Shown here piece by piece: positions 1 to 64,000 of a DNA stretch of 64,000 nucleotides. Source of the stretch: Chthonomonas calidirosea T49 (GTDB lineage: Bacteria > Armatimonadota > Chthonomonadetes > Chthonomonadales > Chthonomonadaceae); the NCBI RefSeq assembly GCF_000427095.1, contig NC_021487.1:558001-622000 (forward strand), in the 5' to 3' direction. Numbering within the stretch: position 1 is the stretch's first letter; the number at the start of each line of letters is the position of its first letter. The notes under the pieces were generated by a model. That model worked only from the letters and a program-made list of their open reading frames with translations. It was not told the DNA's origin and ran no database searches. The position numbers and the translations under genes were made by a program.

Positions 1-18
1 CGCAAACCAAACCGTAGA

Positions 19-2064
19 TTGAAACAAAAAGTTCAGTCACCCCTTTTCTTCAATCGGGAACTGAGCTGGCTTGAATTTAATGCACGTGTACTCGATGAAG
101 CAAACAACCCCAGGAATCCACTGCTGGAACGCTTGAAGTTTCTGGCCATCTTTAGTAGCAATCTCGATGAGTTTTTCATGATCTATGTTTCCGGCATGCG
201 CGAACGGGTGAGCCAAGAAACCGGCAAACTGCCCACCGAACAGAGTTATCTCGACGATCTTCGTGCTATCAAAGCGCGCCTCGAGCCGCTTCTTAAAGCA
301 CAGTACGACTGCTATCGCGCCCTGCTCCCCTGCCTAGCCCAACACGGTGTCCATATTGATAGTTACCAGGACCTCGGTGATAAAGAAAAAGCGGCATTAA
401 CAACCTACTTTGAAAAACAGGTCTTCCCTGTGCTAACCCCGCTCGCGGTGGATCCCGGCCACCCCTTCCCCTATATATCGAACTTAAGTCTTAGCTTGGC
501 GGTCATCGTTCGAGACCCTCTATCGGGTCAACAACGTTTCGCCCGTGTTAAAGTGCCTGAATCCTCTACGCTCCCTCGCATGGTACCCGTACCTGGCCAT
601 ACCTACCGTTACATCTACCTAGAAGAGCTGATCATGGCGCATCTCGACCGGCTCTTCGTCGGTATGGAGATACTAGGTGCCTATCCTTTTCGTATCACGC
701 GTAACGCCGACCTCGAGCTACCAGAACACGTCGCAACCGACCTCCTTGAGTTCATCGAAGAGGCCCTCGTTCGTCGCCGTTTTGGTGAGGTCGAGCGCGT
801 GGAGCTTTCCAGTCAAATGCCTTGCGAGATTCGTCGTACGATTATAGCCGGAGTGAAAGCTTTGGAAGAAGAAGTTTACACTGTAGATGGCCCGCTCGCT
901 CTTAACGATCTCATGCCTATCGCCTCGCTCGATATCCCTGAGCTACGCGATCCCCCTTTTACACCATCTATTCCCCCAGCCCTGCGAGGTGCCCAAAACC
1001 CGTTCGACGCAATTAAGAAACAAGACATCCTGCTTCATCATCCCTATCAGTCCTTCGACTGCGTTACCGACTTTCTGCGCGCCGCTGCAGACGATCCGAA
1101 CGTGCTCACTATCAAACACACCCTCTACCGCACCAGCGGCGACTCGCCTATCCTAAACGCTCTCATGGACGCCGCCCTTAATGGAAAACAAGTGGCTTGT
1201 CTTGTAGAACTTAAAGCGCGCTTTGATGAGGCAAATAACATCACCTGGGCGCGACAGCTGGAAAACGCCGGCGTTCATGTGGTCTATGGGCTGCTCGGCC
1301 TTAAGACACACTGCAAAGTGACTCTTGTCGTGCGCCGAGAGTCACATGGCCTGCGACGCTACCTTCATGTCGGAACCGGAAACTATAATCCTCGTACCGC
1401 CACCGTCTACACGGATATCGGGCTTCTTACGTGCGATGACGACTTCGGCGCCGATGCTACTGAGCTTTTTAACTACCTTACCGGTTATTCTCATCAAAAA
1501 AACTATCGTCGCTTCCTCGTGGCTCCCATTAATCTCCGATCTCGCCTGTTGGAGCTTATTGAACGAGAGATCTCTGTCCATCGCCCTGATACCCCAGGGC
1601 GTATCATTGCAAAAATGAATGCGCTCGTAGACCCAGAGATCATCCAAAGCCTCTATCGAGCATCTCAAGCGGGCGTGCAAATTGATCTTATTGTTCGCGG
1701 TATGTGCTGCCTTCGCCCAGGTGTACCTGGGCTATCCGAGAACATTCGAGTCATCAGCATCGTAGGGCGCTTCCTAGAACATAGCCGAATCTTCTACTTC
1801 CGTAATGGCGGAAGTGAAGACATCTACATTGGCAGCGCGGATTGGATGCCGCGCAATCTCGATCGCCGTATCGAAGTAGTTGTTCCCATTCTTGACCCTA
1901 ACAATCGTAAAGAGCTCCTAGAGGTCCTCCAGATCATGCTCGAAGATAACATTCAAGCCTGGGACCTCCACCCCGATGGATGCTACACACGACGTCACCC
2001 AGCTCTTGGGGAAGCCGAAAGAAGCTCGCAACGTATCTTGCTACAGCGATTAGCAAATGTATAG
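19..2064 (+). CDS. ppk1: Polyphosphate kinase 1
   Basis: Polymerises the terminal phosphate of ATP into polyphosphate. The N-terminal block FNRELSWLEFNARVLDEA is typical of PPK1. The two active-site histidines are visible as H431 (in LKTHCK) and H588 (in LEHSRIF). Their spacing of 157 residues matches the E. coli enzyme. Length 681 aa is normal for the family. The start used is TTG at 19, but the frame stays open to the window edge, so an upstream start is possible and the gene may be slightly truncated here. The dGTPase gene follows after 12 bases, so both are probably cotranscribed. Confidence 0.95.
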   Translation: MKQKVQSPLFFNRELSWLEFNARVLDEANNPRNPLLERLKFLAIFSSNLDEFFMIYVSGMRERVSQETGKLPTEQSYLDDLRAIKARLEPLLKAQYDCYRALLPCLAQHGVHIDSYQDLGDKEKAALTTYFEKQVFPVLTPLAVDPGHPFPYISNLSLSLAVIVRDPLSGQQRFARVKVPESSTLPRMVPVPGHTYRYIYLEELIMAHLDRLFVGMEILGAYPFRITRNADLELPEHVATDLLEFIEEALVRRRFGEVERVELSSQMPCEIRRTIIAGVKALEEEVYTVDGPLALNDLMPIASLDIPELRDPPFTPSIPPALRGAQNPFDAIKKQDILLHHPYQSFDCVTDFLRAAADDPNVLTIKHTLYRTSGDSPILNALMDAALNGKQVACLVELKARFDEANNITWARQLENAGVHVVYGLLGLKTHCKVTLVVRRESHGLRRYLHVGTGNYNPRTATVYTDIGLLTCDDDFGADATELFNYLTGYSHQKNYRRFLVAPINLRSRLLELIEREISVHRPDTPGRIIAKMNALVDPEIIQSLYRASQAGVQIDLIVRGMCCLRPGVPGLSENIRVISIVGRFLEHSRIFYFRNGGSEDIYIGSADWMPRNLDRRIEVVVPILDPNNRKELLEVLQIMLEDNIQAWDLHPDGCYTRRHPALGEAERSSQRILLQRLANV

Positions 2065-2076
2065 GAGCGTTATTCT

Positions 2077-3198
2077 ATGCCTCTCACACCACGTGAACGA
2101 CAGGAACAATGGGAACTAAGCTATCTCGCCCCTTGGGCGGCCAAAGCTGCTCTCTCGCGCGGTAGAGAAAAGCCAGAGCCACCTGATCCCGTCCGTACGG
2201 CTTTTCAGAGAGATCGTGATCGCATCCTCCATTCTAAGGCCTTCCGCCGTCTAAAACATAAAACCCAGGTCTTCATTGATCCTGAGGAGGATCACTATCG
2301 CACGCGATTAACTCATACCCTCGAAGTCGCCCAAATAGCGCGTACCATCGCCCGTGCCCTGCGGTTGAACGAAGACCTTACCGAAGCCATCGCTCTTGCA
2401 CATGATCTCGGACATCCGCCTTTTGGTCATGCCGGAGAAGAAGCTCTCGATGCTGCCTATCGCGAGTTTGTACCGGATGCAGGCTTTCGACATTATGAGC
2501 AGAGCCTTCGTGTTGTGGAACTGCTAGAATATCGCACGGATTTCGTCCCCGAAGACAACACCGAAAACCCCGACGGAACCCCTAAACAGCCTGGCCTGAA
2601 TCTAACGTGGGAAGTAAAAGATGGGATTGCAAGACATAGTAAAGGCAAAGCAGACCTTAACCAGGAAACCGATCTGCCCACCACTCTCGAGGGAAAAGTA
2701 GTTCGGATAGCCGATCGCGTGGCCTATATCAATCACGATATAGACGACGCCATCCGGGCAAAGGTCATTACCTATGCCGATTTGCCTCAAGATATTATGA
2801 AAACACTGGGGCGCTCCTATTCACAGCGTATTGCCAGAATGGTGGAGGATGTCGTGCTCACAAGCTGCGACCGCCCCGACGTAACAATGTCTGCAGCGAT
2901 GTCAGAGTGTGTTGATCGTCTCAAAGACTTTATGTTTGAACGGGTCTATTGGAACGCGGCCAGAGGAAACGAAGATTTGAGGAAAGCCCAGCATGTCATT
3001 CGTGCGCTTTTCCATCTGTATATGGAGCAGCCGGAGCTCATGAAGGGCGAAACGCATCTGCGTGAATGCTCTCCGGCAGAGCGTGCACAAAACGTGTGCG
3101 ACTTCATAGCAGGTATGACCGACCGCTATGCTGTGTCTCGGTTCGTTGCTCACTTCGTTCCCAAACCTATCCGGCGCGATGGAATGCCTACTTCTTAG
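2077..3198 (+). CDS. dgt: Deoxyguanosinetriphosphate triphosphohydrolase-like HD protein
   Basis: HD-domain phosphohydrolase of the dGTPase family, expected to hydrolyse dNTPs to deoxynucleoside and triphosphate. The N-terminal FRRLKHKTQVF block, the first His of the metal site (RLTHTLEV) and the HD pair with GHPPFGHAGE (around residues 85-125) are all present. Length 373 aa fits the shorter type-2 dGTPase-like subfamily. The ATG at 2077 has AGGAG nine bases upstream. The last 11 bases overlap tail-to-tail with the minus-strand pseudo-HtrA gene. The exact nucleotide specificity cannot be read from sequence. Confidence 0.92.
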   Translation: MPLTPRERQEQWELSYLAPWAAKAALSRGREKPEPPDPVRTAFQRDRDRILHSKAFRRLKHKTQVFIDPEEDHYRTRLTHTLEVAQIARTIARALRLNEDLTEAIALAHDLGHPPFGHAGEEALDAAYREFVPDAGFRHYEQSLRVVELLEYRTDFVPEDNTENPDGTPKQPGLNLTWEVKDGIARHSKGKADLNQETDLPTTLEGKVVRIADRVAYINHDIDDAIRAKVITYADLPQDIMKTLGRSYSQRIARMVEDVVLTSCDRPDVTMSAAMSECVDRLKDFMFERVYWNAARGNEDLRKAQHVIRALFHLYMEQPELMKGETHLRECSPAERAQNVCDFIAGMTDRYAVSRFVAHFVPKPIRRDGMPTS

Positions 3199-4129
3199 AG
3201 GGCGCCACCGTAGTACCTGAGGAGCTCGATGATGTCGTAGCCGATAGCTTCGCCGCACGCTCCTTGGCCTGCATAATAATCGTATTCACCGATTCGGCGG
3301 GAACCAAAAATATCTGGCCGAACCCACCTCCACTAAACAGACGCTGTACAATCTGCATGCCCATTCCACTCGAATCGGTGTCAACAACCGTAGGTGCCAA
3401 CGTGGTAAGTATGCCTAGGGGCTTCCCGCCTAAGTCGTATACGGGCAGCCCTATCGGTAAACCGGCCCCATCTAGCAGATAGGCATGGCGCGGAATCTGT
3501 ATCTCTCCGCAAATGGTGGTTATGTGGAAATAGGGTGCGTAATCGTACCCCTTGCTCAGGCGTGAGAAGAGGATGACCTTCTCACCTAACGTAGGCTGGG
3601 CGGCCTGGCTCATGTCCACCGCATCTAACTTCTTGCCTTGCAAATCGGTAATCTGAATAAAGGTCAACCCCAATATGGTATCCGTGGCGACCAGCGTGGC
3701 ATTGTAGTCTTTCTGTTCATGTCCTACCGTAACCTTGAAGTCGGTTGGGATGGTTTTGGACTTAAAATCTGTGTTATCTCCGCCACCTCCAAAGTTACCT
3801 AAAAAGCCACCAAAATCGAACGAGTAGCTGCTAGTTGCCAGCATGATAAGCCCATCCGGAGATACCACAACGCCCGTAGCCTCGGTTTTGCCTTCTGAAG
3901 TTGTTGATTGCCCTTCTGCGCTCATCTGAGTCTTGTAGACAATCTTTACAGTGACGAGCGCTGGTGTCAACCTCTGCATGAGCTGAACCGGGTTTTGTGA
4001 CTCGTGCCCCGAAAGCAAAGTACTCTCAGGCGTCTGCTGAGCCTCAGCTACTCCTATAAGTCCACAGAGCGTTGTAAGCGCAATAAATTGTCCGATAAAG
4101 TTTGTTATGATATGATGACTAACCGACAT
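3188..4129 (-). CDS. Secreted HtrA-like protein lacking the catalytic triad
   Basis: 313 aa with a signal peptide (hydrophobic residues about 10-28, AEA before the likely cleavage site). The body follows the trypsin-fold layout of the HtrA protease encoded just upstream, but every catalytic position is changed. TGVVVSPDGLIMLATSSYS aligns with the active His block and has no His. DTILGLTFIQI aligns with the Asp block. LPIGLPVYDLGGKPLGI aligns with GNSGGPL and has no Ser. No PDZ domain is evident. A glycine-rich loop (FGGFLGNFGGGG) and a Ser/Thr-rich tail are present. It starts 24 bases after the active protease, with GGGAGGGG nine bases before ATG, so the two are likely cotranscribed. Probably a non-catalytic periplasmic partner or decoy; this is inference. 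Confidence 0.7.
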   Translation of the reverse strand: MSVSHHIITNFIGQFIALTTLCGLIGVAEAQQTPESTLLSGHESQNPVQLMQRLTPALVTVKIVYKTQMSAEGQSTTSEGKTEATGVVVSPDGLIMLATSSYSFDFGGFLGNFGGGGDNTDFKSKTIPTDFKVTVGHEQKDYNATLVATDTILGLTFIQITDLQGKKLDAVDMSQAAQPTLGEKVILFSRLSKGYDYAPYFHITTICGEIQIPRHAYLLDGAGLPIGLPVYDLGGKPLGILTTLAPTVVDTDSSGMGMQIVQRLFSGGGFGQIFLVPAESVNTIIMQAKERAAKLSATTSSSSSGTTVAPSKK

Positions 4130-4153
4130 CGTCTATGTCCCCTCCCTTACCCC

Positions 4154-6244
4154 CTAGTTTAAATGAGCCCAGTCCGGCTGGATAAACACGAAATACGTCA
4201 ATGCTTGACGATGCACAAATAAAGTTACTACCTTTGGCTTGCTGTGTACCACCTCAGACATGACCCGCTTGAAACTGCTTACATCCTTGATCGATTGCCC
4301 GTTTACCGATAGTATGATGTCATCTACGTTCAAGCCGGCAATGTTCGCCCATCCTCCTTCCGTCGTTTCGGTTACAATAACCCCCTGCTGATCTAACGGC
4401 AAATGCCGCTCGATCCGGTCATAAAGCGTCAAATCTCTTACAGTAAACTCAAACGTCTTCTCTTGATACGATGGAACCTCCGATGCCGAGCTGGGCGATG
4501 CCTGCAAAGTTACTTCAATAGTAAGCGGCTTACCCCCTCGCAATATTCCTAAGGCCGCCTTACTGCCAACATCCAAGTTCTCAATGGCATGGGTTAACAT
4601 CTCCTCGTCCTGAGGGCGAGAGGCCTCTAAACTCTGCCCATTCAATGAGGTTATAATGTCGCCAACACGTAACCCTGCCTCACTTGCGTTGGTTCCTGGA
4701 AAGACTTCCGTTACCAAAAAGCCCTGTGTTCCCGGAACATGCAACACTTCCGCAATCTCAGGCGTCACGACCTCCGTGCGTACTCCAAGCCAGGCATGGG
4801 GAAGCTCAAAATCGGTGCTGGAGGTCTCCGGCTTCTCCATCCGCAATACGCTTAAACAGCTCTGGTTCTGTCGCAAATAGGCAACTACTAGACGCCCTTG
4901 CCGCTCATCGGCCTTCACCACCTGTTCCAGCGCAGCTAAATTCGGCGTCGGCTTTCCATCTACCGCTCGAATCACATCGCCTACAGCAAGCTTTGGCTGA
5001 GAGTTATCCGCAGGGTAGCCTGGGCGTATCCCTGTCACCATCAATCCGCTCGTATCCGGTAGATGATTAAGCAGAGCCATCATCGGAGTGATAGATCGAA
5101 CGGTCAGCCCTAGATCCGCTAGCTCGCTCTCATGCCCCAAATAGGGCTGCATGGGCGCCACCACCGTATGTAACGTAAGCACCCGCCCCTGCCGCAACAC
5201 CCGTAAGGTCACCCGAGTGCCGGGCTTTATAGCGGTTACCTGCTGATAAAGTAGTGGCACCTGTTCTAAAAATCGGACGTTGGTAGGCACCCCATTAATG
5301 CTTAACAGTACATCTCCTGGTTTCATCCCAGCCTCCGCTGCCGGTGATTTTGGAATAACGGCGGCAACCAATGTACCCGTCTTGCGTCCTAACTTATCTA
5401 CCGGCAACGGCTCAAATCCTAGGTACCCACGAACCACTTTCCCATGCGCGAGAACCTGTTCAAATACCCTCCGTACAAGATTAGAAGGGATCGCAAAGCC
5501 AACACCAGCCCCTCCCAACTCATTGATCCCCACAACCTCACCCTGCATGTTCACCAAAGGTCCACCGGAATTCCCTGGTAAAATGAGTGCATCGTGTTGA
5601 ATCCATCGAGTTAAAAGCCCTGTCTGCTGTCCATTATCTAGCTCCACCTGCTCGATGCGGTTTCCGGTAAAGTCTGTAAATACACGCTGAGTGTTTGAGA
5701 CGATTCCTAATGTCATTGAAGAAGATAACATCAATGGATTGCCCATGGCCAACACGAAATCGCCCACATGAAGAGCGTCCGAATTTCCTAATACAGCATA
5801 ATGCAGAGGCGCCTTCGGGTTCGTCCTCTGGTTTAAATTAAGCTTCAAGATGCTGATATCGGTTAGCGGGTCATCATAGATATCCTTCGCTTCTATCCGT
5901 TCCCCATCGGTAAGAGTACATTCAATATAGGTCGTGTGCCCAGCGACATGGTAATTGGTAATAACGTAGCCGTCCGGACTGATGATAACGCCGCTACCAC
6001 CCGCTAAATCGCGCTGAGCCCGACCTCCATCGTAATAGCGATAGACAACAAAGATATTTACTAATGCCGGATACACTCGTGCCTTAGCAAACGCGATCTC
6101 CTTGTGAAGCGTGTCTATGAGTTCCACCCTGTGATGCATTACCGATGAAGAAATCCCTCTCTTCACAGGCCGTGCACCGGTACAAGCGATTCCAGTACCT
6201 AATAGCAAGCCACTCAAAAATAACACTGAAAGACACCGCTTCAT
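4154..6244 (-). CDS. HtrA/DegP-type serine protease with four PDZ domains
   Basis: 696 aa envelope protease. The catalytic triad is H99 (VITNYHV), D129 (DDPLTDIS) and S226 (LPGNSGGPL). Four PDZ-like modules follow at about residues 285-375, 390-480, 495-595 and 605-695, each with an aGl.xGD.I..vnG-type core (AGMKPGDVLLSING, LAVGDVIRAVDG, AGLRVGDIITSLNG, AGLNVDDIILSVNG). Typical DegP/DegQ have one or two PDZ domains. The N-terminus (MKRCLSVLFLSGLLLGTGIAC) is a signal peptide, perhaps a lipoprotein signal with a non-canonical lipobox. The start at 6244 is chosen because GGAGAGAGG lies just upstream; a longer frame to 6307 would overlap the preceding gene. Lies between a TIM barrel gene and its dead paralogue in one operon. 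Confidence 0.88.
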   Translation of the reverse strand: MKRCLSVLFLSGLLLGTGIACTGARPVKRGISSSVMHHRVELIDTLHKEIAFAKARVYPALVNIFVVYRYYDGGRAQRDLAGGSGVIISPDGYVITNYHVAGHTTYIECTLTDGERIEAKDIYDDPLTDISILKLNLNQRTNPKAPLHYAVLGNSDALHVGDFVLAMGNPLMLSSSMTLGIVSNTQRVFTDFTGNRIEQVELDNGQQTGLLTRWIQHDALILPGNSGGPLVNMQGEVVGINELGGAGVGFAIPSNLVRRVFEQVLAHGKVVRGYLGFEPLPVDKLGRKTGTLVAAVIPKSPAAEAGMKPGDVLLSINGVPTNVRFLEQVPLLYQQVTAIKPGTRVTLRVLRQGRVLTLHTVVAPMQPYLGHESELADLGLTVRSITPMMALLNHLPDTSGLMVTGIRPGYPADNSQPKLAVGDVIRAVDGKPTPNLAALEQVVKADERQGRLVVAYLRQNQSCLSVLRMEKPETSSTDFELPHAWLGVRTEVVTPEIAEVLHVPGTQGFLVTEVFPGTNASEAGLRVGDIITSLNGQSLEASRPQDEEMLTHAIENLDVGSKAALGILRGGKPLTIEVTLQASPSSASEVPSYQEKTFEFTVRDLTLYDRIERHLPLDQQGVIVTETTEGGWANIAGLNVDDIILSVNGQSIKDVSSFKRVMSEVVHSKPKVVTLFVHRQALTYFVFIQPDWAHLN

Positions 6245-6273
6245 CGTTTCCTCTCTCCAAACGCACCCCCCAC

Positions 6274-7083
6274 TTATTCTACCAAAGGAGCGAGAGCCTG
6301 ATAGCATCGCTGCACTACCTCATCCACCTTTTCCAGCGGATAGTCCTTTGTGCCTACAATCTCGAGGGTAAGATACTTCAGATCGGACTTCTTCTTGAAT
6401 GCCGCAATGATCGCAGGCAAGTTCATGGCACCTCCACCGGGTATCTGCTCCTCCACCGGACCGATCGGCTTCTCACGCCCCTTCGTATCTCGAATGCGAG
6501 CTGTGCAAAGGTAGGGCAGTAGAGACGGGATCGTCTCCTCAGGGTTTTCCTGCTCCGGCGTGCGCCAAAGATGAGATGCATCCACGTTTAAACCGATGTA
6601 GTTCGCATCTACGTGTTCCATAAGTCGTAAAGCGGTTCGCGTAGAGTAGACAGCACAGTTCACGTGCGGCTTGATACTGATCTTTACTCCCGTCTCTCGC
6701 ACCACTCGCGACAATTCGTTCAGCAAATTTACAACCGTTTTGAACGATTCCTCGTCATCAGATACACCACCAGAACCGGTTGTGATAGCTGGCGCCCCCA
6801 AAATACTGCCTGCCTCCATGAGGCGAATAAAACGTTGGCGCGCGTCAGGGTTCAGTAGGTTTGTACTAGCCCCAATGGACTCTAGAGCTAGACCGCTATC
6901 GGCAATTTTGCGACCTAATTCCTTGAGTAACGTTGGAGATTGATAGACCTCCTGCGAAAGATGATCTCCCATTCCAGGTATCGCCGCCAATTCAATAGCC
7001 CGATATCCAGTCCGCGCTATGTGATCCAAAGCCACCTCGACGGGGAAACCACCATATAAAAGCGTGCTGCACCCAAGTTCCAT
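6274..7083 (-). CDS. Sugar phosphate isomerase/epimerase, xylose-isomerase-like TIM barrel
   Basis: 269 aa, AP endonuclease family 2 / xylose-isomerase-like fold. It opens with the beta-1 segment MELGCSTLLYGGFPVEVAL, followed by GYRAIELAAIPGM. Later come metal-site-like segments (KPHVNC, GLNVDASHLW, ARIRDTKG) and the final beta strand YLTLEIVGTKDYP. Substrate is unknown. The ATG at 7083 is preceded by GGGAGGT ten bases upstream; the open frame extends to 7362 but the extra 93 residues look non-coding. First gene of a likely three-gene operon with the HtrA pair (29-base gap to the protease). Confidence 0.85.
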   Translation of the reverse strand: MELGCSTLLYGGFPVEVALDHIARTGYRAIELAAIPGMGDHLSQEVYQSPTLLKELGRKIADSGLALESIGASTNLLNPDARQRFIRLMEAGSILGAPAITTGSGGVSDDEESFKTVVNLLNELSRVVRETGVKISIKPHVNCAVYSTRTALRLMEHVDANYIGLNVDASHLWRTPEQENPEETIPSLLPYLCTARIRDTKGREKPIGPVEEQIPGGGAMNLPAIIAAFKKKSDLKYLTLEIVGTKDYPLEKVDEVVQRCYQALAPLVE

Positions 7084-7505
7084 CTTTCTTCTTACCTCCC
7101 TCTTTTTAGAGTCGTGCATTTGGCCGACTTCGTTGCGTTTATGCGAACATATACGCTCTTGCCAAGGGAGATTCCTGCAGCCCATCTGAACAACTCTCTT
7201 TCCTCTTGTGAAGTTTCTACGGAGGCTCAGTGAAACGGGGTTCCTTACTCTCGTAGAAGAGGTATACTTATGATACGGTAAATACCGTCTGGCTAGCACG
7301 CAATGGCTTTGCCTTTGCCCTAGCGAGGGAATAGCGAGTGGTTCTCCTGCCCTGTTCGCCATCCGCTATTCACCATTCGCGACCACTTACCATCCATCAT
7401 TATTTTTGTTTCAAGTGTCAACTTATCGCACAGTTTGAAGAACAGAGGAGACCACGCTGCTTCCGAACTCCTAAAGAGCGCGGTACTCATATGGAGAATG
7501 TCAGT
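7084..7505. other. Gene-free divergent region
   Basis: About 420 bases between divergent genes. I see no gene, tRNA or strong sigma70 promoter pair. Part of it (7358-7401) is a low-complexity run of loosely repeated CCATTC/CCATCC units. The GGAGA at 7493-7497 serves the downstream mutase gene. Confidence 0.5.
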
Positions 7506-8699
7506 ATGAAACGTATCCTGCTTGTCCCTGACGGCGCAGCAGATGAACCCCTAGAGATACTCAATAACCGTACCCCACTGCAGGTGGCACGAACCCCCTA
7601 TCTCGACGAGCTCGCATGTGCTGGCTTAGTGGGCACCGTACAAGTGACCCCTCTCGATATGTACCCTGGTAGCGATGCGGCCAATATGGCTCTGCTTGGT
7701 TATGACCCCAGACGGTACTATACGGGCAGAGGTCCCATCGAGGCCGCTGCAATGGGTATTCTACTCGACCAAGAGGATGTAGCTTTTCGCTGCTCGCTTA
7801 TCTCTACCGACGGAAAGCAGCTTGTAGACTATAGCGCCGACCATATCACCACCGAAGAGGCGAGTCCCCTGATCGAATGGATCAATGAACGCCTCGCCAC
7901 CCCTTTTCGCCGTCTCTACCCCGGAGTGAGCTACCGGCATATTCTGATCTGGAAAAACGGACCAGCCCATGCCCAAACCGCCCTCCCCCATGAAAGTATG
8001 GGCAAGGCGCTGCAGGATATCTATCCAAAAGGCGAAGGCGCTGAACAACTACGACAATTCATCGAGGAGTCTTACGCTCTGCTAGATACCCACCCCTTCA
8101 ATCAACAACGCCGTGCCCAAGGTAAACTGCCCGCCAACATGCTCTGGCCTTGGAGCCCCGGTAAAATGCCCGAACTCACCCCTTTTCCCCATCTCCATGG
8201 CACTACAGGTGCTGTGATAGCCGCTGTCGATGTCATTAGAGGCCTTGGTCGTCTGGCTGGCCTCGAAGTGGTTAACGTTCCAGGAGCCACCGGCTATTTC
8301 GATACAGACTACGCTGCAAAAGGACGCTATGCCCTCGCTGCTCTACAACGTCATGGATTCGTCTGGGTTCATCTTGAGGCACCAGATGAGGCAGGGCATC
8401 AGGCCAATGTCGAGGAGAAGATTCGAGCGATCGAAAACTTCGATCGCTGGATCGTCGGCACTCTCGTGGAAGGCCTTCGAGGGCAAGAACCGTTTCGTCT
8501 CCTATGTGCACCCGATCATAAAACCCCTATCTCAACACGAGGACATGCAAAAGGCCCTGTGCCCTTCCTCTTTTTCGATTCTCAACGAATATCCCGATCA
8601 CCAAACCCCGTCCTGTTCGACGAGAGCGCGCTAACACGAGCCTCAGTACACATCGAGGAAGGCTGGAAACTTATCCGCTTCCTGTTCGATGATGCCTAG
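7506..8699 (+). CDS. apgM: Cofactor-independent phosphoglycerate mutase, archaeal (ApgM) type
   Basis: 397 aa enzyme interconverting 2- and 3-phosphoglycerate in glycolysis/gluconeogenesis. It belongs to the alkaline phosphatase superfamily. The N-terminal metal block is KRILLVPDGAADEP. The nucleophile Ser lies in YPGSDAANMALLGYDP, followed by GRGPIEAAAMG. C-terminal metal ligands are in HLEAPDEAGHQ and DHKTPISTRGHAKGPVPF. The start at 7506 has GGAGA eight bases upstream; ATG at 7491 in the same frame would add five residues but has a weaker site. Homologues in bacteria occur sporadically and are sometimes annotated as homoserine kinase-like. Confidence 0.9.
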   Translation: MKRILLVPDGAADEPLEILNNRTPLQVARTPYLDELACAGLVGTVQVTPLDMYPGSDAANMALLGYDPRRYYTGRGPIEAAAMGILLDQEDVAFRCSLISTDGKQLVDYSADHITTEEASPLIEWINERLATPFRRLYPGVSYRHILIWKNGPAHAQTALPHESMGKALQDIYPKGEGAEQLRQFIEESYALLDTHPFNQQRRAQGKLPANMLWPWSPGKMPELTPFPHLHGTTGAVIAAVDVIRGLGRLAGLEVVNVPGATGYFDTDYAAKGRYALAALQRHGFVWVHLEAPDEAGHQANVEEKIRAIENFDRWIVGTLVEGLRGQEPFRLLCAPDHKTPISTRGHAKGPVPFLFFDSQRISRSPNPVLFDESALTRASVHIEEGWKLIRFLFDDA

Positions 8700-8749
8700 T
8701 CACCTCAGCAGGAAGATCTTAAGCGCTAGAGCTAGAATAGCCTTTCGTT

Positions 8750-9397
8750 TTACCATTGAAAGTCCAAAACTCGTAAAAACGCCCTTGCAAGCACCATATG
8801 GCCAAGAGGGTTTGGATGAACCCTATCCCAGGCGATAGAGGCGGGATAGGCATAACGCATGACTTCGTCAAAAGCCGCTTGCGTGTCTACAAAGTAGGTA
8901 CAGTGCCTTTCTGCAATGCTTCGCACAATCGCCCCATACCTATCCATCATGGCTCGCATTGCATCTTCTCGATTTGGCTCGATGTAAAAAGGAGTCATGA
9001 GCACAAGCCCGCGTAGCAACGGCTTTGTCTGCACAACAAGATCCTCAAGCGTTTTTTCATACTCATCCGGATAAACATGAAGAGTGGGGTTCAATGGTGC
9101 GTCGAACTGGCGCCACACATCGTTGATCCCAATCATTATCGAAAGCCAATCGGGCTTTAACTCGAGGACATCGCTCTGCCATCGCGCTTTTAGATCGCGC
9201 ACGGTGTTGCCACTCACACCCATGTTCACCACTCGAATCTGCTTCTCAGGATACACTGCCCCAAGAAGGGCGTCCACAAAACAGACATAGCCTTGTCCTA
9301 ATCCACCGAAAGCGCGCTCCCCCACCGGGCGTGCGCGACCGGCATCAGTAATCGAATCGCCGATCATAAGCAGTTTTTGTCCCGTTTCTATTTTCAC
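8750..9397 (-). CDS. SGNH/GDSL-type hydrolase
   Basis: 215 aa with the four SGNH blocks: block I LLMIGDSITDAGRA (nucleophile Ser), block II MGVSGNTV (Gly), block III MIGINDVWR (Asn) and block V DRVHPNPLGH (catalytic Asp and His). This is the lipolytic/acetylxylan-esterase-like fold; no signal peptide is visible, so probably cytoplasmic. GTG at 9397 is chosen because AAAGGGGG lies six bases upstream; the frame extends to 9508 without a better site. Likely an ester or carbohydrate deacetylating activity, substrate unknown. Confidence 0.88.
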   Translation of the reverse strand: MKIETGQKLLMIGDSITDAGRARPVGERAFGGLGQGYVCFVDALLGAVYPEKQIRVVNMGVSGNTVRDLKARWQSDVLELKPDWLSIMIGINDVWRQFDAPLNPTLHVYPDEYEKTLEDLVVQTKPLLRGLVLMTPFYIEPNREDAMRAMMDRYGAIVRSIAERHCTYFVDTQAAFDEVMRYAYPASIAWDRVHPNPLGHMVLARAFLRVLDFQW

Positions 9398-9531
9398 ACG
9401 TAGCCCCCTTTGTAAAGTTGTTGTTCCTGTTATTCCAACATAGAAGCCGCAACTTCCTGCCTCCACAGAGCGTAAACGAAGACGAACGCTAATAACCTTG
9501 GCGTTCAAAAATTCTCACGGAGATTGTTGTA

Positions 9532-9867
9532 ATGGAACTCTATCCAACCCACAACGACTTGCCACAAGCGACGCGGGAGCAGATCATTGAGCTCTTGAAC
9601 GCCCGCCTTGCCGACGCCATAGACCTCTACACACAAACCAAGCAAGCACACTGGAACGTTAAAGGTCCTGCTTTCATCGCTCTCCATGAACTTTTCGATC
9701 AGGTGGCCGAAGCCGTTGAAGACTATGCCGACCTTCTCGCTGAACGCGCCGTACAGCTCGGTGGCGTCGCCCTAGGCACTGCCCGTGTTGCGGCAGAAAA
9801 ATCTTCCCTCTATGAATATCCTCTCAGCATTACAACCGGTCGCGAAAGCGCATCTGCAAGCCGATAA
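9532..9867 (+). CDS. dps: Dps/ferritin-like protein, C-terminally truncated
   Basis: 111 aa, whereas Dps proteins are usually 150-190 aa. The ferroxidase ligands are intact with the spacing of E. coli Dps: H40, H52, D56, D67, E71 (offset 11). The match ends at PLSITTGRE; then the frame gives SASASR and a stop. A shifted frame over the same bases reads AKAHLQADK, which better fits the family, and then also stops. The last one to two helices are therefore missing. Either a frameshift (real or sequencing error) or a shortened protein. WrbA and DoxX genes follow, suggesting an oxidative-stress cluster. Confidence 0.75.
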   Translation: MELYPTHNDLPQATREQIIELLNARLADAIDLYTQTKQAHWNVKGPAFIALHELFDQVAEAVEDYADLLAERAVQLGGVALGTARVAAEKSSLYEYPLSITTGRESASASR

Positions 9868-9992
9868 GTAGCAGCACATCATTTAACCGAGCGCCTTCAG
9901 GCACGAGAAAGCAACCAGACCGCTCAAGAGACTAACACTTCCCGTCTCCAAACTCAACGCCTTCCGAATCTTTGATAGAAAGGAGTATCCGC

Positions 9993-10610
9993 ATGTCTGT
10001 ACCGAATGTATTGATCGTGTTCTATTCTCGTAACGGCTCTACGGAGAAACTGGCTCTTGCCGTCGCAGAAGGAGCACGGGCAGAAGGAGCCGAAGTACGT
10101 ATTCGCCGCGTGCGCGATTTTGTTCCAGAAGAGATTATTCAACGCGTACCTGGTTGGGCAGAAAATCGTGACCGTATGTACGCCCTTTATGAAGCGCCAA
10201 CGGAAGCTGATGTTGAGTGGGCCGACGCCATCATCTTCGGCACTCCGACCCGCTTTGGCAACGTCTCCGCCGAACTTAAAGCGTTTGTGGATAGCCTTGG
10301 TGGGCTTTGGTTCCAAGGCAAACTAAACGGCAAAGTTGGTAGTGCTTTCAATTCTACCCAAACAATGCATGGCGGCAACGAAAGCACCAATCTTAGTATG
10401 TACAACTTTATGGCCCATCTTGGGCTGATCATCGTCCCAACAGGCTACGCCGACCCTGTCATGTTTCAAGGAGGCACACCCTACGGCGCCACCCACGTTT
10501 CCGGCCCGCAAGGGAATCCACCTGGAGAAAGTGCTCTCGCTGCCGCACGTTTCCAAGGCAGAAGGGTAACACAGGTCGCCCGTGCATTGAAAACGTCAAA
10601 AGCTAGTTAA
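9993..10610 (+). CDS. wrbA: NAD(P)H:quinone oxidoreductase, WrbA type
   Basis: 205 aa flavodoxin-fold protein that reduces quinones by two electrons using FMN. The FMN phosphate loop is FYSRNGSTEKLA. WrbA-typical blocks GTPTRFGNVSAELKAFVD, GKVGSAFNSTQTMHGGNEST and the C-terminal TPYGATHVSGPQG are present. ATG at 9993 has AAGGAG nine bases upstream; an in-frame TTG at 9972 is less likely. Fifteen bases separate it from the DoxX gene, so they are likely one operon. Confidence 0.93.
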   Translation: MSVPNVLIVFYSRNGSTEKLALAVAEGARAEGAEVRIRRVRDFVPEEIIQRVPGWAENRDRMYALYEAPTEADVEWADAIIFGTPTRFGNVSAELKAFVDSLGGLWFQGKLNGKVGSAFNSTQTMHGGNESTNLSMYNFMAHLGLIIVPTGYADPVMFQGGTPYGATHVSGPQGNPPGESALAAARFQGRRVTQVARALKTSKAS

Positions 10611-10625
10611 AAAGGAGTAGGCACA

Positions 10626-11063
10626 ATGCAGTGGAACACTCTATCGCTCACAGAGAAACAGGAGGCACTCGCCTTGTTATCCATTCGTCTTGCATCGGCC
10701 GCTGCATTTCTCTATCACGGTACACACATCTTAGGGATTATTGGCGGCCCCGGTATCCAGAATTTTGCCCGGTTCACCCATCTATCGGTGCCGATCGCCT
10801 TTCTTGTTGGGCTTGGCGAACTCTGTGGTGGACTAGCTATGCTCACCGGTGTGCTTGCGCGTCTTGGCGGCGGCGTTATTAGCATCATCATGCTCGGAGC
10901 CATTGTTCTCGTGCATTGGTCAAAAGGCTTCGACATCACTAATAATGGTTACGAGTATGCGCTCACTCAACTCCTTATTGGTGTGGCGATTCTCATTCGA
11001 GGTGCAGGTCCCATCTCCCTTGTGGAATGGTTCCGTGCAAAGCAAACCACACAATCAAGCTAG
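10626..11063 (+). CDS. DoxX family membrane protein
   Basis: 145 aa, four predicted membrane segments (about residues 20-40, 60-82, 88-106, 115-135). The DoxX features LASAAAFLYHGTHIL, VGLGELCGGLAMLTGVLARLGG and VHWSKGFD are visible. DoxX-family proteins are often encoded with thiol or quinone redox enzymes, which fits the WrbA gene just upstream. AAGGAG precedes the ATG. A 30-base perfect palindrome closes the operon. Confidence 0.88.
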   Translation: MQWNTLSLTEKQEALALLSIRLASAAAFLYHGTHILGIIGGPGIQNFARFTHLSVPIAFLVGLGELCGGLAMLTGVLARLGGGVISIIMLGAIVLVHWSKGFDITNNGYEYALTQLLIGVAILIRGAGPISLVEWFRAKQTTQSS

Positions 11064-11091
11064 TCCGCCACTTTAATAACCCCCTCAAAAA

Positions 11092-11121
11092 TTTAGAGAG
11101 CCTCAATTGAGGCTCTCTAAA
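11092..11121. terminator. Perfect 30-base palindrome between convergent genes
   Basis: Two 15-base arms (starting TTTAGAGAGCC and ending GGCTCTCTAAA) directly abut, flanked by A-rich sequence before and an AAAA/TTT edge, so it can act as a terminator in either direction. It lies between the DoxX stop and the stop of the convergent gene at 11140. Confidence 0.8.
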
Positions 11122-11139
11122 ACTTCGTGGGCAAAAACC

Positions 11140-12690
11140 TTACGGCTCTTGCCCAGGCCCTAACGGCATAATCTGATTAGGCACGATGTCCTTATCTGTG
11201 ATGGGCTTCAAACCCAGAATCTGGTCTCTCGACAGTTTGTACGTGATCATAATAAGTCGTCGAGGTTGGGATGGAGGATAGACGTCTCGGGGCGGTGTGT
11301 GGCCATCCCAAACCGGAATGGTTTTTCCGTCCCAATTAGGTCCTGTTCCTCCAAAGCCATCTATCATTTTTGTGCCCAACATCTCGGGCGTATTGTCAAC
11401 AACCACATGAGCCGCATTGCTGTCTGTCATGCCCTCCCCGCTCCATCCGAAACGATCTTGAAGGTGTGGGGCCGTCGTGCGCGGGTCATAACTTAGCACG
11501 AGGCGATAATACTCATGAGCAAAGCTGTACATCTTGGGGTCCTTGCTCATATCAATTTCACGCTCGAACTCCGCTTTGCGCACAGCAATAGAGTCCATCA
11601 TGATGGTCTGATTTGGGTCCACCGCAAAAGCGGTGGTTGTATTGTTGACAATGTGCGGCTTGTAATCCCAATCCTCAAGCAGTACATCAATTCTGGCACC
11701 GTCGGCAGCATTGAAATAGCCTTTGATATCGAGAACTTTGGGTCGTTTCACCGTCACGGTTGCCGAGAAGCTAACATCCCAAGGGCCTGGCTTGCTGCTG
11801 CCTCCGAAAGGCCACTCTACTCCCGGATATGGCGATGTATTCACGTGATCGTGGTTTATGCTAGTATATCGGTCGAAATACCGCTGATAGTCCTCTGCAC
11901 GATTATGCAACTCCGCTTGATGAAGCTCGAAGTCGGCAAAGTCTTTCGTTCGACCTCCACGCTGCTTTAAACGTTGTGTGCTGATCTGTATCGCCTGATC
12001 CCACACAGCAATCGCATCCGGAATGCGCCCCATTCGTTCGTAGGTATGTGCCAGAATATGCCACACCTTCAACGGGGCACCGTAGGGGTAGTCGTCCGAA
12101 TCAACCTCTTTGTTCGCCGGCGTGTTGATGGCATCCTGAAAGGCCTCCGCGGCGATGGCGTAGTTCTTGATCTTATCGAAATTCTCCCACCCTTTCTCAA
12201 ACTTCACGTCATAAATACGTGGGTTGTTACGAATGCCCTCGTTGAGTAAGGCCTCCGATGGCGCGATGTACCGTCTATCGGAACGTTCACCGGTCGAGTC
12301 GGTAAAGTTATAGGCCATGTGCCATGCCCCGGTCACGTAAACGTTGGCCGCATGAGGATCAAGCCACGTGATGATACGAACCAACGGCAAGATGGCGTCG
12401 TAATCGCCACTGTGGAAAAATTCATCACAACGAACCCACAGTAGTCCAGCTGCTGCCTCGCGAAACCCCAACAAAGGCAGCAACAGAAACTCACTGTTAA
12501 GGCCTCCAAGAGCTAGGGCCTCGTTGCGTTCTGTCTTATCGAGCTGCTTACGATAGGGATCAACAGCCTTATGCTGCACGACCCCCGCTATGATCAGCAG
12601 TATCACAATAAAGACAATCAGCCCTCGCCCACGACGTTGTACGTCTACGGGAATGATTTTTGCCGGTCGCTTCTCGGTTACAGCCGCCAT
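11140..12690 (-). CDS. Membrane-anchored TPR-like protein of an ABC exporter operon
   Basis: 516 aa. One N-terminal membrane helix (about residues 24-42, GLIVFIVILLIIAGVV) leaves most of the protein outside the cytoplasm. Residues about 60-290 are helical with TPR-like features (AAGLLWVRCDEFFHSGDYDAI, LKVWHILAHTYERMGRIPDA). The C-terminal half looks beta-rich and unassigned. It starts two bases after the ABC permease gene, so it is probably an accessory of that transporter. I do not recognise a named family. Confidence 0.65.
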   Translation of the reverse strand: MAAVTEKRPAKIIPVDVQRRGRGLIVFIVILLIIAGVVQHKAVDPYRKQLDKTERNEALALGGLNSEFLLLPLLGFREAAAGLLWVRCDEFFHSGDYDAILPLVRIITWLDPHAANVYVTGAWHMAYNFTDSTGERSDRRYIAPSEALLNEGIRNNPRIYDVKFEKGWENFDKIKNYAIAAEAFQDAINTPANKEVDSDDYPYGAPLKVWHILAHTYERMGRIPDAIAVWDQAIQISTQRLKQRGGRTKDFADFELHQAELHNRAEDYQRYFDRYTSINHDHVNTSPYPGVEWPFGGSSKPGPWDVSFSATVTVKRPKVLDIKGYFNAADGARIDVLLEDWDYKPHIVNNTTTAFAVDPNQTIMMDSIAVRKAEFEREIDMSKDPKMYSFAHEYYRLVLSYDPRTTAPHLQDRFGWSGEGMTDSNAAHVVVDNTPEMLGTKMIDGFGGTGPNWDGKTIPVWDGHTPPRDVYPPSQPRRLIMITYKLSRDQILGLKPITDKDIVPNQIMPLGPGQEP

Positions 12691-12692
12691 TG

Positions 12693-13466
12693 CTACACCT
12701 CTCGCCGATCAAAGATGAAGACCGCCAGAGCTAGCAAAACGGCCGAATAGAGAAGCGCATAGGCGATATTATTGCGCATATAGACCGACATATTCACGAT
12801 ATCTTCTTCGGGGTGAATAAGCTGGTTCTGCACGTTAAAGTTGCCGAATTGTGGAAGCAGATAGTGAATCGCTAAACCGACCATCTGAGATATCTTGTTA
12901 TGAGAGGTCGTTAGAGTATCCGTTACGGAGCTTAAATTCCCCACCAAAAAGATCCCAAAGGAGAGGAAAAAGTTGACCACTGGAGTGGCAAAGGTGGAAA
13001 AGAAAATGGTGAGGGCCGCCAAGAGCATCATTTGGAAAAAGGTGAAGATAACTCCGCGCACCATCTCCGGCGGTATCTGATGCTCTTGCATTCGCAGCAT
13101 CGCTAAAAAGACGATCCCCATCGCGGCAATGTTGATGAACACCACCGCAAAACCACCGAGAAACTTCCCCAAGACGAACTCAAAGCGCTGAACTGGCTTA
13201 GATAGCACCGTGTAGATCGTCCTGCGCTCTATCTCAACGGGGATAAGGTAGATGCAAGTGACGATAGTTGTGAAAAGCCCCGCCAATAGAATCGCCGCCA
13301 AACCAAGGCTGCGTAACACGGTTTGGCTATCCCGCGGGCTGAGAAAACCGAACACCGGCCCCATGGCGATAAGAAATATCCCGGTAACGAGGAAAATCCA
13401 CATTACGCGTCGCCGTAAGGCCTCACGAACTGTTTGATGAGCGATTGCATAAATAGCTGCAAACAT
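12693..13466 (-). CDS. ABC-2 type transporter permease
   Basis: 257 aa with six predicted membrane segments. The N-terminal MFAAIYAIAHQTVREALRRR block and the PVEIERRTIYTVLSKPVQR coupling segment are typical of NosY/GldF-like ABC-2 permeases. The ATPase gene lies four bases upstream, giving one exporter. Substrate unknown. Confidence 0.85.
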   Translation of the reverse strand: MFAAIYAIAHQTVREALRRRVMWIFLVTGIFLIAMGPVFGFLSPRDSQTVLRSLGLAAILLAGLFTTIVTCIYLIPVEIERRTIYTVLSKPVQRFEFVLGKFLGGFAVVFINIAAMGIVFLAMLRMQEHQIPPEMVRGVIFTFFQMMLLAALTIFFSTFATPVVNFFLSFGIFLVGNLSSVTDTLTTSHNKISQMVGLAIHYLLPQFGNFNVQNQLIHPEEDIVNMSVYMRNNIAYALLYSAVLLALAVFIFDRREV

Positions 13467-13470
13467 CCGT

Positions 13471-14442
13471 TCAGACTCCCTCTTCTGAAGCGGCTCCTAT
13501 CGAAGCCAGCTCTTCTTTACGTACTGTTTCCACAAAGACCTCCTCTAATGTTCGTCGATGAGGCATCACAGAGATAACTTGCCCTTTCGCGCCTCGCACC
13601 AGATCGATAAGTGCCGAAACACGTTCCGGGTCGTTGCTGGAGAGCTTTAGCGTATCGTTACCTATAGGCTCCACGCTCGTGGCAATGGGACGCAGCCGAT
13701 CGATGAGCCCGTTTGCCAACTCTTTCCCCCGAACGGTGATCTCCGTGTGCTCCCCCTCCACCAACTCTTTAATGGTACCTGTCTTCAGTAATTTGCCGCG
13801 ATGAATGATGGCAACTCGCGTACAGATCATCTCTACATCGGCTAACTGATGCGAAGAGAGAAAGACCGTCTTGCCCTCGTCTTTCAAGCTGGCCACAATA
13901 TCGCGCAATTCAGCATGCGCAATAGGGTCTAGCCCCGAAGTGGGCTCGTCGAGGAAGAGAAGTTGTGGATCGTTGATCAGCGCTTGGGCAATACCGATGC
14001 GTTGGCGCATTCCCTTTGAGTAACCCCGAATGGCTCGATGCCAGGCATCTGGTTGCAGACGAACTTTCTCGAGGCATATCTGTATTCGGCGCTTTCGCTC
14101 CGGCTGAGGAATGCGGAATAGACGCCCGTAAAAGTCCATCAGGTCCCAACCGGTCATCGATTCATAAAAGTAGGTCTCTTCTGGAAGATAGGAGATCAGA
14201 TGCTTCACCGAATTGTCTCCCATTGGTTTACCGAGGATTGTCGCATCCCCCGCCGTAGGGAAAATGAGGCCAAGTAGCATCTTGATCGTTGTGGTTTTAC
14301 CGGCACCATTACGGCCGAGAAACCCGAATATCTCTCCCTCTTCTACCTCGAGGTCAAGGTTGTTAACAGCAACAACCTCTTGCCTCTGCCAGACATCAAT
14401 GTACTTTTTGGTGAGACCCCGGATAGAGATCGCAGTGGTCAT
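13471..14442 (-). CDS. ABC transporter ATP-binding protein
   Basis: 323 aa. Walker A GFLGRNGAGKTTTIKML, Q-loop region SYLPEETYFYE, signature YSKGMRQRIGIAQAL, Walker B LLFLDEPTSGLDP and the H-loop FLSSHQL are all intact. After the ATPase core there is a C-terminal extension (about residues 235-323) as in CcmA/NatA-like ABC-2 exporters. First gene of the three-gene operon; GGAGGGAGGAA lies upstream of the ATG. Confidence 0.93.
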   Translation of the reverse strand: MTTAISIRGLTKKYIDVWQRQEVVAVNNLDLEVEEGEIFGFLGRNGAGKTTTIKMLLGLIFPTAGDATILGKPMGDNSVKHLISYLPEETYFYESMTGWDLMDFYGRLFRIPQPERKRRIQICLEKVRLQPDAWHRAIRGYSKGMRQRIGIAQALINDPQLLFLDEPTSGLDPIAHAELRDIVASLKDEGKTVFLSSHQLADVEMICTRVAIIHRGKLLKTGTIKELVEGEHTEITVRGKELANGLIDRLRPIATSVEPIGNDTLKLSSNDPERVSALIDLVRGAKGQVISVMPHRRTLEEVFVETVRKEELASIGAASEEGV

Positions 14443-14544
14443 AGGTTAGAATTCCTCCCTCCGCACGTAACGGAGCTGTTGTTTTGTGTTTGGGTAATGA
14501 TGAAGTACAGCAGCGGTCTCCCATGGAGACCACCAAACCGGCGT

Positions 14545-14550
14545 ATTATA
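14545..14550 (-). promoter_or_regulatory. Candidate -10 for the ABC exporter operon
   Basis: On the minus strand this reads TATAAT, a perfect -10. The expected -35 position (around 14568-14573) is poor (GCTGCC). It would give a leader of roughly 95 bases before the ATPase gene. Confidence 0.4.
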
Positions 14551-14694
14551 CCTTACCATCCTATTGGGGCAGCGCACAATCTTAAAAATACGAGAAGTGC
14601 TACACTCTCCCGTCTTAATTACGTACTTTCACGCAGGTTTTGTCACAAACATCTCGGTGAGTTACACCCACGTTGCATACACCTAATCTCAAAA

Positions 14695-15210
14695 CTAATC
14701 TCCTAAGCCCAACTCACCCGACAACCTATCACATAACTGTCGCACCTCTGCGTTCGCCGGATCGTGCTCCAACACCGTATGAAAAGCCGCCAAAGCTTCT
14801 CTAGGACTATCTAATGCCAAATAAACGCAACCAAGCTTAAAGGCCACCTCACACCGCAGAGCGCTCTCCACTATCTGAGCCATTACCGCCTCATATTCCG
14901 AACGGGCGTCCTCAGTTCTACCTAAACTCCTCAAAATATCGGCGCGCTCCACACGTACATAGGGATTGCTCGGGTCGTGCACTAAAGCCTCGTCGTAAGC
15001 AGAAAGAACGCGTGGGTCAAAATCGCCATGAACCCCTCGCATCAGCCCAGCCCGAAGCCACCATGCCTCCGCCGGAACACCCTCCTTACCGATGAGCTCC
15101 TCTAGCATCGTGAGGGCCTCACGCCAACTCCCTGCGCTATAAAGCGCATAGGCGCGCCAAAAACCCTCCTCAGCATCTCCGGCAGAGCCCGACCAACCTT
15201 CGATCGCCAT
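14695..15210 (-). CDS. TPR-repeat protein
   Basis: 171 aa, built of tetratricopeptide-like helical pairs (EGFWRAYALYSAGSWREALTM, YDEALVHDPSNPYVRVERAD, AFKLGCVYLALDSPREALAAF, LEHDPANAEVRQL). No signal peptide, so a cytoplasmic scaffold. ATG at 15210 is preferred because GAAAGAGG lies six bases upstream; an in-frame TTG at 15264 would start four bases after the tRNA. It is downstream of tRNA-Ser on the same strand and may share its transcript. Confidence 0.75.
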   Translation of the reverse strand: MAIEGWSGSAGDAEEGFWRAYALYSAGSWREALTMLEELIGKEGVPAEAWWLRAGLMRGVHGDFDPRVLSAYDEALVHDPSNPYVRVERADILRSLGRTEDARSEYEAVMAQIVESALRCEVAFKLGCVYLALDSPREALAAFHTVLEHDPANAEVRQLCDRLSGELGLGD

Positions 15211-15267
15211 TCGCAGCCTCTTTCCAAGGACCGAGCCGCCTTCAGCCTTCCAACTCAAAAACAAATG

Positions 15268-15352
15268 CGGAGAGGACAGGATTCGAACCTGCGTACCCTT
15301 GCGGGTAACCTGTTTTCAAGACAGGCGCCTTCAACCACTCGGCCACCTCTCC
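15268..15352 (-). tRNA. tRNA-Ser (anticodon UGA)
   Basis: 85 bases. The acceptor stem GGAGAGG pairs with CCTCTCC, the discriminator is G, the anticodon loop is CTTGAAA, a long variable arm (TTACCCGCAAGGGTAC) marks a class II tRNA and the T loop is GGTTCGAATCC. CCA is not encoded. Confidence 0.96.
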
Positions 15353-15362
15353 AGTCTTTCTA

Positions 15363-15391
15363 AGATAACCCAGAATGCCAGTTTTCGTCAA
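15363..15391 (-). promoter_or_regulatory. Promoter of tRNA-Ser
   Basis: On the minus strand TTGACG (15386-15391) and TTATCT (15363-15368) are separated by 17 bases, and the -10 ends 10 bases before the mature tRNA 5' end. Confidence 0.65.
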
Positions 15392-16246
15392 GTAGGCCAA
15401 GTCAGCTCCTGTCCCCTAAGGAAGATAGCTTGTTCCTGATGGGAAGCGTCTGCTTCCTCCCAGAACATCAGAGCGCTGACAATTTGCCCCCCTGCTTTCA
15501 GCTTCAGCGCGGCATGGAAGTCCGCATTGGCCTCAAAGCCACAACGAACACCTCCCAACTTCTCCTGGCTCTTGCGGTTCGCATCTTCGCAGTGACCACA
15601 TGCTGAGCAAGGCTGTGAAGAGGAGCATAGGTCTCCCTCGATCAAGACAGCACCCCTACAACGCCCCTCATACCCCAGAAACAGCTTGAGTCGGTTAAAT
15701 GTCCTCGCATGGAGTTCGACTCGCATCTCCCCTTCCAAACCGTCTCCTCGCTGCCGAACCCCTCTCAGGGTTTTGCAAGTGAGTGCCCTTTGTCGGTTGA
15801 GGGCAAGAGGAACTAGGTCTTTGGAAATACGGTGTTTTCGTTTCTGACAAACCGGCTCTCTTTCCGCCGTACTTTCTGAAGCTGCTTGCCCGCTAAACGG
15901 GTCTTCTTCGGTTGCAAAAGTTGGCGCAGACGGCTGCACTTTCTGCGAACACGTTGGATAGGTGCCCTTGTAGAAACGTTTGCTTCCGAATAGGTCTATG
16001 CCGAGGGCAGCTGCACAACGACAGGCTCAGCCCCTGCGAGCCTGACAGCAACCCCAAGGGAGAGACGCCCCTTCCGCAGCAGATGGTGCCCGCCTGTGCG
16101 TTGGCCGTGCAGGAGCGCTTTCTGCTCTGCTGAACAGCGGTCTCACGCTTGTTGGCATTGGCGACTTTGACGATGACGCTTCCCCGTGTCGCCTCAAGCC
16201 GAGAGTCCGCACTTCATGCTTACTAAGGTACCCGTTCACGAAAAAG
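15388..16246 (-). pseudogene. Degenerate IS605-type TnpB gene
   Basis: Homology is spread over several frames on the minus strand. The RuvC-I block ALGIDLFGSK with its Asp lies near 15,990-16,015. A different frame reads RRKESRFVRNEN near 15,840-15,950, after which the frame returns for HRISKDLVPLAL. The C-terminal zinc ribbon CSACGHCEDANRKSQ...RCGFEANADFHAALKL lies near 15,500-15,640. The segment that should hold the RuvC-II Glu (usually LEDLKGI) reads CKTLRGVRQR, so the Glu is lost. At least two frameshifts plus a lost catalytic residue make it a relic. No clear element ends were found. Confidence 0.8.
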
Positions 16247-16723
16247 TTACAAATGGCAAGACCGCAACCCACGCTTCTCTAAATAGCGCTGGTGATACTC
16301 CTCCGCTGGATAAAATTCGGGTGCTGGTAAAATCTGTGTCACAATAGGTCGAGAGTATTTCCCAGAACGCTCCAAACGCTCCCGTGAGGCCTCTGCCGCC
16401 TCTTGTTGCTCCGGCGTAAAAGTAAAAATCACGGAGCGGTACTGAGTACCTACATCCGGCCCTTGCCGATTGAGTTGGGTCGGATCATGGCAGTTCCAAA
16501 ACACCTCTAGGAGCTGATCATAACGGATACGGTCTGGATCGTACTCCACCAAAACGACCTCAGCATGACCGGTAAGGTCTGTACAAACCTCCTCGTACGT
16601 TGGATTCTTCGTATGCCCCCCCGCATATCCCACTGTTGTATTAACAACCCCAGGGACCCTACGAAAGGTTGCCTCGACTCCCCAAAAACACCCGGCACCG
16701 AACATCGCTTTTTCCGTGGCCAT
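16247..16723 (-). CDS. msrA: Peptide methionine sulfoxide reductase MsrA
   Basis: 158 aa, reduces methionine-S-sulfoxide in proteins. The catalytic Cys is C12 in [37 protein letters not shown] and [23 protein letters not shown] (split over two motifs) are diagnostic. The short C-terminus with RSCH carries the likely resolving Cys. ATG at 16723 is preceded by GGGGGTGA. Its stop abuts the TnpB relic, but the ending is normal for the family, so it is not truncated. Confidence 0.94.
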
Positions 16724-16826
16724 TCGGTCACCCCCTAAAAAAGTTCTATACCATAGAACGTAATCCGCTGCCCATCCGTTCCCCTTAGTAACCCAGCTCA
16801 TAGGGGATAAGGAAAAGTTCGCACTG

Positions 16827-16856
16827 TTGACACCGCCAACAATAGGATGCTATACT
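16827..16856 (+). promoter_or_regulatory. Sigma70 promoter for the ACT-lysC operon
   Basis: TTGACA (16827-16832), 18-base spacer, TATACT (16851-16856). The expected transcription start (about 16863) is only some 6-8 bases before the ATG at 16870. Confidence 0.75.
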
Positions 16857-16869
16857 GATTAGTGAAATT

Positions 16870-17457
16870 ATGCACAAAGTCACTGCTGACGCCATCACTA
16901 TGGATCAAGCTACTTCTCCAAGCTCGTCAGAACCCTCGCGCGCACGTGATGTGTTCTACGAGCGTGAACGTGGGGTCTATGCATTGCGTATCCTGCGCGA
17001 TGTCGCCCATGCTGTTGTTCGCTTTCCTAAGGCCGATTCCCGAACAGACGCTATCCAAAACCTGTTCAACACCGTTGCTAAAGCGGGAATCCCTCTTTTT
17101 CTTATCAAACTTCATCGCTCTTCCGTTACCTTTGCACTTGCCGGTGCCTACCTTGACAGAGCCGCAGAGGTGCTGCAAACTGCTGGGTACGATGTCTCCA
17201 CAAGGCGAGACCTCGCCATGGTAACCGTTGTTGCCTCCTCCATGAGAGAGATGGCCGGCATCATGGTGGACATTGCCGACGCCCTCTATGAAGCTGGCGC
17301 CCGCATCTATGAAGCCGGCGATTCGCATGATACCGTGCAGTGTCTCATCGAGGCCGATCGAGTTCCCGCCGCCATCGAGCAGCTGTGTAAAGTTTTTCAT
17401 CTTGATAAGAGTGCTATCCACGAAGAGCATCTGCCCATTCAAGAGCTGCCATCATGA
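16870..17457 (+). CDS. ACT-domain protein preceding aspartate kinase
   Basis: 195 aa with two ACT-like modules (about residues 35-105 and 115-180). The second (MVTVVASSMREMAGIMVDIADALYEAGARI is its core, here cited in part as MAGIMVDIADALYEAGARI) resembles the regulatory end of aspartate kinases. It has no kinase domain. The stop overlaps the ATG of lysC by four bases (ATGA), so the two are translationally coupled. Probably an allosteric partner or amino-acid sensor for the kinase; inferred from context. No ribosome binding site precedes ATG 16870, consistent with near-leaderless translation; ATG at 16900 is an alternative start, also without a site. Confidence 0.7.
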   Translation: MHKVTADAITMDQATSPSSSEPSRARDVFYERERGVYALRILRDVAHAVVRFPKADSRTDAIQNLFNTVAKAGIPLFLIKLHRSSVTFALAGAYLDRAAEVLQTAGYDVSTRRDLAMVTVVASSMREMAGIMVDIADALYEAGARIYEAGDSHDTVQCLIEADRVPAAIEQLCKVFHLDKSAIHEEHLPIQELPS

Positions 17458-18854
17458 AAATCCTCGTCCAAAAATTCGGAGGTACCTCTGTAGATACCAA
17501 AGAGCACCGAGAGATGGCCGTCCGCAAGGTCATCAAAGCGCGAGAGGCCGGCTATTATCCCGTTGTCGTTGTCTCAGCCATCGGGCGTGCGGGCGCTCCC
17601 TATGCCACCGACACCCTTGTGCAGTTTCTAAAAAGCATAGACCCCCAAGTGCCCCCAGCCCCACGTGAACTCGATATGATCATGGCCTGCGGAGAGATCA
17701 TCTCCACCGTGGTGTTCGCCCATACCCTCCAAACATTCGGCTATAAATCCATCGCGCTCTCCGGTGGGCAAGCCGGCATTATCACCGATCCGCAGTTCGG
17801 CGATGCACGTATCCGCGAAATACGCCCTCAATATATCCTGCGCTTGCTCGAACAGGGCTACATTCCCGTAGTCTGTGGCTTTCAGGGAACCACTGAGCCG
17901 GAAGATACCCATGAACATGGAGCTATCACCACCCTCGGTCGCGGAGGCAGCGATACCACCGCGTCAGCGCTCGGTGCTGCCTTAGGCGCTGAAGCCGTTG
18001 AGATCTATACCGACGTAGATGGCGTGAAAACAGCCGACCCAGATATCGTCCCAACCGCGCGTACCCTCGACGTCTGCTCCTACGAGGAGGTCGCCGAGAT
18101 CGCTCATCAAGGAGCCAAGGTGGTCCATCCCCGTGCAGCGGAGATCGCTATGGACTACAATATCCCCCTATGGGTGAAATCAACCTTTTCCGACGCGCCC
18201 GGAACACGCATTGTAGGACGTCAAGCCTCTGAAGCGACCTACCCGCGCATTACCGGCATTACCCATACCGGAAAAATTGTCTATATTCGCCTCGAGATCG
18301 GAGAGACCGAATACAAACCGCTTATTGAGCGCGAAGTCTATCGCATGATGGCACGCGCGGGCGTCTCCATCTACCTCGTCACCTTCAGTAATCGCTCGCT
18401 CTCCTTTGCCGTCGAGCGTAAGGTCTATCCCATCGCCCGCGATCTGCTCGATGGCATGGTGGTGCCCATCACATTCGAACAACCGGATGAAACAGGACGC
18501 CTTGCAGCCTTCTATATTTTTAAATTCTCCGAAGGGCTCGATCTTGCCTACAGCGTGCAACGCCCCCTGCTCCGTCCCCTCGAGCAGCATGTGCACGTGA
18601 TAGACGTCAATGCCAGTGTCATCGAAAGTTGTACCATGGTGTCGGTCATTACGAGCGGGCATCGCACCATGCCAGGCGTGATGGCTCGGATATATGCGCT
18701 GTTAACAAATGCTGGAATCGCCGTCTATCAAACAGCCGATTCCGACATGTCCGTCTCCTGCCTTATCCCTGAAAGCGAAGTTGAAAGAGCCGTTCGACTC
18801 CTTCACGCAGAGCTGTGTGAGCAGACGCCCAAACCCATAGAGGCACTTTCATGA
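17454..18854 (+). CDS. lysC: Aspartate kinase
   Basis: 466 aa, phosphorylates L-aspartate in the lysine/threonine/methionine and diaminopimelate pathway. Kinase blocks: N-terminal VQKFGGTSVDT, VVVVSAIGRAG, TLGRGGSDTTASALGAALGA, YTDVDGVKTADP and GAKVVHPRAAEIA. C-terminal part (about residues 290-460) carries two ACT domains for feedback control. It sits between an ACT-only protein (4-base overlap upstream) and an AtpZ-like gene (4-base overlap downstream). The pathway enzyme DapF is encoded 9 kb downstream beyond the ATP synthase genes. Confidence 0.93.
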   Translation: MKILVQKFGGTSVDTKEHREMAVRKVIKAREAGYYPVVVVSAIGRAGAPYATDTLVQFLKSIDPQVPPAPRELDMIMACGEIISTVVFAHTLQTFGYKSIALSGGQAGIITDPQFGDARIREIRPQYILRLLEQGYIPVVCGFQGTTEPEDTHEHGAITTLGRGGSDTTASALGAALGAEAVEIYTDVDGVKTADPDIVPTARTLDVCSYEEVAEIAHQGAKVVHPRAAEIAMDYNIPLWVKSTFSDAPGTRIVGRQASEATYPRITGITHTGKIVYIRLEIGETEYKPLIEREVYRMMARAGVSIYLVTFSNRSLSFAVERKVYPIARDLLDGMVVPITFEQPDETGRLAAFYIFKFSEGLDLAYSVQRPLLRPLEQHVHVIDVNASVIESCTMVSVITSGHRTMPGVMARIYALLTNAGIAVYQTADSDMSVSCLIPESEVERAVRLLHAELCEQTPKPIEALS

Positions 18855-19258
18855 AATCTGAAAATGAAGATGACTCTTTGGAAGATATCGAATCAGCGCA
18901 ATCGCAGCCTCCACCAGAGGTTCCCCCAGCTCCGCAATTGCCGGAGGTACCTCAACTGCAAAAAGCAGAGAAACCGTCTTGGCAGCTTAGCAGACCATCG
19001 CGTAAGAGCGGTGGCCGTCTTTTCGGTTTTAGCACCGATAGCCCTGATAGCGCTACACGTACCTATTCAAAAGTCGTTATGGCCGCCACAGTAGCAACGA
19101 GCCTTATCGGCCCGATGATCGTGTTTGCGCTCGTGGGCTTTTGGCTCGATGGCAAACTCCATCACCAGGTGGCCTATCTCGCTGGCATCGGGTGCATCGT
19201 CGGCTTTTTCGCCGGGCTTGTGTCGGTTATGGATATCCTACGGAGGCTTAAAAAATAG
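18851..19258 (+). CDS. AtpZ/AtpI-family small membrane protein
   Basis: 135 aa. An acidic, proline-rich N-terminal 50 residues precede two membrane helices (about 75-97 and 103-125; IGPMIVFALVGFWLDGKL, YLAGIGCIVGFFAGL). This hairpin with a GFWLDGKL loop is typical of the putative F0F1 ATP synthase assembly/Mg transport proteins found upstream of atp genes. ATGA overlap couples it to lysC. Confidence 0.75.
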   Translation: MKSENEDDSLEDIESAQSQPPPEVPPAPQLPEVPQLQKAEKPSWQLSRPSRKSGGRLFGFSTDSPDSATRTYSKVVMAATVATSLIGPMIVFALVGFWLDGKLHHQVAYLAGIGCIVGFFAGLVSVMDILRRLKK

Positions 19259-19298
19259 TTCACTTTGGCCTACCGTAGACAGAAATCTGAGCCTGATG

Positions 19299-19307
19299 TG
19301 CTATAAT
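19299..19307 (+). promoter_or_regulatory. Extended -10 promoter before the atp genes
   Basis: TGCTATAAT is a perfect extended -10. No good -35 is visible at the usual distance, which extended -10 promoters tolerate. It could start a separate ATP synthase transcript inside the longer operon. Confidence 0.55.
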
Positions 19308-19380
19308 ATTAGCCGCATTGCAAGTAGGCTAAGTGAAACCGTCGTATCGAAACGGAGGTCTCCATAACGGAGTCGCGACG

Positions 19381-19770
19381 ATGGCAGATAACAGACTGAT
19401 CTTTCAAACCATCAAACACAGCGGTCTTTGTGCAGTGTTCGTAGCTCTAGGGCTCATTGCCCTCCACAGCTACGCGGCTGCAGCAGGCTTTCTGATGGGC
19501 ATAGGGCTGGCGCTCTTTGGCCTTTACGGCCTCGAACGCGCGTCCCTGCGCTGCTTTCATGCGACTTCGCCATCTCGCGTTGGTCGCACTATGGGGATAG
19601 CTCTTCTTTTTCGCCTACCTGTCTATGTAGGCGGAATACTGCTTCTTATGCACTTCTTCGGCGGTTCCTTCCTCCTTGCCTTAGGCAGCGTCGGGGGCAT
19701 TCTTTGTGTCCTTCTTTCGCTCATCCATACGGTTCTGAAAACCGTGTCACGAAGCGTCCAACAAATTTAA
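19381..19770 (+). CDS. atpI: AtpI-like ATP synthase accessory membrane protein
   Basis: 129 aa with four predicted membrane helices. The position just before atpB and the size fit AtpI, which helps c-ring assembly in other bacteria; sequence similarity is weak, as usual for this family. The ATG at 19381 has ACGGAG eight bases upstream; a GTG at 19333 would add 16 residues. Confidence 0.65.
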   Translation: MADNRLIFQTIKHSGLCAVFVALGLIALHSYAAAAGFLMGIGLALFGLYGLERASLRCFHATSPSRVGRTMGIALLFRLPVYVGGILLLMHFFGGSFLLALGSVGGILCVLLSLIHTVLKTVSRSVQQI

Positions 19771-19801
19771 CAGCTAGTTCACTAGAGGAAGAAAGGTTTT
19801 C

Positions 19802-20680
19802 ATGCCGAGCAGTCTTCAACACACACAACAGATCGGTAGCGTACATCGGGGTCACCTGCCCATCCAGATCGTACAGGCAGGCGGTGCTCCCAGCCCTTCC
19901 ACAGATACTCCCATCTCTCAACATACCGAACAAGCCTCAGAAAAAGCGCAGATTGGAGATATACCTGATCCTACCCTGCTGCTCGAAAACGCTGTGCTGG
20001 CTGCCCTCCTTCTCCTCCTTTTTGCGCTCCTTTCCCGGCGAAACCTTCAAAAAATACCGCGTGGCCTCCAAAATATCGGCGAGTTCATCGTTGAAACGAT
20101 AGATCGTTTTGTGGTAGAGCTTATGGGGCCCCATGGCAGAAAGTATGTCCCTTTCGCCGGAACGCTCTTCCTGTTCATCTTTGTTATGAACGTTCTCGGC
20201 GATATCCCCGGCTTTCATGCCCCCACCAGCAACCTTACCTATACCTTTGCTCTCGGTCTCACCGTCTTCTGCTACGTTCAGTGGGAGGGAATACGTGCCC
20301 GTGGGCTGTTCGGCTATATCAAACATTTCTCTGGCCCTCCTCTGCCCTTCCTTATGGCCATCTTCCTGAAGCCGCTCCTGTTTATTATCGAGGTCATCTC
20401 AGAACTTTTTAAGCCGATCACTCTCTCCGTCCGACTTTTCGGCAATATCTTCGGCGAGGATGTCATCATCCTTGTCTTCGCCAGCCTATTTACCATGATC
20501 GGTTTCAAATGGCTGGGTTGGTTCCCATTACAGTTTCCGGTGCTTCTCTTAGCCTATCTTACCGACTTTGTACAGGCTCTCGTCTTCATGGTGCTCGCCT
20601 GCATCTATCTCGCTCTCATGACCCATGAAGAGGGGATGGAGGAGGCAGAATCGGAACAGGCGCTCGCCCATGCGCACTAA
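19802..20680 (+). CDS. atpB: ATP synthase F0 subunit a
   Basis: 292 aa, proton- or sodium-channel subunit. The essential Arg is R211 in ITLSVRLFGNIFGED. Other family blocks are VMNVLGDIPGF and LTDFVQALVFMVLACIYLALM. About 55 N-terminal residues are polar and rich in Gln, Ser and Pro before the first helix, longer than usual. GAGGAAG lies upstream of the ATG. Confidence 0.95.
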   Translation: MPSSLQHTQQIGSVHRGHLPIQIVQAGGAPSPSTDTPISQHTEQASEKAQIGDIPDPTLLLENAVLAALLLLLFALLSRRNLQKIPRGLQNIGEFIVETIDRFVVELMGPHGRKYVPFAGTLFLFIFVMNVLGDIPGFHAPTSNLTYTFALGLTVFCYVQWEGIRARGLFGYIKHFSGPPLPFLMAIFLKPLLFIIEVISELFKPITLSVRLFGNIFGEDVIILVFASLFTMIGFKWLGWFPLQFPVLLLAYLTDFVQALVFMVLACIYLALMTHEEGMEEAESEQALAHAH

Positions 20681-20740
20681 TCATCTTTTAAAATAACCAA
20701 TCAAAACCAAACATTACGACAGAAAGGGTTTCGAAAGAAT

Positions 20741-21025
20741 ATGATCTATTTCGCTGCACTTGCAATTGCGGCGGGGCTTGCTGTCCCGATCGCGGTTATT
20801 GGAGCCGGTATTGGACAAGGACGTGCGGTGGCATCCGGGCTTGAGTCGATGGCTCGCCAGCCCGGTATGGCAGGCCAACTTCTTATCAACATGATCATCG
20901 GCCTCGCCTTCATCGAGTCGCTCGTGCTCTTTGCCCTCGTGCTCGTCTTCATCTTTCTTGGCTCCCGCCTGCCCAACACCAATCAGGTGCTGCAAACTAT
21001 TCAGAGCACACAGGTAAGCAAATAG
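20741..21025 (+). CDS. atpE: ATP synthase F0 subunit c
   Basis: 94 aa, two-helix hairpin forming the rotor ring. Helix 1 has GAGIGQGRAVASGLESMARQP, with the loop ARQP; helix 2 holds the ion-binding Glu E59 (GLAFIESLVLF). Ligands matching the sodium type are Q26, E59 and S60, but position 61 is Leu instead of Thr. A stable hairpin follows the stop. Confidence 0.95.
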   Translation: MIYFAALAIAAGLAVPIAVIGAGIGQGRAVASGLESMARQPGMAGQLLINMIIGLAFIESLVLFALVLVFIFLGSRLPNTNQVLQTIQSTQVSK

Positions 21026-21029
21026 CCTT

Positions 21030-21059
21030 TTCGGCTCCCAGAGTCTTCTGGGAGCCGAA
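21030..21059 (+). promoter_or_regulatory. Intercistronic hairpin between atpE and atpF
   Basis: Perfect 13-bp stem (TTCGGCTCCCAGA / TCTGGGAGCCGAA) with a GTCT loop, starting six bases after the atpE stop codon. The Shine-Dalgarno AAGGAG of atpF (21058-21063) begins in the last two paired bases. No T-run, so it is more likely an mRNA stability or translation control element than a full terminator. Confidence 0.75.
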
Positions 21060-21070
21060 GGAGATAACCG

Positions 21071-21595
21071 ATGCTACAGATCGAGCAAGCGATAAAATTT
21101 AATCCGGTCTACTTCGGCATACAGATTCTGATCTTTCTGCTCCTGCTGCAGATACTTACAAGAGTCTTTTGGCGTCCCTTCCTAAAAGATATGGAGAAGC
21201 GCACAGAAGACATCGAAGCCCGTTATCGCCGTCGTGAGGAGCTTCAACAAGAAATGGAGCGCCTGCGGGCTGAGTATCAGCAGCGTATCGCTGTTGTGGA
21301 TGCCGAAGCCCGCGCCCATATTCAAGAGGCGGTCAAAAAAGCGCAAGGAGAACGGGAACGTCTGATCAAAGAGGCGCGCACCCAGGCCGAACAGGTGTTG
21401 CTTCAAGGTCGCCAGAGCATCGAGAGAGAACGCGAAGCGACCCTCCAAGCCCTCAAAGAGCAGATGATCGCTATGGCGACCGATGTGGCAGATCATGCTC
21501 TCGGCTCTCTTTACCCGAAAGAAGAACTGAGGCGCTCGATTGAAGCTCGTGTGGCTCAGGCAACAACCACCGCGAGTAGCACCCATGAATGGTAA
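21071..21595 (+). CDS. atpF: ATP synthase F0 subunit b
   Basis: 174 aa. One N-terminal membrane helix (about residues 14-33) is followed by a long charged coiled coil to about residue 150, the peripheral stalk. A second b-type gene follows, so this subunit probably forms a heterodimer. AAGGAG precedes the ATG at the base of the upstream hairpin. Confidence 0.9.
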   Translation: MLQIEQAIKFNPVYFGIQILIFLLLLQILTRVFWRPFLKDMEKRTEDIEARYRRREELQQEMERLRAEYQQRIAVVDAEARAHIQEAVKKAQGERERLIKEARTQAEQVLLQGRQSIEREREATLQALKEQMIAMATDVADHALGSLYPKEELRRSIEARVAQATTTASSTHEW

Positions 21596-21628
21596 ACCGA
21601 TGAATCTATTTTCTATGGAGTTGTCAGC

Positions 21629-22201
21629 GTGATTCCTGAGGTCAGCCTCGGACCGTTTAAAATAGAACAGCCCGATGCGTTTCTCGCGCTTATTTTGGGC
21701 TTTCTGATCCTGCTATGGCTCGCCTACAAGTACGCCTATCCTATGGGGCGTGACTTGCTAAAAGCGCGTACGGAACGCATCGAACAGGCCTACAAACAGG
21801 CCGATGCCCTTCTCGCTGAGGCACAGGCCATACATGACGACTACGCTCAGCGCCTTGCACACATTGAAGAGGAGCATCGCGCCCGTGTTGAACAGGCCGT
21901 GCGCGAAGCAGAAGCGCTCTCGGCTCAAATCATTGCCGAAGCCCAACAGGCGGCACAAACCATTCTACAACGCGCCCAACAAGAGGTCGAACGAGAACGT
22001 ACCTATCATCAAATCCTTATGCGCCAACAGATCGTTGCGATCGTTCTCGATGCCGCTGAAAATGCCATCCGTACGATGGCCTCTGAAGAGACGCAACATA
22101 AACTTGTGAGCGATTTCATCCACCAACTTGCTCAGAGTGCTCTCAATGGCTATACTCCTGTAAACCGTAATAGCCTGGCCCATGGCGGAGGAGAACCCTA
22201 A
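21629..22201 (+). CDS. Second ATP synthase b-type subunit (b')
   Basis: 190 aa with the same plan: one membrane helix (about residues 18-37, LALILGFLILLWLAYKYAY) then a long charged coiled coil. GTG start at 21629 with GGAG upstream. The TAA stop abuts the ATG of atpH. Paired b/b' genes are best known from cyanobacteria and other phototrophs but also occur elsewhere. Which of the two is the ancestral b is not clear from the sequence. Confidence 0.85.
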   Translation: MIPEVSLGPFKIEQPDAFLALILGFLILLWLAYKYAYPMGRDLLKARTERIEQAYKQADALLAEAQAIHDDYAQRLAHIEEEHRARVEQAVREAEALSAQIIAEAQQAAQTILQRAQQEVERERTYHQILMRQQIVAIVLDAAENAIRTMASEETQHKLVSDFIHQLAQSALNGYTPVNRNSLAHGGGEP

Positions 22202-22750
22202 ATGGCAACTCGTGATGTGCGTGCAGCTCGCCGTTATGCAGCAGCGCTCTTTCAAGCGGTTCAAAAAGAAGGCGTTCTCGAAGTGGTGGAGCGCGAACTT
22301 GAGGAGCTACTAACAACTCTTCATAATACACCTGTACTCAAAGAGTTCTGGCACAGTCCTCTCGTGCCGGCACCCAAGAAAAGCTCGCTCATCGAAAAAA
22401 CCTTCGCCAACAGGCTACATCCCTTAACCATCGGTTTCCTGAACCTGCTTGTTAACAAACGTCGCGAAGAGCTGTTAGAATATATCTATACCGATTTTAG
22501 ACGCCTTGTTGATCGGGCGCGGCACCTGCTTCGTGCAGAGGCTGTCTTTGCCGTGCCGCCCACTCCCGAGGAAGAACAGGCACTTCGTGAAAGCCTGGAG
22601 AAAAGAACGGGCGCTAACGTGGAGCTGCGTGTACGGCTCGATCCGGAAATCCTCGGAGGAGTCGTTATCCGACTTCAAGATACCATCCTTGATGGAAGCG
22701 TGCGTGGAAGCCTTGAGAGATTGCGCGAGCGCTTCCTACAAAAAGCTTAG
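22202..22750 (+). CDS. atpH: ATP synthase F1 subunit delta
   Basis: 182 aa. N-terminal RAARRYAAALFQAVQKEG and the C-terminal block VRLDPEILGGVVIRLQDTILDGSVRGSLERL are diagnostic of delta/OSCP, which ties the peripheral stalk to F1. Starts directly after the b' stop codon. Confidence 0.95.
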   Translation: MATRDVRAARRYAAALFQAVQKEGVLEVVERELEELLTTLHNTPVLKEFWHSPLVPAPKKSSLIEKTFANRLHPLTIGFLNLLVNKRREELLEYIYTDFRRLVDRARHLLRAEAVFAVPPTPEEEQALRESLEKRTGANVELRVRLDPEILGGVVIRLQDTILDGSVRGSLERLRERFLQKA

Positions 22751-22810
22751 TTCTAACGGAAAAACCCGAAACGTCTAAATTACGACGTTGCGCTGGAGAT
22801 AGAGATAACG

Positions 22811-24511
22811 ATGGCCATTCGACCAGAAGAGATAACTTCAATACTCGAGCGAGAGCTGCTCGAAACCACAAAACGTGAAATTGCCACTTACGATGCTGGA
22901 ACCGTCCTTCAGGTAGGAGACGGCATCGCCCGAATCTACGGCCTGCAAGGCTGCATGGTTTCAGAACTGCTGGAGTTCCTCGACGAAAAAGGGAACCCCA
23001 TTGTGGATGAAAACGGTGCCGTCATTCGTGCGATTGCCCTCAACCTCGAAGAAGATAACGTGGGTGCCATTATCCTCGGCCCCTGCGAACAGATTTTCGA
23101 GGGCACAACGGTTCGGCGAACGAACCGCATCATCGAAGTGCCCGTGGGCGAAGGCCTGTTAGGCCGTGTAGTAAGCGCCCTAGGTGACCCCCTCGATGGC
23201 AAAGGCCCTATCACGGCAACGCGCTATGCCTATATCGAAGCCAGAGCTCCCGGAGTTGTGGAGCGACAACCCGTAAAAGAGCCCCTACAAACCGGGCTTA
23301 AAGCGATAGATGCTCTCGTGCCAATCGGACGTGGACAACGTGAGCTGATTATCGGTGACCGCGGTATTGGAAAAACCGCCATCGCCCTCGATACCATCAT
23401 CAATCAAAAGGGCGGCGATGTCATCTGCATCTACGTTGCCATCGGTCAAAAGGCCTCAACCGTAGAAAACGTGCGTCGTACCCTAGAAGCTGCCGGCGCT
23501 ATGGACTATACCATCATCGTAGCCGCCAATGCCTCCGACCCGGCTCCAATGCAGTATATCGCCCCCTACACCGGTTGTACCATTGGCGAGTACTTCCGCG
23601 ATAAAGGACAACATGCCGTCGTCATCTACGACGACCTCTCTAAACATGCCGTCGCCTATCGCCAAGTCTCTCTCCTTCTTCGACGCCCCCCCGGACGCGA
23701 GGCTTATCCAGGCGATATCTTCTACCTGCATAGCCGCCTTCTCGAACGAGCCGCAAAAATTCGCGAAGACTATATCATTGTTGATAAAACGGCTCCCGAA
23801 GATACGAAAGAAGGCATCAATGGCAAACTCTATGAGGGTAGCCATGGGCTTAGCGAGGCTAAAAAAGACCTTGCCGCCATGCCTAATGCCGATTCCCTCG
23901 AAATTCGCAAAAAGCCCGGTACTGGAGGAAGCCTCACGGCGCTGCCTATCATTGAAACGTTGGCCTCCGACGTCTCTGCCTACATCCCCACCAACGTTAT
24001 CTCCATCACGGACGGCCAAATCTTCCTTGAACCAGACCTGTTCTTCGCCGGTGTGCGCCCAGCTATCAACGTGGGTATCTCGGTCTCTCGCGTGGGACGC
24101 TCAGCACAAATCCCAGCCATGAAAAGCGGTAAAGTGGCAGGACGCCTACGTCTTGACCTCGCCCAATTCCGCGAAGTTCAAGCGTTTGCCCAATTTGCCT
24201 CCGATCTTGATAAGGTGACCCGCGATCAGCTCGAGCGTGGTTCTCGACTCATTGAGATACTTAAGCAGCCTCAGTTCCAACCAATGCCCGTGGAAAAACA
24301 GGTTACCATCATCTATGCCGGCAATAACGGCTATCTGGATGATATTCCTGTAAACGCTGTAAGCAAGTTCGAGGCGGAGTTCCATCCTTTCATGGAAAAG
24401 AACTACCCCGACATCCTTGAAAAAATCCGAATTACCAAAGATTTGGATGAAACCACGGAAGCAGAGTTGAATAAGGCTATTCAAGCCTTTAAAGCCCAGT
24501 TCCAACCCTAG
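22811..24511 (+). CDS. atpA: ATP synthase F1 subunit alpha with internal insertions
   Basis: 566 aa, about 60 longer than usual. The P-loop GDRGIGKT is at residues 182-189. [23 protein letters not shown] and ISVSRVG, with the conserved Arg, are intact. Two additions are visible: about 10 residues near 57-70 ([14 protein letters not shown]), and about 45-50 residues at about 318-370 between LERAAK and [12 protein letters not shown], which are normally only a few residues apart. The second is polar and rich in Asp, Glu, Lys and Gly. The frame is continuous, so this is not a frameshift. The beta subunit gene does not follow. Confidence 0.95.
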
Positions 24512-24538
24512 GGTCGTTTTACAAAGTAAGGGTTTCGT

Positions 24539-24575
24539 ACGATCTCTCTTAGCTTAAAACGCTAAGAGAGATCGT
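24539..24575 (+). promoter_or_regulatory. Strong hairpin between atpA and the fusion gene
   Basis: Perfect 15-bp stem (ACGATCTCTCTTAGC / GCTAAGAGAGATCGT) with a 7-base loop, 27 bases after the atpA stop. No T-run follows; the Shine-Dalgarno AAGGAGGT of the next gene begins four bases later. Could be an attenuator, a processing site or an mRNA 3'-end stabiliser that separates atpA from the downstream gene. Confidence 0.7.
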
Positions 24576-24592
24576 TCACAAGGAGGTTTTCT

Positions 24593-27028
24593 ATGAACCC
24601 GGAGACATCCCTACAAGAGGCTATCGAACAAACAAAACGCGCGATCGAACAGCTACGGGAACGAGTAGTTACTGCTATCATGCAGCGCAACCGCCTGCAA
24701 GAAGAGGTCACCAAACGAGAGCGCGACCTCGCCATGAGAAAAGAGAAGCTTGTTCAGGCCAGTAAACTGCAAGATCCATCTGTAGCGAATGAACTGCGCG
24801 AGGAGATCGCCACCCTAGAAAAAGAGCTTCAAACGCTTAAAGACAGTCTTGCCAAAGCGGAGGTCGAAGCCGAAACACTTAAAGCGCAACGGCCTGCAGA
24901 AGAAGCTCGCCTTAATCTTGTGTTGCGCGATCTACAGGCGCGCCTCGCGATGGGCTACACCACTGTAGTGGAGAACCGACAACCAGGCTCCGGAGTGGGC
25001 GAAACCGAAGAGATGTTTCAACGGGCTAGCGATAAAATTGAAGGCCTGCAGTCCGAAGCGGCAGCTCGGCAGGAGGTTACCGGTGCTTCACCTCACACCC
25101 CTAGTCCTACCCAATCAGCAGAGCAGTTGCTTTCCGATCTTGAGCGCCGACTAGGCCTTTCTCCTACCGAAACTCCTGCAACCCAATCTGTAGAGCCGGC
25201 AGAACCCAGTTCATCCCCTCTAACTGCCGCCTCCCCCGAAGCCGAACCTGCCGTTTCTGAACCACCAGTGGCCTTTGAAGCACCTACATCACCTGAGGAA
25301 CCATCGGTGTCCATCCCTGTCCCAGAGGAGCTCGCTCAATCCACACCGTCCGTAACCGGCATTACTCCGGAAGAGATGGAGGCCCTCCTCTCTCATCAGC
25401 CAGGACAAACCGAATCGACTTCTCCCTCTACCGTAGACGAGCAAGCCGTTCAACCTTCTACCTCCCCTTGGGACTATACAACGTCAACTACAGCCTCCTC
25501 CGAAACCCTAGAAGTTGTCTCTTTCCCCGTCGAAGAAGAGCAGATGGAACCTCCTCAAGCGACTATCGAAGGCCAAGATATAGAAGTATCTCAACCCATC
25601 GCCATGGAAGAAACTGCCACGGTAGAAGCTCCAGCCGCTCCCACATCTGTTGAACCGCCTAGCGAGACGATAGCCCCCGAAGGTGTGGAACAGCCCAAAG
25701 AAGAGGTCGCCTTCTATCCCGTTACCCAACCTACGCCGAAACCGGTGAGCTACGATCCCTCCTATCGCGTCCGCGTTGCCGCTATCGGCACAGGTGGCAT
25801 CTTTCGTGGCGCCCATCTACCCTGCTACCCACTTATTCCACAAGCCAAACTCGTGGCCCTGTGCGATCCGGATCAGGATGCACTTCAACAAGCATATCGC
25901 CGCCTTCAAAACCTTACCGCAGAACAGATCGAACGGGCTCGCGAACGCCATGATGACGACGCTATCGAACGCCTCATGCGTGACCTCGATGAGGTTCGCC
26001 TCTTCTCCGATATCAGTGAGGTCATCCATGAGATTCAGCCCGATCTCGTAGACATCTGCACCCAACCCGTTCTCCATGTTCCTCTGGCCATTAAGGCACT
26101 TGAAGCCGGCATTCACGTCATGTGTGAAAAACCGCTCTGCCGTAGTTGGCTGGAAAGCGAACGTCTCATCTCTACCATTCAACGCACGGGTCGCTTCTAC
26201 CAGCATAACGAAAACTGGCTCTTCGACCCGGACTACTATACCGCTAGCAAACTCATTCATGCCGGAGCCATCGGAGAACCGCTGCTTATGTTCCTGGCCA
26301 CAGCCCATGGCGGACCAGAAGGTAATCCCAAATTTTGGAACCCTGAATTCGGTGGTGGTGGCTCACTTCTCGATAATGGCATTCACGCCATCGGTGCCGC
26401 CTGGTTTCTGAGCGGCTTGAAAAAACGTCCAACCATGGTCAAGGCGGTCGAGCCTTTTGGCATGACCATCCGAATGCCGTTGCGCATTATTGATGGACAC
26501 TATCAAACCGTCACCGTGGATGATGACGCTCATATTCTCATCCGTTTTGAAGATGCAGACACAGGAGCCTGGACGAATGCACACGTTGAAGGGTCGTGGA
26601 GCCACCGGGATTCTCCTGATACCGTGGTCATCGGAACAACAGGCCGCCTCTATTTCACCTCTCAAGAGGGACGCCGCTATGTCGTCATAACCGATGCCTA
26701 TGACCGAGAAGTCAGACGTATCGAAGCAACCGGCCCTACCTGGCAGTTTTGGCCATCCTCCTTCTACGGCGAAATCCTTAACATGGTGCAATGCGTTCGC
26801 ACCGGCCGCCCACCCCTCTGTGATGCTCAATTCGGTGCCGATTGCTCCGCCATCGTCGGAGCTGCTTATCTCTCTGAAAAGAATGGTCGGCGTGCCGTTC
26901 ATCTCGATGAGTTTCGTGAGTTTGCACGCTCCATCGCCCAACGCTATCCCAACGATCCTCAAGCTGCAGATGATGCGCTTGTAGAAACACTTCTCTCTGC
27001 GGTAAGAAAATCCGAATACAACACTTGA
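24593..27028 (+). CDS. PspA-like coiled coil fused to a Gfo/Idh/MocA oxidoreductase
   Basis: 811 aa in three parts. Residues 1-125 are a charged coiled coil resembling part of PspA/IM30 (RAIEQLRERVVTAIMQRNRL, AEEARLNLVLRDLQARLAMG). Residues about 130-385 are a Pro/Ser/Thr/Glu-rich, probably disordered linker. Residues about 390-780 are a Gfo/Idh/MocA NAD(P)-dependent sugar dehydrogenase: Rossmann VRVAAIGTGGIFRGAHLP, LVALCDPD, and the EKPLCRSW motif with the catalytic-site Lys, then GGGSLLDNGIHAIGAAWF in the C-terminal half. ATG with AAGGAGGT. It sits inside the ATP synthase operon between atpA and atpG (28 bases before atpG). Substrate and role unknown. Confidence 0.8.
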   Translation: MNPETSLQEAIEQTKRAIEQLRERVVTAIMQRNRLQEEVTKRERDLAMRKEKLVQASKLQDPSVANELREEIATLEKELQTLKDSLAKAEVEAETLKAQRPAEEARLNLVLRDLQARLAMGYTTVVENRQPGSGVGETEEMFQRASDKIEGLQSEAAARQEVTGASPHTPSPTQSAEQLLSDLERRLGLSPTETPATQSVEPAEPSSSPLTAASPEAEPAVSEPPVAFEAPTSPEEPSVSIPVPEELAQSTPSVTGITPEEMEALLSHQPGQTESTSPSTVDEQAVQPSTSPWDYTTSTTASSETLEVVSFPVEEEQMEPPQATIEGQDIEVSQPIAMEETATVEAPAAPTSVEPPSETIAPEGVEQPKEEVAFYPVTQPTPKPVSYDPSYRVRVAAIGTGGIFRGAHLPCYPLIPQAKLVALCDPDQDALQQAYRRLQNLTAEQIERARERHDDDAIERLMRDLDEVRLFSDISEVIHEIQPDLVDICTQPVLHVPLAIKALEAGIHVMCEKPLCRSWLESERLISTIQRTGRFYQHNENWLFDPDYYTASKLIHAGAIGEPLLMFLATAHGGPEGNPKFWNPEFGGGGSLLDNGIHAIGAAWFLSGLKKRPTMVKAVEPFGMTIRMPLRIIDGHYQTVTVDDDAHILIRFEDADTGAWTNAHVEGSWSHRDSPDTVVIGTTGRLYFTSQEGRRYVVITDAYDREVRRIEATGPTWQFWPSSFYGEILNMVQCVRTGRPPLCDAQFGADCSAIVGAAYLSEKNGRRAVHLDEFREFARSIAQRYPNDPQAADDALVETLLSAVRKSEYNT

Positions 27029-27056
27029 TATGAACCTTAATGGATAGAAGATAACA

Positions 27057-27935
27057 ATGGCAACCATTCGACAAGTCCGTGCCCGTATTCGGGCTGCAAA
27101 AAATATCCAACAGATCACCAAAGCCATGAAAATGGTGGCAGCCGCCCGATTCAAGAGGGCGCAAGACCGAGTGCAGGCTGCTCGTCCTTACGCACAGATT
27201 ATGCGCGACATGATGGTGCGACTTGCTAGCTCCGCAGGAGAACTGCTTGATCACCCCCTCCTGCAACAGCGGGAGCTGCAGAATATCGGCTTTCTTATTA
27301 TCACCTCCGATAGGGGTTTGGCCGGCTCCTATAACTCCGCCATGCTGCGCCGCGCCACTGAACTGCTTCGTCCCTACGACCGCTCTCAGATCAAACTCTA
27401 CCTCGTGGGTCGCAAGGGCATCCAGTTCTTTCGTCGCCGAGGCTATCAGATCGCCGCGGAGTTCAGCATTCCCGGAACCGGTGCGACCTTTGCCGATGCA
27501 CAGGATATCGCTCGTGTCGTACGTGACGCCTTCCTTAACGGCGAGATCGATCGACTCTACCTTCTTTATACACGCTTCTACACCGCTATCACTACTCGAC
27601 CGACCGATCTTCAACTTCTTCCCATTCAACCACCGGAGAAGCGTGAGGAGAGCGCCGAGACACCGCAGTACTATGATGACTATATCTTTGAGCCATCCGC
27701 CACCGAGATCCTGAGCGCGCTTCTACCACGTTACATAGATGGTCAAATCTATCAATGCCTCCTTGAATCGACAGCGAGCGAGCATGGTGCCCGCATGACG
27801 GCGATGAGCGCCGCCACCGATAATGCAGGAAAAATGATTCAAACGCTTACACTGCAACTCAACCGTGCACGACAAGCCAACATCACCCGCGAAATATCCG
27901 AGATCGTTGGCGGCGCAGAGGCCCTAAAAGGATAA
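27057..27935 (+). CDS. atpG: ATP synthase F1 subunit gamma
   Basis: 292 aa central shaft. N-terminal TIRQVRARIRAAKNIQQITKAMKMVAAAR-type block (seen as KNIQQITKAMKMVAAARFKR) and C-terminal ASEHGARMTAMSAATDNAGKM are diagnostic. A 28-base palindrome lies 14 bases after the stop and the next gene is convergent dapF, so atpD and atpC do not follow in this cluster. Confidence 0.95.
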   Translation: MATIRQVRARIRAAKNIQQITKAMKMVAAARFKRAQDRVQAARPYAQIMRDMMVRLASSAGELLDHPLLQQRELQNIGFLIITSDRGLAGSYNSAMLRRATELLRPYDRSQIKLYLVGRKGIQFFRRRGYQIAAEFSIPGTGATFADAQDIARVVRDAFLNGEIDRLYLLYTRFYTAITTRPTDLQLLPIQPPEKREESAETPQYYDDYIFEPSATEILSALLPRYIDGQIYQCLLESTASEHGARMTAMSAATDNAGKMIQTLTLQLNRARQANITREISEIVGGAEALKG

Positions 27936-27949
27936 CCGCTTTGTTTATA

Positions 27950-27977
27950 GGCAGGGAAGAGCTAGCTCTTCCCTGCC
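27950..27977. terminator. Palindromic terminator after atpG
   Basis: Perfect 28-base palindrome (arms of 14, GGCAGGGAAGAGCT / AGCTCTTCCCTGCC) between the convergent atpG and dapF stops. There is no clear T-run on either side, so termination strength is uncertain. Confidence 0.65.
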
Positions 27978-28011
27978 TTACACAAGTATCTACTTATTAG
28001 GTCTTTGCGCT

Positions 28012-28872
28012 TTATTGGCAAAGAGGATAAAAGCCGCGATACACTCGCTCTGCAGGGCCCGTCATCTCGATCTCAGCACCAGGACGCCAACGAACGATCA
28101 GCTCCCCTCCTTTGCTGCGAACAGTTATCGGAACATTAGGAGACGCGCAGTTCTTGAGAACTGCCGCTACCGCTGCCGCACAAGCACCCGTTCCACATCC
28201 CCAGGTCTCCCCCGCCCCGCGCTCCCATATGCGCATCGAAAGCACATTGGGTGCTTCCAGTACGCACCACATCAGCGAGGTACGCTCTGGAAATAGAGGG
28301 TGCCTCTCAACGAGAGGGCTAATAGCCAAAAAGCGCTCATCGTCCGGCAGCTCCGGCACAAATGTAACAGCATGGGTTGTGCCAGTTGAAAGTGCTGTGA
28401 TGAGCAGCGTCTCACCTGGCATGACCTCCAACGGAAAATCTATCACAGGCTCCTGAGCTACGTGCATAGGAATGGAGGCCGGTTCAAACTGCGGTTGCCC
28501 CATGCTCACTGTGATCGCAACGATCTGCCCTGACTCATCTCGGTGCAACTGGGCACGGCGCACTCCTGCCAAAGTGCCGATATAGAGTATGTCTTTGTTT
28601 ACTATCCCCTCCTCCACAGCATAACGAGCTACACACCGTAGACCGTTGCCGCAAACATCAGGGGTGCCGTCTGGATTGTACATACGCATCATCAGATCTG
28701 CGAAAAGCGTGCGTTCCAAAATAATGAGACCGTCCGCACCAATGCCCATATGCCGATCGCACATTTCGACCGCAAGCGCCGACCAGTCGTGATCGTTCGA
28801 ATCCCTCCCATCTACGATCACGAAATCGTTTCCAACGCCATGCATCTTTGTAAAGGCGATCTTTTCGGCCAC
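28012..28872 (-). CDS. dapF: Diaminopimelate epimerase
   Basis: 286 aa, converts LL- to meso-diaminopimelate for lysine and peptidoglycan. The two catalytic cysteines are C74 (PDVCGNGLRC) and C226 (WGCGTGACAAAV). N-terminal FTKMHGVGNDFVIVDGR is typical. Supports a peptidoglycan with DAP. Convergent with the ATP synthase operon. Confidence 0.96.
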   Translation of the reverse strand: MAEKIAFTKMHGVGNDFVIVDGRDSNDHDWSALAVEMCDRHMGIGADGLIILERTLFADLMMRMYNPDGTPDVCGNGLRCVARYAVEEGIVNKDILYIGTLAGVRRAQLHRDESGQIVAITVSMGQPQFEPASIPMHVAQEPVIDFPLEVMPGETLLITALSTGTTHAVTFVPELPDDERFLAISPLVERHPLFPERTSLMWCVLEAPNVLSMRIWERGAGETWGCGTGACAAAVAAVLKNCASPNVPITVRSKGGELIVRWRPGAEIEMTGPAERVYRGFYPLCQ

Positions 28873-28899
28873 GCTGGCAACCTCACCTCAAGGTGCAAT

Positions 28900-28937
28900 C
28901 TCAAGCTCCCTCCTAAGGATTGACAGGCTAGCTTGAG
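28900..28937. promoter_or_regulatory. Inverted repeat around a TTGACA box
   Basis: CTCAAGCT (28900-28907) and AGCTTGAG (28930-28937) form 8-bp arms flanking TTGACA at 28920-28925, followed by TATATA/TATAGG at 28941-28948. Could be a regulated plus-strand promoter far upstream of groES, or an operator for dapF on the other strand. Confidence 0.35.
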
Positions 28938-29054
28938 GGATATATAGGATACCTTATAGGAGATACTCTTTAGAACATAGCAAAGCTCCTCTAAGTAACT
29001 CTAAAACTGAAAAACTGCTGCTTTCTTTCCCCATCACTCTGCTTGAGGCAAACC

Positions 29055-29084
29055 TTGACAAAACTTCGTCCTATCGAGTATTCT
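29055..29084 (+). promoter_or_regulatory. groES-groEL promoter
   Basis: TTGACA (29055-29060), 18-base spacer, TATTCT (29079-29084), immediately followed by the CIRCE operator. Confidence 0.8.
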
Positions 29085-29087
29085 TTG

Positions 29088-29114
29088 TTAGCACTCGAAG
29101 GTGGAGAGCGCTAA
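29088..29114 (+). promoter_or_regulatory. CIRCE operator (HrcA site)
   Basis: TTAGCACTC, nine-base spacer, GAGCGCTAA: the CIRCE consensus TTAGCACTC-N9-GAGTGCTAA with a single mismatch. It covers the predicted transcription start, so HrcA would repress the operon until heat shock. Confidence 0.92.
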
Positions 29115-29162
29115 AACGGGACTGCTCCCCTTTGAAGCCAATACCAAGAAAGGAGACACAAG

Positions 29163-29453
29163 ATGGGTCTGCGTCCTTTGGGTGACAAAGTTGTCGTGAA
29201 ACCGAGCGAGGAAGAAGAGAAGACTCCTGGCGGTATTCTGTTACCCGATACCGCTAAGAAAAAGCCCCAAGAAGGCAAAGTGGTGGCTGTAGGAAACGGG
29301 CGCATCCTCGAAAATGGCGAGATCAAGCCCATGTCCGTTAAGGTCGGTGATACCGTTCTCTATGCCAAATATGGCGGCACCGAAGTTACTATTGATGGCC
29401 AAGACTACGTTCTGCTCGATGAAGACCAGGTCTTCGCCATTATCGAGGGGTAG
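29163..29453 (+). CDS. groS: Co-chaperonin GroES
   Basis: 96 aa. [28 protein letters not shown] with the mobile loop (cited in part: [20 protein letters not shown]) and the C-terminal [14 protein letters not shown] are diagnostic. AAGGAG upstream of the ATG. Caps GroEL; cotranscribed with it under CIRCE control. Confidence 0.98.
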
Positions 29454-29540
29454 GACGTCAAGTTTCTAGCTACTAGTTTTCTCTAGAAGCGCAAAAATCT
29501 GTAACCATTTTCCGAAACCATCGTAAGGAGAAACGAAGCC

Positions 29541-31172
29541 ATGGCTGCAAAAATGTTATTGTATGATGAAGAGGCCCGTCGTGCTCTCGAAAGAGGCGCC
29601 GAGGCCGTTGCTAACGCCGTAAAAGTCACCCTTGGCCCCAAAGGCCGAAATGTGGTTCTCGATAAAAAATGGGGTTCCCCCACCATCACCAAAGATGGCG
29701 TAACCGTCGCCAAAGAGATCGAGCTGGAAGACCCCTACGAAAACATGGGGGCGCAACTCGTCAAAGAGGTCGCTAGTAAAACCAACGATGTGGCCGGCGA
29801 CGGTACCACTACCGCCACCGTATTAGCCCAAGCTATTCTTAAGGAAGGCCTCCGCTACGTAGCGGCCGGCGGCAATCCCCTGCAGGTCAAGCATGGTATT
29901 GAGCGCGCTGTAGAACGCGCTGTAGAAGAGCTTAAAAAGCTCGCTGTGGAAGTGCGTGGGGATAAAGCCAAGGTCGCTAGCGTCGCCGCTATCGCCGGCA
30001 ACGACGCTGAGATCGGTCAGCTCGTCGCCGATGCCATTGAGCGTGTTGGACAAGATGGGGTGATCACCGTTGAGGAGAGCCGAAGTCTTCAAACCTACAC
30101 CGAGTTTGTGGACGGTATGCAGTTCGACAAGGGTTATATCTCCCCTTATTTCGTCACCGACACCGAGCGCATGGAGGCCGTCCTCGAAAATCCCTATATC
30201 CTCATCTACGAGAAAAAGATCAGCTCCGCAACTGACCTTATCCCCTTACTGGAGAAGATCGCACAACAGCGCCGACCGATCGTCATCATCGCAGAGGATG
30301 TAGATGGAGATGCCTTGGCGACTCTCGTGCTTAACCGCATCCGTGGAACCCTCAGCTGCGCCGCGGTCAAAGCTCCTGGTTTTGGCGACCGGCGCAAAGC
30401 TATGCTCGAGGATATCGCCATCCTTACCGGCGGTAAGTTCATCAGCGAAGACCTTGGCGTCCAGCTCAAAAACGTTGACTTCTCCTACCTCGGCACCGCA
30501 GAGAAGGTGATCATTGGTAAAGAAGAGACCACTATCATCAATGGGGGCGGCACCGAGGCCGCCATCATGGGGCGTATCAACCAAATTAAACGCCAGATCG
30601 AAGAGACAGAAAGCTCCTACGATAAGGAGAAGCTACAAGAGCGCCTCGCCAAACTCGCCGGTGGTGTGGCCGTCATCAAAGTGGGTGCGGCTACCGAAAC
30701 GGAGCTTAAAGAGAAAAAACACCGCTTTGAGGATGCTCTCAGCGCTACCCGTGCTGCCGTAGAAGAAGGCATTGTGCCTGGGGGTGGCGTTACCTTGTTA
30801 AATGTGCAATCGGCCCTCGATAACCTTAAAGCAGATACTCAGGACGAGCAGCACGGCATCAACATCGTCCGGCGCGCTCTCGAAGAACCGCTACGTCAAA
30901 TCGCTGAGAACGCTGGCTTCGAGGGAAGCGTTGTCGTCGAAAAGGTGAAGACTTTGCCCAAAGGCCACGGCTTCAACGCGGCTACCGAGGAATACGGCGA
31001 TATGATCGCTGCTGGCGTCATTGACCCCGTAAAGGTAACTCGATTCGCGCTGCAAAATGCCGCATCGATCGCCAGCCTCGTGCTTACCACCGAAGCGTTG
31101 GTGGTGGAAAAACCCGAAAAGAAGCCAGCTAATGGCGCCAACCCACCCGGTGGCATGGACTACGAAATGTAA
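29541..31172 (+). CDS. groL: Chaperonin GroEL
   Basis: 543 aa, full length. ATP-site blocks [19 protein letters not shown] and [16 protein letters not shown], hinge and apical segments, and the usual GGM-containing C-terminus (GGMDYEM) are present. AAGGAG before ATG. A strong terminator follows. Confidence 0.98.
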
Positions 31173-31189
31173 ACGGCTCGTTAAACCTT

Positions 31190-31222
31190 ACTCCCTCCCC
31201 TTGTTGGGGAGGGAGTTTTTTT
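31190..31222 (+). terminator. Rho-independent terminator of groESL
   Basis: 11-bp stem ACTCCCTCCCC / GGGGAGGGAGT with a 5-base loop, followed by seven T. Confidence 0.92.
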
Positions 31223-31279
31223 AGGCCTTGGCGCAGTATCAGGCTGATACATCCGGCCTCTTCGCGCATAGTTGGCCAT

Positions 31280-32041
31280 CTATCCTATTCGATCCGGCTC
31301 GCGCCAAATCGGTGTCCGATTCATTAAAATGCGACGCTGCCGCGGCGTCACCTTTTCGAGCGTCTCCGGCTTTGGAGCATAGCCTGGCCACGGGCCAGCA
31401 TCCTCGCGGCCAAAATTCATAATAATGGTCTTTCTCGTTTTCTGCGAGGGGTTCGGGCGCCCGTTGTGCAACAGAGCCTCGTTGAATAGAATGATGTCCC
31501 CGGCACACACGTCGTTGAAAATATACTGTGCTGGTAAGTCAACCCTGCCGCGCGTATCAAGGTCGAATTGCGCACGGTGAGAACCTGGAATAACTACGAA
31601 CTCCCCCTCGTTCGGCCCGACATCGCTTATGCAATAGAATACCTTCACCATCGGACATAGAAACCTCCCGTTTATCACATGCCCGGTAGGATGCGCACGT
31701 ACCCCACGATGCCATTCCCCACCCGGATATCCCGGATAGGTGTAGTACAGCTCGTTGTCAATATGCTTATAGTCTTCCCCAAGGATCTCAACCAGCAACG
31801 GCTCGACCGCTTCGTGGTCTAGAAACCGAGCAAACCGCGGGTCGGCATCAATCACCCGTGATACCGGTCGGTTTAACTGGTGCTGCATCCTACTTGGTTC
31901 GTCCGCATTCAGCCGCCGTACATCCGTCTTCTCCACCTCTTCTATCCACCTCATGTATTCAGCAAGCTCTTCCGGCGTCAGCGCCCCGCGTAGATGCAGA
32001 AAACCCTGCACATCGAAAGCGAATCGCTGATCTTCAGTCAT
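31280..32041 (-). CDS. PhyH-family protein with an HxG metal motif
   Basis: 253 aa, double-stranded beta-helix of the phytanoyl-CoA dioxygenase family, which uses Fe(II) and 2-oxoglutarate. Distal His is H192 (EALLHNGRPN) and R203 is the likely 2-oxoglutarate anchor. The proximal motif, normally WHxD, reads WHRG: H111 is present but the Asp/Glu is G113. In Fe/2-oxoglutarate halogenases this carboxylate is likewise Ala or Gly, leaving room for a halide. The change could therefore mean halogenation, altered chemistry or loss of activity. AGGAGG upstream of the ATG. No biosynthetic neighbours that would name a substrate. Confidence 0.8.
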   Translation of the reverse strand: MTEDQRFAFDVQGFLHLRGALTPEELAEYMRWIEEVEKTDVRRLNADEPSRMQHQLNRPVSRVIDADPRFARFLDHEAVEPLLVEILGEDYKHIDNELYYTYPGYPGGEWHRGVRAHPTGHVINGRFLCPMVKVFYCISDVGPNEGEFVVIPGSHRAQFDLDTRGRVDLPAQYIFNDVCAGDIILFNEALLHNGRPNPSQKTRKTIIMNFGREDAGPWPGYAPKPETLEKVTPRQRRILMNRTPIWREPDRIG

Positions 32042-32156
32042 CTCTATGCCTCCTATGAGAAAAGGCTATCACGCCCCTACTTAGAATCTACCTTATCGTT
32101 GACCAACCACTGGAGCGCATCCCTTTCCTATTTTCTGACTCGTCAGCTGGATCAAG

Positions 32157-32174
32157 AGATCGATAGATCGATCT
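32157..32174. repeat. Inverted repeat AGATCGAT-AG-ATCGATCT
   Basis: 8-bp perfect arms with a 2-base spacer, 116 bases upstream of the PhyH start. A possible regulator binding site; no regulator is encoded next to it. Confidence 0.35.
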
Positions 32175-32323
32175 AGCTATAAACGGCGTTTTGATACAAT
32201 CTGTTCAACTGCTTCATCACCTCTTATTTTGCTTAGGGTAGCCTTCGCCTTCTGGCACTGCTGTCAACAACATGCAGACGAGGTCTCTATGTGTGCCTTT
32301 CTATCGCGTCCTAACTTTTTCTC

Positions 32324-32353
32324 TTGCATTCTTCCTTTCCATAGTGCTATAAT
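32324..32353 (+). promoter_or_regulatory. Promoter of the zinc-ribbon gene
   Basis: TTGCAT (32324-32329), 18-base spacer, TATAAT (32348-32353) with the extended TGC before it. Predicted leader to ATG 32502 is about 140 bases and contains short stem-loops (GTCAG...CTGAC, CTCTCATTGAGAG). Confidence 0.65.
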
Positions 32354-32501
32354 TCGCGATATATCTTGCAATCTCTAAGTTCTACAGTGTACCTCGATTG
32401 CGGAGAGTCAGCGAATTCTGACAGACAGATCGTCCTCTGTTCTCTCATTGAGAGGGCTAGACGCCCCAAGGGTAAAGGGAAATGCACAGTGGAGGTGCCT
32501 T

Positions 32502-32837
32502 ATGCCCGTCTGTATTCGATATGCCTGCGGGAACTGCGGGAAGACCATAGACGCTTGGGATGAGGGAAACCCTTACTACCTCGATGACCAAGGCGTGAAA
32601 CGCTACACACGTTGCTTGTTCAGTGAGTGCTCCGCCCGCCTCATCGGTAACGACGTTCCCCATCTTTGCCTCGATTGTGGCGAAGAGTTTCTCGTGGATA
32701 CTCGCGCTCCAGTGGATTGTTGCCCCAAATGCGGCTCAACCACTTTTTCCGATACCTTCCGGCTCGAAGGTCGAACCTGCCCCTACTGCAAAACAGGAGT
32801 CTTCACATGTGTGCCTGATTTCTACCTCGTCCCATAA
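32502..32837 (+). CDS. Small multi-zinc-ribbon protein
   Basis: 111 aa with a run of CxxC-type knuckles: CGNCGK near the start, CLFSEC, CLDCGE, CPKCGS and CPYCKT, enough for two or more zinc sites. No enzymatic domain. GGAGGT lies five bases before ATG 32502; the frame extends 18 codons upstream. Function unknown; such proteins often bind nucleic acid or partner proteins. Confidence 0.7.
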   Translation: MPVCIRYACGNCGKTIDAWDEGNPYYLDDQGVKRYTRCLFSECSARLIGNDVPHLCLDCGEEFLVDTRAPVDCCPKCGSTTFSDTFRLEGRTCPYCKTGVFTCVPDFYLVP

Positions 32838-33194
32838 TTCAGTTCTTATGGCACCTCACCCCAAGGTTTCGATTTAGATAAGGTTCCTCAAGAGATGGAT
32901 CCTTCGTAGAAACGGTCATCTGTCGTTGCCTCTATTATTGGCGTTTTTATAGGGCAGTCACCGTCTACCAATCCATCGTTATGATGGGTAGGAGATTTTC
33001 TTTGCGCAATCCATTCAATAAGCAATGGCTTGCCGCTCCTCTCCATGGCGCCTGATGCTTTAGGAGGCATGTGCGATGCTTACCTCTATTCGGTACCTCT
33101 CTCGAAGTAGGCGGCAGAGGCTAGGGACTGACAAAGAGGTTTTTTGAAATCCTTCATCGAAATCTGTTTTCAAACACAAATGAGGAGAAACACG
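32838..33194. other. Gene-free region
   Basis: 357 bases. One modest hairpin (32965-32991, arms CTAC..CCATC / GATGG..GTAG) followed by a T-rich stretch may end the upstream transcript. I see no convincing gene here. Confidence 0.4.
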
Positions 33195-35564
33195 ATGAAA
33201 TCGGGGCTTAGACAGCAAGCTATCCTTTTACCTATGCTCGTTCTTTTATCACTTGGCGACTCTGGCTCACCTCAAAACAGCTCTACACCCTCTCAAACCC
33301 AGCGTTTTTACTACACCCTTTCTCAGCAGGCCATTACAAGCGCCGGCGTCTATGACAGCAACGGTCATCTCATTCGTGTTCTATGGCAAATGCAGCCCAC
33401 TTCTGCTGGCAAACATACCGCGACATGGAATGGTCTCGACATGGGCGACCAGCCGGCACCGCCAGGACGCTATCATCTACTGGTAGCTGCTAATTTCTGT
33501 GTCTACCGCAATGTAGGTGTCATTGGAAACAGTGGCTTGCCCCCAAACGCCCAAGGACACACGCCAGCTAGTATTCTCTGCGTTGCTACCGATCAGGAGG
33601 GAAATATCTACACTGCCAACGGCTGGGACGAAGCCGGCGCCGACTTCAAAAAATGGGATAAATACGGACACTCTGTCTACGATGCCCACTTTCAAATTCG
33701 TAACGGAAAGCCTAACGGCATCCCCTACGCAATCGCTGTGGACAAAGACTACCTCTACTGCACCGTAGGTGGATGGGCTTCCCCACCATGGAATGAACGG
33801 CAACAGGTCGAGCGCTTTCGCCTTAGCGACGGCCAAGAAGTCCCATTCTCCGGTCAGCATCTCGTGGATGGCCATATCCAAATCTATGAGTGGCCGAGCC
33901 ACCTTCTTCCTCAAAACGTACCTCCTGATGAAGCGGAGCTCTTAAAAACGCCTTTGCGCGGCATCGCCGTAGATCAGCAGAACCTCTTTGTAACCGACCT
34001 TCTCGGCAACCGAGTGTGGCGTTTCGACAAGGAGAGCGGTGATCTTTTGGGCAGCTTCTCGGTGCCTACGCCGCGAGCCATCGCCGTAGATCCACAAGGG
34101 CACGTTTGGGTTAGCGCCGAGAAACACGAAATTCGTGTCTACTCCGCTACCGGCCAGCAACTCGCCGTACCTATCCACGATCTATCTGAGGCGGTTGAGA
34201 TCGCCTTCAGCCCCCTCAATAAACTCTATGTAGCCGACACGGGAGCAGGACAAGTGAAAATATACGCTATCCATGGCCTTAAGGCTCGACGGATCGGTGC
34301 CCTTGGTCAGAAAGCAAAAGCAGGCGATCGTGCCCCCGATCGCTTCTTTCATCTCACCGGTGTAGCCATCGCTCCAGATGGTAGCATTATCACCACACAA
34401 AAAGAGCCTATCTCCGGCGCCCGACTGGCAAAATGGTCGCCAAACGGCAAGCTGCAGTGGGAACAGTGGTGCACCGAATTCGTTTCGCTTGGCATCAATG
34501 CTCCAGATTCCCCTACCCTCTTTCTCTCTATGAGCGGACATCTATTTCATCTCGACGATTTTGAACATGGCAAAAGTCGTTATGTCGCAGATGGTTTGAA
34601 CGATCCAGTACTGTATCACAGTGACGTTCACGGTGTACCCCGTATCCTTACTTTTCAAGGCCGTCGCTTTCTCTTTCTACCAACTGGAGATGGTGTTCAA
34701 GTCTATCGCCTCGAAGGGCATGTACTTCACCTCGCTGCGCTTGTTGGCGGACGCGACCCCGATGCAACAGGCAAGAGCCACTACTGGCAACAACCGCATC
34801 CTAGCCCGCCACAACAGTGGACATGGCACGATCAACACGGAACCGGTCACCCACAGATGAACGAGATCCTCTGGTTTAAACCCCCAGGAAAAGGAACGGT
34901 TAACGTTTTCGGGATGGATGTGGACGATCAGGGCAACATATGGTTTGCGAACCTCGATACCCATAGCATTTGGGAACTGCCTAAGGGAAGGCTAGACACC
35001 CACGGTAATCCCACCTACGACTGGGCTAAAGCACATGAGGTGATTCCACGCGATGTCTCTTCACTCGGGTTCGACCCCACTATGGCACAAAGAGCCGACG
35101 ACGGCAGCATCTATGCTCTGGGTTGGAGCCACACCTGGCCCTCACCTCCTAATAACCCATTCTGGATGGGTGGTACAACGCTAGTGCGTTTTGATAAGCT
35201 CGGTAGGCGGCTTTGGGCTGTGCCGTTGCCCGAGGTCTGCCCAGGCATCTGTTTCCTCCCTGGCGGCGGATGCCTAGCCGGAGGAGGTCGTAGTGCCAAC
35301 ATATATCACTATACGTCGAATGGTCTGCTTGTAGGCAAAATGGCTCCCGGTGCAGCTATGGGCAACCAAAGCGGTTGGTTCGATAATCATGCCTGCGTGG
35401 CCGTCACGCATAACCCCCTCGACCACGGTTGGGACGTCTTTGCCGAAGATGATTACGTAGACCGTATCGCCTGGTATCGCATTGAAGGAAAAATAGCACT
35501 TGTGAACGGAGATTCGGTAATCGTGGCCGATAGTCTACAAAGACCATCTCATGAAACGCAGTAG
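33195..35564 (+). CDS. Secreted FlgD-Ig/NHL-type beta-propeller protein
   Basis: 789 aa. Signal peptide (AILLPMLVLLSLG), then a FlgD-like Ig domain (about residues 30-110; SAGVYDSNGHLIRVLW and AGKHTATWNGLDMGDQPAPPGRY). The rest holds NHL-like blades (GIAVDQQNLFVTDLLGNRVWRF, AIAVDPQGHVWVSAEKHEIRV, VEIAFSPLNKLYVADTGAGQV, VDDQGNIWFANLDTHSIWELP). Exported; probably a binding or structural protein in carbohydrate-related surface functions. ATG 33195 has GAGGAG upstream; an in-frame start at 33144 would disrupt the signal peptide. Confidence 0.78.
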   Translation: MKSGLRQQAILLPMLVLLSLGDSGSPQNSSTPSQTQRFYYTLSQQAITSAGVYDSNGHLIRVLWQMQPTSAGKHTATWNGLDMGDQPAPPGRYHLLVAANFCVYRNVGVIGNSGLPPNAQGHTPASILCVATDQEGNIYTANGWDEAGADFKKWDKYGHSVYDAHFQIRNGKPNGIPYAIAVDKDYLYCTVGGWASPPWNERQQVERFRLSDGQEVPFSGQHLVDGHIQIYEWPSHLLPQNVPPDEAELLKTPLRGIAVDQQNLFVTDLLGNRVWRFDKESGDLLGSFSVPTPRAIAVDPQGHVWVSAEKHEIRVYSATGQQLAVPIHDLSEAVEIAFSPLNKLYVADTGAGQVKIYAIHGLKARRIGALGQKAKAGDRAPDRFFHLTGVAIAPDGSIITTQKEPISGARLAKWSPNGKLQWEQWCTEFVSLGINAPDSPTLFLSMSGHLFHLDDFEHGKSRYVADGLNDPVLYHSDVHGVPRILTFQGRRFLFLPTGDGVQVYRLEGHVLHLAALVGGRDPDATGKSHYWQQPHPSPPQQWTWHDQHGTGHPQMNEILWFKPPGKGTVNVFGMDVDDQGNIWFANLDTHSIWELPKGRLDTHGNPTYDWAKAHEVIPRDVSSLGFDPTMAQRADDGSIYALGWSHTWPSPPNNPFWMGGTTLVRFDKLGRRLWAVPLPEVCPGICFLPGGGCLAGGGRSANIYHYTSNGLLVGKMAPGAAMGNQSGWFDNHACVAVTHNPLDHGWDVFAEDDYVDRIAWYRIEGKIALVNGDSVIVADSLQRPSHETQ

Positions 35565-35651
35565 AACCGAATTCCGTCTTAACAACTGCACACGATCCCC
35601 TCGTAGGGTTCTCGTGATGTGATACTACTTTCAATGAGGAGGAATTGAAAC

Positions 35652-36149
35652 ATGCTGACTCACCACAAGCGTCCTTTGCTTGCTGTCGCTCTCGCGGCTA
35701 CAACACTCACCAGCTTTACCCTGTTTAGCAAACCGGCCTCTGCGCTCTTCGATAAGACGCGCTTCATTACAGACGTAGGGGTCGCCTTCTTCGCCTTCCA
35801 TCACTGGGTTTGGAACCCCTACAAACACGGTGCTTTTCAGCCAGGTGCTCCCCACCGAACCGCCGCCCTTGTGAAAGCCGGTCTGGCCACCCTCTTCGCT
35901 GTCAATCGTCTCAAAGCAGCCGATCACTTAGCTCACACCAGCAAAAGCCCCTTATTACATAAACTCGCCGGAGCCATCGATCGCATGGAAGCCGCCTTTG
36001 CGAGCGTGGGACAAAATCTGAAAAACAAAGTGTTCGACCAAAAAGGCATTGACAACGCCAATAACTCCCTTTCAAGCGTTGATTCGCTCTCCAAGCAGGC
36101 AGGCATGACGATCCACGACGTTCCCATCAAAATCCCGGGTGTTGGCTAG
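35652..36149 (+). CDS. Secreted protein of unknown function
   Basis: 165 aa with a signal peptide (LAVALAATTLTSFTLFSKPASA) and a mature part with predicted helices; FHHWVWNPYKHGAFQPGAP is the most distinctive stretch. No family recognised. GAGGAGG before the ATG. Between the propeller protein and the membrane paralogue array; no overlap with either. Confidence 0.65.
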   Translation: MLTHHKRPLLAVALAATTLTSFTLFSKPASALFDKTRFITDVGVAFFAFHHWVWNPYKHGAFQPGAPHRTAALVKAGLATLFAVNRLKAADHLAHTSKSPLLHKLAGAIDRMEAAFASVGQNLKNKVFDQKGIDNANNSLSSVDSLSKQAGMTIHDVPIKIPGVG

Positions 36150-36193
36150 TTCAAAACCCTATCGTAAGAGCTAAGCATCTCACATCGAGTTTC

Positions 36194-36245
36194 GCAGAGC
36201 AGCCTAAAGCCTTCCGTACTCCTCACTCCCCTGTGGCTGCTCTGC
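36194..36245. repeat. Inverted repeat in a structured gene-free stretch
   Basis: 11-bp perfect arms GCAGAGCAGCC / GGCTGCTCTGC with a 30-base loop. Further short stems follow (GCGG...CCGC near 36260-36280). The 36150-36409 region has no gene and could hold a structured leader or small RNA. Confidence 0.45.
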
Positions 36246-36409
36246 CGCATGTAAGCGTCTGCGGTAAAGCTGCACTCCGCTTTGATAGGCTCCAGCAATA
36301 CATGCTTTTGCATCGCTGAAACCCCACCTGTTTTTCCTCCGTCAATAACTACAGAACCCTTTCCCTAGTAGGCCTTATCCGAAAATGAAGGGTAGAAAGA
36401 AACCGACAG

Positions 36410-36778
36410 ATGGATATGACAACGCATATTGAAGTGCTTGGATGGTTGCATATAGCGCTTCATAGTTTTTCACTGCTTGTCGGGGGTGCCATCCTACTTT
36501 TGGTGCTGTTTCTAGGCCATACCATCAGCGAATGGGCCCACTTGACTCCTCTGCTCGTCTATATTCCAGGACTGCTCATTGGTCTTTTTTTGTGTACGAT
36601 AGCAGTTCCTGGCATGATACTCGGCTACGGCCTGCTTCAAAAAACCTGCTGGAGTCGCAAGCTTGGCCTTATTCTGTCGCCCATGCTGCTAGCTTATTTC
36701 CCGCTAGGAACTCTGCTCGGCGTCTACACCTTTGCCATTCTCACAACGGAGAAAGCCAAGATAATACTCTGTCATTAG
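36410..36778 (+). CDS. Small membrane protein, tandem paralogue 1 of 3
   Basis: 122 aa, four predicted membrane segments. Shares the N-terminal pattern HIEVLGWLHIALH, the loop GMILGYGLLQKTCWSRKLGLILS and the tail LGVYTFAIL with the next two genes. Function unknown. The start is ATG 36410 or 36416, with only a weak ribosome site. Most diverged of the three. Confidence 0.7.
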   Translation: MDMTTHIEVLGWLHIALHSFSLLVGGAILLLVLFLGHTISEWAHLTPLLVYIPGLLIGLFLCTIAVPGMILGYGLLQKTCWSRKLGLILSPMLLAYFPLGTLLGVYTFAILTTEKAKIILCH

Positions 36779-36845
36779 CCTTCTCTAATTAATTAGCCAT
36801 AAAATGTATTATGATATCACCCTATATCCAACAGGAGAAGCTCGT

Positions 36846-37214
36846 ATGGAAGTTCATATCAAAATATTAGCGTGGTTGCATATTATCTTCAATGCTGTCT
36901 ATGCTGTGCTAGGGATCTCTATCTTTCTCTTGTTTCTCTTCTTTGGGCTAGGAGCTAGTGCGCTTAGTCGAGACATCGTTCCAGCCTTTCTGGTGAGCGG
37001 AATGGGAGCGTTTTTTGGCTTCTTCTTCCTTATTTTTGGACTACCAGGTCTCGTGCTCGGCTATGGGCTGTTGACCGAGAGAGGCTGGAGCCGCGCACTC
37101 GGCATCGTGTTTTCGCTGTTCGATCTCCTCAACTTCCCTATGGGTACGATCTTAGGCATTTATGGGCTCATCGTGCTCTTCAATGAGGAGACCAGCCTCA
37201 TTCTCTCCCGATGA
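36846..37214 (+). CDS. Small membrane protein, tandem paralogue 2 of 3
   Basis: 122 aa with four membrane segments. MEVHIKILAWLHIIFNAVYAV, GLVLGYGLLTERGWSRALGIV and LGIYGLIVLFNEET match its neighbours. AGGAG lies eight bases before ATG 36846. The third copy is closer to this one than to the first. Confidence 0.75.
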   Translation: MEVHIKILAWLHIIFNAVYAVLGISIFLLFLFFGLGASALSRDIVPAFLVSGMGAFFGFFFLIFGLPGLVLGYGLLTERGWSRALGIVFSLFDLLNFPMGTILGIYGLIVLFNEETSLILSR

Positions 37215-37299
37215 ACTCCCGAGTCAGACACCCCTTCCTGAAGGTAAGGGTTTGCGCCTAAGATGCCAAAAATCCCGATGAAAGGCGGTCGTGGTGTCT

Positions 37300-37323
37300 C
37301 TCTCCTGCGTAGAGGCAGGGGAG
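37300..37323. repeat. Hairpin between paralogues 2 and 3
   Basis: Nine-base arms CTCTCCTGC / GCAGGGGAG (one G-T wobble) with a six-base loop, in the 260-base gap before the third copy. No T-run directly after it. Confidence 0.35.
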
Positions 37324-37474
37324 CGCACCCTACAATTATACAAGAACATCATAGCTGATCGTTCAAATCAGAACGTTCGCAAGGAAAGCAGGAGTTTTTA
37401 AAAATTTGAGAAGCATACAGCGTCGCTCTAGTAGCATCCCTTTACTCTATTTAAAAGGAGGCAAAATCGAGAAC

Positions 37475-37840
37475 ATGGAACTACACGTAAAAATTCTAGG
37501 TTGGCTCTATGTCCTGCTTAACGCAGTATTCGCCATCTTAGGCGTAATAACTATTCTAGGAGGCCTAGCGGCCGACGTAGGAAGTAGCGTACAACATCAT
37601 TCAGCTGGCGGACTTTTGGCGAGCGGCATTGGGTCAGTGATTGGGATATTCCTTCTCATTGTAGGCTTGCCAGGCCTTATCTTGGGCTATGGCCTGCTTA
37701 CTCGAAGACGTTGGAGCCGAATATTGGGCATCGTGCTCTCGATCTTAGAGCTATTCAACTTTCCCTTGGGCACCATTTTAGGCATCTACGGCCTCTACGT
37801 TCTATTGAATCAGGAGACAGTCGCCCTATTAAACAATTGA
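37475..37840 (+). CDS. Small membrane protein, tandem paralogue 3 of 3
   Basis: 121 aa, four membrane segments, MELHVKILGWLYVLLNAVFAI, GLILGYGLLTRRRWSRILGIV and LGIYGLYVLLNQET. AAGGAGG upstream of ATG 37475. The array of three equal-length copies suggests local duplication. Confidence 0.75.
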   Translation: MELHVKILGWLYVLLNAVFAILGVITILGGLAADVGSSVQHHSAGGLLASGIGSVIGIFLLIVGLPGLILGYGLLTRRRWSRILGIVLSILELFNFPLGTILGIYGLYVLLNQETVALLNN

Positions 37841-37885
37841 ATAGGAAATCAACACCTCCTACCGATCCTAGATCCTCTTCACTTA

Positions 37886-37918
37886 CTCCCCCTAATTAGC
37901 AAGTGTAGGAGGGGTTTT
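37886..37918 (+). terminator. Probable terminator after the paralogue array
   Basis: CCCCCT / AGGAGGGG arms around a short loop followed by TTTT. It overlaps the last codons of the convergent gene ending at 37896. Confidence 0.5.
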
Positions 37919-39179
37919 CTATTGATTGATTTGATTCCTCATGGGCTAGCCAGTCCTCCACCGTTGCATAACACTCTGCTCCCTGATGGCATAGTTGTGC
38001 CAGAAGCTGCGCGGCTTTTCCCCCTGTGAAATCGCGGGTTTCAAATCGTTCGTTGCCCAACAACACAACCCGCTTCCCCATTACCTGCATCTCCTGCACC
38101 AAATTCAACACAGGCAGATTGCCGTGCCCGATGGGAACCGGCGCTACACACACGAGGTCAGCCCGCTGCATCATCGTTTTGGCAGTTGCGCAGACCTCTT
38201 GGCGAATTGGTGCAAATGGCGCCTCCAATACAACCTCTATCCCCAACACTTCGGCAGCAACCTGATCGCTGTCATAGAGATTGAGCGGCCCAGCGCTTAC
38301 CCTGTATCCGTGATGAATAAGTGTGCCCATAATAGCTATCCCCGACCCACCGCCGCATACTAAATGGACATGAGGTCTCTCACACGCTTCCCTAGCACGC
38401 GCCGGCCGTACGCTTAACAGCGTAGGCCTACCGGTGGCCGGGTTCAGACCCACCTGTATATCCGCGTCGTAGACGCGACGAAGATGTGCCGGTGTTAGTA
38501 CCGACTCCGGCGTGCCATAAGCTTCCACGCGACCAGCGCGCAGCAATACAAGTCGCTCGCAAAACTCTGCGGCTTGATTGATATCGTGCAGAGCAGCAAT
38601 AACACCTACCCTACCTTGACTACGTTCGACCATCTTCTGAATATGCTGAAGCAACTCTATCTGATGCGTTATGTCGAGATGAGCGGTTGGCTCATCTAAA
38701 AGCAAAAGAGGAGCTTCTTGAGCTAAAGCGCGTGCGATCAGGACGCGCCGATGCTCGCCTCCTGAGAGCTGGGTGATCGGTCTCTCGGCCAAGGAAAGAA
38801 TATCCAACTCTGCCATACAACGTCGAGCGATCGCATAATCTTCCCCAGTAAAGCCCTTTCCACCGCGATGTGGATAGCGCCCCATCAGCACCACATCGAG
38901 TGCGCTAAAATCGAACAGGGCTGGCTCGAATTGAGGCACAAAAGCGATTTTCTGGGCGCGGATATGAGCCGGAATCTGCGATAAAACCTCTCCATCCAGA
39001 ACCACACGCCCCGATTGCGGCGGTAAAACCCCGGAGAGCACGCGTAACAGAGTGGACTTTCCGCTGCCATTCGGCCCCAAAAGCCCTACAAACTCCCCTG
39101 TCTGAAAAACAAGGCGGACGGCATGAAGAACCATCCGTCCGCCATATCCAGCAGTGATCGCATCGGCCTCTAGGCGCAT
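37896..39179 (-). CDS. FecE/BtuD-type ABC ATPase with extra C-terminal domain
   Basis: 427 aa. Residues 1-255 are an iron-siderophore/cobalamin-type ABC ATPase: Walker A LLGPNGSGKSTLLRVL, signature LSGGEHRRVLIARAL, Walker B LLLLDEPTAHLD, H-loop ALHDINQA. Residues about 265-427 form an additional Rossmann-like domain (HVHLVCGGGSGIAIMGTLIHH, VSAGPLNLYDSDQVAAEVLG, ADLVCVAPVPIGHGNLPVLN), resembling extensions seen in archaeal-type cobalamin ATPases. No permease or binding protein is nearby. It follows the CysO-MoeZ fusion by four bases and so belongs to the cysteine operon. Confidence 0.8.
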   Translation of the reverse strand: MRLEADAITAGYGGRMVLHAVRLVFQTGEFVGLLGPNGSGKSTLLRVLSGVLPPQSGRVVLDGEVLSQIPAHIRAQKIAFVPQFEPALFDFSALDVVLMGRYPHRGGKGFTGEDYAIARRCMAELDILSLAERPITQLSGGEHRRVLIARALAQEAPLLLLDEPTAHLDITHQIELLQHIQKMVERSQGRVGVIAALHDINQAAEFCERLVLLRAGRVEAYGTPESVLTPAHLRRVYDADIQVGLNPATGRPTLLSVRPARAREACERPHVHLVCGGGSGIAIMGTLIHHGYRVSAGPLNLYDSDQVAAEVLGIEVVLEAPFAPIRQEVCATAKTMMQRADLVCVAPVPIGHGNLPVLNLVQEMQVMGKRVVLLGNERFETRDFTGGKAAQLLAQLCHQGAECYATVEDWLAHEESNQSIENPSYTC

Positions 39180-39183
39180 TGGT

Positions 39184-40665
39184 TTAGTACTTCGGCACGC
39201 TTGGATCTATCTCTTCACTCCAAGCCAAAATACCCCCTTTGAGGTTCTTAAGGTGCTTAAATCCCTTTGCCTTTAACTTAAGCAGGGCCTCCGCACTGCG
39301 CTTACCGCTGCGACAATGCAAGATGATCTCCTGATTCGGGTCCAGCTCATGAGCACGCTCCTCGATCTGCCCTAGAGGAATAAGCTGTGTCCTGGGAATG
39401 CGGGCTATCGCGTACTCGTGTGGCTCACGAACGTCAATGATAGTGAGCCTCTCGCCCGCATCCATACGACGCTTTAGCTCCTGAACCGTGATCTCCTCAA
39501 CCTCATCGAGTTGTGGTGGAGGAGCCTCTTCACCACGAATACCGCAGAACTCCTCATAGTCAATCAGTTCACGAATAGTAGGATTCTCCCCACATAGAGG
39601 GCAGGCTGGATCACGACGCAGTCGCAGCTCACGAAACTGCATCTTCAGTGCATTAAAAGTTAACAACCGCCCAATAAGCGGGTTGCCGATACCTAATATC
39701 AGTTTAATGGCTTCAATAGCCTGAATGCACCCAACAATGCCGGGCAACACACCTAATACCCCGCCTTCAGCACAAGAGGGCACCAATCCAGGAGGAGGAG
39801 GTTCAGGGAATAGGCACCGGTAGCACGGGCCGTGTCCGGCCCAAAATACAGAGGCCTGTCCCTCAAAACGAAAGATCGATCCGTAAACATTAGGCTTCCC
39901 CAGCAGTGCGCAGACATCATTAGTAAGGTAGCGGGTCGGGAAGTTGTCGGTTCCATCTATAATGATGTCAAAGTCCCGAGCGATCTCTAAGGCATTCTGC
40001 GAGGTAAATCGCTCCTCAAATCCGATAACCTCTACATGGGGGTTGATATCCAGGATGGTCTCTTTGGCAGATTCAAGCTTAGAACGCCCTACGTCGTTAG
40101 TGCCGTGGATAACCTGGCGTTGAAGGTTGGTTAAGTCCACAGCGTCAAAATCTACGAGGCCAATAGTGCCTACACCAGCTGCGGCGAGATAGAGGGCGAG
40201 TGGAGACCCAAGGCCACCGGCACCGATCAACAGCACTTTCGCCGCCCTCAACCTCTTCTGTCCTTCCAGCCCGACCTCCGGCAAAATAAGATGGCGGCTG
40301 TAGCGTAATATCTCCTCATTACTAAAGCTAACGGCCTCTACGCGCTCCTCCGGCAAAAGAGCGTTTGGGTTGATCCGAGCTGTCTCTACTCCCACCCCCC
40401 CAGCAATGGAGGGCACAATACTCAGCTCATCAGCATCGGTCACCGGTGTCTCTAAGCCCTGCAAAGCGCGTGTGTCGTCGGCTCCCTTGTAGATGTTAAC
40501 AAAGTGACGCAGCTCGCCCTTATCGTTATACAGATGCTTTCTCAGATCGGGGTAACGCTCCAGTAGCTGATCTAAAGCCTCCTTGACGGTAGTTCCCCCT
40601 ACGCTAATCTCGTCGTTTCCGCCAACAAACTGCTGTAGTGATGTGGGCACAAGTATTTTAGGCAT
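39184..40665 (-). CDS. Fusion of CysO-like sulfur carrier, MoeB/ThiF E1 and rhodanese
   Basis: 493 aa. Residues 1-90 are a MoaD/ThiS/CysO ubiquitin-like carrier starting MPKILVPTSLQQFVGG and ending in the Gly-Gly of SIVPSIAGG (G89-G90). Residues about 115-375 are an E1-like adenylyltransferase: ATP loop GAGGLGS (148-154), GTDNFPTRYL, zinc cysteines C281/C284 and C355/C358. Residues about 388-493 are a rhodanese with catalytic Cys451 (HCRSGKRSAE). The last two parts together equal MoeZ. The Gly-Gly is internal, so it must be cut free before it can carry sulfur. ATG 40665 overlaps the protease gene by eight bases; an ATG at 40683 would add six residues. Confidence 0.88.
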   Translation of the reverse strand: MPKILVPTSLQQFVGGNDEISVGGTTVKEALDQLLERYPDLRKHLYNDKGELRHFVNIYKGADDTRALQGLETPVTDADELSIVPSIAGGVGVETARINPNALLPEERVEAVSFSNEEILRYSRHLILPEVGLEGQKRLRAAKVLLIGAGGLGSPLALYLAAAGVGTIGLVDFDAVDLTNLQRQVIHGTNDVGRSKLESAKETILDINPHVEVIGFEERFTSQNALEIARDFDIIIDGTDNFPTRYLTNDVCALLGKPNVYGSIFRFEGQASVFWAGHGPCYRCLFPEPPPPGLVPSCAEGGVLGVLPGIVGCIQAIEAIKLILGIGNPLIGRLLTFNALKMQFRELRLRRDPACPLCGENPTIRELIDYEEFCGIRGEEAPPPQLDEVEEITVQELKRRMDAGERLTIIDVREPHEYAIARIPRTQLIPLGQIEERAHELDPNQEIILHCRSGKRSAEALLKLKAKGFKHLKNLKGGILAWSEEIDPSVPKY

Positions 40666-41152
40666 TGTCTCTTCCCTCTTCATGAACTGATACGATCTCT
40701 ATAGGCTCTTCTAAAAAGGCATCGCCGGCTTCGTTGAGTTGCCAGGCGGTTAACTCTTGTGGCTCACCCCGCCGCACAGAGAGAATACAGTAGATATACC
40801 ACGGCGACGCCCACTCCCTATCAAAGTCGCTTGGGAGCGCCGGGTGATCGGGATGTGAGTGATAGAACCCTAAAACCTTTATCCCGGTCTTTCGCTCCTC
40901 GCGCAGCAGCTGAAACATGGTGTTCGGCGAAACGAGGTAGCGCCGCTCCTGCCCTGGCACACTTTCAATGGCCTCTCCGCGCAGACTGGCCTCCCAAGAG
41001 GGATCAAATGTATTTGGCAGCGGTCTTGCTTCCTGCACGATGCGAATCTCGCCATCCAACTGCCCTAGCAACGCTCCTACGCACTCACGAGGATAATCCT
41101 TTGCCCCATGGGTATGGATAGCTTCCTCTACACATTTTGGAATACGAATCAC
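40658..41152 (-). CDS. mec: JAMM/MPN metalloprotease, Mec type
   Basis: 164 aa zinc protease. JAMM residues: E23 (PRECVGALLG), H98, H100, S108 and D111 in HSHPDHPALPSDFD. In mycobacteria the related Mec enzyme releases cysteine from the C-terminus of CysO. Here it is encoded directly between cysM and the carrier fusion, touching both, so it is positioned to release cysteine and possibly to process the fusion at its Gly-Gly. Confidence 0.9.
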   Translation of the reverse strand: MIRIPKCVEEAIHTHGAKDYPRECVGALLGQLDGEIRIVQEARPLPNTFDPSWEASLRGEAIESVPGQERRYLVSPNTMFQLLREERKTGIKVLGFYHSHPDHPALPSDFDREWASPWYIYCILSVRRGEPQELTAWQLNEAGDAFLEEPIEIVSVHEEGRDNA

Positions 41153-42145
41153 TTACTCCCCCTCATGCCAGAAGCGATCCGAAAGATAACGCGTTCCGGT
41201 ATCACAAAAGATCGTTACAATGACCCCTTCGTCCAACTCCTCCGCTAACTTCAAGCAGCAGACCATCGCTGCTGCCGCAGAGATGCCCACCAAAACGCCC
41301 TCCTCACGCGCAAGCCGCTTCACCATGGCATAGGCCTCCTCGGTGGATACCTCACGGTTCTCATCCGCTAAATTGGGATCGTAGATTCCGGGCACAATAG
41401 AGCTGGCCATGTGTTTCATCCCTTCCAAACCGTGGAAGGGCGAATCCGGTTGGAACGAAATCAGGCGGATGGCTGGATTGAACTCTTTTAAACGACGCCC
41501 GGTTCCCACAAAGGTTCCACTTGTGCCCAGGCCGGCCACGAAATGAGTTATTCGGCCGTTCGTCTGCTGCCAGATCTCCGGTGCCGTAGTGAGGTAGTGC
41601 GCACGCCAGTTGGCCGGGTTATTATACTGATCCGGATAGAAGTAGCGATCTGGCTGCGCTGCATAGAGCTCGCGCGCTTTTAAAATCGCCCCGTCGGAAG
41701 AGAGTCGTGGATCGGTGAGAATAAGTTGCGCACCATAGGCACGTAGTATCTGCTTGCGCTCCTCACTTGCGTTCGCCGGCAAACAGAGATGTACCTCGTA
41801 GCCCATAGCCGCGCCGATCATGGCATAAGCAATGCCCGTGTTCCCAGAGGTGGCATCGAGAATGATCTTTCCAGGCCGTAAGGCGCCACTACGCTCCCCT
41901 TCCAAGATCATGTTGAGTGCCGGACGATCTTTCACCGACCCTCCCGGATTAGCCCACTCGGCTTTTGCATAGATGGTTACGCGCGGGTTCTTCGGAACCA
42001 CTCGCCGCAGCCGCAATAGCGGTGTGTTTCCGATTAGCTCTAATAGGCCCACCGGATGTGGTCGCAAAGCAGGGTCGGGCGATGTGGAAGGGGTGTAAGC
42101 GCTCTCAGAACCGGCTCCCTCAGATAACCTGAGTAGTGTGCTCAT
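41153..42145 (-). CDS. cysM: Cysteine synthase, CysM/CysK family
   Basis: 330 aa PLP enzyme. The PLP lysine is K72 in NPGGSVKDRPAL; the substrate loop is ATSGNTG and the phosphate loop GLGTSGTFVGTGR. The C-terminal part (GVLVGISAAAAM, FCDTGTRYLSDRFW) is typical. With a CysO-type carrier as sulfur donor it would attach the amino-acid skeleton to carrier thiocarboxylate, as CysM does in mycobacteria. ATG 42145 is preferred; the frame continues to 42295 through sequence that looks like the promoter. GAGGA lies 14 bases upstream, so the ribosome site is poor. Confidence 0.88.
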   Translation of the reverse strand: MSTLLRLSEGAGSESAYTPSTSPDPALRPHPVGLLELIGNTPLLRLRRVVPKNPRVTIYAKAEWANPGGSVKDRPALNMILEGERSGALRPGKIILDATSGNTGIAYAMIGAAMGYEVHLCLPANASEERKQILRAYGAQLILTDPRLSSDGAILKARELYAAQPDRYFYPDQYNNPANWRAHYLTTAPEIWQQTNGRITHFVAGLGTSGTFVGTGRRLKEFNPAIRLISFQPDSPFHGLEGMKHMASSIVPGIYDPNLADENREVSTEEAYAMVKRLAREEGVLVGISAAAAMVCCLKLAEELDEGVIVTIFCDTGTRYLSDRFWHEGE

Positions 42146-42217
42146 GACTGAATTTACGCTTTCCTCATAGGCTCCGTTCCCTAAAAAGGGTCGAAACCTT
42201 ACTTTTTCGATAGAATT

Positions 42218-42223
42218 AGTATA
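42218..42223 (-). promoter_or_regulatory. Candidate -10 of the cysM operon
   Basis: Minus strand TATACT, about 70 bases before the cysM ATG, in the 148-base divergent region. No convincing -35. Confidence 0.4.
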
Positions 42224-42293
42224 CCCTATTCCTCCCAGCAACGGGAACTTTCCCAAAACCCTCTCAAGAAGGGTAACATATTGGTGGAACTCC

Positions 42294-43625
42294 ATGGACG
42301 AAACAAAAGCTCCTTCAAACCATTCTACCTCTGCCCATGCCGGGGAGGCCGTGCTTATCGAAGAGCGGATCGGCCCTTTCTATCCTTTTCGCTTTCGGAA
42401 CTTCCGCCTTTTCTTCATAGGACAACTTATATCGGTGGCCGGCACCTGGATGCAACAGGTAGCTGAAAGCTGGCTCGTTTATCACCTAACGCAATCAGCT
42501 ACTTGGTTGGGCATCGTATCAGGTACAGGAGCGCTATGTTATGTGGCTTTCGCTTTTGCGGGTGGACAGGTCGCCGACCGCTACCCCCGCCGCAATGTGC
42601 TGCTCATCACACAGACCGCAGCTATGCTCCTTGCTTTCACCTTGGCCTTTCTAGCGTGGCCCCATTCACCTATCCCCATCCAGCCCTGGCACATTGCCCT
42701 TATGGCAGGATTATTGGGCATTGTCCGCGCCTATACCATGCCATCACAGCAGGCCTTTGTCACCGACATGGTGGATGATAGACGTGCTTTGCCCGGAGCC
42801 ATCGCCCTTAACTCACTTCGCTTTAACCTAGCCCGCTTCATCGGCCCAGCACTCGCCGGCTTCGTTCTTGTACAACAGGGTGCTGAAGCCTGTTTCTTCT
42901 GGAACGGAATAAGCTTCCTCGCGGTTATCCTCTCATTGCTCCTTATGCGCATGGAAAACCAAAGCGTAAAACCGCATCGCCAGCCTATTAAAGAGGGCCT
43001 AACCTACGTTCTCCGTACTCGCTCCGTGCTGCAAGTGATCGTGCTCATTGCCACCGCCAGCCTTCTCCTATGGCCGGTTACTACCCTTTTACCGGTCTTT
43101 GCTCAACTTTTTCACGTGGGCAAGCAAGGCTACAGCACCATGGTCTCAACCAACGGTCTCGGTGCTGCCTTGGCTGGTCTCTCTTTAGCCTGGTTCGGGC
43201 TGCGTATCCCACGTCGTTATACCATCTTCGCCGGCGCTATCGGATTGGGTCTTTCAAGTCTGATGTTCATAAGTGCCGCTTCTTATCGGCTGGCGTTGGC
43301 CTGCCTGCTTCTTATAGGCTTCTGTATGATCCTTTGCGGAATTTCCGCTAACACCTTTGTACAAGAGCAAGTCCCCGACGCCCTGCGCGGACGTGTTATG
43401 GCCCTTTATACCCTTGTCTTTAATGCACTCCAACCAGTAGGAGGACTGCTGATCGGTCTCTCCGCCGACCATTTCGGCGCCCCTCGAGCGGTAGCCATCA
43501 ATGCGCTTTTGGGAATTGGGCTTATTTCTCTGGTTATCTTCTGGCTTAGTCCCCAACGCCATCGGGTTGGGGTGCAACCAGCGTCTGCTTCCCCACCGCT
43601 CTCCGAGGGGCAGGGAGAAGATTGA
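42294..43625 (+). CDS. MFS transporter (EntS/TMP-like)
   Basis: 443 aa, twelve predicted membrane segments. The loop motif GGQVADRYPRRNVLL, the N-terminal FPFRFRNFRLFFIGQLISVAG-type block (seen as FRLFFIGQLISVAGTWMQQV) and VPDALRGRVMALY are typical of the DHA3-like family of drug/siderophore exporters. ATG has GGTGGA six bases upstream. The last 80 bases overlap tail-to-tail with the LptD-like gene. Confidence 0.88.
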   Translation: MDETKAPSNHSTSAHAGEAVLIEERIGPFYPFRFRNFRLFFIGQLISVAGTWMQQVAESWLVYHLTQSATWLGIVSGTGALCYVAFAFAGGQVADRYPRRNVLLITQTAAMLLAFTLAFLAWPHSPIPIQPWHIALMAGLLGIVRAYTMPSQQAFVTDMVDDRRALPGAIALNSLRFNLARFIGPALAGFVLVQQGAEACFFWNGISFLAVILSLLLMRMENQSVKPHRQPIKEGLTYVLRTRSVLQVIVLIATASLLLWPVTTLLPVFAQLFHVGKQGYSTMVSTNGLGAALAGLSLAWFGLRIPRRYTIFAGAIGLGLSSLMFISAASYRLALACLLLIGFCMILCGISANTFVQEQVPDALRGRVMALYTLVFNALQPVGGLLIGLSADHFGAPRAVAINALLGIGLISLVIFWLSPQRHRVGVQPASASPPLSEGQGED

Positions 43626-45201
43626 ACAGAATTCCAAACTGCTGCGAGCGCGTACGGTAGTACACCCCTACCTGCATACAATCGAAATTGCGGATGATGG
43701 CTAACTCATTATCGTAGGCACGGTTGTGGTCTAAATCAATGTGGCTCATCAAGCCAAACGCCCACGTTCCTCCTACTTGATACTGAAGACGCAGCTCGTT
43801 GCGCACATCTCTGCGATCAAACAGAAAGGGGGTTCTCCCTAAATCCGCTAAATGACGCAGCGACACGTTAAGGCGCGAAGTTCGGGTTGGAAGATAGTCC
43901 AACCCGGCCTCTGGCGAAAGAATGGCATAAGCGGTTCCTGTTGAATAGAAGCTTACCCAGTTGGTAAAAGCAAAGCGCAGGTCAATTCGACGTCCAATGA
44001 CGATAGCGGGGCTGATAAGATCGGTGCGCAGCCCGAAACGCGCAGCAGTTACATGCGTTGGCAGCTCGTTGATTTCGGCCCCATAGGCCGCAACATCTAC
44101 TTGCAGTGGCGCTTCTAACGAAAAGGCTTGCCCTGCTGGCGGCTCGTGACTGCCAAACATATTCACGAATCGCACCCCCACCTCCGGAAAACGGGAGATC
44201 GAGATATTATTAAAATTCCGGTTGTACACGAACTGCCGGTTCTGCAACATCGCGTAGAAAAAACTGCTACGAGGCTGAAAGGTAATTTCATGAGGGTCAC
44301 GACTATATATTGCGGGAGCAAGCCGCTCCAAAGTACCTTGCAACGGATCGGCCACATCTCCTAGTACCGAGCGAGCAGAAAAGCTGCGGGTTACCGACTG
44401 CAGGGCTAACACATAATCCACTGTGCCGACGGGTAACGTCTTTACTCCTACACGGGCGTTGACATCCAGACTGCTGTGGAGGCCCCCTAGCAAACTCTGG
44501 CTAATGGAAACGTAGGGCCCATCGGTTCGATCGTAGCCCGGCAGTAGCGTCGGCGAGCCGCCTCCCGTCCCCAAACTATACCGATAAGAAGGAAACGAGG
44601 GCAAAACAGTATGGCCAACCTGAAACGTAATGCCGTCGGCCTGTACATATTGACCTGGCACCAGCTGAATACGTCGCGCGCGTATGAGGTAGTCTGGATG
44701 AACTAAAGTGCAGGTCGTGAATTGGGCATCGTAAAGTGTATCACGCCCATCAGGTAAAAGCTCGATGCGACTGCCGCTGGCTCGAAAGAGGTCTGTCTCA
44801 AGGCGGGCCTGCTCAAGCGTGCCCCTACGATCGCGGAAGTTGTAGGTAAGCTTCGCACCGGTAAACATACCTTCCGCACGCTGCAAAGTGATCGGCCCCC
44901 TAGCCTCCGCTATTGCTGTCATGCCATCGTAAAAAAAAGACCCGGCTTTCAGCGTCGTCTGTGTTCCATCTGGAGCTGTGTAGACGACGGTTGCTCCCTC
45001 TGGTGCCTCCAAACTACCGTTAGTGAGGTTCTGACGCAATAACTTCGCTCCTGATACCACAAGGGTTCCGTTTGTTTGAACAGAAGTTTGCTGTTTTTCA
45101 GAGGAAGATTCAACAGCTTCGCTTGCAGCAGCACGAACGGCAAGGAGATTCGGCAAAAGCGCCAGAGATAGAGACCACCACGCTCGCCGAAAACGCTTCA
45201 A
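43546..45201 (-). CDS. LptD/OstA-like outer-membrane protein
   Basis: 551 aa with a signal peptide (AVRAAASEA). Residues about 40-150 form an OstA/LptA-like jellyroll (LVVSGAKLLRQNLTNGSLEA, GMFTGAKLTYNFRDRRGTLE). Residues about 190-551 are beta-rich and resemble a small LptD barrel (TCTLVHPDYLIRARRI, PSFPSYRYSLG, DGPYVSISQSLLG). Typical LptD is 700-800 aa, so this is short. TTG start with GGGAGGT five bases upstream. Supports a diderm envelope. Follows the HerA-like gene by 24 bases. Confidence 0.75.
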   Translation of the reverse strand: MKRFRRAWWSLSLALLPNLLAVRAAASEAVESSSEKQQTSVQTNGTLVVSGAKLLRQNLTNGSLEAPEGATVVYTAPDGTQTTLKAGSFFYDGMTAIAEARGPITLQRAEGMFTGAKLTYNFRDRRGTLEQARLETDLFRASGSRIELLPDGRDTLYDAQFTTCTLVHPDYLIRARRIQLVPGQYVQADGITFQVGHTVLPSFPSYRYSLGTGGGSPTLLPGYDRTDGPYVSISQSLLGGLHSSLDVNARVGVKTLPVGTVDYVLALQSVTRSFSARSVLGDVADPLQGTLERLAPAIYSRDPHEITFQPRSSFFYAMLQNRQFVYNRNFNNISISRFPEVGVRFVNMFGSHEPPAGQAFSLEAPLQVDVAAYGAEINELPTHVTAARFGLRTDLISPAIVIGRRIDLRFAFTNWVSFYSTGTAYAILSPEAGLDYLPTRTSRLNVSLRHLADLGRTPFLFDRRDVRNELRLQYQVGGTWAFGLMSHIDLDHNRAYDNELAIIRNFDCMQVGVYYRTRSQQFGILFNLLPAPRRAVGKQTLVAPQPDGVGD

Positions 45202-45225
45202 ACAGTACCTCCCGAATGCTTTAAA

Positions 45226-46956
45226 TTAAAAATCTCTGTCTCGCTCTCGCTCAAAATCGGCATCCTTATTTTGCCGAGAACCAGTCCCCGGGAACGTCAT
45301 AGCCTGTATGAAGGCATCGTCATAGGTGCGGGTACGTATGACCACCGGCATGGGGACGGCATGACCAAAGATAAGCGCTTGCTGACGTGTCTCTAAACTT
45401 GCCAGCACCGCCCTCAAATCGGATGCGCCCATTATACCCGTGAGAGCCGCATCCATATCGCTTTCCTCATCAAGCAGACAGCAGATGCGCGTCCCGACCT
45501 GCGAAAGCGTCTCCCGGTCGATCTGACTTGGACGCTGATCTACGATCAGCAGCGTCATATGGTACTTACGCATCTCCCGTGCGATCGTGCCAAAAATAGT
45601 TTGATTCGCTAACAAGGGTGAAAGGAACTTATGTGCCTCTTCTATTACCACGATGAGATGATGCGGCTCGCTTCCTTCGCCGCCCAACGCTTTCTCGGTT
45701 TGCTCCACATAGAGATCATGTAAGCGGCGAGTAAGAATGTTGGCAACCAGCATGTACTGCCTTGGCTTGTCGTGGCGGCCAAACTCCAGTACCACATCAT
45801 GCCCGCGCTGCAGTTCGCTTAGAATGCGCTGAACGGGGTCTTCTCCAGGAGGTAAGTCACGAACGAGAAAACCTTTACAGTCCCTTTCCAAACTAGTTAG
45901 TTTGCGCTGGAGCGCACTTAAGGCTCCCGAGTGAATGTTATACTCCGCACAAAGCTCCTTTATAGCCGATAGATCCAACTCCAGAAGCTTACGCAACCAG
46001 TCCTTATTGTAAATCTTTTCCAAAAGATAACAGGTCTCACGCGCAGCCTCGTTGAGATTTAACTCGTCTTGTAATAGAAGAATATCGTCAACCTCCACCT
46101 GATCATAACCTATCTTGACCTCGAAATCTGGCCTGACTCCTCGAATCTTTGAGGATGTACTATCTAGTGTCGCGATGACAACTTGAGAACCAAAAATTTG
46201 CTTTAACCCTCGTACCTTCTTGCCTTGCGCGGTTTCCGATCGCCCCTCCCAACCATACTCATTATGCATGTCAAAAATCAGATGCACGGCTTTTCTAGCC
46301 CGGATAGCTCCACAGAGGCAAAGACGAGTCAGGAAGGTCTTCCCTGTGCCGGATTTGCCGAAAATGGCATTCGAGCGCTCAATCCACCGGTCCATATTGA
46401 TGCATACCTGCGCATCCATATCTAGTGGCGTGCCCACACAGAAATAGGGCTCTCCCTCCTCTTCTATACCAAACACACGGCTGACATCCTCTTGGGTTGC
46501 CTCATAAACGGCGCTGAAGTGCGCAGGTACCGTGCGAACCGGCAACAGCTCATCCTTGCATCCCGAGGCATCCGCCCCCGCCTCGTCAATAGGAAACAGA
46601 ACCATAGGGCGTAAGTGCACCAAACCGTAAGCGCTCGTTCCGGCCAACACGGCGCACCGTAATCGCTCTTCCGGTTGAGGAGGGTTTAAAAGAATATCCT
46701 TGTGAATCGCTGCCAGCTCTATGTCGCCCAGAATGGCAAAGAATCGGTTCTTTTGCCCTTCCACCACTACAAATTCCCCCGCCCGTAGGTCTTCTACACT
46801 CTTGTCGGCGGCAAGACGCATCACCAAACCTCTACTCAACGACCCGTCTATGATGATCCCTAAAGCCTCACGCCTATTCTGAACTTCCGATGCCTCGGGC
46901 TGTCTAACAGGCGAGGTAACGGTCAGCATGCTTCCGTTTTTTCTTTCTCGCTCCAT
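45226..46956 (-). CDS. herA: HerA/FtsK-type ATPase with HAS-barrel
   Basis: 576 aa. The N-terminal 150 residues look like a HAS barrel. Walker A is AIFGKSGTGKTFLTRL, Walker B LIVVIEEAHKFLSP, and LLIVDQRPSQIDRETLSQVGTRI holds the conserved motor region. HerA hexamers normally work with the nuclease NurA in DNA end resection, but no NurA is encoded beside it. AAGGAGGT five bases before ATG. Middle gene of a likely three-gene operon with the small envelope protein and the LptD-like protein. Confidence 0.85.
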   Translation of the reverse strand: MERERKNGSMLTVTSPVRQPEASEVQNRREALGIIIDGSLSRGLVMRLAADKSVEDLRAGEFVVVEGQKNRFFAILGDIELAAIHKDILLNPPQPEERLRCAVLAGTSAYGLVHLRPMVLFPIDEAGADASGCKDELLPVRTVPAHFSAVYEATQEDVSRVFGIEEEGEPYFCVGTPLDMDAQVCINMDRWIERSNAIFGKSGTGKTFLTRLCLCGAIRARKAVHLIFDMHNEYGWEGRSETAQGKKVRGLKQIFGSQVVIATLDSTSSKIRGVRPDFEVKIGYDQVEVDDILLLQDELNLNEAARETCYLLEKIYNKDWLRKLLELDLSAIKELCAEYNIHSGALSALQRKLTSLERDCKGFLVRDLPPGEDPVQRILSELQRGHDVVLEFGRHDKPRQYMLVANILTRRLHDLYVEQTEKALGGEGSEPHHLIVVIEEAHKFLSPLLANQTIFGTIAREMRKYHMTLLIVDQRPSQIDRETLSQVGTRICCLLDEESDMDAALTGIMGASDLRAVLASLETRQQALIFGHAVPMPVVIRTRTYDDAFIQAMTFPGTGSRQNKDADFERERDRDF

Positions 46957-46982
46957 ATCCGACCTCCTTACAGCAGATCACC

Positions 46983-47684
46983 TCAATGCACAGGCTTCAC
47001 ATTGCTTACCAATGTCACTACATCCTGATCATCGTTATTTGTCGAGTACTCCCAACCGATGAGATAGGTGTTAGGAATCAGCTTACCCGATGCATCCCGC
47101 GCGGGAATCACGTGGGCCTTGTGCCGGTCGTTTGGCTTAAAACGGGGATCGTAAACCTGTAAGATATCCTCCGTACAGATCGTCTCGTTGGGGAACCCAG
47201 CGGTAGAAACCCACAGCCCGAATCTTTGTCGACCAGGGTCGAACTGAAGGCTACTACCAGCCATCACCGGTGGAAAGTCCTGCTTATTGTAGGGCGCATC
47301 TATGCGCCAGAGCAGGTGCTTCTCTGGCGGCGGAGGTAAATTGTTGGAGGTCGCTGAAGCTGGCTTTACAGGGTACCAACCCGCACTGCAAACTTTATAA
47401 AGCCCATAGGCTGCAATCGGCTTGAAAATAACTGGCCCCCTGCCAGCCTTCACAAAACGCTGAGCCTCTATCTCATCTCGAACGGTATCTACTTTATATC
47501 CTTGACGCAAAAGGATGATTTGTAACGGTGGCTCACCGCAGGCAATGGCCGCGAGCGAGGCCGGATCTTTCAGCGACGCATAAGAGGGTATCGGCGGCAT
47601 TTTGTTCGTTCCATCTTGGATGATAGCCATCCCTAACCCAAACAGCACCCCAAACAGTCCCACGGTTCGCATGTAGAAATTCAT
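46983..47684 (-). CDS. Membrane-anchored or secreted protein of unknown function
   Basis: 233 aa with an N-terminal hydrophobic segment (MRTVGLFGVLFGLGMAII) followed by a Pro-rich exported part. The C-terminal PARDASGKLIPNTYLIGWEYS and DDQDVVTLVSNVKPV resemble the end of beta-sandwich domains of secreted carbohydrate-active proteins; this is a weak match. ATG 47684 has GGAG six bases upstream; GTG 47696 would sit directly on the ribosome site. First gene of the HerA operon. Confidence 0.6.
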   Translation of the reverse strand: MNFYMRTVGLFGVLFGLGMAIIQDGTNKMPPIPSYASLKDPASLAAIACGEPPLQIILLRQGYKVDTVRDEIEAQRFVKAGRGPVIFKPIAAYGLYKVCSAGWYPVKPASATSNNLPPPPEKHLLWRIDAPYNKQDFPPVMAGSSLQFDPGRQRFGLWVSTAGFPNETICTEDILQVYDPRFKPNDRHKAHVIPARDASGKLIPNTYLIGWEYSTNNDDQDVVTLVSNVKPVH

Positions 47685-47860
47685 TCCTAACTCCACACCT
47701 CCTGATGATCTCGTCTGTTGAAATTTCTTCGCTGATTCTTCAACGTCTCTACCAAATCCTGCCCGGGAGCGAAAGAGAAAATGAGCAAAATATTACTATG
47801 GAGAAATATGTTTGACGTCCTCGTATTCTCTAATAACAGTCACCATGAAAGGAGCAAACG

Positions 47861-48580
47861 ATGCACGACGATCAAAAGGTTGTTCTCATTACAGGCGGAA
47901 GCAGTGGGATAGGCAAGGCCACCGCGAAACGGCTGTTGACCTCTCCCAAATTTGCCGTGACCATCGCAGGCCGTACCGTAGAACGTCTCGAAACAGCCCT
48001 TTCTGAGCTAATGCCTCCCGCCGATAGTTTCCATGCCGTCCAAGCCGATGTTACAAACCCTCTAGATGTCGAACGCCTTGTTAGCTCTACACTCCGTCGA
48101 TTCGGCCGGATAGACGTGCTGGTTAATAGTGCTGGCATCGGTGCCATCGGTCCTTTTTTGGAGGTGGATAGCTCCACCATGGAACAACTGTGGAGGGTAA
48201 ATGTTTTGGGCACAATGCTCCTTACTCAAGCTGTCCTACCTTACATGATCGAACAGAAACAGGGGTTGATCATCAATCTGCCCGGCATCCTCGGAATAAA
48301 AACTATCCCAAATGCTGCTCTCTATTGCGCAACAAAGCATGCCGTCATCGGCTTCAGCAACGCCCTTCTACAGGAGGTGAAGCGCCATAATATCCGCATC
48401 ACTAACATCTGCTGTTCTGGAGTAGATACACCCTTTTGGGATGCGCTGCAAGGCAGGCCGCGTGTGGAGCTGCTTCTAAAACCAGAAGAGGTCGCCGAGA
48501 CCATCTATCAAATTCTTATGCAGCCGCCCCATCTTATCACAAACCAAGTTCTACTACAACATGCAGCGCATCAAATCTGA
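47861..48580 (+). CDS. Short-chain dehydrogenase/reductase
   Basis: 239 aa classical SDR. Cofactor motif TGGSSGIGKA, NSAGIG, and the catalytic YCATKHA (Tyr and Lys) are intact. The C-terminal region is short. AAAGGAG precedes ATG. Substrate unknown. Confidence 0.9.
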   Translation: MHDDQKVVLITGGSSGIGKATAKRLLTSPKFAVTIAGRTVERLETALSELMPPADSFHAVQADVTNPLDVERLVSSTLRRFGRIDVLVNSAGIGAIGPFLEVDSSTMEQLWRVNVLGTMLLTQAVLPYMIEQKQGLIINLPGILGIKTIPNAALYCATKHAVIGFSNALLQEVKRHNIRITNICCSGVDTPFWDALQGRPRVELLLKPEEVAETIYQILMQPPHLITNQVLLQHAAHQI

Positions 48581-48683
48581 TCGTTCCCTGTTCCAATGAG
48601 CTCTCTTCTCTTATGGACGTCAAACGCCGACAACCTGCCACGAAATAGAGGAGTTTATCGGTAAAATAGATAGGGAGTTCAAA

Positions 48684-50078
48684 TTGAGAAGGCAAAGTAA
48701 ATCAGGAGAGATGCGGCGTTCGCCACTGCTCATTTTGGCGCTCACGCTGTTTATAGACATGCTCGGTTTCGGGCTTATCCTACCCCTTATCCCCGTCTAT
48801 ATCTCTCACTATGGCGGTGGCGCATGGGTAGGAGGTATGTTGCTGGGGTGTTACTCCCTCATGCAGTTTCTCACAGCCCCCATCTGGGGCCGTCTTTCCG
48901 ATCGTATCGGGCGTAGACCTGTTATTCTTATCGGGCTTTGCGGATCTGCTGGCACCTTTCTTACCTTTGGACTAGCTCCTAACCTTTTGGTCCTTTTCTT
49001 AGCTCGCGTGGCCGCGGGTGCTCTTACCTCCGCCAGCCTTCCAACTGCCCAAGCCTATATTGCCGATGTCACCCCACCCGAAAAACGCGCGAGTGGGATG
49101 GCGGTGCTCGGTATCGCTTTCGGCCTTGGCTTCGCCTTCGGGCCTGTCGTCGGAGGTTACGCAAGCCGTATCGCCATCGGATCCCTTTCTCCCATCGCCA
49201 CACCCGCGCTGCTAGCAGCCTTTCTTTCCTTCTGCAACTTCCTGTGGGCACTTGCTATGCTGCCAGAAAGCCTCTCACTGGCTCGCCGTGAAGCCTCAGC
49301 CAACGCTACAACAGAAAAAGGCCCCCTCGCTCTCTTGCGATCTATCGCAGCGGCCTTCCATGAACCAAATATTCGTGCTCAACTTCTGGTGTTTGCCTTC
49401 GTTACCTTCGCTTTTACTGCTGTTGAGTCCTCTTTCTCTTGGCTTGTTATTCTACGCTTCCACCACACTCTAGAACAGACTGCCATACGTACATGGCAGA
49501 CACATCATCTCGGTCAACCCTGGGCATCCCTACCAGATATCGTACGCCGTCACCAGTTTGAGAAAATAGAGGCCATCATAACGAGTCGTATCTTCCTGAT
49601 CGTGGGTCTCTCCAGTCTCGTTGTGCAAGGCTTCATTGTGCGTGGCTTAGCTCACTTTATCGGTGAACATTACCTGGTTCGATTTGGAGCCATGCTGATG
49701 ACCTTAACGCTCATCGGCATCGGCCTAACACCCTCTTTATGGGGTATCTACCTCCTCAGCATCTGTATCGCGATCGCAATGGGGGTGATGACCCCGTCCC
49801 TTAATGCGCTTATTACCCATGCTGCAGACCCATCCGAGATAGGGGCCCTTAGCGGTGTTCAACAAGGTTTGGGCAGCCTTGCACGTATCATCGCACCACC
49901 CATCAATAACTATCTCATTGGTCTCCCAAACGCTACAGGAGTCCCCTTCTTCTGCTCCGCACTGCTTATGGCCGTTGCCTTCCTGCTCAGCCTTCAACTG
50001 AAACCGATGACCCCCTCATCAAAACGAGATAAGGAGGCTACGGAGACCACCACAATTGAGGCATCCTCCATTCATTAA
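48684..50078 (+). CDS. MFS transporter, TetA-like
   Basis: 464 aa, twelve predicted membrane segments. TLFIDMLGFGLILPLIPVY and APIWGRLSDRIGRRPVILIG are typical of the DHA1/TetA branch. A long polar insert of about 50 residues (around 275-320) sits in the central loop, more than usual. The TTG at 48684 has AGGGAG six bases upstream; ATG 48711 is an alternative. Overlaps the convergent hydrolase by four bases. Confidence 0.85.
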   Translation: MRRQSKSGEMRRSPLLILALTLFIDMLGFGLILPLIPVYISHYGGGAWVGGMLLGCYSLMQFLTAPIWGRLSDRIGRRPVILIGLCGSAGTFLTFGLAPNLLVLFLARVAAGALTSASLPTAQAYIADVTPPEKRASGMAVLGIAFGLGFAFGPVVGGYASRIAIGSLSPIATPALLAAFLSFCNFLWALAMLPESLSLARREASANATTEKGPLALLRSIAAAFHEPNIRAQLLVFAFVTFAFTAVESSFSWLVILRFHHTLEQTAIRTWQTHHLGQPWASLPDIVRRHQFEKIEAIITSRIFLIVGLSSLVVQGFIVRGLAHFIGEHYLVRFGAMLMTLTLIGIGLTPSLWGIYLLSICIAIAMGVMTPSLNALITHAADPSEIGALSGVQQGLGSLARIIAPPINNYLIGLPNATGVPFFCSALLMAVAFLLSLQLKPMTPSSKRDKEATETTTIEASSIH

Positions 50079-52030
50079 CCTGTCTCTAATTGAAAACGAA
50101 GATTCTGAGCTATCCAGTTTACTATCTCTACATGTGAAGGCTCTGTTCGCGTCCAATGCAGCCTGCTCCCATAGGCCTTCGTAAGCTCATCGAAATGCTC
50201 CGGAGCACAAAACCGATCGCCCACGTTGTAAAGGTAGACGGGGCGAGATGCGGCTAACGCAAGGGGCAGCACCGTTCCTCCTAAGCGCATGATGCCAGGC
50301 AAGAATCGGTCGGAAGTCTTCCAGAAAGCTGGTTGCTCTGTTTCTGCATGTTGGACATCGGCGATCAGGATCGTGACAAAAGGCGCCATCAACAAGGCCT
50401 CAAGACCGGCCCCCTCCCTGCCGATAACCACGAGGTGCTCCACACCAAGGCGCTTCATGAAGCCTATGGAGGCCCGCAGATCTTTCAAACGTTCTTGAAG
50501 CAGTGTACGATTGTAGGTACAAAAGAAGTCCCTAGAGTAGTCTTCATAACGCTGTCTCTCCTCTTCAGTGTTAAGCGTCAACCGCTTCGGCCGCAACACA
50601 CGCAACCCCAACTTTAAGAGCATTAGAAGGAACGGATCGTCTCCTATAGTCCCAGCCGTGCCATCTACGAGAATAGCTCCCCACACGCCACCGTGCAGAT
50701 AAGGCTCCATCAGAATGGCCTCTAGGCGCTCCTGCCTCCCCTCATATCCGAAAACGACCTGCAAGCGCTGGCCTCCTATCTCGCTTTCGGTTTCCTTTAT
50801 CTCCCACACGATATCCACATCCTTGGGAGAATCGATGGCCAGAACATGTTGCCATAAAGAGAAGTATCGATCGTGCAGAGCCTCTCTATCCTTAAAAGCA
50901 AAACGAACAGCCTCTTCCAACATCTGCACCGCCCGATGTCGTAACGCCCCCTTGATTTCCGTTTCAGCCATGCCGCGTGTTCTCGCCCACTGCGGAGCGC
51001 GCATATCCTCCTCACGTTCTTTAGGAAACGGAAGGTCGGTTGGAATTGCGTTGCTCCCAAACTGCTCGGCCATGAAGGTATAAACCTCCCTACGTGAGGC
51101 CTCATTGAAATTGTGTCCATAATCCAAGAGCCGATATCGAAAACTCTCCGGACGCCTGTAAAGGGCATAGATACGTGCAATAGAAGGCCCCTCTACGGTG
51201 AGCGTATCTTTGGTCCAGTCACCGGTGGCTCCAACGAGAATCTGTGGATTAGGCGCGTGAGCCGCCGCTATGTCGAGATTAGAAAAGTCTATCCGTAGGC
51301 CGGGCGCGTTCTCACAGAGACAGCCGCCTTGCATCGTATGTGAAACCATCACACAAGGAGCCGACACCTTTAACCGATCGTCAATGGCGGCAAGCACCAT
51401 CGTCTGTGTTCCTCCGCCAGAGGCTCCTGTCATCCCTATCCGAGCCGGGTCAACATGAGGTAGGGAGAGAAGAAAATCGAGAGCACGCAGGCTGTTCCAT
51501 GTCTGTAAACCGAAGAGGCTTATTTCCCATAGAGCCTCTTCGGCATCCAAGGCGAATTGATGGCTTACAAGAGTGGTATCGGTATACCCCACCATGTCAT
51601 AAGCAAAAGCCGTCCACCCAGCTCGCGCCATCGCGATGCCACATGCGACGAAAGAGGCCTCGTCTGTATCGGTTAAACGCCCCGATGCCCAATGCCCATG
51701 AGCTATGAGGACGCCCGGCTGCCGTACCTCCGGCAGTGGCAACGGCTGATAGAGATTGCCGTAGAGCCAAAAGCCCGGTAACGACTCTATCGCAACGGTC
51801 TCAATAGAGTAGCCATCACGCTCAAGACGCCGAAATATCTGCGGATAAAGGGGCGTGCGAGCAGGCATGGGAGAAAGCCCTGCAGCCGTTAAAATACGCC
51901 GGCGCACAAAGAGACGCCATTTCCGCCAATCCTCTAAAGTTTTCGGCATGGCCAACTCGCGAGGCGTATTTGTCGTCACTATAGGACCGAGCAGGCGCGG
52001 GTCAGGCATAGAAGGTTTCGTTCGGTTCAT
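50075..52030 (-). CDS. Alpha/beta hydrolase, acetyl-xylan-esterase-like
   Basis: 651 aa, probably two alpha/beta hydrolase-like halves. The first has the nucleophile elbow GMTGASGGGTQTM and a HGHWASGRL oxyanion region; the late His is likely in DYGHNFNE. The second half (about 400-640) looks like a degenerate hydrolase fold with no clear nucleophile. No signal peptide. Starts one base after the polytopic membrane protein, so it is in the same operon, suggesting import or processing of an esterified compound; inference. Confidence 0.75.
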   Translation of the reverse strand: MNRTKPSMPDPRLLGPIVTTNTPRELAMPKTLEDWRKWRLFVRRRILTAAGLSPMPARTPLYPQIFRRLERDGYSIETVAIESLPGFWLYGNLYQPLPLPEVRQPGVLIAHGHWASGRLTDTDEASFVACGIAMARAGWTAFAYDMVGYTDTTLVSHQFALDAEEALWEISLFGLQTWNSLRALDFLLSLPHVDPARIGMTGASGGGTQTMVLAAIDDRLKVSAPCVMVSHTMQGGCLCENAPGLRIDFSNLDIAAAHAPNPQILVGATGDWTKDTLTVEGPSIARIYALYRRPESFRYRLLDYGHNFNEASRREVYTFMAEQFGSNAIPTDLPFPKEREEDMRAPQWARTRGMAETEIKGALRHRAVQMLEEAVRFAFKDREALHDRYFSLWQHVLAIDSPKDVDIVWEIKETESEIGGQRLQVVFGYEGRQERLEAILMEPYLHGGVWGAILVDGTAGTIGDDPFLLMLLKLGLRVLRPKRLTLNTEEERQRYEDYSRDFFCTYNRTLLQERLKDLRASIGFMKRLGVEHLVVIGREGAGLEALLMAPFVTILIADVQHAETEQPAFWKTSDRFLPGIMRLGGTVLPLALAASRPVYLYNVGDRFCAPEHFDELTKAYGSRLHWTRTEPSHVEIVNWIAQNLRFQLETG

Positions 52031-52031
52031 C

Positions 52032-54002
52032 TTAGTTTGGAAAACACCTGTACATACTCATATGAAAGGCGACTCCCGCTAGTGACCATAAACAGGCTAT
52101 CACATAGTCCCCTAGAATAAGCCCGATAAAGAAGGGAAGCGCTTTGCGATACGACTGCATCCCTCCATAGCGCAGTATTAACACTTTAGCTAGCCATCCT
52201 ACTAGGAACGGACACCAAAGCAGGTCCGTTATAAACGTATTGCCGATCGCATAACCCGCCGGATGAAAGGGCCACCATGTGAACTGTGAGCGCGCGTAAA
52301 ACAGCAGGAAGGTAACAAGCGCTCCAGCTACCATCCCTTCGATCCCCGGCCAGTCTGGGTAGTGCTGAAGCGACTGTTGGTGTGCCTGCGCCAGGTTCCA
52401 AGGGATCTGTCCCATCTGAATGCGCCATGGGTTTACATGGGCGGTCGCCGCTCCATAAGTATAGTAGAGCTGCAACGAAGCCCAGCAGGACACAAAGTAT
52501 CCCACAATGATACAGAGCAACATAGCCCAAGTGAGGCGGCGAACCGAGCTTTTCCCTGCATAGGCCATGCGATAGCCCTCAAAAAGATGCGGCACCGTCA
52601 TGGAACGATAGTCCAAGTTGTACCACTCATGGAATGCCAAAGTGCTGATCGAGGTGGGAGACAGGGTCGCCGGTCCAACCCAATTTGCAACGACCTCCTG
52701 GGCAGGAATAAACGGCCCGAAATGCCAGGCCGTGCCGGCATCCACGCGTATGCGCGTAAGTGCTAACAGGTAGGCAGTCACCACAAGCACCATCACCACT
52801 ACAAGTGTAATGGGCATTCCCCCGACCCCAATTAAAAAGACCATTCCGCCAAACGATGCCAGAGCGCCCCATACCGCCCAACGTAACGAGGCTGCCTCCC
52901 TGTCACTACACCCGCGTAACCGAAATGCAGCTGAGCCGTAGCGCTTCAACTCTCGACGCGCCAACCATAATACCATGATCGCCATTGCTATCCAAGCTCC
53001 AACCCCCTGCTCGGGCGAATAGGGAATCCGATTCACTATCGGGCTACTCTGTGGGCTACGCCAACCCATTGCGGTGCAAAAAACATCAAGCCCCTTCCGT
53101 ACAAGATAGAAAAACCAACATGAAAAGGACACGTCCGCTGGCAGAAGATAGGCCAAACCAATGGTATTCGGATGAAAAGCAAGCGGAAAATAGCCTAAAG
53201 CGTTCCAAGGTGGTGTCGTAAACAGAGGCCCAAGGTCTAAGGGCCCGTTGATAGTCGGCTTTACCGGAATATAGGGTACAGAGGGAAACAGATAGTTGAG
53301 GCTATTGATCGTCTGAAGCACCACGGGAATGAGAAATCCTATCAGCAAACCACGTTGCCGTAGGAACCCTAGGAAACCATCGGGATAGAGCGTCATCTCC
53401 ATCGGCAACACAATGATAGGGTAGCTCAAACGCTCTTGCTCGATCCACTGGCGCCTTAACAGTAAGGCCACACAAAGGAAAAACCCCAGCAAGGCCATAA
53501 AGAAGAGACCCCAATAGAGCACAGGCGCCAACCAAGCCCGAATGTGCCCCCACGTATAAAGAGTGCTGTTGCCTAAATAGAATGCACGAATGGCCTTAGA
53601 ATCATGCGGCGCCCAAAACCATGGCGCCCAGCTTGCAATCTTCGCCCAATGGTTCGTCGCATTGTTGTAATAGAAGGGGTTTGCTAGGGCAGGCATCATA
53701 AAACCTACCATCCCAATGCCGGCCAACGATGAGCCAACTGCCGTTAGTGTATAGATAATTGCCAGCTCCGGCCCAGAAAGCAGGTTCTTGCCAAAATAGC
53801 GAGCAATAAGGGCGTTTCCTAAACACAGCAGAAAAAGAAGAAAGATAACCCCCATTGGCAAGGATGTTGAGGTGATCTCAGTGACCTGCGTTCGCATTTC
53901 CGAATAGACGATCCACCACACACTAAGGGAAATAAGACCTAGCGCAATCCAGATCGCCTTCGCACTAACGCCCTCATGAGCTTTCTTCGCTTGGTTCTTC
54001 AT
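52032..54002 (-). CDS. Polytopic membrane protein, DUF6785-like
   Basis: 656 aa with about 13-14 predicted membrane segments. The blocks SGPELAIIYTLTAVGSSLAG and LRRQWIEQERLSYPIIVLP, and the polar stretch RIRVDAGTAWHFGP, are typical of a large uncharacterised family found in Armatimonadota and Planctomycetota, related to oligopeptide transporters. Likely a solute transporter cotranscribed with the downstream hydrolase. Confidence 0.65.
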   Translation of the reverse strand: MKNQAKKAHEGVSAKAIWIALGLISLSVWWIVYSEMRTQVTEITSTSLPMGVIFLLFLLCLGNALIARYFGKNLLSGPELAIIYTLTAVGSSLAGIGMVGFMMPALANPFYYNNATNHWAKIASWAPWFWAPHDSKAIRAFYLGNSTLYTWGHIRAWLAPVLYWGLFFMALLGFFLCVALLLRRQWIEQERLSYPIIVLPMEMTLYPDGFLGFLRQRGLLIGFLIPVVLQTINSLNYLFPSVPYIPVKPTINGPLDLGPLFTTPPWNALGYFPLAFHPNTIGLAYLLPADVSFSCWFFYLVRKGLDVFCTAMGWRSPQSSPIVNRIPYSPEQGVGAWIAMAIMVLWLARRELKRYGSAAFRLRGCSDREAASLRWAVWGALASFGGMVFLIGVGGMPITLVVVMVLVVTAYLLALTRIRVDAGTAWHFGPFIPAQEVVANWVGPATLSPTSISTLAFHEWYNLDYRSMTVPHLFEGYRMAYAGKSSVRRLTWAMLLCIIVGYFVSCWASLQLYYTYGAATAHVNPWRIQMGQIPWNLAQAHQQSLQHYPDWPGIEGMVAGALVTFLLFYARSQFTWWPFHPAGYAIGNTFITDLLWCPFLVGWLAKVLILRYGGMQSYRKALPFFIGLILGDYVIACLWSLAGVAFHMSMYRCFPN

Positions 54003-54111
54003 AAAAGTGAAGCAGAACCCTCCTCCATCTATCTATGTTCTGTTCTCCAAACCTCTCTGTTTCTCCTGTTCGTCTTCTTCTCAAGGTGTGGCACAAGTAA
54101 CCCATTCGCCT

Positions 54112-54140
54112 TGAAAAATGCAGCCTTCTCATGGTAAAAT
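54112..54140 (+). promoter_or_regulatory. Promoter of tRNA-Met
   Basis: TTGAAA (about 54112-54117), 17 bases, TAAAAT (54135-54140); transcription would begin about 30 bases before the tRNA. Confidence 0.5.
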
Positions 54141-54175
54141 AGGAACCACGAGGAAATGCAGGGTTGACTCCATGG

Positions 54176-54249
54176 GGCGGAGTAGCTCAGCTGGTTAGAG
54201 CATTCGGTTCATACCCGAAGTGTCGGGGGTTCGAGTCCCTCCTCCGCTA
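54176..54249 (+). tRNA. tRNA with CAU anticodon (Met)
   Basis: 74 bases. Acceptor GGCGGAG pairs with CTCCGCT (terminal G-U), D arm GCTCAGCTGGTTAGAGC, anticodon loop TTCATAC, T arm GGGGGTTCGAGTCCCTC. No encoded CCA. Elongator Met is most likely; a lysidine-modified Ile(CAU) cannot be excluded. Confidence 0.93.
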
Positions 54250-54260
54250 TAAACGTTAAT

Positions 54261-54286
54261 GGGTTGGATGTTCCAACCCGTTTTTT
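54261..54286 (+). terminator. Terminator of tRNA-Met
   Basis: GGGTTGG / CCAACCC, five-base loop, then GTTTTTT. Confidence 0.88.
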
Positions 54287-54347
54287 ATATTTGATGTTTC
54301 TTGTGTTGTGGTGTTGCGAGGAAGCAGCGAAAACAGAGGAGCATCGC

Positions 54348-55205
54348 ATGTTCAGCGTGCAGCACTTAGTAACCGATCTCCAAAACCTTGGCCTGCGTTC
54401 AGGCGTAACCCTGTTAGTGCACTCCACATGGCCGTCATCGGCCGCCCCTTTGCCTCAAACCCTCCTTGACGCGCTTCTGACGGTACTAGGCCCCACCGGA
54501 ACACTAATGGTACCGACTTTTACCTATACTACCGTAGACTCTCCGTCACCGACTACCACGCCGACCGAAAATGGAACCCAATATTTGCCAGGATCCGTTT
54601 TCCGCATTCGCTCTACACCTGCCGACTCTCGGATCGTAGGCCCTTTACCGGAGCTTGTCCGCACTCGCCCTAAAGCCAGACGAAGTCGTCATCCTGTTTT
54701 CTCCTTTGCAGCTATCGGCCCTAACGCCCCTCTTCTGACCCACACAGCCCCCTTTCACTTTCCATTTGGCTCCAACAGTCCCCTAGCACACCTTCATCGC
54801 CTAAACGGTGAGCTACTGCTACTTAACACCGATCAGCGTTCTAACCTGCTGCTGCATCTGGCAGAAGTCTGGGCAGAGGTACCCTATCTCCTTTCTACCC
54901 TCCGTGTAAAAGTTGGACAGGAGCGTTGGCGAACGATGCGCGGCAAGCCTGGCTGCACGGAAGGCTTTGTCAAAATCGAGCCCCTACTTCGTCAAGCCCG
55001 CCTTATCCGCTATGGTACGATTGGCTCCATGCCTGCACAACGTATGAATGTACAAGCCGTAGTCTCAATGGCCGTGGCGCTTTTGAAAGGTGCGCCGGAC
55101 GCTCTGCTTTGCGACTCGCCAAACTGCACCTTCTGTCAATTCGCCCGCCGCATCACCCAAAAACCCCAACCTTTGCCGTCTGCTCCACACTTTGAACTCC
55201 TCTAA
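54348..55205 (+). CDS. AAC(3)-like N-acetyltransferase
   Basis: 285 aa, resembles the aminoglycoside 3-N-acetyltransferase/YokD family: LVTDLQNLGLRSGVTLLVHST, LGPTGTLMVPTFTYT, and SRHPVFSFAAIGPNA. The His and acidic residues of the CoA/aminoglycoside site cannot be confidently assigned. May be a resistance-like enzyme or act on another amine. ATG 54348 has GAGGAG upstream. Confidence 0.75.
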   Translation: MFSVQHLVTDLQNLGLRSGVTLLVHSTWPSSAAPLPQTLLDALLTVLGPTGTLMVPTFTYTTVDSPSPTTTPTENGTQYLPGSVFRIRSTPADSRIVGPLPELVRTRPKARRSRHPVFSFAAIGPNAPLLTHTAPFHFPFGSNSPLAHLHRLNGELLLLNTDQRSNLLLHLAEVWAEVPYLLSTLRVKVGQERWRTMRGKPGCTEGFVKIEPLLRQARLIRYGTIGSMPAQRMNVQAVVSMAVALLKGAPDALLCDSPNCTFCQFARRITQKPQPLPSAPHFELL

Positions 55206-55288
55206 ACTCTTTCTAGCACAACAAAGCCCCTTGTGCTTATAGGAACATCGTATCGTGTAGCAGTGGTAAATAGTAAAATAGAGAGGAT

Positions 55289-55640
55289 GCAGAGGGCCGG
55301 GTGGCCGCTGCAGCTGCATTGCGTGTGCACGCTGCAGAGGAAAGTCCGGGCTCCATAGGGCACGATGCCGGATAACATCCGGGCGGGGCGACCCGACGGA
55401 AAGTGCCACAGAAAACACACAGCCGTGGCCGTTTGGCTGCGGTAACGGTGAAAAGGTGCGGTAAGAGCGCACCGGCGGTGTGGTAACACACCGGCCTGGC
55501 AAACCCCATCGGGAGCAAGATCAAAGGGAGGGGTTGAGGCGGCCCGCGGACCCTCCCGGTAGATCGCTTGAGGAGCCGGGTAACCGACTCCCCAGAGAGA
55601 TGGCCACACAAAGACAGAACCCGGCTTATAGGCCCTCTGC
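55289..55640 (+). ncRNA. rnpB: RNase P RNA
   Basis: Bacterial class A type. P1 is formed by GCAGAGGGCC at the 5' end and GGCCCTCTGC at the 3' end. The universal core GAGGAAAGTCCGGGCTCC is at about 55334-55351, GCCACAGAAAA near 55407, and the 3' core ACAGAACCCGGCTTA at 55614-55628. A TAAAAT box at 55274-55279 may be its -10. Confidence 0.96.
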
Positions 55641-55741
55641 TTCTTATTTCCTCTATTCTTCGCCAACCTCTTCCCTTTGTGCTCTCCCCTCAAGCTTAAC
55701 ACGTAAGTTGTCTCACTGCAAGAAATTATCAGGCTCCATTC

Positions 55742-55770
55742 TTGACGCTCGTGCTATTTTGTGCTATACT
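55742..55770 (+). promoter_or_regulatory. Promoter of the chimeric regulator gene
   Basis: TTGACG (55742-55747), 17-base spacer, TATACT (55765-55770), extended by TGC. Confidence 0.75.
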
Positions 55771-55781
55771 TATCACATAGC
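55763..55781. promoter_or_regulatory. Candidate operator over the -10
   Basis: Inverted repeat GCTAT-N9-ATAGC covering the -10 box and start region of the regulator promoter, positioned for autorepression. Confidence 0.45.
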
Positions 55782-55827
55782 AGTCATAGTATTGGAATGT
55801 TCTTGTTCTATAGTAGAGACATAGACG

Positions 55828-56985
55828 ATGGTGATTTTACATCTGGATCCACTTGGGGATCGTCCACTCTACCTTCAAATCGTAGAGCAAATCGAAGAGG
55901 CCATTAACTCAAACCGGCTTACGGACGGTCAGCCGATCTGGTCTGCACGTAAAATTGCCTCCCACTACCACATCTCCTATCAAACAGCGGAACGAGCACT
56001 CGCCGAACTAGCTCGCCGCGGGCTTGTACGCCGTTCCGTTGCCTCAGGCACAGTGGTATGCCTCTCGTCGCAAACCCAACAAATCTGCCCCGCGATACGT
56101 CATCGTGTCATCGCCCTGATCTCTTGTTGGGAAGTTTGGGGTACTCAGCCCACGCATACGATGTCAGAGATGCAGATCTCTCAGGCGGCAGCACAACGCC
56201 TCGCCTCAGATCTTTGGGGACTCATCTGGGCTTATCCGGGTAGCGGAGATATCAAAAAAGGTTTCTCCGTAGCCGAACTCGCCAAGTGGTGCCATCGCGT
56301 AAAGTTCGATGGAGCCCTGGTATTTGGTCACATGCCAGAACGTGGGCTTGAATGGCTTCATCATCAGGGCTACCCAGTGGTTGTGGTAGATGCAGAACCT
56401 ATCGGCCCCTTCCCACGTGTCGTCCACGATAACTATGGAGGCATGAAGGCTGCGGTTGAGCACCTCCTAGAGTTGGGCCATACAAAGATCGCCTTCTTGC
56501 GTGGTGATCGCCCTTATCACTACTCTGTGCGTCAAAAAGCTTACGAAGACACCCTACTTCAAGCGGGTATCCAACCGGATCCGGAGCTTATTATCTCCAT
56601 TCGGCGACCGAAACCACGTGTAGCAGATGCCATTAAGTTTTGGTTTTCCTTACCAGACTCCCGACGTCCTACCGCTTTGGCGGCAGGTTCAGATATCATC
56701 GCCGCCTTCGTGGCGCAAGAGGCCCAGAAGCAGGGCATACGCATTCCCCATGATCTCTCACTCACAGGCTATGACGACGAACCTTTTGCCGTTGCTGTTC
56801 ATCCCCCACTAACGACCCTGCATGTCTCTTGGGCCGATATGGGCATAGCCGGCGCTAACTTGCTCTTAGAGAGACTTCAAAACCCCTATCTTCATCAAGA
56901 AGGAGAAACAGAACCAACTCGCATCGTTGTTCCATCACAGCTTGTGGTGCGCGAATCGACGGCACCACCTGCTAGTAAAACCTAA
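55828..56985 (+). CDS. GntR/LacI chimeric transcriptional regulator
   Basis: 385 aa. Residues 1-75 are a GntR winged helix ([55 protein letters not shown]). Residues about 95-380 are a LacI/periplasmic-binding-type sensor ([35 protein letters not shown]). Likely senses a sugar. It precedes the prepilin-type protein by 17 bases, which suggests that gene and the following one are cotranscribed or controlled by it. Ribosome site before ATG 55828 is weak. Confidence 0.88.
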
Positions 56986-57002
56986 AGAAAGGAGTTCTTT
57001 CC

Positions 57003-57812
57003 ATGAAACCTTCGTCACGTGCCTTCACATTGATAGAATTGCTTGTTGTTATCGCTATTATTGCGATACTTGCGGCGATTCTGTTCCCGGTCTTCGCGCA
57101 AGCGCGTGAGGCCGCAAGAAAAACAACCTGCCTCTCTAACGAAAAGCAGCTCGCCATGGGTCTGATTATGTATGTGCAAGACTATGATGGGATGATGTGT
57201 CCTAATGAAACCACGGATTCCCAAGGACTTTGGGCAGGTTGGATGGATCTAACTCAGCCTTATGTAAAAAACCAGGACATTTGGTGGTGCCCCGATCTAC
57301 CAAAACCAACTCATGACCCAGCCTGGCAGGGATGGTTTGGTGGAGATGAAGTCTACGCCGACTGGACAATCCATGTAGGTATCAATGCCTGGGGTGCAAC
57401 TGGCTATTTCGATTTCAGCGCTAATCCCACCGTGTTCCGTATCCGCCTCATGGACGCTATAGACAAACCTGCACAAAGAGCCTATCTATGCGATACACTC
57501 TCGGTGCCCGCGTGGGGCTATAGCCGAGATACCTACCGCTCGATCGGTAGCGGTGCCTGGAGTTTCTTCAACGCATACTCATGGAGCATAGATCCTAACG
57601 TCTCCCCTGGAAACGACTGGAACGCCATAGACCCCCGACATCCTCTCGCTAAACAGGTAAACGGGGTTCCCGTACCCGGAGCAGGCGGAGGCTATAACAC
57701 TGTCTTTGTAGACGGTCATGCCAAATATACACCCTACGGCTCTGAACAGTCTATCAATGGGCAAGGAGGCTATGATATAGACTACTGGGGGCCTTGGTGG
57801 GCCAATAATTAA
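57003..57812 (+). CDS. DUF1559-type prepilin-like protein
   Basis: 269 aa. Prepilin signal [20 protein letters not shown] with the conserved Phe and Glu, then DUF1559-like [19 protein letters not shown] and the C-terminal H-x9-DG motif region ([13 protein letters not shown]). Expected to be cleaved by prepilin peptidase and exported. Families of this kind are expanded in Armatimonadota and Planctomycetota. AAAGGAG upstream of ATG. Confidence 0.9.
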
Positions 57813-57824
57813 GGAGATGACACC

Positions 57825-58034
57825 GTGCGAAAAGAGATCAGTCCACAAACGGCCACGCTCCTGATCCTACTGACCATTCTGATTGTAGGAGGCCTGTTCT
57901 ACGTGCTCTTTAATCCATTCCGAAGCATCCCCCGCCCAAAGCCCAGGATTCAAGCACATCCTTCAGGACCTGCCGTTCCTCCACCCCTCCCACCCAATAT
58001 CATACGTCATGGGCCAATAGGCTCAAACCCTTAA
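57825..58034 (+). CDS. Small single-helix membrane protein
   Basis: 69 aa: one membrane helix (about 10-30, TATLLILLTILIVGGLFYVLF) and a proline-rich tail (PSGPAVPPPLPPN). GTG start with AAGGAG upstream, 12 bases after the prepilin-like gene. Unknown role, probably linked to it. Confidence 0.65.
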   Translation: MRKEISPQTATLLILLTILIVGGLFYVLFNPFRSIPRPKPRIQAHPSGPAVPPPLPPNIIRHGPIGSNP

Positions 58035-58057
58035 ACTATGAAGCTAAATCTATTGCG

Positions 58058-58096
58058 AGCGGCGGATCAGCAGGTTTCCTGCACCCGCCGCTTTTT
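58058..58096 (+). terminator. Terminator of the prepilin-like operon
   Basis: AGCGGCGG / CCGCCGCT outer stem with an inner GCAGG-TTT-CCTGC hairpin, followed by TTTT. Confidence 0.85.
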
Positions 58097-58105
58097 CATA
58101 AAAAT

Positions 58106-58153
58106 AGGGCAAGAAGACCCCTCCGTGCCTTTAGGCGGGGGAGGAATTGCCCT
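58106..58153 (+). mobile_element. Left-end hairpin of an IS605-type relic
   Basis: AGGGCAA / TTGCCCT outer arms, CCTCC / GGAGG and GCC-TTTA-GGC inside. This GC-rich imperfect hairpin just before a TnpB fragment resembles the subterminal structures of IS200/IS605 elements. No TnpA gene is present. Confidence 0.5.
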
Positions 58154-58244
58154 GCCTCCTCCCTAGAAGGACAGAAGCGGTCAAGACACCTTCACAATCT
58201 CCTGTCCTTTGACACATACTACTTTTTCGGTAATCCTCTCCTCA

Positions 58245-58763
58245 ATGAACAGAAACTATCGAAAGGTGAACCTTACCCTGCGCGTGAAACTGAACACCGA
58301 CGACGCTGGTAAAGTAGCCCTGTGGGGACCCTGCGCAGTCCACGGTCTGCTTCAACACCGTATGCGGTTACAGGTGGGACAACAGAGAACGCAATGGGAC
58401 ACGGCTGCATCATGCCACCTACAAGCCCCTCCGCGTTGCTTACCCATCGTTTCCCTCAGGCTCATCGTGTCGGCGCAGAGGCAGGCGCCCAAAAGCCCTG
58501 AAATCTACGTCCATCACCTGTTCCTGTGGTAGGTATTGTCTAAGGCCAACTGCAAATCTCAGGCGCACTTTAAACGCCTCGGATGTGGCTTTGAACTCAA
58601 CGCTGACAAGAACGCTGCGTTGAACATCAAAGCGAGACTGCAGGCTATTGCCTGCCTCAGAGGGCCTCTTGTGTCAGCCCCGTCTGTCTTAGACGGCAGA
58701 GCCTCAAAGGTTAGGCGCAACCCGCCCTGCCTTCAGCTGGGGTATCTGGCTAGAAACCCCTCC
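58245..58763 (+). pseudogene. TnpB relic with deleted centre
   Basis: The N-terminal fragment (VNLTLRVKLNTDDAGKVALWG) and the C-terminal half of the zinc ribbon plus RuvC-III (CKSQAHFKRLGCGFELNADKNAALNIKA, cited in part: GFELNADKNAALNIKA) lie within 400 bases, in different frames, with the RuvC-I and RuvC-II core missing. After the coding relic, TGGCTAGAAACCCCTCC near 58749-58765 resembles the right-end/omega-RNA region of such elements, running into the stop of the convergent kinase gene. Confidence 0.72.
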
Positions 58764-59726
58764 TTAAGAACCGGTCAAAGATGCCTCCAACGCCAACAAG
58801 GCTGCCCCGTATGCCGCGTCGGCATGCGGGGTCCCGATGAGGAAACGACCTCCAGATAAATCGTCGCCTTCCCCCTCCACACGCCAAGTAGGTTGGATAA
58901 ACTCAGAACGGAAAAATGACCCAATGTTCCACAAGCCCCCCAGCATGTAAACAGGTACATCTCTCGGTAACCAAAGCTTGTGCCTAACCTGACGTACCGA
59001 ATGACGTAAACAGCGAGCCATCTTGGCCACTAAATCCCTAGCCGCCCTATCCCCCTCATCCGCCAACGCGCCCACAACAGGTGCAAGTTCAGCTACCTTT
59101 GCAGGAACAAAATCGCCGTATAACCATCGCACGATCCCACTCTGTGACTGTGCCCCCGTAAACTCTAAAACGGCCGCCGCTAACCGGTCTACATTCCCCT
59201 CTTTCATACGGTCTAACGTATAACGTAAAGTATGAAGCCCCAAATTAAATCCACTCCCCCGATCGCCGAGCAGATATCCAAGCCCATCTTCACGATAACT
59301 CTCGCCTTCTGCATTCCGCCCATAGGCCACAGCTCCCGTGCCAGCGATCACAACGATTCCAGGCTCTCCCAGAGTAGCACCCCAATAGGCCGCCACATAA
59401 TCTGGCTCTATACGATACCTATCGGCTTTTACAAGACCCTTTAATAGCTCAAAAAATCGCTGCCTTCTCTCCTCATCGGAATATCCCGCCATTGCGGCAC
59501 AAACACCAGCAAAGTGAGTGTCGGCAATTTCTAAACCGGCTATGGCACAGGCCTGACTCACGCCCTCTAACACAGAACGCCGTAACACCGGCTCGGCGGT
59601 AACCGCGATGTTGCCCGGCCCCCCCGTTCCCTCACCAACAACGGCCCTTGTATCGGTGATGATTGTCACCGCCGTTTTTGTGCCCCCACCATCAATGCCT
59701 AGGTATAAACGTATTCTCTCTTTCAC
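58764..59726 (-). CDS. BadF/BadG-type kinase, N-acetylglucosamine kinase-like
   Basis: 320 aa, ASKHA fold. Phosphate-1 block LYLGIDGGGTKTAVTII, GVCAAMAGY, phosphate-2 block GIVVIAGTGAVAYGR and GLGYLLGDRGSGFNLG are typical of GlcNAc kinases of this family. Substrate likely an amino sugar. Starts two bases after the polysaccharide-type ABC ATPase gene. Its 3' end abuts the TnpB relic. Confidence 0.85.
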   Translation of the reverse strand: MKERIRLYLGIDGGGTKTAVTIITDTRAVVGEGTGGPGNIAVTAEPVLRRSVLEGVSQACAIAGLEIADTHFAGVCAAMAGYSDEERRQRFFELLKGLVKADRYRIEPDYVAAYWGATLGEPGIVVIAGTGAVAYGRNAEGESYREDGLGYLLGDRGSGFNLGLHTLRYTLDRMKEGNVDRLAAAVLEFTGAQSQSGIVRWLYGDFVPAKVAELAPVVGALADEGDRAARDLVAKMARCLRHSVRQVRHKLWLPRDVPVYMLGGLWNIGSFFRSEFIQPTWRVEGEGDDLSGGRFLIGTPHADAAYGAALLALEASLTGS

Positions 59727-59728
59727 CG

Positions 59729-60541
59729 CTATGAACCCGCCTGCTCGGCACTATAGAGGCGGTAGGCCTCTAAAACCGTCTTTACCTCACCATCCATGTG
59801 GATCTGCCCGTCCATAAGCCATATGACCCGCTGAGCCACCCGCTCCACCTTTGCAAGATCGTGCGACACAAAAAGTATCGTCTTACCTTGGCGTTGTAGC
59901 TCCTCTACCTTGCGATAACACTTGGCCTGAAAGGCCTCATCCCCAACCGCTAACACCTCGTCAATCAATAGAATATCCGGATCGGTATGAATTGCAATCG
60001 CAAACCCTAACCGCAGCCGTGCACCGTCGTTCCAGTTTCGCACCGCTGTCCGAACTTTATCTCCAAGCTCTGCGAACTCAACAATGCGGTCGAACTTCTG
60101 GCGCATCTCACGGGCTGACATGCCTAAAATAGCTCCGTAAAACTCGATGTTCTCCTCTCCAGTCAGGTCCATATGAAATCCCGCCCCTAACTCCAGCAGC
60201 GGCGCGATCCGTGCAGATCCTCCGTCTACCCCATAAAGACGGATCTCCCCCGATGTCTTCTTATAGACCCGTGCTAAAAGCCCCATTAGCGTAGATTTCC
60301 CCGAACCGTTGCGCCCGATGATCGCTACGGTCTGCCCATGCGGCACACAAAACGACACGTCGCTTAAGGCCGTGAAACGTTTTAACGTCGGCTCCGATCC
60401 TCCAAAGAGACCGATCAATCGCCGCTTAACCGATGTCCGATAACGAACCCGAAACTCTTTCGTTAAATGGGAGACCACCACAGCATACTGCTTTCCCTCT
60501 TCGGTCTCATCCAGACCTCTCATCGCGATCGTCTCTGTCAT
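59729..60541 (-). CDS. Polysaccharide/O-antigen-type ABC ATPase
   Basis: 270 aa, Wzt/TagH-like. Walker A IIGRNGSGKSTLMGLL, signature region RNWNDGARLRLGFAIAI (atypical signature as in this family), Walker B ILLIDEVLAVGD. KEFRVRYRTSVKRRLIGLFGG at the N-terminus is characteristic. ATGA overlap with the permease gene fixes the start at 60541. Exports a surface glycan with the permease. Confidence 0.9.
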   Translation of the reverse strand: MTETIAMRGLDETEEGKQYAVVVSHLTKEFRVRYRTSVKRRLIGLFGGSEPTLKRFTALSDVSFCVPHGQTVAIIGRNGSGKSTLMGLLARVYKKTSGEIRLYGVDGGSARIAPLLELGAGFHMDLTGEENIEFYGAILGMSAREMRQKFDRIVEFAELGDKVRTAVRNWNDGARLRLGFAIAIHTDPDILLIDEVLAVGDEAFQAKCYRKVEELQRQGKTILFVSHDLAKVERVAQRVIWLMDGQIHMDGEVKTVLEAYRLYSAEQAGS

Positions 60542-61404
60542 GGCCGCTCCACAAAAAGCCACTTGCGGCGATTGAAATAGGCATATCCTGCCCATGCAAT
60601 GAGAAACGAAAGCAGACATGCCCCAAACCAGAGCGTCCAGTCGAACGGCAAAGGCTTGGCTCCCCTCAACGAAGCGTTGAACGCTACAGGGCTTATCGGC
60701 TGTAAGAGCATACGCCGGTAAGCCGTGATAATGGCCGCTATCGGGTCGAGAAGGTAAACCTTATAGAGCCATGGATGCGCTCGGATAAGATGCGACGTAT
60801 AGTATATCTGATCGGCTGGATAGAGCACCGGTAAAAGAAAGAAGCCAAGTTGGAACACGGTCTGTACGATGAACTTGACGTCCTCGTAAAAAACGTTCAG
60901 TGACGCCACGACAAGCGCACATCCGATCACCAACAGTAGCTCTATGATCGTTATGAAGGGAAACCACACCATGCTTCCAAGTAGCGGTGTCCCTAAACCA
61001 AAGAGCGGAGCAACTCCTAAAAAAACGATGAAATAGAGAGCCCAGCTCAATAAAAAATGGACAAAGTTACTTAAAACGCTTGCCAGCGGAATAACCTCAC
61101 GTGGTAAATAGACCTTCCGAATGATCGGGTAGTTGATCAAAAGGGACTGGCTCGCATCCAAAATAGCTGTAGAGAAGAACGTCCACGGAATGATGCCAGT
61201 TAGAAGATAGGCGCTGTAGTTGGGGGCGCGCACTCCGACCACGTTGCGAAAGAGAAAAGTATAGACAAATACCTGCAGTAAAAGCGGAATACCAGACCAT
61301 AAAAAGCCGAGTACGGAGTTTTTATAGCGCACCTTCAACTCGCGACGAACCAGCATATAGAGTAGATAACGGTAGCGCCAAAGCTCTCTTAGTTCTTCAG
61401 ACAT
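60538..61404 (-). CDS. Polysaccharide/O-antigen-type ABC-2 permease
   Basis: 288 aa with six membrane segments. YMLVRRELKVRYKNSVLGFLWS and GIIPWTFFSTAILDAS are typical of Wzm/TagG. Overlaps the HTH gene upstream by eight bases and the ATPase gene downstream by four, so the three are translationally coupled. Confidence 0.9.
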   Translation of the reverse strand: MSEELRELWRYRYLLYMLVRRELKVRYKNSVLGFLWSGIPLLLQVFVYTFLFRNVVGVRAPNYSAYLLTGIIPWTFFSTAILDASQSLLINYPIIRKVYLPREVIPLASVLSNFVHFLLSWALYFIVFLGVAPLFGLGTPLLGSMVWFPFITIIELLLVIGCALVVASLNVFYEDVKFIVQTVFQLGFFLLPVLYPADQIYYTSHLIRAHPWLYKVYLLDPIAAIITAYRRMLLQPISPVAFNASLRGAKPLPFDWTLWFGACLLSFLIAWAGYAYFNRRKWLFVERP

Positions 61405-61624
61405 CTTTTATGGCTTTGCCCGATCGCGTAAGCCGAGCGTTCCACACAACAGGTTCCAATAATCCGAGAAGCTCCTCCCGAGGAATAAGTATCTTGCGTC
61501 CTCCAGCCACACGAAAGGCTTTTATTTTTCCTTGTCGTATATAAGATCGAATGCTCGCACAGGTCAGTTGAAGATAGTCTGCCGCTTGGGCAACCGTATA
61601 GAGTTCTCTCTCTTCAGTAGACAT
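61397..61624 (-). CDS. Excisionase/MerR-like helix-turn-helix protein
   Basis: 75 aa: YTVAQAADYLQLTCASIRSYI and KIKAFRVAGGRKILIPREEL form a HTH_17-type DNA-binding fold with a wing. Overlaps the permease gene by eight bases. Such a small DNA-binding protein in an exporter operon may regulate it. An inverted repeat lies upstream. Confidence 0.8.
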   Translation of the reverse strand: MSTEERELYTVAQAADYLQLTCASIRSYIRQGKIKAFRVAGGRKILIPREELLGLLEPVVWNARLTRSGKAIKDV

Positions 61625-61640
61625 CTATTACGATCCTTAA

Positions 61641-61668
61641 AACGAGTTCCGAGATAAAACGTCTCGTT
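61641..61668. promoter_or_regulatory. Inverted repeat in the divergent intergenic region
   Basis: AACGAG-N16-CTCGTT, 17 bases upstream of the HTH gene start; a plausible operator for that regulator. No clear promoter boxes can be assigned next to it. Confidence 0.35.
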
Positions 61669-61706
61669 CGCTATTAAGTACCCTTTGGTTAAGGTAAAGT
61701 ATACGA

Positions 61707-63065
61707 ATGCGGAGTAGAGTTGTCAATAGGCGAAGCGGAAGTGCCGCTGGTTTCATCGGGCTAATGTTGTTAACCTTGCCCCTAAAAGCTATCCCACCTT
61801 CCTCAGTGCTGTCTACGGCCCGTCAGATCGTGGTGCTCAGCCCCATAGCACATAGCTTACCAACGGATATTCAAAAGGAGCTTGAACATCAAAAACAGCT
61901 CCTCGCAGAGTCCATCGGAATTCGCCTTCCAAACGCGCCCCACAAAGATGACACGCTCATTCGCAATCTTCCTCTCTTCGGTTCTCCGAAGGCTGTACCC
62001 CTAGATAAACTGCCTTCCTCCTTGCAGCTGCCGGTGGCACAGACGCTCCTGAACGACGCGTTTCAGATGCTCCTCCAACAACGCTTCGCTATTGAAACTC
62101 CAACAGCTAGCACCGTTGAACAGAAGGCTAGGACTCTAGGTATACCGCTTACCTGGCCTGTTAATCCTGTCCAAATTTGTAAGCTTTGTAGGGCATTGCA
62201 TATGAACTATGCGATTGTCCTTCACGTAGATAACCTGAAGATTCAAGATGGAAGCTTCCGCATCGTCATCCTACACGCTACCCTGCATGTGCTCTCTGTC
62301 TCATCTGCGGACAAGCTCTCCTTCACCCCGCTTCCTATCGTTGGGTTCGCACAGATCGCTCACGTCTTCCTCCACTCAAACTACGAACTCACCCAGGCTG
62401 ATGCTATCCGCCTCGCGGCGCTACAAGCTGCTCAAATGGGCCTTCATGCCTTAGAAACAGGACAGACCTCGCCGTTCGCTCCTCCCTCCGTACACCTCGC
62501 CATCTTACCTGTCCCCGCCCCTCAAATGGCAGATGCCATCCTTTTTAAATCCTCCGGTCGCGTTCTGCTCGTAGGCGCACAAAACCTCCCAACCGATCGT
62601 AGTGACCTGCTCTCCATAAACCTCTTGCCTCTCTCAGCTCAGCAAATCTATACACCCGATGCAACTAAAAAAACTCTGGTAGAGCTCCACTTGACTCCCC
62701 TCTCCCTTTGGCACGATGAAACACCGGATACTCAGCATCTTCAAAGCGTCGAAAAACAGATGAAAGCAGACTACCTCCTCTGCTTTCGGATAACCGACCT
62801 GGAACTGCGCAGTTGGATAGAGCAGAGCGTCACAACGGATATTTCTACCCCTCAACTTGAAGGCAGCGCTGAAGCCGTAGGGTATCTTATAGACGGTAAG
62901 AATCTGCAGACTCTTTGGCACCACCGTGTCATAGACACAATGCGCGTATCGGCTCCCATATCCGATCAACAGGCCGTGCAGACCGTTCTACGGGATGCTA
63001 TGCGGTTCGCACTTAGCGATCTCTCCGTATCGATGCAGAACTATCTCAAATCGTTTACCCGATGA
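61707..63065 (+). CDS. Exported protein of unknown function
   Basis: 452 aa with a probable signal segment (GFIGLMLLTLPLKAIPP). Predicted alpha/beta mix with no family recognised; PVNPVQICKLCRALHMNYAIV carries a CxxC. ATG 61707 with AAGGT-like site. Ends nine bases before recO, so they may be cotranscribed. Confidence 0.6.
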   Translation: MRSRVVNRRSGSAAGFIGLMLLTLPLKAIPPSSVLSTARQIVVLSPIAHSLPTDIQKELEHQKQLLAESIGIRLPNAPHKDDTLIRNLPLFGSPKAVPLDKLPSSLQLPVAQTLLNDAFQMLLQQRFAIETPTASTVEQKARTLGIPLTWPVNPVQICKLCRALHMNYAIVLHVDNLKIQDGSFRIVILHATLHVLSVSSADKLSFTPLPIVGFAQIAHVFLHSNYELTQADAIRLAALQAAQMGLHALETGQTSPFAPPSVHLAILPVPAPQMADAILFKSSGRVLLVGAQNLPTDRSDLLSINLLPLSAQQIYTPDATKKTLVELHLTPLSLWHDETPDTQHLQSVEKQMKADYLLCFRITDLELRSWIEQSVTTDISTPQLEGSAEAVGYLIDGKNLQTLWHHRVIDTMRVSAPISDQQAVQTVLRDAMRFALSDLSVSMQNYLKSFTR

Positions 63066-63074
63066 GGAACCACC

Positions 63075-63839
63075 ATGCCGACTTACACCGCTCAGGCCCT
63101 TGTGCTTCATCGCCGAAGTCTAGGTGAGCACGATCGTATTCTCACCCTCTTTACGAAAGAACACGGGAAAATATCGGCTGTTGCAAAAGGTTCCCAACGC
63201 ACTACCAGTCGCCTTGTTGGTGCCACCGAGCCATTTACGCACGTCCGTCTTCTTCTTGCCACCGCACGCAGTCTTGACATCATTACCCAATGTGAGATCG
63301 TCAATGCTTATCCTGCCCTACGAACCGACATCGAACGCCTCTCCCGTGCTGCCTACATCTGTGACCTGCTCGACGCTTTCTCTCACCCTCACGATGCCTC
63401 TTCCAGTGAAGCCGTTTTCGAACTTACCTGCGCTGCCCTGTTCCTCCTCACACAACCCTCCGCGTGGCTCGATTCCATCATCTACGCCTATGACATTCGC
63501 CTTTTGGAGATCTTAGGCTACGCTCCCGCTCTTGAATACTGCGCACACTGCGGCGAACCGCTTCAGGAACCCCCCTTTGGGTTTAGCCCTGCGGCTGGTG
63601 GCGCACTGTGCGCGCGTTGCCGACATACCTCGCTTGATGTCTTCCCTTTACCCGCCGATACCCTCATCGCGCTGCAAACGTTGCGAACGGCCCCTCCAGA
63701 GGCGCTGCTCCACTATTTGCCGCCTAAAACGGTGGTCTCTTCCATCGAACGTGCTCTCAGAAGTTTCATTCGCTTCCGCGCCGAGCGACCTCTTCACACG
63801 GTTGAGTTTCTCGACTCTCTACGCATTGCCAGAAATTAA
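63075..63839 (+). CDS. recO: DNA repair protein RecO
   Basis: 254 aa. N-terminal OB fold (YTAQALVLHRRSLGEHDRILTLFTKEHGKIS, seen as LGEHDRILTLFTKEHGKI), helical middle, and a zinc site CAHCGEPL...CARCRH in the C-terminal half. Acts with RecR to load RecA on SSB-coated DNA. Confidence 0.94.
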   Translation: MPTYTAQALVLHRRSLGEHDRILTLFTKEHGKISAVAKGSQRTTSRLVGATEPFTHVRLLLATARSLDIITQCEIVNAYPALRTDIERLSRAAYICDLLDAFSHPHDASSSEAVFELTCAALFLLTQPSAWLDSIIYAYDIRLLEILGYAPALEYCAHCGEPLQEPPFGFSPAAGGALCARCRHTSLDVFPLPADTLIALQTLRTAPPEALLHYLPPKTVVSSIERALRSFIRFRAERPLHTVEFLDSLRIARN

Positions 63840-63868
63840 AGGTGTATCCAAATTAGGAAGCTCTTGTG

Positions 63869-64000
63869 CTATTTCTCCAACGTGATCGCTGCGATACGAA
63901 AATCAGGCGCGTTCGGCAGCTGAATGGCAACCAACTTGCTCGTCTCGGTAACTGGCACCACATAGTGATAAAGTCCAACCGCCCCCGGCTGAGGGCCACT
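63869..64000 (-). CDS. 3' end of a gene, beta-sandwich-like tail
   Basis: Only 43 residues lie in the window; the frame is open to the right edge. The sequence (LYHYVVPVTETSKLVAIQL and APDFRIAAITLEK) resembles the final strands of beta-sandwich domains of secreted glycoside-related proteins. Family not assigned. Confidence 0.5.
   Translation of the reverse strand, partial: SGPQPGAVGLYHYVVPVTETSKLVAIQLPNAPDFRIAAITLEK

Follow-up and report, generated by a model that had tools for sequence, protein, structure and literature searches.

Between the ATP synthase genes atpA and atpG of Chthonomonas calidirosea T49 lies a single gene whose 811-residue product joins a PspA/IM30 paralogue, a disordered linker and a Gfo/Idh/MocA dehydrogenase. 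We refer to this fusion gene as X (24593-27028, + strand, in the 64,000-nucleotide stretch of DNA analysed here, hereafter the window), to its PspA/IM30-type part as X_N and to its dehydrogenase part as X_C. The reading that we tentatively prefer, with a confidence slightly below even, is that X is a lineage-specific soluble dehydrogenase mounted on a PspA-type assembly domain and co-expressed with the atp genes. Judged from sequence, the fusion of a PspA paralogue to a dehydrogenase appears to be a variant of known families for which we found no earlier report. Our search of the open-access literature returned no description of this architecture, and nothing relevant on the Chthonomonas ATP synthase or on PspA in Armatimonadetes. 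The main text of two PSP surveys (one of them PMC11237479) names neither an oxidoreductase nor ATP synthase. Published PspA fusions (PspA-PspAA and PspA dyads) likewise consist of a PspA-family protein with an added part, but there the partner is PspAA or a second PspA, whereas in X it is a dehydrogenase (PMC11237479).

Structure of the fusion gene

Gene X is a single intact open frame running from ATG to TGA. The probability that an open frame of 811 codons arises by chance at this base composition is about 5e-14; the five remaining frames contain 14-46 stops. The Shine-Dalgarno sequence AAGGAGG (24580-24586, +) pairs with the anti-Shine-Dalgarno sequence at -11.9 kcal/mol, the strongest pairing of the ten starts compared in the region of the atp operon. 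The gap from atpA (F1 alpha, 566 residues; 22811-24511, +) to X is 81 nt, and that from X to atpG (F1 gamma, the last gene of the operon; 27057-27935, +) is 28 nt. The initial annotation had described a continuous gene with a good ribosome site at this place, and the frame, its ribosome site and its intactness in relatives bear this out.

Pfam matches above the curated cut-offs divide the protein into PspA_IM30 (residues 2-163), GFO_IDH_MocA (393-537) and two C-terminal Gfo/Idh/MocA domains. On the DNA, X_N comprises residues 1-190 (24593-25162, +), as delimited by Pfam, profile and fold. It is followed by a linker of about 200 residues (25163-25765, +), recognized by composition and dN/dS, and by X_C, residues 392-811 (25766-27025, +), for which Pfam, AlphaFold2 and Foldseek agree. 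The linker carries a net charge of -34 in the window's X. Across the fused genes its length ranges from 35 to 266 residues, and the longer linkers are acidic and enriched in P, E, A, V, S and T. In close relatives, dN/dS is 0.07-0.09 for X_N, 0.2-0.48 for the linker and 0.04-0.05 for X_C. The low values in each of the three parts indicate that all are translated and under constraint, and purifying selection is strong on both X_N and X_C. The architecture read earlier from the letters, a PspA-like part, a disordered linker and a Gfo/Idh oxidoreductase, is thus confirmed by domain, profile and fold matches and by the dN/dS of the linker.

The gap between atpA and X contains a perfect 15-bp RNA hairpin (24539-24575, +; z = -3.9 against shuffles) that ends just 5' of the ribosome site. 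Strong hairpins of unrelated sequence occupy the same place in G016, G002, G012, G001, G005, G011 and G014. The hairpin could perhaps allow the genes of the operon to be expressed differentially, or influence the stability of the mRNA. A scan for promoters and terminators was not informative: 11 promoter-like sites were found over the operon vs 6.8 expected, and terminators were at chance level.

X_N is a second PspA/IM30 paralogue

X_N is homologous over helices alpha1-alpha5 to the PspA/IM30 (Vipp1) family, PF04012, of the bacterial ESCRT-III superfamily. It scores 36 bits against PF04012 (cut-off, 33.9) and is 29% identical to the PspA of its own genome (encoded from genome position 1524799 onward; E 3e-10), with the alignment extending over alpha1-alpha5. 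Searched against the PDB, the X_N profile matched Vipp1/PspA structures only. An AlphaFold2 model of X_N (pLDDT 86.8) consists of helices at residues 3-58, 62-128, 135-162 and 176-186, and its top Foldseek matches were again Vipp1/PspA. The hairpin, alpha4 and an alpha5 motif are kept. The last of these, AEQLLSDLERRLG (25118-25150, +), is a short conserved helix at the end of X_N that recurs in fused genes, split genes and canonical PspA.

We searched 291 genomes of the phylum, 17 of which belong to the family Chthonomonadaceae (f1). A profile built from X_N only gave at least two matches in every f1 genome, namely X_N and canonical PspA. Its matches among the 274 other genomes (155 of them, mostly with a single match) lay in PspA frames of canonical size, and judged by this frame size no X_N was seen there. 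X_N is present in 17/17 f1 genomes and is divergent in sequence, with 25-42% identity to that of the window. By sequence and predicted fold, X_N is therefore assigned as a true second PspA/IM30 paralogue beside canonical PspA.

X_N differs from the family in being a second copy, fused to a dehydrogenase inside the atp operon, and in two features related to membranes. Helix alpha0 is absent in 16/16 X_N examined but present in 14/14 canonical PspAs, and the mean net charge of the hairpin is -1.0 in X_N (range -4 to +3) vs +3.1 in canonical PspA (+1 to +5). PspA deprived of alpha0 still forms rods but loses membrane tubulation (PMC12358876), and the initial membrane binding of IM30 occurs through the positively charged alpha1-3 hairpin (PMC12636044). 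As both the helix and the positive charge are lost, membrane association of X_N should not be assumed. The initial annotation had proposed such an association from the PspA-like part, a suggestion that these comparisons do not support.

X_C is a predicted Gfo/Idh/MocA dehydrogenase

An AlphaFold2 model of X_C (pLDDT 89.4) displays a Rossmann N-domain and an alpha/beta C-domain, as in Gfo/Idh/MocA oxidoreductases such as DgpA, glucose-fructose oxidoreductase (GFOR), aldose-aldose oxidoreductase and levoglucosan dehydrogenase. Foldseek matched the model to DgpA, GFOR and aldose-aldose oxidoreductase at about 20% identity, and the nearest structures are thus sugar or glycoside oxidoreductases. 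The lysine of the EKP motif and the D...H pair of this superfamily are conserved. Lys513, the catalytic-type lysine (26129-26131, +), Asp594 and His598 of the GGGSLLDxGIH motif (26372-26386, +) and a GxG motif are kept in all 22 orthologues. These features assign X_C to the Gfo/Idh/MocA dehydrogenases, with its catalytic residues intact and activity predicted. Unlike the known members, it belongs to a separate, uncharacterised clade that has an additional helical insertion following beta2, and is joined to a PspA-type domain. A plasmid search returned ordinary Gfo/Idh/MocA matches only, none spanning 80% of the query.

Distribution and history in Armatimonadota

X_C was found in 32/291 genomes, in f1 (except G003) and in f2, f6, f12, f16, f23 and f30. 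The orthologues outside f1 are standalone dehydrogenases, 46-65% identical, without the PspA part, and only in f2 does the gene adjoin atpG. In the f2 genome G017 it lies just 5' of atpG, with three unrelated genes separating it from atpA. In f6, f12, f16 and f23 it is located elsewhere, with atpA and atpG neighbouring each other, and no shared neighbours were seen around the standalone genes of these four families.

The fusion itself is present in 15/17 f1 genomes, counting G015, in which it is cut at a contig end. In G013 the two parts are adjacent genes of 182 and 440 codons, while its close relative G005 has them fused; in G003, which is nested among fused relatives, X_N stands alone between atpA and atpG. 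The simplest history places X_C beside atpG in the common ancestor of f1 and f2, with an alpha0-less PspA copy joining it and being fused to it in f1, where the fusion was later split once and X_C was lost once. Alternatively, two neighbouring genes may have become fused several times independently. The presence of fused, split and single-part versions within one family provides ready natural controls.

Concerning gene order, atpG is immediately preceded by X, or by the half of it that remains, in 16/17 f1 genomes. The X-atpG pair of G004 is together but apart from atpA, in G007 one additional gene lies between atpA and X, and the contig of G015 ends before reaching atpA. G009 is the genome in which the fusion is linked neither to atpA nor to atpG. 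The gene added in G007 (L125:6241-7779) has 512 codons and a signal-peptide-like start. As atpG adjacency is kept in 16/17 genomes of the family, X is no chance insertion at this locus. The initial annotation had advised looking for the same insertion in related genomes, and regarded its absence from the atp operons of all relatives, together with separate transcription, as a sign of chance; the gene or its remaining half was instead found beside atpG nearly throughout f1. As separate observations on the synthase genes, atpD lies at G000:C1:663153-664535, about 80 kb from the atpBEFFHA-X-G cluster, so that the F1 genes are in two places, and in the sister family f3 (L176-L180) atpG is separate from atpA.

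Possible roles of X

In the reading that we prefer, X_N is a lineage-specific second PspA/IM30 copy that keeps the parts thought to drive assembly (the hairpin and alpha5), while the parts for membrane insertion and binding (alpha0 and the positive hairpin) are gone. It would most likely self-assemble, or co-assemble with the canonical PspA of the cell. The flexible linker would then carry a presumably NAD(P)-dependent dehydrogenase of the sugar or glycoside type on this assembly. Its position between atpA and atpG suggests that X would be co-expressed with the genes of ATP synthase. Three facts do not fit smoothly: the X_N sequences are divergent, G003 has X_N without X_C, so that there X_N must have a use independent of the enzyme, and in f2 the enzyme occurs without X_N. 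If X does assemble, a domain of the ESCRT-III family would here serve as the scaffold of an enzyme rather than as a membrane remodeller, its membrane-binding parts having been removed by evolution.

The place of X may also be meaningless. An ordinary sugar dehydrogenase could have been fixed fortuitously close to atpG in the ancestor of f1 and f2 and later been fused to a PspA copy, an explanation that we regard as rather unlikely although it is the strongest competitor. The C. calidirosea genome is known to be disorganised and non-operonic (PMC4959169), and we counted about 30 Gfo/Idh/MocA places in it, X among them. Unrelated neighbours persist at this locus as well: in several families the atp operon is preceded by lysC and an ACT-domain gene, and in f1 atpG is followed by dapF. 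We know of no role of lysC, dapF or the ACT-domain gene in ATP synthase. On the other side, the X-atpG pair is not only retained across the family but was moved as a unit in G004, and drift poorly explains why a PspA paralogue is present in all 17 genomes, and at this place in 16. In the window, lysC and the ACT-domain gene are at 16870-18854 and dapF, inverted, is at 28012-28872, so that the atp genes lie between two genes of the lysine pathway.

We consider it improbable that X is an accessory or regulator of F1Fo, its PspA-like part binding the enzyme or its membrane site and its dehydrogenase reporting sugar or NAD(P)H status. This is in essence the idea of the initial annotation, which suggested that X could tie redox state or envelope stress to ATP synthase. 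Such a role would accord with the placement of X between two F1 genes and with an atpG adjacency that survives even where atpA has been separated. Each half also occurs at this place by itself (X_C in f2, X_N in G003), and the PspA part is the one that every f1 genome has. These points are countered by the fusion of G009, away from both genes, and by the loss of the membrane-binding features. The dehydrogenase of other families stands alone, far from atp genes that are themselves adjacent, and this part is therefore not specific to ATP synthase. Moreover, lysC, the ACT-domain gene and dapF are also conserved neighbours, so linkage by itself does not indicate an ATP synthase function, and we found no literature link between an X-type protein and ATP synthase. 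A regulatory role of X on ATP synthase is possible, but the only things that speak for it are the gene position and the persistence of the halves at the locus. In its most specific form, in which the PspA/ESCRT-III-type domain is a lineage-specific F1Fo accessory tethering a dehydrogenase through which the synthase is coupled to sugar or NAD(P)H state, we think it highly doubtful. Should X prove to contact ATP synthase, this intensively studied machine would gain an accessory factor of a new type.

We also weighed whether X is a two-product gene, in which ribosomes would also bind internally, where the dehydrogenase domain begins, and make the free enzyme in addition to the fusion. An ATG is kept at this position in 12/15 fused genes, most of these with an AAAGGAG-like sequence at about the spacing found in the standalone f2 orthologue, and 11/12 of the sites fall in the top 13% by strength when compared with background ATGs. 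However, the X of the window itself has neither ATG nor Shine-Dalgarno sequence there. In a control with synonymous codons the combined p was 0.29, indicating that the internal Shine-Dalgarno sequence follows from the encoded amino acids. We judge a second product to be quite unlikely.

Finally, an artefact, in which two genes were wrongly joined in a long frame or a coiled coil merely resembles PspA, would be in keeping with the separate genes of G013, with the weak matches common for coiled coils and with a Pfam PspA_IM30 match at E 0.01 in only 10/16 X_N, but is refuted for practical purposes by a frame free of stops in 15 genomes, a linker dN/dS below 1 and the joint testimony of reciprocal profiles, alpha4/alpha5 motifs and fold in favour of PspA.

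In addition to X, the locus has a second lineage feature. AtpA contains an insertion of about 52 residues directly after LLERAAK, which is common to f1, f2 and f3 in the same order and absent in f6, f12, f13, f16, f20 and f23. This insertion was considered as a docking site for X and rejected, since the insertion also occurs in the sister family f3, which lacks X.
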